From positions 1 to 43,436 of the forward strand of contig JAKLKB010000047.1 of assembly GCA_023150835.1 (NCBI GenBank): DNA of 43,436 nt. Direction: 5' to 3'. The notes under the pieces are model-generated. The model saw nothing but the letters and a program-made list of their open reading frames with translations, was not told where the DNA came from and made no database searches. The position numbers and the translations under genes are program-made. Numbering within the stretch: position 1 is the stretch's first letter; every line of letters starts with the position of its first letter. This DNA is from Myxococcota bacterium (lineage in GTDB: Bacteria > Myxococcota_C > UBA6777). This document shows positions 1-43,436 of this stretch, in pieces.

Positions 1-246
1 GATATCGTATAATACGAGATCCGCCCGTTGTGTGATCGTAAGGACGTAGGGGCAGACCCCTGTGTCTGCCCAATCATAGGGCGTCTACGTGTTCTCGTTT
101 GCGGTGTACGGCACTCGGATATCGTATAATACGAGATCCGCCCGTTGTGTGATCGTAAGGACGTAGGGGCAGACACAGGGGTCTGCCCAATCATAGGGCG
201 TCTACGTGTTCTCGTTTGCGGTGTACGGCACTCGGATATCGTATAA
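1..246 (+). repeat. 117-bp direct repeat, two copies plus partial third, with internal hairpin
   Basis: Copy 1 is 1-117, copy 2 is 118-234, and 235-246 begins a third copy. The copies are identical outside the centre. Each centre is a hairpin with stem GGGCAGAC/GTCTGCCC, but the 6-nt loop is CCCTGT in copy 1 and ACAGGG in copy 2, its exact reverse complement. The copy junction contains TCGTA-TAA-TACGA, a small palindrome. The array lies 39 bp beyond the 3' end of the TPR gene on the minus strand. Diverged copies occur at 35802-35920 (reverse) and 38741-38850 (forward). No coding potential is supported. Confidence 0.9.
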
Positions 247-284
247 GTCCTATCCGAGAAAGAGAGGGCAAAAAAGATATCGAA

Positions 285-3200
285 TCAAAGGGGATTTGGG
301 GTGTTGGGGGAGGTGGGTTGGGGCGGATGGGGAGCAAAGCGAAAGAGGATCTTGGGGGGTGTGTAGAGGGTGGCACCGGCTTGTTTGAGGGGGGGTCTGT
401 AGACGAGGCGGATGCGGGACATGGGGGCTTTGTAGTAGCGAAAGATCTGTCCGATGGAATGGAGGCGAAGCTGCGCGAGGCGTTTGGGATCGCGGGCGTA
501 GCTGGGGGTGTAAGAGTAAGCGGGTCTTCCATAGCGGGCATAGCGTCCGTAGCGTCCGTAGTAGCGGCTGTGGGAAGAGGGGTTGTGGGGTGTGTGTGCG
601 GGGATGACGGGAGTGATCTCGACGGTGAGGTTGCCAAGGGAAGGGGCAGCGCGCAGCAAAGCGGTGAGTTGCCCGAGGATATCGCGATGGTTGTAAGGGA
701 CGTGGTAGCTGTAGCCTGTAAAGAGGAAAGGGCGGAGCATTTGAAGGGTGCCGTCGGGTTGGATCTTGTTGAAGGAGAGGGTGGATTGTCCGGAGGGTGG
801 GCAGCCGTTGTCGGAGGGAGCGGCTGCGGTGGAGGTTCGAGCAGCATAAAGGCGGGTGGTTCGGGAGTGAGAAACAGGGAGAGCGGGTCGGTAGCTGGTG
901 CCTGCTTTGTGTTGGAGGGGGCAAAGGTCAAGGATATCGGGGATCTGATCGTCGTCGGCGTCGCGGGAGAGGAACTGGGGGTAGTTGGGGATCTCTTGTC
1001 CGAGGGCAGCTTGTCGTTGGAAGGCGGCGCAGGAGATACCGTGTTGTTTGATCAGGCGGTCGTCGGTGCGGCAAAGGGCTTGGGAGGAGAGGGGGGAGAT
1101 CTCGATCTGTTCGGGTTTGACGCCGAGTTGGAGCAGGTTGTGTTGGAGGGTGTGGAGGCGTTGTTGGGTGAGGAAAGAGGCGTCGGGTTCGTTGGGTTCG
1201 GAGCCAGCGCGCAGGGAGATCTTTTGTTGGGGGGATTGTTTGAGGGAGTCGGCGATCTGGTTGAGGATGCGTTGTTGGGTGGTGTGGGTGATCATCCAGT
1301 GGCAGCGGGGGAAAGAGAAGAGTGGTCCGGTGTAGGGGACGTTGGTTTGCCAGAGTTGTGCGGGGAGAGGAGAGTGTAGGAAGTTCGGGTGAGGAGTGGG
1401 ATGCAAGCAGCGGTCGGCATGATCGGAGAGCAGGAGCCAATATCCCCATGCTTGGAGGTGTTTTTGGTTTTTGAGCAGAGCGGCGATGCGTTCGCGTAGA
1501 GCGTCGGGTTCAAAGGCGGGTTGTGTTTGGTAGGCGCGGGCATAGGAGATGGCGGCGAGTGGAGGGTTGGATTTTTGGGTATATTGGGCGGCTTGTTGGA
1601 GGAAGAAGGCTTCGCGTTTGGGGGGGTCGAGAGTGGAGAGGCTTTGGAGCCAATGGTGGTGAGCGGATTTGTGTTGTCCTTGGGCATCGTAGAGGGAGGC
1701 GATGCGTTGGTGGAGAGCGGGATCGCGGGGGGAGGCTTGTTGGAGGCGGAGGTAGAGTGGTAGAGCAGCTTGGTGGAAGCCTTTTTTTTGAGCGAGATCA
1801 GCGAGTTGTTGGAGGGTTTGTGGGGGGAGGTTGGGTGTGTTGGCGATGTACCGGATAAGGGTTTGTTGGTGGGAGGGTTCGAGTTGTGGGAGGAGGCGTT
1901 GGAAAGGGGACCAGACGGCGTCCAGTCCGTTGGTGGCGATAGAGAGGTGGAGGATGCGTCGAGCGAAAGCGCGGTCGTTGGTATCGACGCAGCAGCGTTT
2001 GGAGAGTTGTTCGAGATAAGCGGGGGTGCGTTTGTGGGGTTGCTGTTGGAGATAGCGCATCCAGAGGGTTTCGGCGCGGTCAGGGTGTCCCAGATGTTCG
2101 AGCAGGAGGGCGGTTTTGTGAAGGAGGGGTGTTTGTTCGGGTCGTTGGAGCAGCATGAGTTCAAGGATGCGCAGGAGGAGGTCGGTTTGGTTGTATTTTT
2201 CGGAGAGATAGGCAAAGAGGCGGAGGGTTTCGTAGTTTTTGGGGGATTGGAGGATCTTTTGGAGGAGTTGATGGCGGTGGGCAGGAGCGAGGGCGCTGTA
2301 GATCTGTTCGAGCCAAGGGAGATCTTCCCATTGGAAGGGTTGGGAGAAGAGTTCGGGTGCGATTTTTTGGAGGGAGAGGCGGTAAGCGTAGATGCCGATG
2401 GCTTGGGAGATAAGGGTGCGATAGATGGAGGGGAAGCGTTTTGAGGCTTGGAGGAGTTGGGAGAAGAGGAGATCGCGTTCTTTGTGAAAGGATTGGAGTT
2501 GGTAGAGCATCTGGTGGAGGGAAGTGCGCCAGAGGGGGAGGTCGGCGGGTTCGATCTCGCGCAGGGCGAGGGATTGGATGACGGCTTTGGTCCAGACTTT
2601 GGAGAGTGCTTCGCGGATGGTTTGGATATCGCGATAAGGGATGAGGCCGGAGTATTGGAGGGCGAAGAGATTTTTTTGTGTGGCGAGGAAGTATTGGACG
2701 GGGAGGTCGTCGTGGTGGTGGAGTTGGATCTTGGTGAGCCAAGCGGCGCGTTCTTTGGGGAAGAGTTGGTAAGAGGAGGTGCGTTCGATGATGTGGAGAA
2801 GTGGGGTGATGGGTTTGGGAGGATGTTGGACCAAAGAGTCGATGGCATCGGCGGTATGTGTACAATGAGCGCGTTGTTGGCAGAGCATCAAGAGGGCATC
2901 GGCGCGGGCTTGTTGATGGGCCTCGGTGTGTTCGCCAGAAAAGGCGGAGAAGAGGGCGTCTGTGGCTTGTTTGGCCCAAGGGCTTTGGAGGAGAGGTCGA
3001 AACATCTCGATCATCTCGCGGGGGTTTTCGGCGAGTTTACGGCGTTGGAGATAGGTGCGCAGTGGCTGATCAAGGCGGGAACGGACGTAAGTTTCGAGGA
3101 GTTTTTGAGAGCCGTCGCTTTCAAGGAGTAGGGCATCTTCGGCGCGTTGGAGATGTTCGCGGGTGGTTTGGTTGCGTTCGCCGCAATGCCAGCGCAGGGC

Positions 3201-5063
3201 GTAGATCTGGAGGCGCAAGACAGGGCGAAGAGAGTCGACGAGTCCGCGCATCTTGGCGGTTTTGTCGAGTTGAAGGATGCGTTTGATCGAGGGGCAGATC
3301 TGGCGTTGCCATTGTTTTTGCGGGTTGGGTTGGGCGTAGCGGGTGATCTTTTGGTAAGAGCCGCGCAGTTCGTCCCAAGGGCGGAGCGCCCAAGCAGAGG
3401 CAAGGATGGCTTGTTTGGGGGCGAGAGGTGGAGAGAGGGCGCGTTTGGCGAGAGAGGCGATCTTTTCTTCGTGTTGGGTTTGGAGGAAGAGGATGTGCAT
3501 TTGCTTGAGTTGGATGGGATCGGCCTCTGTGGCGCGTTCGAGTGCGCGGCGGGCTTTGGTGGAAAGAGTGGAAGCGCCCATCTGATCGGCGGATTGCTCG
3601 ATCTTGAATAAGGTATCCCAATCTTTGGGGTAGCGTTGGAGAGTTTGTTCGAGGAGTTTTTTGGCTTGGTTGTAGTCTTTGCGGGCTTGTTGTGTGGCAT
3701 AGCGCGCCCACATCGTCCATTCTTGGCGGCGTTGGGCGTCCCATTGGAGGACGCTGTTTCGGACGGAGAGGGCGGACCAGACGTCGGTTGTTGGGGGGGG
3801 CGGTTGGGTGTAGCGTCTGCGATAATACAGGTGTCTTCGATAGGCGGCGTAACTAGAGGAGGAAGATTGGAAGAGATGGATGGGGGTCCAGCGGCCTTTG
3901 AGGGGACGGCCAGAGCTTCGGAGGAAGCTATCGGCGAGTTGGAGCATGTGCGAAGGGCGGGCGTGTCCGTATTTGACGAGGGCTTGGATGTGTTCGTTGG
4001 CGGCGGGAAAGTCTTGTTCTTTGGAGAAGTGTTCGACGAGCCAGAGGCGGGGTTCACGCAGAGAGGGTTTGAGGCGAAGGACGCGCTTGGCGATCTGGAT
4101 GGCTTCGGCCTCTTGTTTGTTTTCGCGGTAGAGTCGGGCAAGAAACAAGAGTTCGCGGGGATCTTTGGAGCGTTTCCATGTTTTGGCGAGGCGTTCGGTG
4201 AGGGTGGGGAGATCTTTTTGATGGCGGAAGATCTCGGTTTCGCGTTCGAGGAGTTCCCAGCGCATCCAGTCGTGGAGCGTGCCGATTTTACGGGCATCTT
4301 GGATGAGTTGAAGGGCTTGGGTGTAGCGTTGTTGGTTCATCTCGATGCGGCTGAGGCGAAGGGCGAGGCGCAGACGTTCGGCGGATCTGGATTTTTCGTA
4401 GAGTGGGCGGAGGATCGCGCTTGCATCGGCCCAATACTGGTGCTGTTCGTAAAGCTGGGCGAGTCCGTGTTGTTGAGAGGAGGACCAAGTGATCTTAGAG
4501 ATCTGGGGTTGTATCCATGCCAAAGCGGCGGCATCACGGGCTTGGAGAGAGACTTCTAAGATACGCAACAGCAGTTTGGGTCGGTTGCTTTCGGGGACGA
4601 GGGGGAGGAGTTGTTGGAAGGTGGTCATGGCCTCGCGGGGGCGTTTTTGAGAGAGATGGATGGAGGCGATACGGAGCAGGGGCGGTTGTTTTTGGGTGGA
4701 GCGGTTGGCGATGTCGGTCCAAAGGCGCAAGGCTTCGGCGTGTTGTGCTTGGCGTTCGAGGGCGCGAGCGTAGACGATGGTGGCAGAGAGGTTTTGGGGA
4801 GAGCGTTGGTAGTGAGCCTTCCATTGGGCATAGAGGGCGCGGCGGGCGGGGGCCTGTTTGTGGAGGCGTAAGAGTTCGTGAAAGGCTTTTTGGGAGTAGG
4901 GTTCGTTTTGGAGGATCTCTGCCCAGCGTTTGATCAGGACAGAGGAGCGATCACCGCGCTTGAGCTGCCAGTCGTCTTCGGCATCTGCAAGGGGAAGAGA
5001 CCCCCCGTAAAAGAGGAAAAAAGCAAAAAGATTCAGCCAAGAAAAGCGCAGTATGTTTCGCAA
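285..5063 (-). CDS. Giant exported TPR-repeat protein with OmpA-like and TSP3-like C-terminus
   Basis: The 1592-residue product begins with a signal-peptide-like segment (residues ~1-28, hydrophobic core NLFAFFLFYGG, then ADA). Most of the next ~1250 residues are helical TPR-like repeats rich in A/L/R/Q. Around residue 1300 there is an OmpA-like stretch (LRAGSEPNEPDASFL followed by a GVKPEQIEI turn). Near residue 1372 there is a calcium-binding thrombospondin-3-like motif, DADDDQIPDILDLCP. A second weak OmpA-like stretch follows near the C-terminus. The likely role is a periplasmic or outer-membrane scaffold, possibly touching peptidoglycan. The start is TTG at 5063, with AAGGG about 7 nt upstream. 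The gene lies 86 bp downstream of the kinase at 8224 on the same strand, so co-transcription is likely. TPR and TSP3 assignments are by eye; the precise function is unknown. Confidence 0.8.
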   Translation of the reverse strand: MRNILRFSWLNLFAFFLFYGGSLPLADAEDDWQLKRGDRSSVLIKRWAEILQNEPYSQKAFHELLRLHKQAPARRALYAQWKAHYQRSPQNLSATIVYARALERQAQHAEALRLWTDIANRSTQKQPPLLRIASIHLSQKRPREAMTTFQQLLPLVPESNRPKLLLRILEVSLQARDAAALAWIQPQISKITWSSSQQHGLAQLYEQHQYWADASAILRPLYEKSRSAERLRLALRLSRIEMNQQRYTQALQLIQDARKIGTLHDWMRWELLERETEIFRHQKDLPTLTERLAKTWKRSKDPRELLFLARLYRENKQEAEAIQIAKRVLRLKPSLREPRLWLVEHFSKEQDFPAANEHIQALVKYGHARPSHMLQLADSFLRSSGRPLKGRWTPIHLFQSSSSSYAAYRRHLYYRRRYTQPPPPTTDVWSALSVRNSVLQWDAQRRQEWTMWARYATQQARKDYNQAKKLLEQTLQRYPKDWDTLFKIEQSADQMGASTLSTKARRALERATEADPIQLKQMHILFLQTQHEEKIASLAKRALSPPLAPKQAILASAWALRPWDELRGSYQKITRYAQPNPQKQWQRQICPSIKRILQLDKTAKMRGLVDSLRPVLRLQIYALRWHCGERNQTTREHLQRAEDALLLESDGSQKLLETYVRSRLDQPLRTYLQRRKLAENPREMIEMFRPLLQSPWAKQATDALFSAFSGEHTEAHQQARADALLMLCQQRAHCTHTADAIDSLVQHPPKPITPLLHIIERTSSYQLFPKERAAWLTKIQLHHHDDLPVQYFLATQKNLFALQYSGLIPYRDIQTIREALSKVWTKAVIQSLALREIEPADLPLWRTSLHQMLYQLQSFHKERDLLFSQLLQASKRFPSIYRTLISQAIGIYAYRLSLQKIAPELFSQPFQWEDLPWLEQIYSALAPAHRHQLLQKILQSPKNYETLRLFAYLSEKYNQTDLLLRILELMLLQRPEQTPLLHKTALLLEHLGHPDRAETLWMRYLQQQPHKRTPAYLEQLSKRCCVDTNDRAFARRILHLSIATNGLDAVWSPFQRLLPQLEPSHQQTLIRYIANTPNLPPQTLQQLADLAQKKGFHQAALPLYLRLQQASPRDPALHQRIASLYDAQGQHKSAHHHWLQSLSTLDPPKREAFFLQQAAQYTQKSNPPLAAISYARAYQTQPAFEPDALRERIAALLKNQKHLQAWGYWLLLSDHADRCLHPTPHPNFLHSPLPAQLWQTNVPYTGPLFSFPRCHWMITHTTQQRILNQIADSLKQSPQQKISLRAGSEPNEPDASFLTQQRLHTLQHNLLQLGVKPEQIEISPLSSQALCRTDDRLIKQHGISCAAFQRQAALGQEIPNYPQFLSRDADDDQIPDILDLCPLQHKAGTSYRPALPVSHSRTTRLYAARTSTAAAPSDNGCPPSGQSTLSFNKIQPDGTLQMLRPFLFTGYSYHVPYNHRDILGQLTALLRAAPSLGNLTVEITPVIPAHTPHNPSSHSRYYGRYGRYARYGRPAYSYTPSYARDPKRLAQLRLHSIGQIFRYYKAPMSRIRLVYRPPLKQAGATLYTPPKILFRFAPHPPQPTSPNTPNPL

Positions 5064-5149
5064 GGTCGGGCCCTTTATTCACAAACGGGTGAGTTTGGTG
5101 CGCACAGTTCGCGCCCCATCCGACAGTTGGACTGCATCGCTGCGGTGCA

Positions 5150-8100
5150 TCAGGGCCAAACGCATCGGAAGCCGAGATCCAAGCGACGCGAAGAAGCAGA
5201 AAAGGCCCATCTTCGGGCGGCGAGGAGTTCAGCGGGCTGAGAGGACCAGCTACCACCACGGGCTTCGCGGTGGTAACAAACCTGATCAGCGGTGGTCTCG
5301 GAGGCGCAATCGCGAGTCCATTCGCGAACGTTGCCCGCGAGATCGAATACCCCAAAAGGACTGCGATCCGAGGTTTTAGAGCCGACAGATGCCGTTTTGG
5401 GTGGACGGGGGCATATTCGCTTACGTCGTTTGGGGCTGCCAAAGACAGCACGTGTGCAATCTGGAGACGTACCTGAGAAGGGAAAGATCTGTCCTTCAAA
5501 GCCACGCGCAGCTTTTTCCCATTCGAGAGAGGAAGGTAGACGCTTGTTGCGAAAGCGGCAATATGTGGCGGCTTCTTCCCATGTGACGGAGACAACGGGC
5601 TGTGTGGGTGCTGAAAAGCCCGTCTTTTGGGAGGCTGCGAGGGTCTGGCAAGCGCCTGCGTTGACGCAGATGGCATAATCGCGCCATGTCACTTCGTAGC
5701 GATCGATCCAAAAGGTCGGAAGACGCCGCCATTGGATCGGAACAGGGCTACCAAGGCCACCGTAGGGAAACCAGCCTTTGGGGACACGGCGCATGGCCTT
5801 GAGATCGGGGGGAAGGCGCAAGGGCTGCGAAGGCGGGACAAGAGCTTGTGTGGGCGGCGATGGGCGGGGCGAAACAGCAGAGCGAGACAGCGTGTGTGGG
5901 CGGCGCGTGTGAGGGCGAGATCTTCGTCGGGGTGAAGGGCGACGGCGAGGTGCAGCGGTGCGTTTTGAAGGTTGTTTGGAGCGAGGGAGAGGCGAAGTGG
6001 TGGAAAGCGAAGATCTCGGTGGTTCCGGCGAGATCCAGCGTTCGATCAGGCGTTGTGTGTGGCCGTTGTAAGAAGCCCATCCAAGGGCCGAAGCGACGGT
6101 GAGCAACAGCAGTACCCAGCCCCACCGCCATTTGCTGGCAGAGGGTGAAGCCTCGATCGCAAAAGCAACGTCTTCGTGAAAGAGAGAGGGATCGACGGAA
6201 GAGGAGGATGGACCGAAAGCAGCGAGTTCTTGGGAAGACGCGAGAGCGCGTGCGGGGTACGAGCCTGAGAGGATATCGGCACGAAATCGAGCGACGTGTT
6301 CGTCATCGTCGGGGAGCGTGGGGAAGTCGTTGAGGGCTTGGGCCAGATCAGCTACAGAGGAAGGGGGCGGGTGGTGGGCTTTCGCGGTTTTGAGCAGCGT
6401 TGGGTTAGAAGAAGGTGTTGAAAGGCTCGGTGGGATGGGCGTTGATGCGGTGAGAGGTGTGTTTGTGGGGGATGCGGTGTTTGTGGGGGATGCGTTGTTT
6501 GTGGGGGATGCGTTGTTTGTGGAGGATACGTTGTTTGTGGAAGGAGCGGAGGGATAGTCGTTTGTGGAAGGAGCGGAGGGATGGTCGTTTGTGGAGGGAG
6601 CGGGTGTGGATGGTGTGAGGAGCGAAGGTTGCGGAGCGGGGGAGGCTTGGAGGATGGCTTGTTGGTAGGAGAGGTAGGCATCGCGATCAAAGTCGGAGGT
6701 TCCTTGGTGGGGTGCGGGAGGGGCTGAGCGTGGGATGTGAGGACGAAGTAAGCCGAGGGGAGTGCTTGTTGGGGCGTGTTGGTGTGGGGCGGTTGCGGGG
6801 AGGTGGGCGGCCCCTGCAAAGACGGCTTCGGATGGGAGACTTGAGGAGGAGCCGTCAACGGCGGAAGCTGGAGCAAGCGAAGCGGCTTGGTGGATCTCTT
6901 GTTTGAGTGCATCGCGATCAAAGTCGGCAGTCCCTTGAGATGCGGGACGTTTGACCTGTGCGATTGGCGCAAGCAGGGGATCCATGAGGCTTTGTGGAGC
7001 AGGAGCTTTTGAGGGAGAGAGAAAGCCCGATGGCTCGAGAAAGAGGGAAGAGTCGGAAAGACGCGATGGATCGGGAAAGAGGGAAGAGTCGGAAAGACGC
7101 GATGGATCGGGAAAGAGGGAAGAGTCGGAAAGACGCGATGGATCGGGAGAAGTCGATGGATCGGGAGAAGCCGATGGATCGGGAGGGTGAGAGGAGCGAG
7201 ACGGAGCGGAACGTTCGAGCGACGATGACGGGCGATGGATCAAAGACAGCAAGGCGTCGCGTGCTTGTTGGGCGTCAGGGAAGCGGTCTTTTGGGTCTTT
7301 GGCGAGGAGGGTTTGGTGCCAAGGATCAAAGCCCGAGGGGAGGCGATCAAGGAGTCCTCGGTCGAGCGGGGGGCGAGGATCACGGAGGATCTGTTGGAGG
7401 ATGTGAAGGTGAGCGATCCCGTCGATCATGCGCTCGCCAACAAGGGTTTCGTAAGCGATCACCCCAAGCGCATACAGATCACTGCGGGCGTCAACGGCGC
7501 TGAGATCTTCGATCTGTTCGGGGGCCAAGTACTGGACAGCGACAGCTTCGCCGGCGTGCTGCCCCAACGTTGAAGAAAGCTGCGCAAAGCGTATCCGTGA
7601 GACACCAAAACCGCTGATTTTGCACGTCAAGATCGGGTCGTGGGCTTTATGTTGTCGGGTTTCGACCAAAAACAGATTGCTAGGCTTGAGATCGCGGTGG
7701 ATGACGCCCTGTCGATGGGCATGATCCAAGGCTTCAAGGATATCCAATAACAAAGACAGCGTGATATCAGGAGCCAGCGGGCCTTCCAAGAGTTTGGCTT
7801 GGAGAGTCGGTCCATGCAAAAGCTCCATCACAAGGGCCAATCGGCCCTCTTCTTCCACAAAGCCGTCAAACCGCACGATCGATGGATGCACCAATTGAGC
7901 GAGGAGCTCTCCTTCACGTCGAAGCAACCGCCTTGCAGCGATATCGCCCTCTCGCAAAGGCGGCAACATCTTGATCGCGAATTCTTGTTGATCCGAGTGC
8001 CGCTTTGCACGATAAACCCGCCCCATCTCCCCTTCGCCCAACAGCTCGACCAGTGTGTAGCCTCCCCACGAATCCCCAAGACCGCTGCGCAGCCCTTTTT

Positions 8101-8224
8101 GTGATGTGCTTGACGGCGCACTTTCGGGCGCAGGGGTCAACCAACTCGCGTCCGACAATCGGCCACATTGAACGCAAAAGCGGCTTTGTTTGGGATTTTC
8201 ATGACCACAAGCTTCACAACGCAT
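5150..8224 (-). CDS. Zinc-ribbon / Ser-Thr kinase-like / FGE-sulfatase domain fusion protein
   Basis: This 1024-residue protein has four parts. Residues 1-21 form a zinc ribbon (CEACGHEN...CVQCGR). Residues ~56-330 form a Hanks-type kinase domain with Gly loop GEGEMGRV (63-70), Lys85 in FAIKML, Glu104, HRDLKPSN (176-183) and LAPEQ. A long Ser/Pro/Thr linker with repeats is followed by one membrane segment (WGWVLLLLTVASALGWASY). The periplasmic C-terminus is FGE-sulfatase/Pkn1-like (WIDRYEVTWRDY, PVVSVTWEEAATYC, GVFDLAGNVREWTRDC, RGGSW, LGFRC). The metal-binding DFG is GFG (205-207, codon GGT for Asp), so activity may be lost or unusual. ATG start with GGAA upstream. It is divergent from groES and upstream of the TPR gene. 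Domain calls are firm; the ligand and substrates are unknown. Confidence 0.9.
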   Translation of the reverse strand: MRCEACGHENPKQSRFCVQCGRLSDASWLTPAPESAPSSTSQKGLRSGLGDSWGGYTLVELLGEGEMGRVYRAKRHSDQQEFAIKMLPPLREGDIAARRLLRREGELLAQLVHPSIVRFDGFVEEEGRLALVMELLHGPTLQAKLLEGPLAPDITLSLLLDILEALDHAHRQGVIHRDLKPSNLFLVETRQHKAHDPILTCKISGFGVSRIRFAQLSSTLGQHAGEAVAVQYLAPEQIEDLSAVDARSDLYALGVIAYETLVGERMIDGIAHLHILQQILRDPRPPLDRGLLDRLPSGFDPWHQTLLAKDPKDRFPDAQQARDALLSLIHRPSSSLERSAPSRSSHPPDPSASPDPSTSPDPSRLSDSSLFPDPSRLSDSSLFPDPSRLSDSSLFLEPSGFLSPSKAPAPQSLMDPLLAPIAQVKRPASQGTADFDRDALKQEIHQAASLAPASAVDGSSSSLPSEAVFAGAAHLPATAPHQHAPTSTPLGLLRPHIPRSAPPAPHQGTSDFDRDAYLSYQQAILQASPAPQPSLLTPSTPAPSTNDHPSAPSTNDYPSAPSTNNVSSTNNASPTNNASPTNTASPTNTPLTASTPIPPSLSTPSSNPTLLKTAKAHHPPPSSVADLAQALNDFPTLPDDDEHVARFRADILSGSYPARALASSQELAAFGPSSSSVDPSLFHEDVAFAIEASPSASKWRWGWVLLLLTVASALGWASYNGHTQRLIERWISPEPPRSSLSTTSPLPRSKQPSKRTAAPRRRPSPRRRSRPHTRRPHTLSRSAVSPRPSPPTQALVPPSQPLRLPPDLKAMRRVPKGWFPYGGLGSPVPIQWRRLPTFWIDRYEVTWRDYAICVNAGACQTLAASQKTGFSAPTQPVVSVTWEEAATYCRFRNKRLPSSLEWEKAARGFEGQIFPFSGTSPDCTRAVFGSPKRRKRICPRPPKTASVGSKTSDRSPFGVFDLAGNVREWTRDCASETTADQVCYHREARGGSWSSQPAELLAARRWAFSASSRRLDLGFRCVWP
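7039..7146 (-). repeat. 36-bp in-frame tandem repeat (3 copies) in the kinase linker
   Basis: Three near-identical 36-bp units at 7039, 7075 and 7111 encode the 12-residue unit SDSSLFPDPSRL in the Ser/Pro linker between kinase domain and membrane segment. A shorter Ser-Thr-Asn repeat of the linker lies at about 6470-6600. Unit length is a multiple of three, so copy-number change would alter only linker length. Confidence 0.9.
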
Positions 8225-8400
8225 TCGATTTCCAGCGGTTTTCTATCGGTTTGATCGTTACGCAGCTCCCCTCAGACGGCAAGAGGCTTTGGAAGATTCC
8301 CACGCCCTGCGCCTTTGTCCAAGAGCGGGGCGATTGATTTTTTGCTAGATTTCGAAAATGATTGAAGATTCTTTGATGAGCGCGTTTGGAAAATTTTTTC

Positions 8401-8428
8401 TTGACAACCCTTGAGGCGGTCTTATCTC
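8401..8428 (+). promoter_or_regulatory. Candidate promoter of groES-groEL
   Basis: A perfect TTGACA (8401-8406) is followed 16 nt later by TATCTC (8423-8428), a weak -10. The preceding C makes the upstream box CTTGACA, which also resembles a heat-shock -35. It is about 190 bp upstream of groES. The -10 is poor, so this is a candidate only. Confidence 0.4.
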
Positions 8429-8484
8429 TTTGCCCAACAAAGACAGACCCCCCCCAAGGGGACGGCCCTGTCTCTCCACGCCAA

Positions 8485-8522
8485 GCGCCAAAAACTCTCC
8501 GCTCGACGAGATATTTTGGCGC
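8485..8522 (+). promoter_or_regulatory. Inverted repeat GCGCCAAAA...TTTTGGCGC upstream of groES
   Basis: Perfect 9-bp arms at 8485-8493 and 8514-8522 are separated by 20 nt, which can pair further (CTC/GAG). It lies downstream of the candidate promoter and 92 bp before groES, so it would be in the 5' leader. It could be an operator or an RNA hairpin controlling chaperonin expression. It is not a CIRCE sequence. Confidence 0.4.
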
Positions 8523-8614
8523 GTCTTTCTCCTTTCATTCATTCTTGAACAGACGCTCGTTACCGACGATCCTTTCGGATACACGGCGTCCTTGTGATTT
8601 GGAGATCTACTTCG

Positions 8615-8905
8615 ATGAAGATGAAGCCGCTGCATGACCGTATCCTTGTCACCCGTATTGAAGAAGAACACAAAACCGCTGGTGGGATCATTATCCCCGA
8701 TACAGCCAAAGAAAAACCCCTCCAAGGGAAAGTAGTGGCTGTGGGCGCTGGCAAGATCCTCGAAGATGGTTCGCGCCGTAGCCTCGATGTCAAAGAAGGA
8801 CACCGCATCCTGTTTGGCAAATACTCTGGTACAGAGATCAAGATCGATGGCAAAGAACACCTGATCCTGCGCGAAGACGATATCCTCGGAATCCTCGAAG
8901 ATTAA
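8615..8905 (+). CDS. groES: Co-chaperonin GroES (Cpn10)
   Basis: The 96-residue product has the normal GroES length. It forms the heptameric lid of the GroEL folding chamber in the cytoplasm. Recognisable features are the N-terminal KPLHDRILV strand, the mobile loop with [16 protein letters not shown], the GKVVAVGAG segment and the C-terminal [12 protein letters not shown]. The ATG at 8615 is chosen because GGAG (8601-8604) lies 10 nt upstream; ATG 8621 is a possible alternative. An upstream in-frame extension has no ribosome site. groEL follows after 153 bp in the same direction, the classical operon order. Confidence 0.97.
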
Positions 8906-8950
8906 TACCCCCACGCACATCCCCTCTCGCCCACCCAAGTCCTTCTTTGA

Positions 8951-10741
<1,791 letters not shown>

Positions 10742-10781
10742 TCCCCCGATCTATCCGACAAATCGCTCTTCTTCTGCTTTG

Positions 10782-10816
10782 AAAAACCCTCGTGATCGAA
10801 TCACGGGGGTTTTTTC
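10782..10816 (+). terminator. Intrinsic terminator of groES-groEL
   Basis: A hairpin with arms AAAAACCCTCGTGAT and ATCACGGGGGTTTTT, a CGA loop and one G-T pair runs directly into a T-rich tract. It starts 41 bp after the groEL stop. Confidence 0.9.
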
Positions 10817-10882
10817 GTTTGGGCGTGTGCGTGTGTGCGATCTTGTTCGGTGGATCGGCGTGTTGGAACTCTTGATGAGGGG

Positions 10883-10994
10883 GGAGTGCTTGGGTGTAAG
10901 TGGGGTGGAGTGCTTGGGTGTAAGTGGGGTGAAGGCTTTCGCGCACCGCAACGGAGCGAGGGGTTTTTGTGGAGTGCTTGGGTGTAAGTGGGGT
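10883..10994 (+). repeat. 24-bp noncoding repeat, three copies
   Basis: The unit GGAGTGCTTGGGTGTAAGTG plus GGGT occurs at 10883-10906, 10907-10930 (directly tandem) and 10971-10994. The third copy is separated by 40 bp. Function unknown. Confidence 0.85.
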
Positions 10995-11205
10995 GAAGGG
11001 CTTGGGGGGTCGGTGAGATCAAACGCGGGTGAGAAAGGTCTTGGGCTGAAACGCGGAAGGTTCGTCTATACCGCTGTCGCGTGTCTTGTGGTGAGCGAAG
11101 AAGAACAACCTCGCAAGAAAGAAACGGCTGTAGTACAAAGAGCAGGGATGTGTTTGTGCTTGAGTGAGACCGCTTTCGGTATGTACGAGTCTTGAGGAGT
11201 AAGGA

Positions 11206-11769
11206 TTGCAAGGTCACGATGAAAAGACGCTGCTTGCGAAGGCAAAGTCCGGTGATGAGCAAGCGTTTATGGCCCTCTATCAGAAGTATTATTCGACGGT
11301 CTATCGTTTTTGTCAGACCTTTGGTGGGATCGATCGAGACATCGCGAAGGATATCTTGCAAGAGTCCTTTGTTCGGGCGTTTCGTCACCTCGGCAAGTTG
11401 CGCGAAGGGCAAAAGTTTCTTTCGTGGCTATTGACGATCACACGCAACCGTTGCCTGAGCCACCTCAGCAAAGAGGAAAACTTTGGCAAAAAACATTCGG
11501 CGTGGAGTCTCGAAACGGAACTTTTTTCCGTACCCGATAACTTGGAGCAGATCGAGACAGAGCGTCAGATCGCTTTGGTTCACCAGATCATCGACGATCT
11601 GCCGAGCGGTGGAATGAAAGACTGTGTACGAGCCTTTTATATAGAAGGATTGAGCACCTCAGATATCGCGCAACGCCTCGATATCCCCAAAAGCACCGTG
11701 ACCACGCGCCTTGATCGCTTTCGCAACCGCATACGCAAGCGCCTATTGGCCCGTCTGATGGAGCTTTAA
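11206..11769 (+). CDS. ECF-type RNA polymerase sigma factor
   Basis: The 187-residue product has the size and two-domain layout of ECF sigma factors. Region 2 spans roughly residues 10-80 (DEQAFMALYQKYYSTVYRF, DILQESFVRAFRHLGKL, FLSWLLTITRNRCLSHL). Region 4 spans roughly residues 125-180 and ends in a helix-turn-helix, SDIAQRLDIPKSTVTTRLDR. The start is TTG at 11206, preceded by GAGGAG with 6-nt spacing; no ATG in frame fits better. The next gene downstream encodes a cytoplasmic-N-terminus membrane protein that could be its anti-sigma factor, and then a caspase-like lipoprotein. The regulon is likely envelope-related by context; the specific signal is unknown. Confidence 0.93.
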   Translation: MQGHDEKTLLAKAKSGDEQAFMALYQKYYSTVYRFCQTFGGIDRDIAKDILQESFVRAFRHLGKLREGQKFLSWLLTITRNRCLSHLSKEENFGKKHSAWSLETELFSVPDNLEQIETERQIALVHQIIDDLPSGGMKDCVRAFYIEGLSTSDIAQRLDIPKSTVTTRLDRFRNRIRKRLLARLMEL

Positions 11770-11915
11770 GATCTCCTCACTTCCGAATCAACTGCGCCAC
11801 TCCTCTCTCAAAAAGCGTTGTGCCTTCTGCTGTTTTGGTATGTTTTTGAAAGAAATCCTGCGCAAGCAGACAACACATCGAGAGAACACAAAACACTCGA
11901 CTTGAGCGAAAAAAC

Positions 11916-12977
11916 ATGAAGACCACACCCTTCGCGACCCATACCCTCGATGCCGAGATGATCGCGCAGATCTATCGCGGCGAGATATCCCACCAACACG
12001 CGCCTGATCTGTATGCGGCCTTGCACACAGAAGATGACGCTTTCGATCCTTTCCAAGCCTTTCACGCCCCCAACGAACCTCTCGAACTCGACGCTCAAGA
12101 AAGCGAAGCGATCCTTCGCTCGATCTTGCAACAGACTTCGCTTGTTTCTTCGCACTCCACTTCCGCCGCAGATGCGCCTTTTTCTGCCACAGACGCACTT
12201 CGCTCTGCCGCACCTTTGGCCGAAACGCGCCGAAATCAACATACGCGAACGTCTGATCCCTCGAAACCATCGCTGCTGCGCGATCTTTGGCAAAATTTTC
12301 GTCGCGCTTGGTTGGCTCCCCTTGCTGTGGGCATGGCTGCCGTGCTGATCTTCCCCGTTATCTCGACCATTTCGCCATCTTCGCCATCTTCGCCATCTTC
12401 GCCATCTTCGCCATCTTCGCCATCTTCGCCATCTTCGCCATCTTCAAAGACCCCGATCGCTGTTCCCAACCAGCCCTTGCCGCGTGTGATCTCGCCGACA
12501 ACACCGCGCTTGGCTGTTCCCGATATCCTGCACAAGGGAGATCGCGATCGCCTCGCTTTTTTTGCCGTCGATCTTTACCCTGCTGCTGTGCGCGCCCAAG
12601 ATCCCAAAAAAGCCCATCCCTTCCGCAACAACGCAACCCTTCATCCCGAAGATGCTCTGCTCTTTCACTTCGTCAACCTTCGGCGCGGGTATCTGTACCT
12701 TTTGCGCGAAGACGCGCTGGGTCGTTTTGAAACGCTCTATCCCTTCGATCCAAAACACGCAATCCCCCAATCTCCCGGCAAGATCACCCTTAAACAAGCC
12801 GAACAACCCATGGTCTACGTCCTTGAACCCAAGATGATCGGACGCCAACGCTTTTGGCTGCTTCATTCGCCCACCCCCCAAACCTTCCCCCAAGAACGCA
12901 ATGCCCTCTCTCCCGCCTTGCGTAAGCTTTTCCTATATGCCGATCACATCACGTTGTTTGTGCGCCAACGCGAATAG
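11916..12977 (+). CDS. Single-pass membrane protein with DUF4384-like C-terminus, possible anti-sigma factor
   Basis: The 353-residue product has an acidic N-terminal ~125 residues, one membrane helix (WLAPLAVGMAAVLIFPVIST, ~residue 130), a Ser-Pro-Ser repeat linker and a ~150-residue C-terminal domain. That domain resembles DUF4384, with DALLFHFVNLRRGYLYLLREDALGRFETLYP. DUF4384 domains are commonly found next to caspase-like or kinase genes, which fits the caspase gene downstream. The N-terminus begins ...DAEMIAQIYRGEI, as in membrane anti-sigma factors, but has no zinc-binding ZAS motif (HxxxCxxC). Anti-sigma function is therefore inferred mainly from order and topology. Confidence 0.8.
   Translation: MKTTPFATHTLDAEMIAQIYRGEISHQHAPDLYAALHTEDDAFDPFQAFHAPNEPLELDAQESEAILRSILQQTSLVSSHSTSAADAPFSATDALRSAAPLAETRRNQHTRTSDPSKPSLLRDLWQNFRRAWLAPLAVGMAAVLIFPVISTISPSSPSSPSSPSSPSSPSSPSSPSSKTPIAVPNQPLPRVISPTTPRLAVPDILHKGDRDRLAFFAVDLYPAAVRAQDPKKAHPFRNNATLHPEDALLFHFVNLRRGYLYLLREDALGRFETLYPFDPKHAIPQSPGKITLKQAEQPMVYVLEPKMIGRQRFWLLHSPTPQTFPQERNALSPALRKLFLYADHITLFVRQRE
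12372..12443 (+). repeat. 9-bp in-frame tandem repeat, 8 copies
   Basis: Eight perfect copies of TCGCCATCT encode Ser-Pro-Ser units immediately after the membrane helix. Copy-number slippage would change periplasmic linker length without a frameshift. Confidence 0.95.
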
Positions 12978-13162
12978 TTCGCTGCCTTTTGCGCTCCACT
13001 TCCCCTTGTCTCCCCCTCCCTCTCCAAACAAAACGAATTGCGCAACGTTTTATAGATCTTGAAGATCATCCTTCGTGTGTGTACTATCCAAGGCTGTGTG
13101 CTGTAATGTGTTGCGCAAAGATTTGTTGTGTGTTTGTTTTTTGATACGTTGTGGAGTTTGCC

Positions 13163-14839
13163 GTGTATCCGCCACAGATGACCTTTTTGGCCTTCTGGGG
13201 GAAGCCGATGGCGCTGTTGTCAGCGCTGTTGTTGGCTGGTTGTGCATCTTCACGCGCTGTCTCGACGGAAAAGGGCTTTCGCCCACTCGCCTCTCTCCAA
13301 ACTGCCGCTGTTTTGCCCAAAAAAGGAAAAAAGATCGCCCTCTTGATCGGCGTGAATCGCTATCAAGATCGCGCATGGCATCCGTTGCGTTTTGCCGCCA
13401 AAGATGCTGCGGATCTCGCCGAAGTGCTCCGCAACCCCAAAACAGGGGGCTTTGATCAAGTCCTGCTACTCGCTGATCCCACCGCCACCACAAGAAAAGG
13501 CATCTTGCGCGCCTTTGAACGTCTGCGCCAACTGAACACCCATCCGCACGATACGCTCTTTGTGTACATCTCGGGGCATGGCACGCTTGCACGCGATCCC
13601 CAACACTCCTTGCGCCGCTACCTCGTCACGTATGACACCCAACAGCGCGATATCCACAAAAGCGCCCTCTCCATCGCACGCCTCCGCCATCACTTTGCCC
13701 AACTCAAAAGCGAGCGAAAAGTGATGTTGCTCGCCACCTGCCACTCTGGAACAGGAAAAAGCCGCCTCAATCAAACCATGCTTGCAGAACTCAAAACCAT
13801 CAAAGGCGCTTTTTTTACCCAACCGATCGAGGATTCCTCACGCGCAACCATCTTCCTCGCCGTCTGCGCTTTTGGTGAAACAGCCCGTGAATCCGCTGAA
13901 CTTCAAAACGATATCTATACTCACTACTTCATCAAAGCCCTCAAACACCGCTATGATGCCAACGGGGACGGAGCCGTCACCGTCTCCGAAGCCCACGATT
14001 ATGCCCGTGAGATGACCTACTTTCACACCAAAGGCGCACAACGCGCCTACGCAGAGTCCGATATCCTTGGCACCGATCCGATCGTCTTGTCCGGTCAAAA
14101 AAAACGCAACGGAAAGCCCGTTCTATACGCTTATGACAACCACTTCCAAGGCGTCGAAGTCCAGATTAACGGCATCCCACGCGGCTCCTTCCCAAAAGGC
14201 ATCCCTGTTCAAATGGGCCGACAACAGATCACCCTCAAAACAGGCGAACACAAACTGTTCGAAGGGATGGTCGTGTTCCAAGACGGCGAACGCATGGACG
14301 CCAAAGAGCTTTTTGAGCGCCGTGATTATCGCTTTGCCATCGCACTCAAGGCGGGTTATCAGTTCTTTCTCCAAGGCTCCTCCGCCGATATCCTCTCGCG
14401 TGAACTTCCGCTGTTTGGCGTTGAACTCAAACTACAACGCCCTTGGTCTGATCTCCCCATCGATTTCCGCTTTGAATTCGCCTTCTCCCGCAACAGTCAC
14501 AAACTTCTCGAACAGGACAACCGACCGCAAACCGTCACCGAATTCAACGTGGCCATCGCTGCGACCTATGTGTGGAAGATCCAATGGTTTTCGCTGTTTG
14601 TGGGGCCGCGTTTGAGTGCGATCTACCTTGAACGCCAATCCGATATCCACAAACAGATCAATGACTTCTTTTTCTCTTTTCAGCCCGGCTTGGTGCTTGG
14701 GGCAGAAGCGCTGCTTTTAGAAAGATGGAGTCTTTTCGCCGAGGGGCGGGTCAACTACACGTACGTGGCGACAGAGTCCGGCCCCGCACGACACCAAGGC
14801 TCTTATGAGTTCTTGGGCGGCGTTTTTGTGCATTTCTGA
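13163..14839 (+). CDS. Caspase-like (peptidase C14) lipoprotein with C-terminal predicted beta-barrel
   Basis: From the GTG at 13163 (GGAG 6 nt upstream) the product is 558 residues; ATG 13208 (GGGGGAAG upstream) is an alternative. The lipobox LLAGC gives lipidated Cys27. Residues ~57-260 are a caspase-fold domain with LIGVNRYQD, catalytic His139 in YISGHG and Cys193 in LLATCHSG, so the dyad is intact. A DANGDGAVTVSE EF-hand-like loop follows. A short PEGA-like segment (VEVQINGIPRGSFPKG) precedes ~200 residues of alternating aromatic/hydrophobic strands that end GGVFVHF, like outer-membrane barrels with terminal Phe. The enzyme probably acts in the periplasm, cleaving after basic residues as metacaspases and paracaspases do, but no substrate is evident. 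Confidence 0.85.
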   Translation: MYPPQMTFLAFWGKPMALLSALLLAGCASSRAVSTEKGFRPLASLQTAAVLPKKGKKIALLIGVNRYQDRAWHPLRFAAKDAADLAEVLRNPKTGGFDQVLLLADPTATTRKGILRAFERLRQLNTHPHDTLFVYISGHGTLARDPQHSLRRYLVTYDTQQRDIHKSALSIARLRHHFAQLKSERKVMLLATCHSGTGKSRLNQTMLAELKTIKGAFFTQPIEDSSRATIFLAVCAFGETARESAELQNDIYTHYFIKALKHRYDANGDGAVTVSEAHDYAREMTYFHTKGAQRAYAESDILGTDPIVLSGQKKRNGKPVLYAYDNHFQGVEVQINGIPRGSFPKGIPVQMGRQQITLKTGEHKLFEGMVVFQDGERMDAKELFERRDYRFAIALKAGYQFFLQGSSADILSRELPLFGVELKLQRPWSDLPIDFRFEFAFSRNSHKLLEQDNRPQTVTEFNVAIAATYVWKIQWFSLFVGPRLSAIYLERQSDIHKQINDFFFSFQPGLVLGAEALLLERWSLFAEGRVNYTYVATESGPARHQGSYEFLGGVFVHF

Positions 14840-14938
14840 TCCCTTTGCACTCGGCTGTTCTGTTGCTGTTTGGCTGCTGCGCTGCCCGTGTCGCGTGAGC
14901 GAAAAGCCCCATTGACCGAAGCCAACGAAGGAAGAAGT

Positions 14939-17848
14939 ATGCACCGTCATCTTCGCCGACACAGACGCCCTTCGTTCCGCACTGGAACACTGATCTTTTT
15001 TGCGCTTGTCCTGTCTTTTCTGGGTGCTTGCGGTACGATCTCCAACGATCGCTTTTTTGCGGGCCTTGGTCACTTGCGTGGGACGTTGCTCTTGCCAAGC
15101 GGTGAGCCCGCCCGATTCGCTCACATCGAAGTCGTCAATCTCCCTCAACTTACCGCCCAAACCGATGCCCAAGGCGACTTTCTGTTGTCCTCCGTCCCTG
15201 CGGGAAAACGCGATATCCTGTTTCGCCTAGGCGAAGAATTCGGCCTTCGCCTTCAACTCTGGATCGTTCGCGATCACACCCTTTCGCTTGAAACTCCGCA
15301 GCGCACGTTGCTGCCTTCTGCGATCCTCGAAGGCTCCGTCCAAGCGGCCCCTCGCTTCGGCGCAAAAAACATCCAGATCGCCCTCAAAGGTACTTCTCTC
15401 TCCACCCTCACCCTCGATCCACAAGGAACCTTTCGGATGCGTGGCATCCCTCCCTTGCTTCCGAACAATACAACGGCTTGCCACTCTTTCTCTATCCAAA
15501 CCGCCGCCTTTCATCCCTCTCGTCTCGATGATATCTGCCCACAGCCCGGACAGATCATCCGCCTTGAGCAACCCGTCCGACTCCAACCCCAACGCGCTTG
15601 TTTGGCCCAATCTTGCGCCCAAGACGAGATCTGCGAAGCTGGATTCTGTGTCCCTGACAACGGCGGCTCTCTCAAGATCCTCACGCCTTCCCTCCAATTT
15701 CCCACCCTCGCCTACGCTGGCGAACAACGCCAAGAACGCGAACTCCTTCAAAATACCGGCCTCGGCCCCTTGTTGATCGAATCGATCTCCCTCCACGATC
15801 CCGAACACACCTTCTCTTTGGAAGGACTTCCCTCGTTGCCTTTTCGCCTTGCTCCACAAGAAAGTCTGCGAGCCACCGTGCGCTTCTCTGTGGACTCAAA
15901 GATCCCGATGTTTGGGCTTTATCAAGCAAAGATCAGCATCTCTGCCCGTCATGAAGGCCAAGGCAAGCTGTTTTCGATCCCGCTCTCGGGCATGGTGATC
16001 GGCCAAAATGCGCCGCTTTCGCAGTGCATCCAAACCAAGATCACCGAACCCACTACCCCACCACCCCAACCCGGCACGCCTTCGGGGCTGTACGACGTCG
16101 ATCTCACCAACACATGCGACCAAGAAGTGATCCTCTCTGATATCACGGGAACTTCGCCTGTCCAAGCCTTGCTCGCCGCCGATCAACCCCAACGCTGGTT
16201 GACTTCTCTTCAACATCTCCCTTTGCGCCTTGCATCGGGCGCGACCGCTCGCGTTCAATTTCAATGGATGCCCGGCCATTACGGAACCTTCCAAGGCGAA
16301 GCCTTGCTTCGCTTTCAAAAATCCGATCAATCCGATACTTTTGTGGCCAAGTTTGCTCTTCAAGCCGAACTGCGGCCCCCCAGCGTTATCCTCCCCCACG
16401 ATATCATCTCGCTCGGACATCTTGGGCCGGGTGATACCCGTTACGCTTTTTTGCCGATCACTCTCTCCGAAGCCAAACGCTCCCTCACCTACGCACAAGT
16501 CGATATCCTCACGGCTTTTGGAGGCCGCGCAACCCAGTTTCGCACTGAGCCTTTTGTCCCTCGGCTTGAGCAACAAAGCCACCAACATATCCTGACCTTC
16601 GTCTATACTGCCCCTTCACTCCAAGGGCGCGATGAAGCGTGGCTGCTTTTGCGTGGTCTCTCCGACCTCGGCGGATATCCTTACGCCGTCCAAATACAGG
16701 CCCAGATCACCCAACAACCTCTCCCACAGATCGCCCCCCGCCAACACATCGCCGCGACGTATGCTTGTGCTTCTCCTGAAACGCCCCTCTTGCTTTCCAA
16801 TCCCTCCGATACACCGCTCACCCTTCGCCAGATCTCCTTGCCGAACGCACCCACCAATGACTTCGTTTTGCGCTTGCCCACACTTCCCCTGACTCTTCCA
16901 CCCAAAGAGTCGCGCACCGTGGCGTGGGTGCGCTTTACTCCCCCTTCCCTCGGCAATCTTCAAGCCTTCCGCAGTTTCGCCACCCTTCAACTTGATGGCT
17001 TCGATGCACAACGATCGCCGTTTTCTTTGCGCTCTACCCTCCAAGCCTCTTCAGGGTTCCCCGCGCTGCGCACCTACCCGATGCGAAAGCTCCAAGATGC
17101 CCATGTGGTGGTCTATATCGACCCCTCGATCGAGACGCTCACAGCCTCTTTCGATCTCAAACAACGCCTGCTTGAACTCTTTTCTCAACTCAAACAAGAA
17201 GGCGTCACCTTGCGCTTTTATCGCGCTTCGCTCCAAGCGCCCCAAGCACTCGCCAGTTATGAACAGCTTTGGCTCATCGATCGCGATATCCGTTCCCAAG
17301 GACTGGCCGCCCTTTCCAAAACCCTGTCCTCTTTGCGCGATGCCGATATCCAAACCTATGGTGCCGCGAGACCAGCCCTCGCACTCGTTGTATCGGCCCG
17401 AGACGATGCCTCTGCTTTCTCCATTCAACGCTATCTCCCCCCCGCTCAAGAGGATCCCTCGTGGCTGCTGTTTTCGGCGATCCCCTCCCAAACCTGTTCC
17501 TCTCAACTTTCCGCTTCAACGCGCTATCTCGAAAGTACATACGCAGGAAGCGGCCTTGCCTTCGACCTTTGTGCGATGCTTCAACCGCGTGGCTTGCTCA
17601 TCCTCAATTCTTGGATCGCAGAGATCAAAGCGGCTTTTCTTGGCCAGCGCACTCGCTTTCATCTCCACCAAACACCCGACCTCAGCACGCTCTCTCTCAA
17701 ATACGCCGAGGCTCTTCTTACGCAAAACCTCCAATGGTCCTTCGATCCCACCCTTGCCCAGATATCCCTGTCTTCTGTTCTTCCTCTCCACCCCGAACAT
17801 CCATCCCTTGAAGCCTCCTTTTTTACGCCCTGCGCCCCCTTGCCCTAA
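14939..17848 (+). CDS. Large lipoprotein with carboxypeptidase-regulatory-like and ASH/Ig-like domains
   Basis: The 969-residue product starts at ATG 14939 (GGA 6 nt upstream). It has a basic n-region, a hydrophobic segment and the lipobox LGAC (Cys31). Residues ~45-115 look like a carboxypeptidase regulatory-like fold (GTLLLPSGEPARFAHIEV, TDAQGDFLLSSVPAG). A Cys-rich loop (CLAQSCAQDEICEAGFC) at ~230 is followed by several ASH/DUF1573-like Ig domains (LLQNTGLGPLLIESISL; LRATVRFS). The C-terminal ~270 residues have an alpha/beta start, DAHVVVYIDPSIE, reminiscent of a von Willebrand A fold but with the metal motif not intact. Its position right after the caspase gene suggests the same surface system. 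Specific function unknown. Confidence 0.8.
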   Translation: MHRHLRRHRRPSFRTGTLIFFALVLSFLGACGTISNDRFFAGLGHLRGTLLLPSGEPARFAHIEVVNLPQLTAQTDAQGDFLLSSVPAGKRDILFRLGEEFGLRLQLWIVRDHTLSLETPQRTLLPSAILEGSVQAAPRFGAKNIQIALKGTSLSTLTLDPQGTFRMRGIPPLLPNNTTACHSFSIQTAAFHPSRLDDICPQPGQIIRLEQPVRLQPQRACLAQSCAQDEICEAGFCVPDNGGSLKILTPSLQFPTLAYAGEQRQERELLQNTGLGPLLIESISLHDPEHTFSLEGLPSLPFRLAPQESLRATVRFSVDSKIPMFGLYQAKISISARHEGQGKLFSIPLSGMVIGQNAPLSQCIQTKITEPTTPPPQPGTPSGLYDVDLTNTCDQEVILSDITGTSPVQALLAADQPQRWLTSLQHLPLRLASGATARVQFQWMPGHYGTFQGEALLRFQKSDQSDTFVAKFALQAELRPPSVILPHDIISLGHLGPGDTRYAFLPITLSEAKRSLTYAQVDILTAFGGRATQFRTEPFVPRLEQQSHQHILTFVYTAPSLQGRDEAWLLLRGLSDLGGYPYAVQIQAQITQQPLPQIAPRQHIAATYACASPETPLLLSNPSDTPLTLRQISLPNAPTNDFVLRLPTLPLTLPPKESRTVAWVRFTPPSLGNLQAFRSFATLQLDGFDAQRSPFSLRSTLQASSGFPALRTYPMRKLQDAHVVVYIDPSIETLTASFDLKQRLLELFSQLKQEGVTLRFYRASLQAPQALASYEQLWLIDRDIRSQGLAALSKTLSSLRDADIQTYGAARPALALVVSARDDASAFSIQRYLPPAQEDPSWLLFSAIPSQTCSSQLSASTRYLESTYAGSGLAFDLCAMLQPRGLLILNSWIAEIKAAFLGQRTRFHLHQTPDLSTLSLKYAEALLTQNLQWSFDPTLAQISLSSVLPLHPEHPSLEASFFTPCAPLP

Positions 17849-17920
17849 ACCCGCCTTCCAGATATATCAGACCGCACAAATCGCTCGTTTCTCTCGATCT
17901 CCTGCCGCGACGAGGTTGAT

Positions 17921-18838
17921 ATGCCCAAGCACTTTCGCAAAGTTACGGACCTGACGATCCCCGCCCTCCATGAACTCTTTGACCTCACCCGCGAAGTCAA
18001 GCGCCATCCCGAGCGCTTTGTGCGCGCTCTTGAAGGGCGCACGCTGGCGATGATCTTTGAAAAGCCATCGTTGCGTACTCGCGTAACTTTTCAAACAGGC
18101 ATCTTTCAAATGGGCGGACAAGCGATCTACCTCGGCCCAACAGATATCCAACTCGGAAAACGCGAAAGCCTCTATGATATCGCCTCCAACTTGTCGCGAT
18201 GGGTGGATGCTGTGATGATCCGCACCTTCGGCCACCATCTGATCGACGGGATGGCCGAAGCCAGCAGCGTCCCCGTGATCAACGGACTGAGTGATCGCTT
18301 TCATCCTTGCCAAGCTATCGCAGACTTCTTCACCCTCCAAGAGCGACTCGGCCCGCTCCAAGGCAAGACGCTTGCGTGGGTCGGAGATGGCAACAATGTT
18401 CTTCACTCGCTTGCGTTATGCGCCGCGATGCTTGGGGTTCATCTGCGTTATGCCACACCTCCTGCCCACACACCCGAGGCGGAGGTGATCGACGAAGCAC
18501 GCCAAATCGCCCAACAGACGGGCGCTTCGATCCATGCCTGCTTTGATCCCGCCGAAGCTGTCCAAGGCGCAGATGCTGTATACACCGATGTCTGGGCCAG
18601 TATGGGACAAGAAGCCGAAGCCGCACAGCGCAAGATTACTTTCGCTCATTACCAAGTCAACACCGAACTCATGCAAAAAGCCCGTCCTGACGCCTTTTTT
18701 ATGCACTGCCTTCCTGCACATCGCGGCGAAGAAGTCACCGATCAAGTGGTCGATGCCCCTTCCTCGATCGTCTTCGATCAGGCCGAAAATCGGCTGCATG
18801 CACAAAAAGCGTTGATGCTTACGTTGATGCGCCGCTAA
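17921..18838 (+). CDS. argF: Ornithine carbamoyltransferase
   Basis: Transfers the carbamoyl group of carbamoyl phosphate to ornithine, giving citrulline in arginine synthesis. The 305-residue length is normal. The carbamoyl-phosphate loop is FEKPSLRTRVTF, in the SxRTR form. Other motifs are VMIRTFGHH, DRFHPCQAIAD (HPCQ), the domain hinge WVGDGNNVLHSL, the ornithine loop TDVWASMGQE and the catalytic FMHCLPAHRG (HCLP). No other arginine gene is adjacent. Instead, an HD phosphohydrolase gene follows after 13 bp on the same strand. SxRTR, HPCQ and HCLP together separate it from aspartate carbamoyltransferase. Confidence 0.96.
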   Translation: MPKHFRKVTDLTIPALHELFDLTREVKRHPERFVRALEGRTLAMIFEKPSLRTRVTFQTGIFQMGGQAIYLGPTDIQLGKRESLYDIASNLSRWVDAVMIRTFGHHLIDGMAEASSVPVINGLSDRFHPCQAIADFFTLQERLGPLQGKTLAWVGDGNNVLHSLALCAAMLGVHLRYATPPAHTPEAEVIDEARQIAQQTGASIHACFDPAEAVQGADAVYTDVWASMGQEAEAAQRKITFAHYQVNTELMQKARPDAFFMHCLPAHRGEEVTDQVVDAPSSIVFDQAENRLHAQKALMLTLMRR

Positions 18839-18851
18839 GAAAGTTTCTTGG

Positions 18852-20498
18852 ATGACCCAACATACCGATACACCGGCCTTTTCTTCGAGCATCCCGCTTT
18901 CCATCCGTGACCCTCTCCACAAAAGCATCGAGCTGTCCGAGTCCGAGATGGCGATGCTGCGCGATCCTGCATACCAACGCCTTCGCGGTATCAAACAGAT
19001 CGGCTTCGCGGAGATCCCATACCCGGGCGCGACCCACACGCGCTACCTCCACAGCATCGGCGTGGGCGCAGTCGCAACGCGGATGTGGCGCTCTTTGCAA
19101 CGCTATCTCCCTCTCGATCCACAAGACGCTGCGCAGTTTTTGCGGATCGTCCGAGCGGCAGCGATGCTCCATGACGTCGGCCACGCTCCTCTCAGCCACA
19201 CCACCGAGTCCTTGATGCCCCCCCAAAAAGATCTCGCCCTTCCTTCGTGGCTTTCCGACCAAAGCCCCGAACGACAGGCCCATCACGAAGACTATTCACT
19301 CAAGATCATCCTCGATTCCCCGATCTCCCGCCACCTCGAAGCCATGGATGTTTCCCCGCTGTCCGTCTCCCAATTGATTAGCGGCATCCGCCTCAAAGAG
19401 GACACCACCTTTCATCGCCAAGGTATCGATTTTTTCCCGATGATGCGCCAGATCATTAGCTCCGAGATCGATGCCGATCGCATGGATTACCTTTTGCGGG
19501 ATGCCTTCTATTGTGGCGTAGCCTACGGACAATTTGATCTCGATTGGCTGCTACAACACCTTACGCCCATCCTTCACAACCAAACAGCCTATCTTGGGCT
19601 GCGTTCGCGGGCGCTCTTCACTTTTGAAGACTTTCTGCTTTCTCGCTACCACATGTTCTTTTCGGTGTATTACCACCACGCCTCGATCTGCTACCAAGAG
19701 ATGCTCCAACGCTTCTTTCAAGAAGAACCCGACGCCTTCCCGCTCCCCGCAGATCTCGACGCCTACCTACGCACCGATGATGCCGAACTGATCACCGCCC
19801 TCCGGCGTTCGCACAACCCTTGGGCGCAGCGCATTACACAACATCGCCCGTATATCCGCTTGTTTGAGATCCTTTTGCCCTCAGAAAACCCATCCCTCGA
19901 TCCAAACGATCCCGATGGCCCGACCGATCCGAATCGTTCCCTTTCCTCTCTCTCCCTCCCCGATGCTCCTTACACCGCTGCTCTTGCCCTTTCCAACTCA
20001 CCACCGCACACAACGCCTGCTGCTCCCTCCGATGTCCCGCGCACGACGCCTGCTGCTCCCTCCGATGTCCCGCGCACGACGCCTGCTGCTCCCTCCGATG
20101 TCCCACACTCAGACGCCCATCATTCGGCTTTTTCCGCTTCTCCCGAACGCCCTCCCAGTCACATCCCCTCGATCCAGCTTTATTCCACCTTTCCAAAAGC
20201 CGATCCGCACACGCTTCTCCAAACCGTTGCTCTCGCTCTCCAAGAAGCGCAGATCCCCATCATGCAAGCCACTTCGCGTTGGGTACTTTCTCGCTATTTC
20301 CGCCAACCTCACAACTCCGAACCCCCGATCTACGTCCTTGATGACTCGCTTCAAGCCGCTCAACCCATCCAACAATACAGCCACCTTTATCGGCGCTACG
20401 CTCAAGCCCAGTCCTTGCGCCGTATCTACTGTCATCCCCGTCACTTCGAACAAGCGCAACGTATTCTCCAACACATCACCTCCGCGCCACGCCCCTAG
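18852..20498 (+). CDS. HD-domain phosphohydrolase (YdhJ/SAMHD1-like)
   Basis: The 548-residue protein carries the HD metal-binding set in order: His67 in TRYLHSIGV, His107-Asp108 in AAMLHDVGHAPLSH, and Asp209 in IDADRMDYLLRDA. This arrangement is typical of the HD/dNTP triphosphohydrolase-like family, which includes SAMHD1. Cytoplasmic; no signal peptide. A Pro/Ser/Asp-rich insert with three 11-residue repeats sits at ~residues 385-420, between the HD core and a C-terminal ~120-residue region (SRYFRQPHNSEPPIYVLDDS). The gene starts 14 bp after argF, so translation is probably coupled. dNTPase activity is a family inference; the true substrate is not visible. Confidence 0.88.
   Translation: MTQHTDTPAFSSSIPLSIRDPLHKSIELSESEMAMLRDPAYQRLRGIKQIGFAEIPYPGATHTRYLHSIGVGAVATRMWRSLQRYLPLDPQDAAQFLRIVRAAAMLHDVGHAPLSHTTESLMPPQKDLALPSWLSDQSPERQAHHEDYSLKIILDSPISRHLEAMDVSPLSVSQLISGIRLKEDTTFHRQGIDFFPMMRQIISSEIDADRMDYLLRDAFYCGVAYGQFDLDWLLQHLTPILHNQTAYLGLRSRALFTFEDFLLSRYHMFFSVYYHHASICYQEMLQRFFQEEPDAFPLPADLDAYLRTDDAELITALRRSHNPWAQRITQHRPYIRLFEILLPSENPSLDPNDPDGPTDPNRSLSSLSLPDAPYTAALALSNSPPHTTPAAPSDVPRTTPAAPSDVPRTTPAAPSDVPHSDAHHSAFSASPERPPSHIPSIQLYSTFPKADPHTLLQTVALALQEAQIPIMQATSRWVLSRYFRQPHNSEPPIYVLDDSLQAAQPIQQYSHLYRRYAQAQSLRRIYCHPRHFEQAQRILQHITSAPRP
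20010..20108 (+). repeat. 33-bp in-frame tandem repeat, 3 copies
   Basis: Three nearly identical 33-bp units at 20010, 20043 and 20076 encode TTPAAPSDVPR in the linker of the HD protein. Confidence 0.92.
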
Positions 20499-20575
20499 CC
20501 AGCGCCTCTGTTCTTCCGCTATAACAAAACGGATTTTGCTGAGGACTTCCGCCGATCATCTGAGGGAGAGCATCG

Positions 20576-22510
20576 ATGGAGAGTGTCGTTTGTGCTTATT
20601 GCAAACACGAGGTTCTGCGTGCGACGGTTTGCAGTCATTGTGGCGCACCGCTGGCGCAAAGCCAACGCGCTCTCCTTGGTGAGATCATCCACTCCTACTA
20701 CCTCGAAGAATACCTCGCCGAAGGCGCGACAGGGCGAATATTTCGGGCGCGTCATCTTGCCACCGGCCAACAAGTCGCCCTCAAGCTGCTCCAACCCGAA
20801 CTCGCCACACAACCCCAAGCCATCCGCCGTTTTCGTCGAGAAGCTGAGGCCGGTCTGCGGCTCCAACATCCCCGCGCTGTCAAACTTTACGAGTTTGGTA
20901 TCGCCCCCGGATACGGTATCTTCCTTGTCATGGAACTGATCGAAGGGCAGACGCTTCGTCAACTGCTTTCCACCCAAGGCCCCCTCACGCCAAAGATCGC
21001 CTTGCAGATCGCCTTGCAGATCTGCGATGCCCTTGAAAAAGCCCATGACTTCGGCATCATCCACCGCGATCTCAAACCCGCCAACGTCATGCTCCAACGC
21101 CATCCCTCCCAAAAGATCATGGTCAAGATCTGCGACTTCGGCACCGCTCGCCTTGAGATGCAACACAACGAGTTTGACACACACTTGACCATCCCCGGGA
21201 TGATCTGCGGAACCCCCGGATATATGGCCCCCGAACAGATATCCCAAAACCAGCCCATCGGACCCCAAACGGATATCTACGCGCTTGGCGTCCTTCTCTT
21301 TGAGATGCTGACAGGCTCTCTGCCTTTTCTTGGCGATTCTCCCCAAGAACTCTTGATGAATCCGCTGTTTCATTCTCCCCGCCCCCTCGTCGCAACCGAA
21401 CCCTCACTCGCCAACTTCCCTCACCACCAACGCCTCGAACAACTGATCTCTAGGTGCCTTTCTCGCGAAGTCAACCAAAGACCCCAATCCATCAGCTTCT
21501 TGCGTGTTGGACTGCTCTCTTCCTTGCCAACGCCTTCTCTTGAACTCAGCCTCAACGCCCTCGAATCCATGGACACCCTCGATGATTCGCGTGCCATCTC
21601 CAACCTCTTGCATCCTTTTTCTGCCGAAGAACCCGAGATCCCCAACCCGCCCTCTGCTTATCCTTGGCATCCGATCCTGTTTGGCGTCGAAGATCTCCAA
21701 ATCATCCGTAATCTCGTTCAACAAGCCCCTCTCCAAACCTTTCAAACCGCCCAACCCCTGCTCTCCGCCCAAGACCACCACCAATCTTTTTTTATGGTCA
21801 AATCCGGCGAGATCCGCCTCGTCTACCACGAAGAAGATCGCCTCGTCGAAGTCGACCGCATCGGTCCTGACGGGATGATCGGTGTCACCAGCTTTTTCTC
21901 CAACGCCCTCTCTTCTCTCACCGCTGAAGCCTCCCGCCACTCCCAAGTCTACCGCGTCGATCAGCCCATCCTCGCCAAGTGGATCAAAGAAGATCCCCGC
22001 GCTTATGAACTCTTTCGCATCTTTCACCGCGAATACATCCTCCAAGAAACCATCCGCTACGCCCCCTTCTTTTCCACCATCCCCCTCGAAGAACGCATCG
22101 CCTTTGTTCAAAAGTTCTCGTTTTATCCGCTCGCAAAAGGTCAAGAGGTAATCGCCCAAGGCGAGACGCTCGATCACTTTTGCCTCGTCGCTTCGGGCCG
22201 CGTCGAAGTCTATCGCCGACCTTCTGGTGCTGGTTCCCCCGAGATCATCCGCTATCTGCGCGCTGGACAGTTTTTGGGTGAGATGGCCTTGCTCTATCGA
22301 GAGCCTGCCTCCGCCTCCGCTCGCGCCGCAAGCAACACCGTCCTGCTACGCATCCAACGCGAAGAACTCCTTCAAGAACTCAAAGCCTATCCCAAAGTCT
22401 TGCGCTTGCTCCATCAGATCGCACAGATGCGCCTCGAAGAAAATCACCGCGCCGATCAACGCTCCCATTGGACCGCCGTCGGTGAAACCCCTTGGTTCCC
22501 TCCCCAATAA
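20576..22510 (+). CDS. Ser/Thr kinase with zinc ribbon and two cyclic-nucleotide-binding-like domains
   Basis: The 644-residue protein has an N-terminal CxxC-CxxC ribbon (CAYCKHEVLRATVCSHC). A kinase domain follows at ~42-310, with loop AEGATGRIF (first Gly replaced by Ala), Lys70, Glu89, HRDLKPAN (163-170), DFG (187-189) and GTPGYMAPEQ, so the catalytic set is intact. Residues ~370-500 and ~500-625 form two CRP-like cNMP-binding folds. The second has VASGRVEVYRR and GEMALLYREPASASARA. The Arg that holds the cyclic phosphate is Ala, so classical cAMP/cGMP binding is doubtful. No membrane segment; cytosolic. The order differs from eukaryotic PKG, where the cNMP domains precede the kinase. It starts 77 bp after the HD gene. 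Confidence 0.9.
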   Translation: MESVVCAYCKHEVLRATVCSHCGAPLAQSQRALLGEIIHSYYLEEYLAEGATGRIFRARHLATGQQVALKLLQPELATQPQAIRRFRREAEAGLRLQHPRAVKLYEFGIAPGYGIFLVMELIEGQTLRQLLSTQGPLTPKIALQIALQICDALEKAHDFGIIHRDLKPANVMLQRHPSQKIMVKICDFGTARLEMQHNEFDTHLTIPGMICGTPGYMAPEQISQNQPIGPQTDIYALGVLLFEMLTGSLPFLGDSPQELLMNPLFHSPRPLVATEPSLANFPHHQRLEQLISRCLSREVNQRPQSISFLRVGLLSSLPTPSLELSLNALESMDTLDDSRAISNLLHPFSAEEPEIPNPPSAYPWHPILFGVEDLQIIRNLVQQAPLQTFQTAQPLLSAQDHHQSFFMVKSGEIRLVYHEEDRLVEVDRIGPDGMIGVTSFFSNALSSLTAEASRHSQVYRVDQPILAKWIKEDPRAYELFRIFHREYILQETIRYAPFFSTIPLEERIAFVQKFSFYPLAKGQEVIAQGETLDHFCLVASGRVEVYRRPSGAGSPEIIRYLRAGQFLGEMALLYREPASASARAASNTVLLRIQREELLQELKAYPKVLRLLHQIAQMRLEENHRADQRSHWTAVGETPWFPPQ

Positions 22511-22600
22511 ATACAACGCCTCAGAGGGTGTCTAAAGCAGCGATATCTGTTGGACTGGTACACAGAAACATCGAAGGAATGGACGTCTTGTGGTTGCCCC

Positions 22601-22654
22601 TCACCCCCCCGGCCCCGCCCTCTCCCCGTTGTCACGGAGGCGAGGGGGGGGTGA
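22601..22654. repeat. GC-rich inverted repeat, possible bidirectional terminator
   Basis: Arms TCACCCCCCC (22601-22610) and GGGGGGGTGA (22645-22654) pair perfectly around a loop that can itself pair (CTCCCCG, CGGAGGCG). The CTCACCCCCC...GGGGGTGA style resembles dispersed palindromic elements common in many large bacterial genomes. No T-run follows. Confidence 0.6.
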
Positions 22655-22797
22655 AGAAAGCAGATTTTCCGAAAGGATGGCGAAGAGTTGTGAGCGTTGT
22701 ATTGCATCAAAGACGGATGGAACGAAAGAATCGTAGAGGAAGAAAGTCTTTTCACACATGAAGATACGTATTTTCCGCGTAAATCGTGTCATTCCGT

Positions 22798-22844
22798 CCC
22801 CCTCTCTACGCAGCGATTCCTAGAGCGACCGCGTGGAGAGGGGG
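22798..22844. repeat. 14-bp-stem inverted repeat, possible terminator
   Basis: CCCCCTCTCTACGC (22798-22811) pairs with GCGTGGAGAGGGGG (22831-22844), with one G-T pair and a 19-nt loop. It lies between the convergent kinase genes, downstream of both. Confidence 0.6.
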
Positions 22845-22917
22845 GTGAGGTCACGCGAATAGAACCACCTTCCCCCCCAAACAAACCTATTTTTAGATAC
22901 CCTCTCACACGATCGGC

Positions 22918-24597
22918 TCAGCGTTTTCGCAAGCGGATCATCATCTCTGTTTCGCCTTCTTTGGCTTTGAGATCGCGTTGCTCGCTTTGGTAGCCGTCCA
23001 AACTGACGATCAAGCGATATTGTAGACCGCTTACCAGCTTGATCACGCGCACATCTCCGCTGTCTTGGACGGGGCTTCCGTTGAGTGTGATGCGGGCTTG
23101 GGGGGGCGTGACGCGCAAGCGCAAACTGGCGGGTTCGACAGGGGCTTCCACGATCGCAGAAGAGGCATCGCTCTGGGAAAATAGTTGAATTCCATCCAAG
23201 AAGTAAAAAGCGGCCCCGCCCCCACCCAACACCAACACCAACAACAGCACGATCCAAATCGCTCCTCCTTTGGACGGTTGCTTGAGCGAACCCCCGTTCG
23301 ACGGTCGCTTGGCTGCCCCTGTTTTGGGCTGTTGTTTTTGGCGAGTAAGCTCTGCCGAAGGTACGCCAAACTGCGTGGCTGCGCTGTTGAGTGAAGAGGG
23401 GGCGGATGGGCGCAAGATCGAATCATCGACCGTTTCGGGTGCGTTGGGCGGGGCATAAGGGGAAAGCAACGCAGCGGATTCTTCGGAGATTTCCGACTCT
23501 TGGAGGTCCGTCGTTTCAAAGTCTGTAAGCTGCGGAGACTGGATCATGCGTGTGCTTTCTTCCCCAGTTGCGGTGCTTTGGGCTGTTTTGGGAGCGAAAG
23601 CTTTGAGTTGTTCTTCGGACATGGCCGTCAAGGCGATCTCTGTCGCAGGTTGGCCGCCCACCTGTACGGATTCTTGGTACAAGACGCCCATAAAATTCCC
23701 GACCACCGTCATGTCTTCGGAAACGCTGCGGTTTGCGAGGTAATGCGAAAGGTCGTGTACGACGTGGTGGGTGTGGTTGTAACGCACGTTTGGATCCCGA
23801 TGCACCATGCGCTGCAAGATCTCTTCGATGGCGGGGTCGGCATCTGTCCGATATTGGCTCAAAGGCGGAACCACGCAGCCTTGCACCAACTGGATCGTTT
23901 CGATATCCGTTTTGCCTTGAAACAGCCGCCGATTGCATAACATCTCCCACAACGTGATCCCCAACGCAAAGATATCGCTTGAAGGAGAGGCCGGCGCACC
24001 CGTTAATTGTTCGGGGGCAAGGTACGAAAACTTTCCTTTGATCACACCTGCGGTCGTTTGATAGAGCTTGTTGGCAGCTTTGGCGATGCCGAAGTCTGTA
24101 AGCTTTACAGCACCGTGATAAGAGATCAGGATATTTTGTGGCGAAACATCGCGGTGGATGATCTGAAGAGGTTGCCCCATCGAGTCGCGTGCCGAATGTG
24201 CGAAGGCAAGGGCTTTTGCAACGTCGTTGATGATGCAAACCGCCGCAGGGATCGGAAAAAAAGAGTTTTTTTCTGCCACGCGGCGGATCACTTGGCCGAG
24301 GTGTTTTCCGTCCACAAACTCCATCGCGATGTAGTAGTCGTTGCCCACCTGCGCCACATCGTAGATCTGCACGATATTTGGATGGTTGAGCGATCCCGCG
24401 ATGCGCGCTTCGTCGAGAAACTGCGTCACAAAATCTTCGTTCGACGACAAATGCGAGAGGATGCGTTTGATCGCGACTTCTTTTGTAAAGTTGTTCGGAC
24501 CCGAAGTCTGCGCACGAAAGATCTCGGCCATGCCGCCTTGCCCGATCTTCTCAAGCAACGAGTAGGGGCCGAACTGAAAAGGAAATCTGTGGTTCAT
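22918..24597 (-). CDS. Transmembrane Ser/Thr kinase with PEGA-like periplasmic domain
   Basis: From ATG 24597 (AGAGGA ~7 nt upstream) the product is 559 residues. The kinase domain (~10-275) is complete: GQGGMAEIF (19-27), Lys44 in VAIKRI, IIHRDVSPQN, KLTDFGIAKA and YLAPEQL. A Ser/Pro/Thr-rich juxtamembrane stretch leads to one membrane helix, WIVLLLVLVLGGGGAAFYFL, near residue 460. The C-terminal ~70 residues are PEGA-like (LRVTPPQARITLNGSPV, YRLIVSLDGYQSEQRDL), a common extracytoplasmic sensor in myxobacterial kinases. The HRDVSPQN form is frequent in that group. A TPR gene lies 126 bp upstream on the same strand and may be its functional partner. Confidence 0.93.
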   Translation of the reverse strand: MNHRFPFQFGPYSLLEKIGQGGMAEIFRAQTSGPNNFTKEVAIKRILSHLSSNEDFVTQFLDEARIAGSLNHPNIVQIYDVAQVGNDYYIAMEFVDGKHLGQVIRRVAEKNSFFPIPAAVCIINDVAKALAFAHSARDSMGQPLQIIHRDVSPQNILISYHGAVKLTDFGIAKAANKLYQTTAGVIKGKFSYLAPEQLTGAPASPSSDIFALGITLWEMLCNRRLFQGKTDIETIQLVQGCVVPPLSQYRTDADPAIEEILQRMVHRDPNVRYNHTHHVVHDLSHYLANRSVSEDMTVVGNFMGVLYQESVQVGGQPATEIALTAMSEEQLKAFAPKTAQSTATGEESTRMIQSPQLTDFETTDLQESEISEESAALLSPYAPPNAPETVDDSILRPSAPSSLNSAATQFGVPSAELTRQKQQPKTGAAKRPSNGGSLKQPSKGGAIWIVLLLVLVLGGGGAAFYFLDGIQLFSQSDASSAIVEAPVEPASLRLRVTPPQARITLNGSPVQDSGDVRVIKLVSGLQYRLIVSLDGYQSEQRDLKAKEGETEMMIRLRKR

Positions 24598-24723
24598 CGC
24601 GTTATCCTCTGCCCACAATCCGTCGTTTCCGTGGGGTGAAGCGGTGTCTTTTTGTGGGGTTGTCTCTTTCGTGACGTCGCGTCGGCGTCGTCTCTCGATC
24701 TCTTGTGTACCGTTTCTTGATAT

Positions 24724-25686
24724 CTAGAGGCAAGGGTGTGTCTTTGGACGTTTTAGCAGCTTTTGCGCAGGGGCATGGTTTGGGTGGTGTTGAAGAAGCG
24801 CCCGAAGTACGGCCTGCGCTTGTGTACACTGCTGATCTTGAAGCAGCGTCATGGCGAGGAACATATAGCCACGTAGGGTTTTGGGTTCAAGACGGATCAG
24901 TTCTCGGAGAATTTGCTCCCCCTGTTTGTTACGCTTTTTCTTTCGCAAGATCTGCGCTTGTTCAAAGACGCTCGTTTCAAGGACAGGTTGGGCTGCTTGG
25001 CGCAACAAGGGATGCGGGCAGAGAGGATACCACCGCGACAGGCGCTGGTAAAGCTGTTTTGTGTGGGGTGTCATCATGCGCTCGACCGTCGCAAGCCCGA
25101 GCTGGTAACAAGGGTGCTGTGGATCGAGCGCTACCGTCCGCAAGAACGCAACATGAGCATCGGGGATCTTGTTCATGCCAAGCAGCAACACCGCATAACG
25201 GTACGCCATCGGCGCTTTTTGAGGCGCAAGGCGTATCGCTTTTTGATGCGCTTGAAGACTTCGTTCGAGTAGGCGCTTTTGCTGTGAGGGTGGAACCACG
25301 CGGGCTTGCAAACGCAGCGACTCCGCATACAGCGACCAAGCAGGCGCATGGCGCGGATCGCGCCGCAACACCGCTCGCAACAAACGATCCGCTTCCAAGA
25401 GCCGTTGTTGGCTGAGCGCAAGCCGCGCTAGGCCCAACTTCGCATGACTGTATCGTCTGTTTGCACGCAAAGCCCGTTGAAAAAGCTGCTTGGCTTGTTT
25501 GGCCTCTCCCGCTTTTTCGTAAAGCCGACCCAAGATCGTCAACAAACGCGGATCGTTCGGAGATGTTTTCAGCTTCTTTTCGATCTGTTCGATGTATCGG
25601 TGGTAAGGCGTAGGGCTTTGCGCCATAGAAGCCCATCCCATCGAAAAAAACAATCCAACACATACGATCCTGAGGTATCTCGACAT
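24724..25686 (-). CDS. Exported TPR-repeat protein
   Basis: The 320-residue product starts at ATG 25686 with a signal peptide (SRYLRIVCVGLFFSMG, then SMAQS). It is built of tetratricopeptide-like helix pairs, such as PRLLTILGRLYEKAGEAKQAKQ, HAKLGLARLALSQQRLLEAD and LRGYMFLAMTLLQDQQ. A longer in-frame extension upstream to 26289 is rejected because it would overlap the opposite-strand transglutaminase gene and lacks TPR character. It probably mediates protein-protein contacts in the periplasm. It lies upstream of the PEGA kinase in the same direction, so one operon is likely. Confidence 0.85.
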   Translation of the reverse strand: MSRYLRIVCVGLFFSMGWASMAQSPTPYHRYIEQIEKKLKTSPNDPRLLTILGRLYEKAGEAKQAKQLFQRALRANRRYSHAKLGLARLALSQQRLLEADRLLRAVLRRDPRHAPAWSLYAESLRLQARVVPPSQQKRLLERSLQAHQKAIRLAPQKAPMAYRYAVLLLGMNKIPDAHVAFLRTVALDPQHPCYQLGLATVERMMTPHTKQLYQRLSRWYPLCPHPLLRQAAQPVLETSVFEQAQILRKKKRNKQGEQILRELIRLEPKTLRGYMFLAMTLLQDQQCTQAQAVLRALLQHHPNHAPAQKLLKRPKTHPCL

Positions 25687-25878
25687 CTTGGTTTGTGTTC
25701 CTGTGCTTTCTGGGTACGTTGAGAGGCTTGTCTTGAGCAGCCGGTCGTTGCGCTGGAGGCCTGTTGAGAAGACACGAAACAACGCCGCACAAATCCGTTG
25801 AAAACGACGAATTGGCCTTGACAGGGAGATGGCAGCCTTCTTAACTATGGGATGTTTCGGACAACGGGAGAACATCGC

Positions 25879-28800
25879 ATGCCCAATCATCCTACCCGCC
25901 TTCGCGCCCCCCATTGTGTGCCTCGCCAGACACAGGATCAAGAACTGCCCTCTGTTTTTTCGCTCGCCCTTTCTCAAGGTACTGCTTTGGCGCGTTGTCT
26001 TTTGACTTCTTTTCCGTTCGCTTTTCTTGTTGGACTGAGCCTTTGCTTTTTTCTTGAAGATCGCGCAAGCGCCCAGATCCAATGGACACAACTCCCCAAC
26101 CAGCTCACACGCGGAGAGCGCGTTCGTATCGCTGGACGCGTCGACCTTGCGCGCCTCGCACGACCCAACGCCTCCGTCGTCTTTCGACTCCAACACAACA
26201 CAGGCATCCGTGATCTCGGCGAAGCACACACCAACCCCCAAGGGGACTTCTCCCTCTGGATCGAGATCCCCAAAGATCTCCCCACACAAACCCTTCAGAT
26301 GCTCGTTAGCCTACAAGTCCCTCCGCCCTCACCTTCTCAATCCCCCCCTCGCTCTAGCCCCCCACAACGCCGCAAACAAAACCCGCCTCCCTCTCCACTC
26401 CCACAACGCAAACAAACTCCCCGCAATATGCCCCCACATACAAAAAAAACGCTGAAATCTCAGAATAGCCGACCCGATAGCACAGAGCCGAAGCGGCGGA
26501 CCGATAGCACAGAGCCGAAGCAGCGGCCCGATAGCACAGAACCGAAAAACACCAACAACGCACCAAACAAAGACCCTGCTCTACCAAACCGAGAGGGCAC
26601 TCCATCAAACCGAGAACAAAACAACAACGATGAAAACCCCCGTCCATCGGATGGTTCGTCGGGCAAACCAAGCGCACCGTCAGACAAATCAAGCGCACCG
26701 TCATCGGGAACACCGAATCAAAACGCTCCTTCCTCTTTGCGAAAAAGCACGCCAAATGCTGACCAAGATCACGCCGCTCAACGAGAACAAGCTCAACGAG
26801 AACAAGCTCAACGAGAACAAGCTCAACGAGAACAAGCTCAACGAGAACAAGCTCAACGCGAACAAGTCCGAAAACAGGCTGTTTGGGAGCGCCTAAAGAA
26901 AGGTTGGCGGCCTGAGATGGAAGGGGCCGATGAACCGTCACAAGAACGCTCTCGTTCTCCCCAAGTTTTTCGTCTTCCTGAGATATCTTCAAACCCTGAC
27001 GCCTCGAAACGAGTCCCTCCGTCATCTCCGAAAAGGCCAATGTCCTCGCCATATCCGAAAGGCTCGATGCCATCGCCGCCTGTAGAACCTTCCTCCCCTT
27101 CCAACCCACCCTCCGCGCCCTTTCCTTCGCCATCACAAGAACACCGCTCGCCATCACAAGAACACCGCTCGCCATCACAAGAACACCACCCGCAGGAACA
27201 ACCGACCCCGCCGTCGCAAGAAACTTCTCCGCTTCCGTCTTCTCCACAAGAGACCTCGCCGACACCTTCCGTCCCAAAAGAAACCGTTCCTCCACAAAAC
27301 GCCTCTCCTCAAACCAAAGACGACTGGAGATCCCGAGCCGCCAAGTGGTTGAAACAACAAGAAGAACGAAAAAAGCAGGGGCAGCCCTACGACTGGCGAA
27401 AAGAACAACAAGAACGTGCGATGCAAGTGGAGCAGATGCGCCGTCGCCTCGAACAACTTCGCGAACGCTTGCGAGAGCAAGCGCGCCGTGAACAATCGCC
27501 TTATGGAGAACCCCAAGATCCCGGTCGATTCAGAGGATTTGGGCCACAAGGAAACCCATCCGACGACTCGGGCGGCGGAAGTGGCGGAAGTGGCGGAAGC
27601 AAGCCTCGGATGGACGGTGGAAGCCCACGCGAAGGAAGTCGTGGATTTCTTGATGACGCGCCTCAAAATCCTCGTCCGTCGGCTCCTTCGGACGATCTCT
27701 TGCCTCCGTTGATGTTGCCTCGCCTTCAATCAAAGTTTTCATCGCCATCCGAGTCTCGCGGGCCGATGCGCGCCCGTCCCAAGCGCGGCGCACCACAAAA
27801 TGAGGGGCATCAATCCGCACAGCGCGGGCAGTTGTTGAGCCGCAGCAACCAAAACAAGATGGACACGCAAACAACGGGAGGACGGGTGTTTTTGCGTCAA
27901 GTGTTCAAGCCTTACCTGCCTCACCACCAGCGGATTACTGCGTTGGATCAGTGGGATGAAGGCTACCATTTGACCTTGCGCTCCGAACGAAAACGCATCG
28001 TTCCTGCGCAGAGTTCGAGCCGCTTTGGCTACAAAACATTTGTGGGACATCTGCGCGTGTTGTTGTGGCCGGGAAAGTGGACACCGATCCCGAGTGTTTC
28101 GCCCCAAGCAACAGTTCTCTGGGCGAGAACAGTCCCGCACATCCGAGGTTTGCGTTTTGCGAAAGACAGCGCCGAAGTGCTTCATCTCCGCGCTTACACA
28201 AGAAAACCACAAGTCGTCGAACTGCACTTTGCTCTGGAGGCCGATCCGTTGTACTTTGGTGGCCCGATCCCCAAGGGGATCAAACCGTCGCAATATCCGA
28301 TGTCTTTGCGGCCTTCTGCGCGATCACAAAAACGCGAGCATATCCTTGCGCATCTTCACGAATGGGGGCTTTCACCCGAGATGACGCTCGATCAGATCTT
28401 GATGGTGTTTGTGCCGTATCTACGGAGCTTTTCGGCCCGGGCGCTGCGCCCAGAAGAACATCTCGAAGATTCTTATCTGACGTTGATGCGTCGGCGTGTC
28501 GGGGTGTGCCGTCATCGTGCGATGTTGTTTGTGACCACGATGCTTTCGATCGGCTATCCTGCGCGTTTTGTGGCCAACGGAGCGCATGCTTTTGCAGAAG
28601 TCGGTTATCCCGATGGGCGCTGGCGTTTGATCGATCTCGGTGGGGGAGATATCCCCAACTGGCTCGGCAAATGGGACGGGCAACCCTTTCAGCATCCCGA
28701 AGATCCGTTCCCAACGCCCCAAGTCCCCGAAAATGAAACTCGCGAAGAGCAGCGGCAGCAAGCCGCGACGCCACCGATCGATACACGCCCCCAACAACCC

Positions 28801-28998
28801 GATCCTCGCCATCTTGGGATCGGTGGAAAACATATCTTGCGAGATCCCAAAGATGCCTTGCGACGGCGCCTTTCGGCTTCACCAAAGCCGCCCGTCACAC
28901 CCCTGAGACGCAAGATCATCCATCATTCACCGCTGTCCAATCGAACCAACTCCCATAGCCCATTGCAGCGAAGGCTTCAACAACTTCTTCAACGCTAA
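25879..28998 (+). CDS. Exported transglutaminase-like cysteine protease/transferase with Ig-like N-domain
   Basis: From ATG 25879 (GGGAG 8 nt upstream) the product is 1039 residues. An extended signal peptide ends ASA-Q (~residue 65). An Ig/transthyretin-like domain follows (IRDLGEAHTNPQGDFSLWIE). A ~450-residue Pro/Ser/Gln/Arg linker comes next, with AQREQ, SPSQEHR and STEPK repeats and a Gly-rich patch. The C-terminal third contains a transglutaminase core with the whole triad: Cys877 (RVGVCRHRA), His903 (NGAHAFAEV) and Asp919 (RLIDLGGGD), at normal spacing. Such domains often accompany MoxR and DUF58 genes, which occur downstream. It could cross-link or cleave envelope proteins; no substrate is visible. 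Confidence 0.88.
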   Translation: MPNHPTRLRAPHCVPRQTQDQELPSVFSLALSQGTALARCLLTSFPFAFLVGLSLCFFLEDRASAQIQWTQLPNQLTRGERVRIAGRVDLARLARPNASVVFRLQHNTGIRDLGEAHTNPQGDFSLWIEIPKDLPTQTLQMLVSLQVPPPSPSQSPPRSSPPQRRKQNPPPSPLPQRKQTPRNMPPHTKKTLKSQNSRPDSTEPKRRTDSTEPKQRPDSTEPKNTNNAPNKDPALPNREGTPSNREQNNNDENPRPSDGSSGKPSAPSDKSSAPSSGTPNQNAPSSLRKSTPNADQDHAAQREQAQREQAQREQAQREQAQREQAQREQVRKQAVWERLKKGWRPEMEGADEPSQERSRSPQVFRLPEISSNPDASKRVPPSSPKRPMSSPYPKGSMPSPPVEPSSPSNPPSAPFPSPSQEHRSPSQEHRSPSQEHHPQEQPTPPSQETSPLPSSPQETSPTPSVPKETVPPQNASPQTKDDWRSRAAKWLKQQEERKKQGQPYDWRKEQQERAMQVEQMRRRLEQLRERLREQARREQSPYGEPQDPGRFRGFGPQGNPSDDSGGGSGGSGGSKPRMDGGSPREGSRGFLDDAPQNPRPSAPSDDLLPPLMLPRLQSKFSSPSESRGPMRARPKRGAPQNEGHQSAQRGQLLSRSNQNKMDTQTTGGRVFLRQVFKPYLPHHQRITALDQWDEGYHLTLRSERKRIVPAQSSSRFGYKTFVGHLRVLLWPGKWTPIPSVSPQATVLWARTVPHIRGLRFAKDSAEVLHLRAYTRKPQVVELHFALEADPLYFGGPIPKGIKPSQYPMSLRPSARSQKREHILAHLHEWGLSPEMTLDQILMVFVPYLRSFSARALRPEEHLEDSYLTLMRRRVGVCRHRAMLFVTTMLSIGYPARFVANGAHAFAEVGYPDGRWRLIDLGGGDIPNWLGKWDGQPFQHPEDPFPTPQVPENETREEQRQQAATPPIDTRPQQPDPRHLGIGGKHILRDPKDALRRRLSASPKPPVTPLRRKIIHHSPLSNRTNSHSPLQRRLQQLLQR
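26776..26865 (+). repeat. 15-bp in-frame tandem repeat, 6 copies
   Basis: Six copies of GCTCAACGAGAACAA (last with one change) encode AQREQ, a charged helical linker. A second short array of 21-bp units (SPSQEHR, three copies) is at ~27128-27190 in the same gene. Confidence 0.93.
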
Positions 28999-29021
28999 AC
29001 CACCGTTTGTTGCGAGCCATC

Positions 29022-31460
29022 ATGCCAAGGATGCGAATGTTTTTGTGTGCGATAGATCGGGCGATCCTGTCACCTCTCTACCTGCTTTTGTTTTTGCTGT
29101 GCGTTGGAGCCCAAGAGGGCCAAGCGCAACCCTCCAAATCGAACCGCGATCGCGGATGGATCGAGCTTTCTAAACAATCCATCGCCATCCAGATCCAAGC
29201 CGCCACACGTGTCGAGATGCAGGTTCAGCGCAACCCTGCGGGCCGCCCCGAGATCACAGGGCAATTGCTCGATGACCAAGGCAAAGGCATTCCCCGCGCT
29301 CCCCTTGTTCTTCAACTCCCCGACAAACGCGAGATCCCTCTGCAAACCAACGAACAAGGGCGGTTTCGCAAAGAAGTCAAGGACTTTCCGCCCAAAGGTG
29401 TCTTTGCGTTGCGCTTTCCCGGACGATCGGGCTTTCGGAAAAGCCAGATCCGCCGCGATCTGGATCTTGGCCGTGTCGATGCCACCTTTTCGGCGGTGTT
29501 TCCTCCCGAACTCCCCTCAGGAACAAAGCGCTTTGTGATCCTCGCAACGCTGCGATACCAAGACACTCCTTTGCCTGATTACCCTTTGCAGCTTTTTCTC
29601 GGGCGTCTTGAAAAAGAAAAGCCACATACCTCCGAGATCCCGCTGCTTCTGCCCAAAGAGACTCCGCCGCGAACGTGCAAAGACCTTGGTGTTGCGGTTA
29701 TGACGCTGAAAACCGACGCCAAAGGCCGCCTACGCTTTGTCTGGCAAGGCTCCCCCTTGGAAGGCCCCGCAAAGATCCCGCTTTGCCTGATGTTCCAAGG
29801 AGATCGCTATTTTCTTCCGCAAGATCGCCGTCATGCTTTGCAGATCGTCGCCCCACCACCCAAGCCTCCCCAAACACCGTGGCTGTGGGTGAGTGCGTTC
29901 TCTGCCCTTGCATTGGCCTTTGGAGCCGTTGTGTTGTTGCGGCGCAAGTTCAAAAACTCCGCCCCACCCCAAGCCCAACCCTTGGCAGCAGAAGAACTCT
30001 TGCGCTCTCATGACAACGAACAGATCATCGCTCAACGCGGCATCCGCCCTCCCCAAGATCGCGTCTTTGCAGGCCGCCTGATCGACCTTTACGAGCAAAA
30101 GCCTGTCCCCAACGCCAGACTCTTTTTGCAACAAGATGACCACGAAACCGAAGTCGCGCACTCTCGGCCTGACGGCTCTTTTCATTGGCAAGCCCCCGAC
30201 GATCTTGTGGGCCCCGTTGTCTTGTGGATACGCCACTCGGCTTTTCGTGAAAAGTCGATCCATGCGTCTTGTCCACACTATGGCGAAGCGCGCAGCCTCC
30301 AGATCGGCCTGTATTCTTACCGATACCTCTGCCTCGAAGCCTTTCGCCAAGGTGTCGAGTCGTTGAAACGACCCTTCAATCCGCGAAAACAGACTGCAAG
30401 AGAGATCATCGCGCTACTTCCGCAACATACGGCTCATCTTTTACGGCCCCTTGCCATCGGCTTTGAGCACGCTTACTACGCTCCCGCTCATCCCTCCAAA
30501 GAACTCTATCAACACGTTGCGACGGCACTTAAGGGATTGCTTCAACAGGATTCTTCTCTTCTTCCCGCAATTTCGCTCTTTCCCAATCACGCAGAACACG
30601 AACGGCTTGCTGCCCAAATCGATGTCATCCCGCTCAAGCCTCTTTCACCGCCGACCTCGTCTCCACCGCCGGCCTCACCTCCATCCTTGCAAGCGCATAC
30701 GCTTTCTTCCTCCCCGCGCCCGACTCTCCCTCCGCCTGTCTCCCTCGTGGAAAATCCACCCGTCACGGGGTCAAGGGAGCCGCTCTCCCTTGTGGGGGCT
30801 TGGGGGCAAAGCCCCCATCCTACCGCTCCATCCATCTCGTTCTTTTCTACGGCACAAGTCCTCGAAACACCGCAGCCATCGTTGTATGCGATCTCTTCGG
30901 AAGATCCGAAAAAACCAGATCAAGTTTCTGCCCCATTCTCCGAAGCGATCGAGACAACAGCTTCCGCCCCATTATCCGAAGCGATCGAGACAACAGCTTC
31001 TGCCCCATTATCCGACAAGATCGAGACAACAGCTTCTGCCCCATTATCCGACAAGATCGAGACGACAGCTTCTGCCCCATTATCCGACAAGATCGAGACA
31101 ACAGCTTCTGCCCCAAGAGAAAAGCTGGCATCCTCGCATACGATGGATCTCTTAGAAGAAGAGGTGGCGTCAGTGCGTGCGGCTGCTGCGGCATTTGAAG
31201 AGCTTCAACGGCGGGATCGTGCGCATCACACGCTTCAATTGTCGCCCGCAGAACGCGACGCTTTTTTTGCGGCCTTGCTTGCGACATCTCCAGAGAGTGC
31301 GCTTTCGCTCGGAGAGGAAAGTGTGCGTCCGTTTGAACAGCAAAGCGTGCGCTCGGTTGAACAGGAAAGCGTAGATCCATCCGAACAACACGGGCTTTTG
31401 AGCGAAACAAACACCACCGATCCATCTCAAGGATCGCATCACGAGGGGGAAGGGAAATGA
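29022..31460 (+). CDS. Membrane-anchored protein with periplasmic Ig-like domains
   Basis: The product is about 812 residues. Possible starts are ATG 29022, 29031 and 29037; 29022 is reported and AAGGA near 29027 also suits 29037. A signal peptide ends GQA-Q. The periplasmic part (~40-280) has two Ig/carboxypeptidase-regulatory-like folds (ITGQLLDDQGKGIPRAPLVL; TLRYQDTPLPDYPLQLFLG). One membrane helix (WVSAFSALALAFGAVVLL, ~290) leads to a cytoplasmic part. That part has another regulatory-like fold (FAGRLIDLYEQKPVPNARLF), a helical segment, and a Pro/Ser/Thr tail with twelve-residue repeats. It overlaps the next gene by 4 bp (ATGA), so co-translation is expected. Function unknown; context is the MoxR/DUF58 cluster. 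Confidence 0.85.
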   Translation: MPRMRMFLCAIDRAILSPLYLLLFLLCVGAQEGQAQPSKSNRDRGWIELSKQSIAIQIQAATRVEMQVQRNPAGRPEITGQLLDDQGKGIPRAPLVLQLPDKREIPLQTNEQGRFRKEVKDFPPKGVFALRFPGRSGFRKSQIRRDLDLGRVDATFSAVFPPELPSGTKRFVILATLRYQDTPLPDYPLQLFLGRLEKEKPHTSEIPLLLPKETPPRTCKDLGVAVMTLKTDAKGRLRFVWQGSPLEGPAKIPLCLMFQGDRYFLPQDRRHALQIVAPPPKPPQTPWLWVSAFSALALAFGAVVLLRRKFKNSAPPQAQPLAAEELLRSHDNEQIIAQRGIRPPQDRVFAGRLIDLYEQKPVPNARLFLQQDDHETEVAHSRPDGSFHWQAPDDLVGPVVLWIRHSAFREKSIHASCPHYGEARSLQIGLYSYRYLCLEAFRQGVESLKRPFNPRKQTAREIIALLPQHTAHLLRPLAIGFEHAYYAPAHPSKELYQHVATALKGLLQQDSSLLPAISLFPNHAEHERLAAQIDVIPLKPLSPPTSSPPPASPPSLQAHTLSSSPRPTLPPPVSLVENPPVTGSREPLSLVGAWGQSPHPTAPSISFFSTAQVLETPQPSLYAISSEDPKKPDQVSAPFSEAIETTASAPLSEAIETTASAPLSDKIETTASAPLSDKIETTASAPLSDKIETTASAPREKLASSHTMDLLEEEVASVRAAAAAFEELQRRDRAHHTLQLSPAERDAFFAALLATSPESALSLGEESVRPFEQQSVRSVEQESVDPSEQHGLLSETNTTDPSQGSHHEGEGK
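30927..31106 (+). repeat. 36-bp in-frame tandem repeat, 5 copies
   Basis: Five 36-bp units at 30927, 30963, 30999, 31035 and 31071 encode SAP-L/F-S-D/E-K/A-IETTA in the cytoplasmic tail of the Ig-like membrane protein. Confidence 0.93.
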
Positions 31461-33055
31461 GGGGGCGTTGGGTTGGGTTGGGTTGGGCTTTGGGAGGGGT
31501 GGTTTGGGCGCTTTGTGTGTTGGCGAAAGAAAGCGCAGCGGAGGATTTTTCACCGAAGTCTTGGGAGTGGAATGGCATCGCACGTTTTGCGCGGGTATTG
31601 CGAGAGCAAGGGACGGTGGTGGAGCAACCGCGCAAGTGGGATTGGAGTAAGGCGCGGCTTCAAGATCCGATCTTGATTCTGGCTCCACAACGGGAAGGCT
31701 TAGAGCTACGGCCTTTATTGATCTTTCTTGCTGCGGGGGGGAGGGTATTCCTTGCGGATGATTTTGGAACCAGCCGCCCTTGGATGTCCTTTTTTGGTCT
31801 GGAGCAACGGCGCGGTGCGTACAATGCGTGGGTATGGCAACAAAAGAGATACATCGATATCCACGTCACGCAGCCCTTGCAGACGCAACAAGCGGATCTG
31901 TTGTTGCGCCAATCGTCTGTGCTTTTTCTCAACCACCCCCAATGGATGCACCCAACGTTTCGGCGTCCTCACGAGGCTTTGTTGTCTTCTCATCCGCATT
32001 ATACGAATGTCCCAGATGGTTTTCGCCCCGGCCTTGTATTGTTTCGCATACCGTTTGGCTACGGGCAGTTGGTGGTGTTTAGCGACCCAAGCGCCCTGAT
32101 CAACGAGATGATCGGCTATGGCGACAACTTGCGTTTTGCGCGAAATGTCGCGCACTACCTCAAAGCCCCAGCGCGCAGCGGGAAACTGGTGTTGTTGGCG
32201 GGAGACTTTTCGTGGTCGGGTGAACCGCCGTTGTCGTCAGCACAGCAGGTCTGGGGATTTTTGCAGATGTTTTGGGATGCCTGCGCAGAAGCCAACAAGG
32301 TCTTTGCTTCGGAAGCCTCGCTTCATGCGGCGTATCCGTCACTTTCGCCTGCGTCGCTTCGGATGACCGTTCGGGATCGCCCAAGGCTGCAAGCATGGTC
32401 ATCTTCACCGCAGCAAGGGGGGTGGTTTCTCTTGCTTGCTTTGGTGTGCGGGGTGATGGGGTGGGGGTGGTCGCGTTTTGCAGCGGGAAGCTTGCCGAAT
32501 CAAGCGTATGATCGTCAGAGAGAAGAAGTCCTTCGCTTGATCCCCGAGCGTTTTTCGGAGCAGTTGGGGAGTTATCGAGAAGGGGCTTTGAGTTATTTGT
32601 GGCCGATGATCATCCTGCGCGAAGAAGTGATCTTGTTTCTTGTGGAGCAATACCATCTCAACGAAAGGCTCGGACAGCGTGAAGCCCGCGAAGCGGTCGG
32701 GCTGGTGTTGGACTTGTTGGAGGAAGACGAGCGGACGGGGAGGCTTGACCCTCCGCTTGGCGCTGTGCTACCGCGTTTGCGGATGCTGCTGGTGCGTTTG
32801 CCGAGCAGGCACCAGTGGAACGAGTGGCTCCATCGCAGCGTCAACGCGCATGAGCTTCGCCTTGCTTATCGGGATGTGCTGCTGTGTTTGCAGCAGGTCG
32901 GCTTGGATCAAAAATTCCGCCAACCTTATCTCAAACGCCCCACGTCACCGAACTTTGCATCCGAAAAGATCCACGACGTGCCTCCCTCTCGATCGCTGTT
33001 GATTCGGTGGTTTGTGTGGCTGTTTGGTTGGCTGCCCTTTGGACGCGCAAAATAG
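31457..33055 (+). CDS. DUF4350-type membrane protein of the MoxR/DUF58 cluster
   Basis: The 532-residue product begins with an N-terminal hydrophobic segment (signal or anchor). A DUF4350-like domain follows, with ILILAPQREGLELRPLLIFLAAGGRVFLADDFG and GQLVVFSDPSALINEMIGYGDN (GATase-like fold). A membrane helix lies near residue 330 (GWFLLLALVCGVMGWGW). The C-terminal ~170 residues are cytoplasmic and helical (EEVLRLIPERFSEQLGSYREG). DUF4350 proteins are regular partners of MoxR ATPases and DUF58 proteins. The start overlaps the upstream stop by 4 bp. Biochemical role is not known for the family. Confidence 0.87.
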   Translation: MRGRWVGLGWALGGVVWALCVLAKESAAEDFSPKSWEWNGIARFARVLREQGTVVEQPRKWDWSKARLQDPILILAPQREGLELRPLLIFLAAGGRVFLADDFGTSRPWMSFFGLEQRRGAYNAWVWQQKRYIDIHVTQPLQTQQADLLLRQSSVLFLNHPQWMHPTFRRPHEALLSSHPHYTNVPDGFRPGLVLFRIPFGYGQLVVFSDPSALINEMIGYGDNLRFARNVAHYLKAPARSGKLVLLAGDFSWSGEPPLSSAQQVWGFLQMFWDACAEANKVFASEASLHAAYPSLSPASLRMTVRDRPRLQAWSSSPQQGGWFLLLALVCGVMGWGWSRFAAGSLPNQAYDRQREEVLRLIPERFSEQLGSYREGALSYLWPMIILREEVILFLVEQYHLNERLGQREAREAVGLVLDLLEEDERTGRLDPPLGAVLPRLRMLLVRLPSRHQWNEWLHRSVNAHELRLAYRDVLLCLQQVGLDQKFRQPYLKRPTSPNFASEKIHDVPPSRSLLIRWFVWLFGWLPFGRAK

Positions 33056-33122
33056 GCCGTTTGTGCGTGTGCCGGGTAGGTATTGGGCCATCTCTCAGGA
33101 TATTTGGAAAGGACGATAGCGA

Positions 33123-34073
33123 TTGAGTACACCAGAACGTATGCGGCAATTCAAAGAGATCAACACCGAGATCAGCAAAGCCTATCTCGGGCGCACCACG
33201 CTCGTGGAGTACATGCTTGCGTCCTTGATTGCGCAGGGGCATCTCTTGCTCGAAGGGGTTCCGGGGGTTGCAAAGACCACCTTGGTCAAGGCCTTTGCGG
33301 CGAGTTTGAACATCCACTTCCAGCGGATTCAATTCACACCCGATCTGCTACCTGCGGATATCACGGGATCGTATCTGTTTAATATGCGCGATCAAGCGTT
33401 TGATCTTCGCAAGGGACCGTTGTTTGCGAACATTGTTCTTGCAGACGAGATCAACCGCGCCCCCGCCAAAACGCAAAGTGCGATGCTCGAAGCGATGGCC
33501 GAACAGCAAGTGACGATCGAGGGAGAACGCCACCCGCTACCTCCGCCGTTTATGGTTCTTGCGACGCAAAACCCGATCGAGCAGGAGGGCGTTTATCCCC
33601 TTCCTGAAGCCCAGTTGGACCGCTTTTTGATGAAGTTTCAGCTTGGCTTTCCGCCGCGTGATATCGAACGGGCGATGCTGCGAACGTATCGCAAAACTCC
33701 CGAATCTCCCGCCCCTGTGGTCGATATACAAACGATCTTGCGTTGGCAGCACGATGTCGAAAGTGTCCATGTCTCCGAAGAGTTGGAAGAGTATCTATTG
33801 GATCTGGTGGCTTACACGCGCAACCACCGCTCGATCTTGTTGGGTGTGTCGCCACGCGGTACGTTGGGGTTATTGCGCGCAGCGCGGGCGCTTGCTTTTG
33901 TGCGTGGCCGCGACTACGTCGTCCCCGACGATATCCGAGCGATGGCGGTGCCTGTGATGGCGCACCGTTTGATTATCCAGCCCGAAGCCGAGATGGAAGG
34001 CTTGCGCGGCGAACAGATCATCCAAGAAGCTCTCCAACGGATCGTTGTCTTGCGCCGCGAAAATCCCGCATAA
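33123..34073 (+). CDS. MoxR-family AAA+ ATPase
   Basis: The 316-residue product is the size of typical MoxR ATPases, which act as chaperones that insert cofactors or mature complexes together with vWA-type partners. Motifs: Walker A GVPGVAKTTL (45-54), Walker B IVLADEINRA (104-113), sensor 1 VLATQNP and the lid segment (SPRGTLGLLRAARALAFVRG, DDIRAMAVPVMAHRL). TTG 33123 is chosen because AAAGGA lies 9 nt upstream; ATG 33138 is an alternative. It is followed by the DUF58 gene after 36 bp, the usual pair. Confidence 0.95.
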   Translation: MSTPERMRQFKEINTEISKAYLGRTTLVEYMLASLIAQGHLLLEGVPGVAKTTLVKAFAASLNIHFQRIQFTPDLLPADITGSYLFNMRDQAFDLRKGPLFANIVLADEINRAPAKTQSAMLEAMAEQQVTIEGERHPLPPPFMVLATQNPIEQEGVYPLPEAQLDRFLMKFQLGFPPRDIERAMLRTYRKTPESPAPVVDIQTILRWQHDVESVHVSEELEEYLLDLVAYTRNHRSILLGVSPRGTLGLLRAARALAFVRGRDYVVPDDIRAMAVPVMAHRLIIQPEAEMEGLRGEQIIQEALQRIVVLRRENPA

Positions 34074-34109
34074 AAGACCCCTTGCCTCCCAATCAACGAA
34101 AGCGAACCC

Positions 34110-35804
34110 ATGAGCCACCAACCACCTTACCTCGACCAGCTCTCTCTCAGGATCCCCGAAGGTGCGGGCGTTCCGCTGACATCAGATCTTCGCTTTACAG
34201 CTCGTGGTTTGGGGGGGCTGGTACTTTTTGCGGTGTTGGCTTTTCTGGGGAGCTTACAGCAGTCTTGGTGGTGGATGGGGGCGGGATTGTTCGGATGGAC
34301 AGGGCTTTTCCTTGTGTGGCTACAGTTCCGCATCGATCTGGAAAACAACTTGCATCCTCGCCACCTCCAACTGCGGTGGCGTTTTGCGGATCAGCCCTAT
34401 CGGGCGGGCCACGAGGCGACTCTTTCGATCGATCTGACGCCATCGATGGCACCGCTGTTTTTGCGCCGTGTGACCTTTCGTCATTCGGTGTACCTACAGA
34501 GCTTTTTTCCGCCCCAAACCCCGAAACGGTGGGCGCTTGCAGCGCAGAAAACACATCGGATCGCAATCCAACTGCGTAGCCCGATCCTTGGGGACTTTCC
34601 TCTCTATGGAGTGGAGATCCTGTTGACCGATCGCTTTCGTTTGTTTGAACACCAACGCTATCTGCGGCTTCCTGCAACCTTGCGTGTGATGCCGCAGCTA
34701 CCGATGGCAAATCTCCAAAGAAAAGGCAACCAAACCCGTCCTTTGCGTGCTGTGGCCAACGGAATCCCCCAACGCAGGCCGGGTTCGGGGGCAGAACTTC
34801 ACGATATCCGCGAGTATCGACCGGGAGATTCGCGCCGCTCGATTGTGTGGAAACATTCGCTCCGTTTGCGCAAGATGCTTTGTCGGGACTTTGAAAGCGA
34901 AACCCCGATGACAGTGCATCTCCTGTTGGATATCGGCCAATCGATGCGCGAAGGTACACTCGGACAGCGCAAGATCGATCACGCAACAAGCGTAGCCATC
35001 GCCTTTTCCAAAACAGCCCTCGCCCAACAAGATCGCATCGGCTTGATCACGTTCGATGGTGAAATCCTCGATCATCTCCGTCCTGAGCGTGGTAAAAAGC
35101 AGTTGCATCGGGCGCTCAAGCATCTTCAATCTTTGCACAGCTTGACCGATCCGCGTTTTTCCGATCTGACGCTGCCGGAGATGTTTTCGTTGACGGCGGG
35201 GTTTCTCTACCGCGAAGGCTTTCTTGCGTCTCCTTCGGGGCGGGCTCCTTGTGCAGCGCGTCCGATGCTGCATTACCTGTGGGAGATCATCCGCAATCAT
35301 CCCGATCTCGAATTCCCCGAGTCATGGAAGACGGACGAAGAGCTTGTGATGAAGGTCTTGCGCTCCGTGTCCGGATATATCGGCCTTGAACTCCCTTATC
35401 GGTATCATCAGTGGGCCACACAAAAAGCCGCAGGGCTTGCGACTGCGCTTGAAGAGGCTGTGCGTTCGATGCACGGCGGCCAGATGATCGTTGTGTTGAG
35501 CGATCTAGGCGATGTCCTTCATTGGGATCGCGTGATGCAATCCCTTCGTTTGGCCCGACAACATCGCCACCACGTCATCTTTTTAAGCCCGTTTTCCCCA
35601 TGGTTTGCGATCCCCCAACCCGAACGCGACCCGACGATCGCGATCCTTCAAGAACTCTTGACGCTCGAACAATGGACATGGCGGAGGCGACTTCAGCGGA
35701 TGATCGGGCGTCTTGGCTTCCCTGTCCTCTCGGTTGATCCCAAAGAAGCCCCGCTCTTGTTGGGCGAACGCTTGCAACGCCTCCGACAAAGCGGGCGGAT
35801 CTAA
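34110..35804 (+). CDS. DUF58 (vWA-like) membrane protein, MoxR partner
   Basis: The 564-residue product has two N-terminal membrane helices (LGGLVLFAVLAFLGSL and WMGAGLFGWTGLFLVWL). A beta-rich stretch follows, then the DUF58 signature DIREYRPGDSRRSIVWKHSL with CRDFESE. A von Willebrand A-like domain comes next with MIDAS-type LLLDIGQSM and RIGLITFD. DUF58 proteins are predicted MoxR substrates or adaptors. An insert of ~100 residues (FSLTAGFLYREGFLASPSG...) lengthens it relative to the usual ~300-430 residues. The stop codon overlaps the start of a dispersed repeat. Confidence 0.93.
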   Translation: MSHQPPYLDQLSLRIPEGAGVPLTSDLRFTARGLGGLVLFAVLAFLGSLQQSWWWMGAGLFGWTGLFLVWLQFRIDLENNLHPRHLQLRWRFADQPYRAGHEATLSIDLTPSMAPLFLRRVTFRHSVYLQSFFPPQTPKRWALAAQKTHRIAIQLRSPILGDFPLYGVEILLTDRFRLFEHQRYLRLPATLRVMPQLPMANLQRKGNQTRPLRAVANGIPQRRPGSGAELHDIREYRPGDSRRSIVWKHSLRLRKMLCRDFESETPMTVHLLLDIGQSMREGTLGQRKIDHATSVAIAFSKTALAQQDRIGLITFDGEILDHLRPERGKKQLHRALKHLQSLHSLTDPRFSDLTLPEMFSLTAGFLYREGFLASPSGRAPCAARPMLHYLWEIIRNHPDLEFPESWKTDEELVMKVLRSVSGYIGLELPYRYHQWATQKAAGLATALEEAVRSMHGGQMIVVLSDLGDVLHWDRVMQSLRLARQHRHHVIFLSPFSPWFAIPQPERDPTIAILQELLTLEQWTWRRRLQRMIGRLGFPVLSVDPKEAPLLLGERLQRLRQSGRI

Positions 35805-35920
35805 TACAACATCCGAGTGATGCACACAAAGGATAGTGCGTAGATGCCCGATTCTTGGGCAGCCACTCCTGTCTGCCCCTACGTCTTGACGATCACACAA
35901 CGGGCGGCTCTCGTATGACG
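35802..35920 (-). repeat. Dispersed ~115-bp palindromic repeat, reverse-orientation copy
   Basis: The reverse complement aligns across its whole length with the 117-bp unit at 1-234. It shares CCGCCCGTTGTGTGATCGT, GACGTAGGGGCAGAC, a second stem (TGCCC...GGGCA) and CACTCGGAT. It starts on the DUF58 stop codon. Sequence divergence from the left-hand copies is perhaps a quarter of positions by eye. Confidence 0.85.
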
Positions 35921-35946
35921 GCCCCTCGACTCGAAACGGACACGAT

Positions 35947-36372
35947 ATGCCAAACCAATCCCCTCCACCTTCCCGTCCACCCGCCCTTTCTGCACGTGCT
36001 CCCCGACCAATCCCCCTCGCTCCTTTGTCTTCTTCTTCCACCCCGCAGCAGATCGTCCGGCGATTTGGTTGGACCTTTGCTTGTGCGATGTACGCTGTGG
36101 GCTGCCTTGCTTCCGCCCTTTGGGCTGCGCATGGAGAAAAAACCTTCCACAAGATGAGCTACCTCAGCCTTGCTTTTATGCAGTTCTTGATCGTTTTTTT
36201 CTTTTTCTTTTACCAAATGGCCAGCTTTGTTCGACCTCTGCAACAGGTTCACTTGCGCGAACTACAACACGTGACGTTGCGCCCTTGGTGGCTGGCTTTT
36301 TTGTGGATCGGAGCGGTATTTGGCTGTCTGGGACTTGGCTTTGTTTGGATGTTTCGGGCTGGTTGGCTTTAA
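35947..36372 (+). CDS. Small membrane protein, unknown function
   Basis: The 141-residue product has a Pro/Ser-rich N-terminus (~35 residues) and three predicted membrane helices (WTFACAMYAVGCLASALWAA, LAFMQFLIVFFFFFYQMA, WWLAFLWIGAVFGCLGLGFV). I do not recognise a family. ATG 35947 has only a weak ribosome site (CGGACACG). The gene lies between the dispersed repeat and another small membrane protein and may belong to the end of the MoxR/DUF58 cluster. Confidence 0.7.
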   Translation: MPNQSPPPSRPPALSARAPRPIPLAPLSSSSTPQQIVRRFGWTFACAMYAVGCLASALWAAHGEKTFHKMSYLSLAFMQFLIVFFFFFYQMASFVRPLQQVHLRELQHVTLRPWWLAFLWIGAVFGCLGLGFVWMFRAGWL

Positions 36373-36432
36373 TGCCCTTCCATCCGCTTGGTATCCTCGG
36401 CTTCTTGGGGTCTTTTTGGAGGGATCGTGATC

Positions 36433-36690
36433 ATGCGCTCTTGGCTCGAACGGCTTCGTGATACCTACCCTGTGGTTGGTTTGTTGTTGGTCTTCTCGGG
36501 GCCTTATTTCTTGTACTGCTGCATCACTTTTTTGCGCCGAGTTGATTATGTTGCCGCTGCTTTCGCCCTGATCGCGGGGGCTTCGATGTTGCGTGCGGGA
36601 GTTGATTTGAGTCGTGCTTGGATGGCGACATCTACGCAGCACGAGCGCCAAAAAACAACTTCCCCCAAAGAACCCTCTGACGGATCGTGA
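36433..36690 (+). CDS. Small two-helix membrane protein, unknown function
   Basis: ATG 36433 with GGAGGG 9 nt upstream gives an 85-residue product. It has two membrane helices (PVVGLLLVFSGPYFLYCCITF and YVAAAFALIAGASMLRAG) and a hydrophilic tail. No family recognised. The start is 60 bp after the upstream small membrane gene. Confidence 0.65.
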   Translation: MRSWLERLRDTYPVVGLLLVFSGPYFLYCCITFLRRVDYVAAAFALIAGASMLRAGVDLSRAWMATSTQHERQKTTSPKEPSDGS

Positions 36691-36738
36691 TCTCGCACAT
36701 CTGTGGTTGACAAGCGGCTTTGTCAGGCTATTATTACC

Positions 36739-36762
36739 CCCCTGCGTTTTGGGGCGCAGGGG
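36739..36762 (+). terminator. Candidate terminator hairpin
   Basis: CCCCTGCG (36739-36746) and CGCAGGGG (36755-36762) form an 8-bp stem with loop TTTTGGGG, followed by TCGACTTTTTCT. The T-run begins 5 nt after the stem, so termination is plausible but not ideal. It lies 48 bp after the small membrane gene. Confidence 0.5.
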
Positions 36763-36932
36763 TCGACTTTTTCTCTGCGTTCAAAAACCACGATGCGATG
36801 GGGCGGTCAAACGAAAGATCGCAGGATCACCGTAGGCCAATCGCCCTCCGCTCTCTCTTCAACGTTCTGGCATGGCTTGGCTCTCTTGTCCTACGCTAAA
36901 GCCCGCAGCCGCTAACTCGGAGACTTATTTTC

Positions 36933-37838
36933 ATGACCATGGCCTGGGTATTTGTTGGCACCCTTGGATTGCTCGCCGTCGGCCTCTTCTACCAACTCGG
37001 CGTCCTTGGAAAACAACTCGAACAAACCAAAGAACTTCTTGCTCGTAGCCGCGAAAGAACCGAATCTGTTGAACGCGAGATGGAGCAAAAAAACAACCAA
37101 CTCAAAGACGTTCAAAAAAATCAGTCCGAAGGCAAAGGCCAACAAAAGGACTTGCGTAACAAACTCCGCGACGTGCGCGTTGAAAACGACGAACTCAAAG
37201 CACGCCTCAAACAACTTCACGCCGAATCTCCCGAAGCTGAAACCGAACTGGTTGCTCTCCGTGAGCGCTTCCAATCCCTTCAGATCGATCTCGCCAACCT
37301 CCAAAAAGAACGCGAGCAACTCGACGCCGAAACCCAAAAGAAGATCGACGAGATCCGCAACAAAACCAACGCTGAAAAGAAGTCTCTCCAAGACGAAATC
37401 AAAAAAATCACCGAAGAAAAACAATCCCTTGAGCGCATCCAACGCAAGGTTGAACAACAACTCGAAAAAGAGAAAAAGCGCATCGGTTCTGAAAAGTCCG
37501 ATCTTCGCCGCCTTCGTGTCCGCGCAGACAACAATGATTACGCCTACCGCGTCACACAAAACCAGCTCGACCGCGCTTTCCGCGACAACCGCGAGCTTCA
37601 AAAGCTGCTTCAACAAGAACGCGAGCAGATCCTTGCCATCACACAACGCGCCGAAGAACGCTTCGGCACCGAACCCATGCGCGCCATCATCGACGAAGTT
37701 CTCGCCAAAGCCAAAGCCGAGGCCGAAAAAGCTGCGGCTGAGATCCAACCCACCCGCGACGAAGACGCCCCCGAATTCGATCCCGGCGCTCTCCCACAAG
37801 ACGACGAGAGCGACAACTTGAGCGCTTCTGCAAGCTAA
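36933..37838 (+). CDS. Membrane-anchored coiled-coil protein
   Basis: The 301-residue product has one N-terminal membrane helix (WVFVGTLGLLAVGLFYQL). It then has ~220 residues of nearly unbroken Glu/Lys/Gln-rich coiled coil (QLEQTKELLARSRERTESVE onward; LQKEREQLDAETQKKIDEI) and an acidic tail (DEDAPEFDPGALPQDDESDN). It resembles structural anchors of the RmuC/DivIVA style only in general form; no conserved domain is seen. GGAG lies 10 nt before ATG 36933; ATG 36939 is possible. Probably cytoplasmic-facing. Confidence 0.82.
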   Translation: MTMAWVFVGTLGLLAVGLFYQLGVLGKQLEQTKELLARSRERTESVEREMEQKNNQLKDVQKNQSEGKGQQKDLRNKLRDVRVENDELKARLKQLHAESPEAETELVALRERFQSLQIDLANLQKEREQLDAETQKKIDEIRNKTNAEKKSLQDEIKKITEEKQSLERIQRKVEQQLEKEKKRIGSEKSDLRRLRVRADNNDYAYRVTQNQLDRAFRDNRELQKLLQQEREQILAITQRAEERFGTEPMRAIIDEVLAKAKAEAEKAAAEIQPTRDEDAPEFDPGALPQDDESDNLSASAS

Positions 37839-38172
37839 ACTCACCCCTTTGCATCGGTTTTCTCTGCGCCTTGCCTCTCCCTCCCAACTCTTGGCTCTTT
37901 TTGACCTCTTTGTCTCTCCCTGCTTTGCTCGCTCCCGCTCTTTTTGCGCCGAGAAATCCACACTCCCCATTCTCCGTTAAAGAAATTTTCGACCCTGAGA
38001 AAAATCTATGAAAATCAACCTTTAGCGCGTAATTCACTTGCGCAAAAGGTTTCCTCCAAAAAAGTTATCCACAATTCCAGTGTCCCATTGTGGATAACAA
38101 TAAGAATATCTCTTGAACAAGAAAGAGATTCCTTCTCTAGTTTTGAGAAGGGCATATCGGAAAGGTTTGGCG
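37839..38172. other. 334-bp intergenic region with AT-rich half and DnaA-type boxes
   Basis: The right half is AT-rich compared with its surroundings and contains the paired TTATCCACA boxes (38064-38098) and a TTGCGCAA palindrome at 38038. No small gene is supported. An in-frame TTG at 38113 could extend the adenosyltransferase but lacks a ribosome site. Confidence 0.6.
38064..38098. promoter_or_regulatory. Inverted pair of consensus DnaA boxes
   Basis: GTTATCCACAA (38064-38074) and TTGTGGATAAC (38088-38098) are perfect inverted copies separated by 13 nt. Each contains TTATCCACA, the high-affinity DnaA box consensus. The surrounding DNA is AT-rich. They may mark a DnaA-regulated promoter, a minor DnaA cluster or part of an origin. 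No dnaA, dnaN or gyrB gene lies in the window. Confidence 0.6.
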
Positions 38173-38739
38173 ATGAAAATTTACACCCGAGCAGGAGATC
38201 GTGGAGAAACAGGGTTGCTTGGCAACGTTCGCGTGAGCAAAGCAAGCGAACGTGTCGAAGCCTACGGATGCGTGGATGAATTGGTGAGCTGGTTGGGGCT
38301 TTTGCGTGCGGAGGCGGAAGATTCCGAACTGATCGCACAGATCGCACAGATACAATCGGAGCTTTTTTTTGTCAATAGCGAATTGGCAACACCTGCTGAT
38401 CGACAGCCTATTGGCGAAGTGATCGAAGAAGATGCCGTCAAGCGCTTGGAAGATTGGATCGATACTTGTGACGAAGCTCTGCCCACACTCAAATCTTTCA
38501 TTTTGCCGGGCGGATCGAAGACTTCGGCTCGATTGCACGTCGCAAGAACCGTCTGTCGTCGTGCCGAACGTGCGGTGGTTCGCCTTGCAGAAATAGAGCC
38601 GCTTCGTGAGGTCTTGATCCAGTACCTCAATCGCCTGAGCGATCTATTGTTTTCTTTTGGGCGTCGCGCCAACCTTCGCGAAGGTGTCGCAGAAGTGTTG
38701 GTCACCAACCTACGAAAGTCCAGAATCCCCAACTCTTGA
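38173..38739 (+). CDS. pduO: ATP:cob(I)alamin adenosyltransferase, PduO type
   Basis: Transfers the adenosyl group of ATP to cob(I)alamin, giving coenzyme B12. The 188-residue length is normal. Motifs in order: KIYTRAGDRGETGLL (ATP-binding N-terminus), VEAYGCVDELVSWLGLLRA, LPGGSKTSARLHVARTVCRRAERAV (active-site Arg/Glu helix) and YLNRLSDLLFSFGR. ATG 38173 is chosen because AAAGG lies ~7 nt upstream and the family starts at MKIYT. No cobalamin riboswitch was found upstream; the leader instead has paired DnaA boxes. A dispersed repeat directly follows the stop. The family symbol (PduO/MMAB-type) is given by homology. Confidence 0.95.
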   Translation: MKIYTRAGDRGETGLLGNVRVSKASERVEAYGCVDELVSWLGLLRAEAEDSELIAQIAQIQSELFFVNSELATPADRQPIGEVIEEDAVKRLEDWIDTCDEALPTLKSFILPGGSKTSARLHVARTVCRRAERAVVRLAEIEPLREVLIQYLNRLSDLLFSFGRRANLREGVAEVLVTNLRKSRIPNS

Positions 38740-38740
38740 T

Positions 38741-38850
38741 AGGACTTCTACGAAATCCGCCCGTTGCGTTGTCGCAAAACGTAGGGGCATCTGCCCGATA
38801 ATCGAGCGTCTACGTACTCTCCTTTGTGTGTGCATCACTGGGATATCGTG
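38741..38850 (+). repeat. Dispersed ~115-bp palindromic repeat, forward diverged copy
   Basis: Aligns with the 117-bp unit at 1-234: GAAATCCGCCCGTTGCGTTG, ACGTAGGGGCA, GCGTCTACGT, CACTGGGATATCGT. The hairpin is reduced to GGGCA-TC-TGCCC. It begins 2 bp after the adenosyltransferase stop. Confidence 0.82.
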
Positions 38851-38900
38851 TTGCGTGGTTGGGCTTAACTGTTCTCATTGCAAAGGAGTGATGCGAGATC

Positions 38901-39470
38901 ATGGATCACCAGATGTTGCGCCAATCCCTTCAAGAACAAGGCAATTTTCTTTTGCAGCTAAAGCGTTTGCGTGACGCAGGGCAGATCCCAACAGGGATCT
39001 TGGCGCAGTTGGCCTGTGACACGGCCCTTTATGCGCTCCATCAATCTCCTCATCCCCTCGCGCAAACAGCCCCCGCTTGTTTTGCGGCCATTGAACTCCG
39101 CCGCCGATGGTTGGCGGCTCAACGCCTGCCTTCACAACCCACTACGCCTGTTCTTGTTGGAGACGATACCTTTTCGCCCTTTGGCGTGGAGGTGGGGATG
39201 CCCCTCGAACAAGCCCTCCAGCGAGTCGTCGACGCTGCCCGCCGAACCGCACACGAACACGCCGTCCTTCAAACAGGCACCGAATCGACCAATGCTGCAG
39301 CAGATGCTGCCGATCAAGAAGAATATGCTTTGCGTGCGCTGGCGTGGGCGCAAGCGGCGGCTGCTGCTCTCGTTCCCCCCGAACAATCTTCCATCACACG
39401 CGAACAAGAAGCCGAACGCCAACGACAAGCATTCCTCGTGTTGCTTGAAGCACCCGCACAGATCGCCTGA
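38901..39470 (+). CDS. Unknown Ala/Gln-rich cytoplasmic protein
   Basis: The 189-residue product has no signal peptide or membrane helix. The N-terminal half is helical (MLRQSLQEQGNFLLQLKRL, LAQLACDTALYALHQ) with a short central segment (VLVGDDTFSPFGVEVGMPLEQAL). The rest is Ala/Glu/Gln-rich, probably helical. I do not recognise a family. Start ATG 38901 has GAG 4 nt upstream and AAGGAG further upstream. It converges on a lipoprotein gene. Confidence 0.7.
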   Translation: MDHQMLRQSLQEQGNFLLQLKRLRDAGQIPTGILAQLACDTALYALHQSPHPLAQTAPACFAAIELRRRWLAAQRLPSQPTTPVLVGDDTFSPFGVEVGMPLEQALQRVVDAARRTAHEHAVLQTGTESTNAAADAADQEEYALRALAWAQAAAAALVPPEQSSITREQEAERQRQAFLVLLEAPAQIA

Positions 39471-39500
39471 AGCATCCGCACAGATCACCGACTCCTCCAA

Positions 39501-40241
39501 TCACTTAAAACAGAGATTGTCTTCAACGTTGGCTTCGATGGTGAATGCGGGTTTGGTTGGGGCTGCCACAAAGTCGATCTCTTTGCAAGCAAAGTAATCG
39601 CCCGGAGTGGTCGCATCGATCGGCTTGTCTTTGCGGCAAAAGCCCGCAACGACCACAAGATGCTTGCCGACAGGGATGTGATCATAGAGCAGCGGAAGAG
39701 AACTCGCAAACGGTGGTTTGATCGGAGTATCAAAAGGGGTCGCGCTCACCCGGTTGGGATAGTAGCGCCCCAACTCCAACGCAAGCAGATCTTGGGGCTT
39801 GGTGTCATTGAGTGTTTTGAGTCGCGCACAATCAATGGCTTTCCCGTTGAGATCGGTCTTGGGGAACACAAACAACCGTAGTGACGTGGTGATCGCTTCT
39901 TCCATCTGTTTGCTTAGGTTGTCGGGAAACTTCACCACAAATTGCCCTTCCGAAAGGGCTGCGCTAGACTTTCCGCACTTGTTGTTTTTTTCTTCGGCTT
40001 GGATCGAACACATCACATAGTTGGGGCCGCTATTGTCGAACGTATGGAGCGCATCGACACAACGCTTGTATTCGTTGGCGTCGGTTTGTGGGCAACTTTT
40101 CTTGACGCAATCCATCTCGGTCTTGCATTCCCCTGTGGGTGTGGGCTGGGGCTTGATCGGATCCACACAACCCACCCACCACCCGAAACACAACAACCAC
40201 CCACAAACGCCCATCATCCGTCTTTTTCTTGCCTTCAACAT
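39501..40241 (-). CDS. Cys-containing lipoprotein, unknown function
   Basis: From ATG 40241 (GAGG ~5 nt upstream) the product is 246 residues. A basic n-region (LKARKRRMMG) and lipobox WWVGC predict a lipoprotein. The mature part has several Cys (CKTEMDCVKKSCPQTD, YKRCVDAL, CSIQAEEKNNKCGK, CARL, CRKDK, CKEID), consistent with disulfides in the periplasm or at the surface. No family is recognised. A longer in-frame extension to 40388 is rejected because the signal peptide would be internal. Confidence 0.82.
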   Translation of the reverse strand: MLKARKRRMMGVCGWLLCFGWWVGCVDPIKPQPTPTGECKTEMDCVKKSCPQTDANEYKRCVDALHTFDNSGPNYVMCSIQAEEKNNKCGKSSAALSEGQFVVKFPDNLSKQMEEAITTSLRLFVFPKTDLNGKAIDCARLKTLNDTKPQDLLALELGRYYPNRVSATPFDTPIKPPFASSLPLLYDHIPVGKHLVVVAGFCRKDKPIDATTPGDYFACKEIDFVAAPTKPAFTIEANVEDNLCFK

Positions 40242-40554
40242 ACTTTCCTCGATCTTTTTCCCGATGTTGCTTGCTTTGCACAAAGTGTTTGTTTGCGGCT
40301 GTTGCAAAGGCCCTTGCGTTGGGGCATTCGATAAAACAGGCCACCGACAAACACAGGCGACGCTAGAAGAATTGGCCCCACCTGTCAAGCGCCATCCCCG
40401 CTACTGTCAACGTCATGCTCGATGCGCAAAGGTCTAGGAAACAAGAGAACTTATTGCTTGAGGCGATCGGGTGCGTTATGATGTCCCGCACACTGCACCG
40501 TGCGGTGGTTTGTTGCGTGCGCTTTCCTTACACTACGGAGGCAGAGAGACGCAC

Positions 40555-43436
40555 ATGTCTTTCTGGAAGCCTAAAGAAATCCTTCAGCGTCTTGATGCGC
40601 AGATCCGTCAACCCAACAACGAATCTTCGTTGCTTCGTCTCTGGCGAGACTCTGATCTTTCCCACCGCCTCCTTTCGGTCTTGCAGCGCGCCAACCAAGC
40701 CCTCTCTCGCGCAAATGCCCAATCCCAAATCCGCGAGTGGCTCACCCAAGAAAGCCGCCACCTCCAACTCCACGGGCCTTGGTTTCTTTTGTGGCGCGAA
40801 CTCTTCCCCTTGCTTCAACCCGCCCCCCTTCGCTCCTCCACGTCTATACATCCCGAACATCCGCAATCTTCGCAACAAAGACCAGCTTCTCCTGCTCAAC
40901 AACATTTTGCTTCAGCATCCCAAGAATACACACCCCCCAATCCTGCGATCCTTTCCTTGAATCCCGATCTTCCGTTGCACCCTCAAAGCCGTCGAGGGGA
41001 TTCTTCTGGACAAATCTCGGCTCTCCCTCATCCTCTTTCGCCCAAACACAAGGGGGCGATCTCTTCGGGGGCGATCTCTTCGGGGGCGATCTCTTCGGGG
41101 GCGATCTCTTCGGGGGCGATCTCTTCGGGGGCGATCTCCCAAGGTTCTTTGCCGCGAGCAGAAGCCCCCTCTTTTGCGAGTCCCCACCGAACGTCTCGGA
41201 TAGATGGGGAAGTCGAGGGGTCCCCACGTTCTTTTCAAGGGATCGCACCGAACCAAGTCGTTGCTTCTCTCCCGAGCGACGGAGGTGATCAGCGTCGTCC
41301 CAAAAGCGCCTCTCCTCCATCCGCGTCTCGCCCTGCGCAACCCCCCACAAGAGACTCAAACAAAGTCTCGATCCATTCCTCCCAAGGCTCGATGCCTTCC
41401 CAAAGTTTTCCAAGCGGAAGTTGGGATCAGTGGTCTGCGACAGACTCCGCAACGACCGAACTTGCGGACGCGATCGCCTCCAAAATGTCCACCTTTTTGT
41501 ACGCTTCTCCCATCGCAAAATGGGTGGACCCCGGCAAGTTTGAAAAATACCTGCAAAAACGGATGCCTCAATACATCGCGGACGGTGAATTGGATCTCAA
41601 CCCGATCCGAAAAACACTCTATAAAACCAACAACCATGACCCCGCACAGATCGAACGTTTTATCGCACAGCTCGCCGCACAGTCTTGGCCTATCCCGCTC
41701 AAGATCCTCGACTTATCCTCACCTTCGCCTTCGTCCGCTGCTGCGGCACAGACCACACAGCCGCCCTCTCCACCGCAAGGCGTGACAGTTCGACCGCTTG
41801 CGCGCAGCCTTTCGCAAGGCAGCGCAAGTGCTGTCTCCCAAGGGCCTCGTCACCCCGTCTCGGATGCTTCTCTTCAAGTGACTCCAAAACAGCCTGCTTC
41901 TCCTTCCAGCGCGGCTTTGCGCGTCACACCCAAACAACCCGTCTCGGCTTCTCCTTCCAGCGCGACTTTGCGTGTCACACCCAAACCATCCACCACCCCT
42001 GCTCGTGCCGACATCGGGACACCTCCCAAAAAGGAACCTCGATCTGTGGCTGCCCACTCCGCCGCTGCGCCCAGTCCTTCTCGCACGAATCTCTCCGCCG
42101 CTGCGCCCAGTCCTTCTCGTACGAATCTCTCCGCCGCTGCGCCCAGTCCTTCTCGCACGAACCTCTCCGCCGCTGCGCCCAGTCCTTCTCGTACGAATCT
42201 CTCCGCAGACTCTTCTCGTCCTGCGCCTCGTGAGGCGAATAAGCCGCCTCCCCAAGAATCCTCTCTCCAATCTTCGCGTTATGCTTCTTTTTCAGATATC
42301 GTCCCGGCTTCGGGACCCAACAAGCCTCTCTCTGTCGAACAACCGTCCGCAGCAGCGGGCTATTTCCCAAGCGGAAGTTGGGATCAGCACGACGCATCTC
42401 CTGTCCCCGATCAGATCGAGCAATTGCTTCAACTTCTGATCAACGAACTCTCTTTGACAAGGCTTTCTCGCTTTGTCGATCCGCACAAATTCGAGATCTT
42501 TTTGCGAAAGCGGATCAAAAAGTACATTCAAAATACGCAGGTCGATCTCGAACCCATCCGCGAAACCCTCTTGAAAACCCCCAAGGCGCTCCCCGAAGAC
42601 GTCGACGATTACCTCCGACAAGTCGCTCGAACCGACAGCCTTTTTTGGGTCTTTCGCTTGCCTGTCGGACTTCGGCGCGCAAATACGGCCCCCCCGACAC
42701 CTCTCAAAGGAAATCCTTCAGACGATCCTGAACTGGCCGCACTTCTCGATAAGTCGGGCCTTTTTGATGATATCTTCCCTCCCCATCATCCCCCACAACC
42801 TATCGCGCCCGCTCCTGTTCAAGAAGAACGCGTGAATGAAAACCGCGCTCCAATGGTCTTTCGTGACGCCTCTCTCTCTGGTTCGCGGGGTGATCTTTCG
42901 CAAGTGTCGCAACGACCGCCCATATCGTCAGGCTCGCGGGGTGACCTCTCGCAAGTGCCGCAACGACCGTCCATCTCGTCAGGCTCGCGGGGCGACCTCT
43001 CGCAAGTGCCGCAACGACCGTCCATCTCGTCAGGCTCACGGGGCGACCTTCCCAATTTTTCAACGCACGCATCTCCCGCATCTCCCCATGCGCAAGATCC
43101 TCGGCGGCAAGTGCCGCAACGACCGCACATATCGTCAGGCTCGCGGGGCGACCTCTCGCAGGTGTCGCAACGACCGCCCATATCGTCAGGCTCGCGGGGT
43201 GACCTATCGCAAGTGCCGCAACGACTGCCCATATCGTCAGGCTCGCGGGGCGACCTATCGCAAGTGCCGCAACGACCAACGGCTACCCTCGGATACCCTC
43301 AAAATCAGCAGGCATCGTATCCTCAGCAGGCATCGTATCCTCAGCAGGCATCGTATCCTCAGCAGGCATCGTATCCTCAGCAGGCATCGTATCCTCAGCA
43401 GGCATCGTATCCTCAGCAGGCATCGTATCCTCAGCA
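40555..43436 (+). CDS. Very long repeat-linker protein with two copies of an unrecognised domain (3' end outside window)
   Basis: ATG 40555 (GGAGG 13 nt upstream, AGAGAG closer) opens a frame with no stop through 43436, giving 960 codons and no C-terminus. The N-terminus ([19 protein letters not shown], then a helical ~75 residues) is followed by Pro/Ser linkers. Two diverged copies of an ~85-residue domain lie at ~300-385 and ~616-700. Both keep VDPxKFExxLxKRxxxYI then DLxPIRxTLxKT with no gaps, and each is preceded by FPSGSWDQ (285 and 604). Linkers hold [31 protein letters not shown] and QQASYP tandem repeats. There is no signal peptide, so it appears cytoplasmic. Function unknown; the SGS/RGD/QRP and Gln/Tyr repeats look disordered. 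Confidence 0.85.
41053..41142 (+). repeat. 15-bp in-frame tandem repeat, 6 copies
   Basis: Six copies of GGGGCGATCTCTTCG-type 15-mers encode GAISS; the last gives GAISQ. Copies are identical except for the end of the sixth. Confidence 0.93.
42061..42204 (+). repeat. 36-bp in-frame tandem repeat, 4 copies
   Basis: Units at 42061, 42097, 42133 and 42169 encode [12 protein letters not shown]. Differences are mostly synonymous third-base changes (CGC/CGT in the Arg codon). Confidence 0.93.
42877..43278 (+). repeat. 51-bp in-frame repeat, about 7 units
   Basis: Seven occurrences of SGSRGDL, six of them followed by SQV-P/S-QR. Most are spaced by 51 bp (17 residues). One unit (starting about 43030) carries an insertion of unrelated sequence ([19 protein letters not shown]). 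Confidence 0.9.
43306..43436 (+). repeat. 18-bp in-frame tandem repeat, 7 copies plus a cut-off eighth
   Basis: Seven perfect copies of CAGCAGGCATCGTATCCT (QQASYP) start at 43306 and the array runs off the window. Identity at the DNA level, not just protein, points to recent expansion. Confidence 0.95.

Follow-up and report, generated by a model that had tools for sequence, protein, structure and literature searches.

A conserved gene module of an ECF sigma factor, a probable transmembrane anti-sigma factor, a predicted periplasmic caspase and a lipoprotein in a Myxococcota bacterium

The window analysed here is a stretch of 43,436 nucleotides from a Myxococcota bacterium and corresponds to contig C205 of a genome of 7.56 Mb. 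Four intact genes on its forward strand encode, in this order, an ECF sigma factor, a single-pass membrane protein (P2), a caspase ending in a barrel and a lipoprotein (Table 1). This composition had been proposed in a sequence-only reading and was confirmed with Pfam and NCBIfam profiles and with structure models. The sigma factor contains regions 2 and 4 only within about 190 aa, as in ECF (group IV sigma-70) factors, and domain scores were high for Sigma70_r2 (E=6.7e-15) and r4_2 (E=9.5e-7) in Pfam and for sigma70-ECF in NCBIfam (84 bits vs a cut-off of 42.9). The gaps between sigma and P2 (146 nt) and between P2 and caspase (173 nt) are wider than those of relatives and leave room enough for separate promoters; comparison across genera revealed no further conserved promoter in the interval from P2 to caspase. 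For the lipoprotein, the likely start is ATG 14939, which gives the 969 residues of the Ig/ASH lipoprotein read earlier (992 aa from 14870). Its CarboxypepD_reg and choice-of-anchor-D/ASH-type domains score below cut-off in the window copy and above cut-off in orthologs.

Table 1. Features of the module, with positions in the window
Feature	Position	Strand	Details
Promoter-like motif TGAGACC-N15-GAGTC	11165..11191	+	ends 14 nt before sigma start codon
ECF-type sigma factor	11206..11769	+	187 aa; Pfam Sigma70_r2/r4_2 and NCBIfam sigma70-ECF above cut-off
P2, probable transmembrane anti-sigma factor	11916..12977	+	353 aa; adjoins sigma in relatives; zinc ligands absent
P2 cytoplasmic helical domain, anti-sigma-domain-like	11952..12146	+	aa 13-77; helices 13-21, 26-37, 60-77 in model
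P2 transmembrane helix	12306..12362	+	aa 131-149; sole hydrophobic segment
9-bp tandem repeat encoding P2 (SPS)n linker	12367..12445	+	TRF: 8.9 copies, 98% match
P2 DUF4384-like periplasmic beta domain	12555..12962	+	aa 214-349; beta-sandwich, pLDDT mostly above 90
Caspase (C14) lipoprotein with C-terminal outer-membrane barrel	13151..14839	+	562 aa; Pfam C14
Caspase domain	13328..14059	+	aa 60-303
Catalytic dyad	His143, 13577-13579; Cys197, 13739-13741	+	counted from GTG 13151
8-strand beta-barrel	14333..14833	+	aa 395-561; eight long model strands
Lipoprotein, CarboxypepD_reg + Cys-rich + ASH/Ig-like domains	14870..17848	+	969-992 aa

The assigned phylum is represented in the genome collection by five species genomes of one family and three genera, and each of them has sigma, P2, caspase and lipoprotein in this order. 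Sigma orthologs inside this family are 67-98% identical; between genera, identities are 68-70% for sigma and 58-62% for the caspase, and P2 (25-27%) and the lipoprotein (26-29%) are much more divergent. The downstream OTC and HD genes were matched in the sister species only among these five genomes, and thus serve as a control for the conservation of order in the module. A scan of 84,980 species genomes for relatives of the caspase gave 28 full-length proteins (L051-L078), most of them from Myxococcaceae (Myxococcus xanthus, Corallococcus, Archangium, Pyxidicoccus and Citreicoccus) and some from deltaproteobacterial MAGs. When profiles of the four proteins were applied, all four were recovered in one order and on one strand in nearly all relatives with a long enough contig, and the four-gene order is conserved in about 20 genomes of Myxococcaceae and relatives, including M. 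xanthus. Hence, the earlier proposal that the four genes belong to one system is borne out by their co-conservation in the whole family and in most of the 28 relatives, and the lack of co-conservation named there as a refuting outcome did not occur. Exceptions at L056, L058 and L062 come from truncated contigs, and the fourth gene was not resolved in the distant relative L073. The profile also missed the fourth gene in L075 and L077; the caspase of L077 is nevertheless followed by a CarboxypepD_reg lipoprotein. In L076, sigma lies on the opposite strand and P2 is absent. The lipoprotein 3′ of the caspase in Myxococcaceae is shorter and homologous to the N-terminal part of the window lipoprotein.

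Four genes may also stay adjacent by descent with no common function. The wide gaps among the first three genes of the window would agree with this explanation, as would groEL, which likewise adjoins the module, on its upstream side, in 5/5 family genomes. However, the same order is found in Myxococcaceae with genes that touch or overlap, as expected for a single transcript (in M. xanthus, 6 nt separate sigma from P2 and 10 nt P2 from caspase, and the lipoprotein and caspase genes overlap by 1 base), and paralogous triads recur. We consider a mere conserved neighbourhood very improbable. Distances of three module proteins correlate with r of 0.93-0.98, a value that vertical inheritance alone would be expected to give.

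The paralogous modules are found both in the genome of the window and in M. xanthus. Further triads of sigma, membrane protein and caspase lie on contigs C225, C75, C234 (two triads) and C113 of the former. In the C113 triad, the ATG of the middle gene overlaps the sigma stop codon as ATGA, and the middle protein matches zf-HC2 and DUF4384, with a zf-HC2 score that was above cut-off in the genome search and 21.9 vs 22.2 bits as protein. An M. xanthus strain has at least three such modules, among them a clear ortholog of that in the window (L074), a second four-gene module and a triad with HLESCAAC (HxxxCxxC) in the middle protein. Sigma, P2 and caspase thus form a constant core, paralogs included, and the fourth gene varies.

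P2 has the layout of a transmembrane anti-sigma factor, with a gene adjacent to sigma, a helical N-terminus predicted to be cytoplasmic, one membrane helix and a periplasmic domain, where orientation and compartments follow from model and sequence together. The membrane helix is at the equivalent position in all 25 homologs. The cytoplasmic domain was modelled with moderate confidence and aligns with the HxxxxCxxC domain of orthologs; in Myxococcaceae, this is a short N-terminal domain (e.g. HLAAPCDTC). P2 paralogs in the window's own genome have an HxxxCxxC zinc motif in their cytoplasmic part. Because a cytoplasmic zinc motif is found both in Myxococcaceae orthologs and in paralogs of the window's genome, we read P2 as very probably the anti-sigma factor of the neighbouring sigma factor, which gives a more definite form to the tie between membrane protein and sigma that had been suggested before. 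The zinc ligands, and with them the HxxxCxxC of ZAS factors, are absent from P2 of the window and its family. Judged by sequence, P2 is a zinc-less relative of ZAS anti-sigma factors and not itself a ZAS, the ligands having been lost in the window's family. Pfam gave no anti-sigma match in the window P2 and detected no zf-HC2 in members of the P2 alignment. When the zinc-type domains were compared as profiles with the HxxxCxxC domains of the own genome, the ligands fell in register in a weak match (probability 21%).

In the periplasmic part, the window P2 scores 12.5 bits (E=0.16) for DUF4384 (PF14326) against a gathering score of 27, and its orthologs reach 28.1 bits (L041) and 46.1 bits (L042, E=5e-12). 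Hence the label DUF4384-like: the domain assigned in the sequence-only reading is marginal in the window copy and clear in orthologs. The linker before this domain is unconserved in both length and sequence, and its (SPS)n repeat is largely absent in the sister species L051. Sequence searches gave no relatives of P2 with solved structures, and fold matches were limited to generic beta-sandwich proteins such as RhoGDI.

The caspase matches Peptidase_C14 (PF00656) with E=1.7e-14 (54.5 bits vs 21.4), and residues 58-316 superpose on MALT1 and metacaspase 4 with a fold Z of about 23. Its dyad residues, which are His139 and Cys193 when counted from 13163 as in the earlier note, are invariant in 25 orthologs, and the intact dyad and C-terminal barrel noticed there are both supported. 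The structure model (mean pLDDT 76) comprises a signal helix, the caspase domain, a small beta domain and eight long strands. An even count of long antiparallel strands and a C-terminal aromatic residue (Phe in 25/25 caspase homologs) characterize outer-membrane beta-barrels, and the matches of this barrel in the PDB were NspA (TM 0.78 to target) and OmpA/OmpX/OmpW. The window caspase and those of Myxococcaceae have a clear lipobox (LLAGC); the match is looser in L052, L053 and L072, and L075-L077 have a doubtful one or none. With eight strands, the barrel should have its two ends on the periplasmic side, and the protease, whose domain precedes the barrel, is expected there as well. According to the model, the caspase domain should then share a compartment with the DUF4384-like domain of P2, and the surface location assumed for the protease in the sequence-only reading is not the predicted one.

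Metacaspases and MALT1 have an Asp in the S1 pocket two residues before the catalytic Cys. The corresponding residue is Ala195 in 25/25 homologs of the window caspase, which is thereby set apart from Arg/Lys-type metacaspases and paracaspases, and hence the substrate preference of the latter is not transferable to it. The score for the EACC1-associated caspase model (NF047832) was 97.1 bits, below the cut-off of 140. Identity with a defence system was considered and rejected, as PADLOC returned a generic caspase model only.

Upstream of sigma, the promoter-like motif TGAGACC-N15-GAGTC is common to 5/5 family genomes with unchanged spacing in the DNA alignment of the three genera, and a 7+5 match common to three genera occurred in 0 of 3000 shuffles. 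At the same spacing, 17 Myxococcaceae-group loci have GTGGCC-N16-[AG]GTC, and the joint form G[AT]G[AG]CC-N16-[AG]GTC is present in 22/22 loci, with its first base 26 to 60 nt upstream of the start codon used. The motif is unlike TTGACA/TATAAT. From these sequence comparisons, we infer that it is the sigma factor's own promoter; it could be that of another sigma factor. In the 7.56 Mb genome, the strict form is matched exactly once, at this sigma gene, and such uniqueness suggests autoregulation with the operon as main output. A large regulon was rejected, as the exact motif is single in the window's genome and other exact matches in relatives are not at shared genes. Matches with one mismatch were somewhat more frequent than in the reversed control in G000, G001 and G003 and not clearly so in G002 and G004; in ten Myxococcaceae-group genomes, the motif was near control level with perhaps two exceptions. 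At least one recurrent type of match apparently lies inside the caspase reading frame. Relaxed searches in family and Myxococcaceae-group genomes gave no clear shared regulon.

Taken together, we propose, with good though not full confidence, that the module is an autoregulated ECF sigma/anti-sigma operon producing a caspase that is anchored in the outer membrane and faces the periplasm, together with a companion lipoprotein. In the resting state, P2 would hold sigma at the inner membrane, as the family evidence indicates. An envelope signal sensed through the DUF4384 domain, and possibly through caspase or lipoprotein too, would inactivate P2. Freed sigma would then recognize TGAGACC-N15-GAGTC and switch on its own operon, as suggested by the conservation and uniqueness of the motif, and lead to more sigma, P2, caspase and lipoprotein. 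The output is probably the caspase, which may also act back on the switch by cleaving the periplasmic linker or domain of P2. Throughout this scheme, we infer the binding of sigma and P2, the recognition of the motif by sigma, the protease activity of the caspase and any substrate of it.

The caspase may instead be purely an effector armed by sigma, acting in envelope remodelling, predation, lysis or defence, with house-keeping site-1/site-2 proteases, or the binding of a ligand, inactivating P2. A motif found at the operon only would make the operon products the main output, and the several caspase paralogs of the window's genome and of M. xanthus, each accompanied by a separate sigma/anti-sigma pair, point the same way. 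However, the choice of a caspase over other effectors beside each pair is then left unexplained, and we rate the chance of a pure effector as considerable but somewhat short of even.

DegS cleaves RseA, and by this example the caspase could be the activating protease, cleaving P2 on the periplasmic side upon envelope stress and so releasing sigma. Such a role, which is the main hypothesis of the sequence-only reading transferred from the surface to the periplasm, is compatible with the autoregulated operon proposed above and differs in which agent inactivates P2. It would fit the invariant core of sigma, P2 and caspase, paralogs included, beside a variable fourth gene, and also the periplasm that the caspase domain and the P2 sensor domain should share according to the model. 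A precedent by analogy is the caspase-fold Csx29, which cleaves Csx30, an inhibitor of an ECF sigma factor (PMC10028731). However, caspase and P2 are predicted to be anchored in different membranes, outer and inner respectively, the sole strict motif match at the operon itself makes the caspase resemble an output, and the unconserved linker of P2 shows no conserved cleavage site. We regard the activator role as possible and rather unlikely. Its boldest form, in which an outer-membrane-tethered periplasmic caspase is a dedicated anti-sigma protease and forms a positive-feedback switch across both membranes, outside CRISPR and in several copies per myxobacterial genome, is a speculation that we hold to be unlikelier still.

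In E. coli RpoE-RseA and B. subtilis SigW-RsiW, an ECF sigma factor is followed by a one-pass inhibitor with cytoplasmic N-terminus. The window module is similar in having a one-pass membrane protein after sigma and a motif upstream of sigma, and differs in the DUF4384-like periplasmic part and in the caspase and lipoprotein genes of the operon. Unlike ZAS-type inhibitors, the window P2 has no zinc motif. In the type III-E CRISPR CASP system (Csx29/Csx30/CASP-sigma), a caspase-fold protease, a sigma inhibitor and an ECF sigma factor are also co-encoded; however, Csx29 acts with Cas7-11 and is RNA-activated (PMC10028731), whereas the window module has no CRISPR part and its caspase is predicted to be exported and anchored in the outer membrane. 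The CASP system may serve as a functional precedent for the relief of ECF sigma inhibition by a caspase-fold protease, Csx30 and P2 being comparable by their known and proposed roles. EACC1/EACC2 systems are conserved caspase neighbourhoods, some with an ECF sigma factor, and are marked by an EACC domain together with a TPR protein (PMC8195603); the window caspase remains below the EACC1-associated cut-off.

A survey of 2012 reported that four metacaspase operons of M. xanthus DK1622 share sigma-70 genes, and that similar operons occur in Anaeromyxobacter, Haliangium, Sorangium, Ralstonia and Fibrobacter (PMC3501461). These M. xanthus operons are of the same kind as the window module, and the pairing of sigma with metacaspase is not new. 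The term 'anti-sigma' never occurs in its text, whereas the window module has the probable anti-sigma factor P2, and the portions of the survey covered here mention neither a DUF4384 protein nor the barrel topology, a partner lipoprotein or a promoter motif (PMC3501461). No paper of the open-access literature searched, with few subscription papers covered, linked DUF4384 to an ECF sigma factor. Nor did any describe the barrel topology, the motif, the DUF4384 partner, the assignment of an anti-sigma factor or the full composition. Accordingly, the earlier statement that no such system had been described holds for the exact full composition within the open-access literature, and fails for the presence of sigma-70 genes in metacaspase operons.

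A probable anti-sigma factor, a conserved promoter-like motif and a defined, predicted compartment would together make a concrete and testable circuit for bacterial caspase function. M. xanthus is tractable and carries a clear ortholog of the module, and the circuit may be tested there. If the caspase does cut the anti-sigma factor, the control of a sigma factor by a caspase-fold protease would have a second example, this one outside CRISPR.

Genes encoding caspase domains occur at several loci in the genome of the window and in M. xanthus. In M. xanthus AM003 five such genes were found on four contigs (C333, C166, C32 and C160); C333 carries a second complete four-gene module, and C166 carries a triad of sigma factor, ZAS-like protein and caspase. 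With the profiles of this analysis, a sigma factor was not found in the stretches examined of C32 and C160. A typical Myxococcus-type module was also seen in a 9 Mb genome recorded as Comamonas sp. KCTC 72670 (L069), a name that is probably wrong. Elsewhere in the genome of the window, at least four caspase-domain genes alternate with DUF4384 proteins in one cluster (L046, contig C203, 18000-37000), and a sigma factor was not found within this stretch.

Directly 5' of the module, groEL is present in all five genomes of the family, and the interval between groEL and the sigma gene holds, in the other two genera, a small gene carrying a CxxCH-like motif (Table).

Features in and around the module
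Feature	Locus	Position	Remark
Stretch containing groEL	window	8972-11206	directly upstream of module
24-bp tandem repeat	window	10879-10938	GGGGTGGAGTGCTTGGGTGTAAGT; groEL-sigma intergenic region
Small CxxCH-like-motif gene	L041	4826-5377	groEL-sigma interval
Small CxxCH-like-motif gene	L042	8011-8574	groEL-sigma interval
Small CxxCH-like-motif gene	L043	9421-10011	groEL-sigma interval
9-bp tandem repeat	window	12367-12445	codes for SPS linker of P2
C-terminal part of lipoprotein	window	17100-17848	contains VVVYIDPS stretch

Within the module, the C-terminal part of the lipoprotein had no Pfam match, and its VVVYIDPS stretch may be von Willebrand A-like. The 9-bp repeat of P2, the probable transmembrane anti-sigma factor, is mostly absent from the sister species and probably arose by recent expansion.
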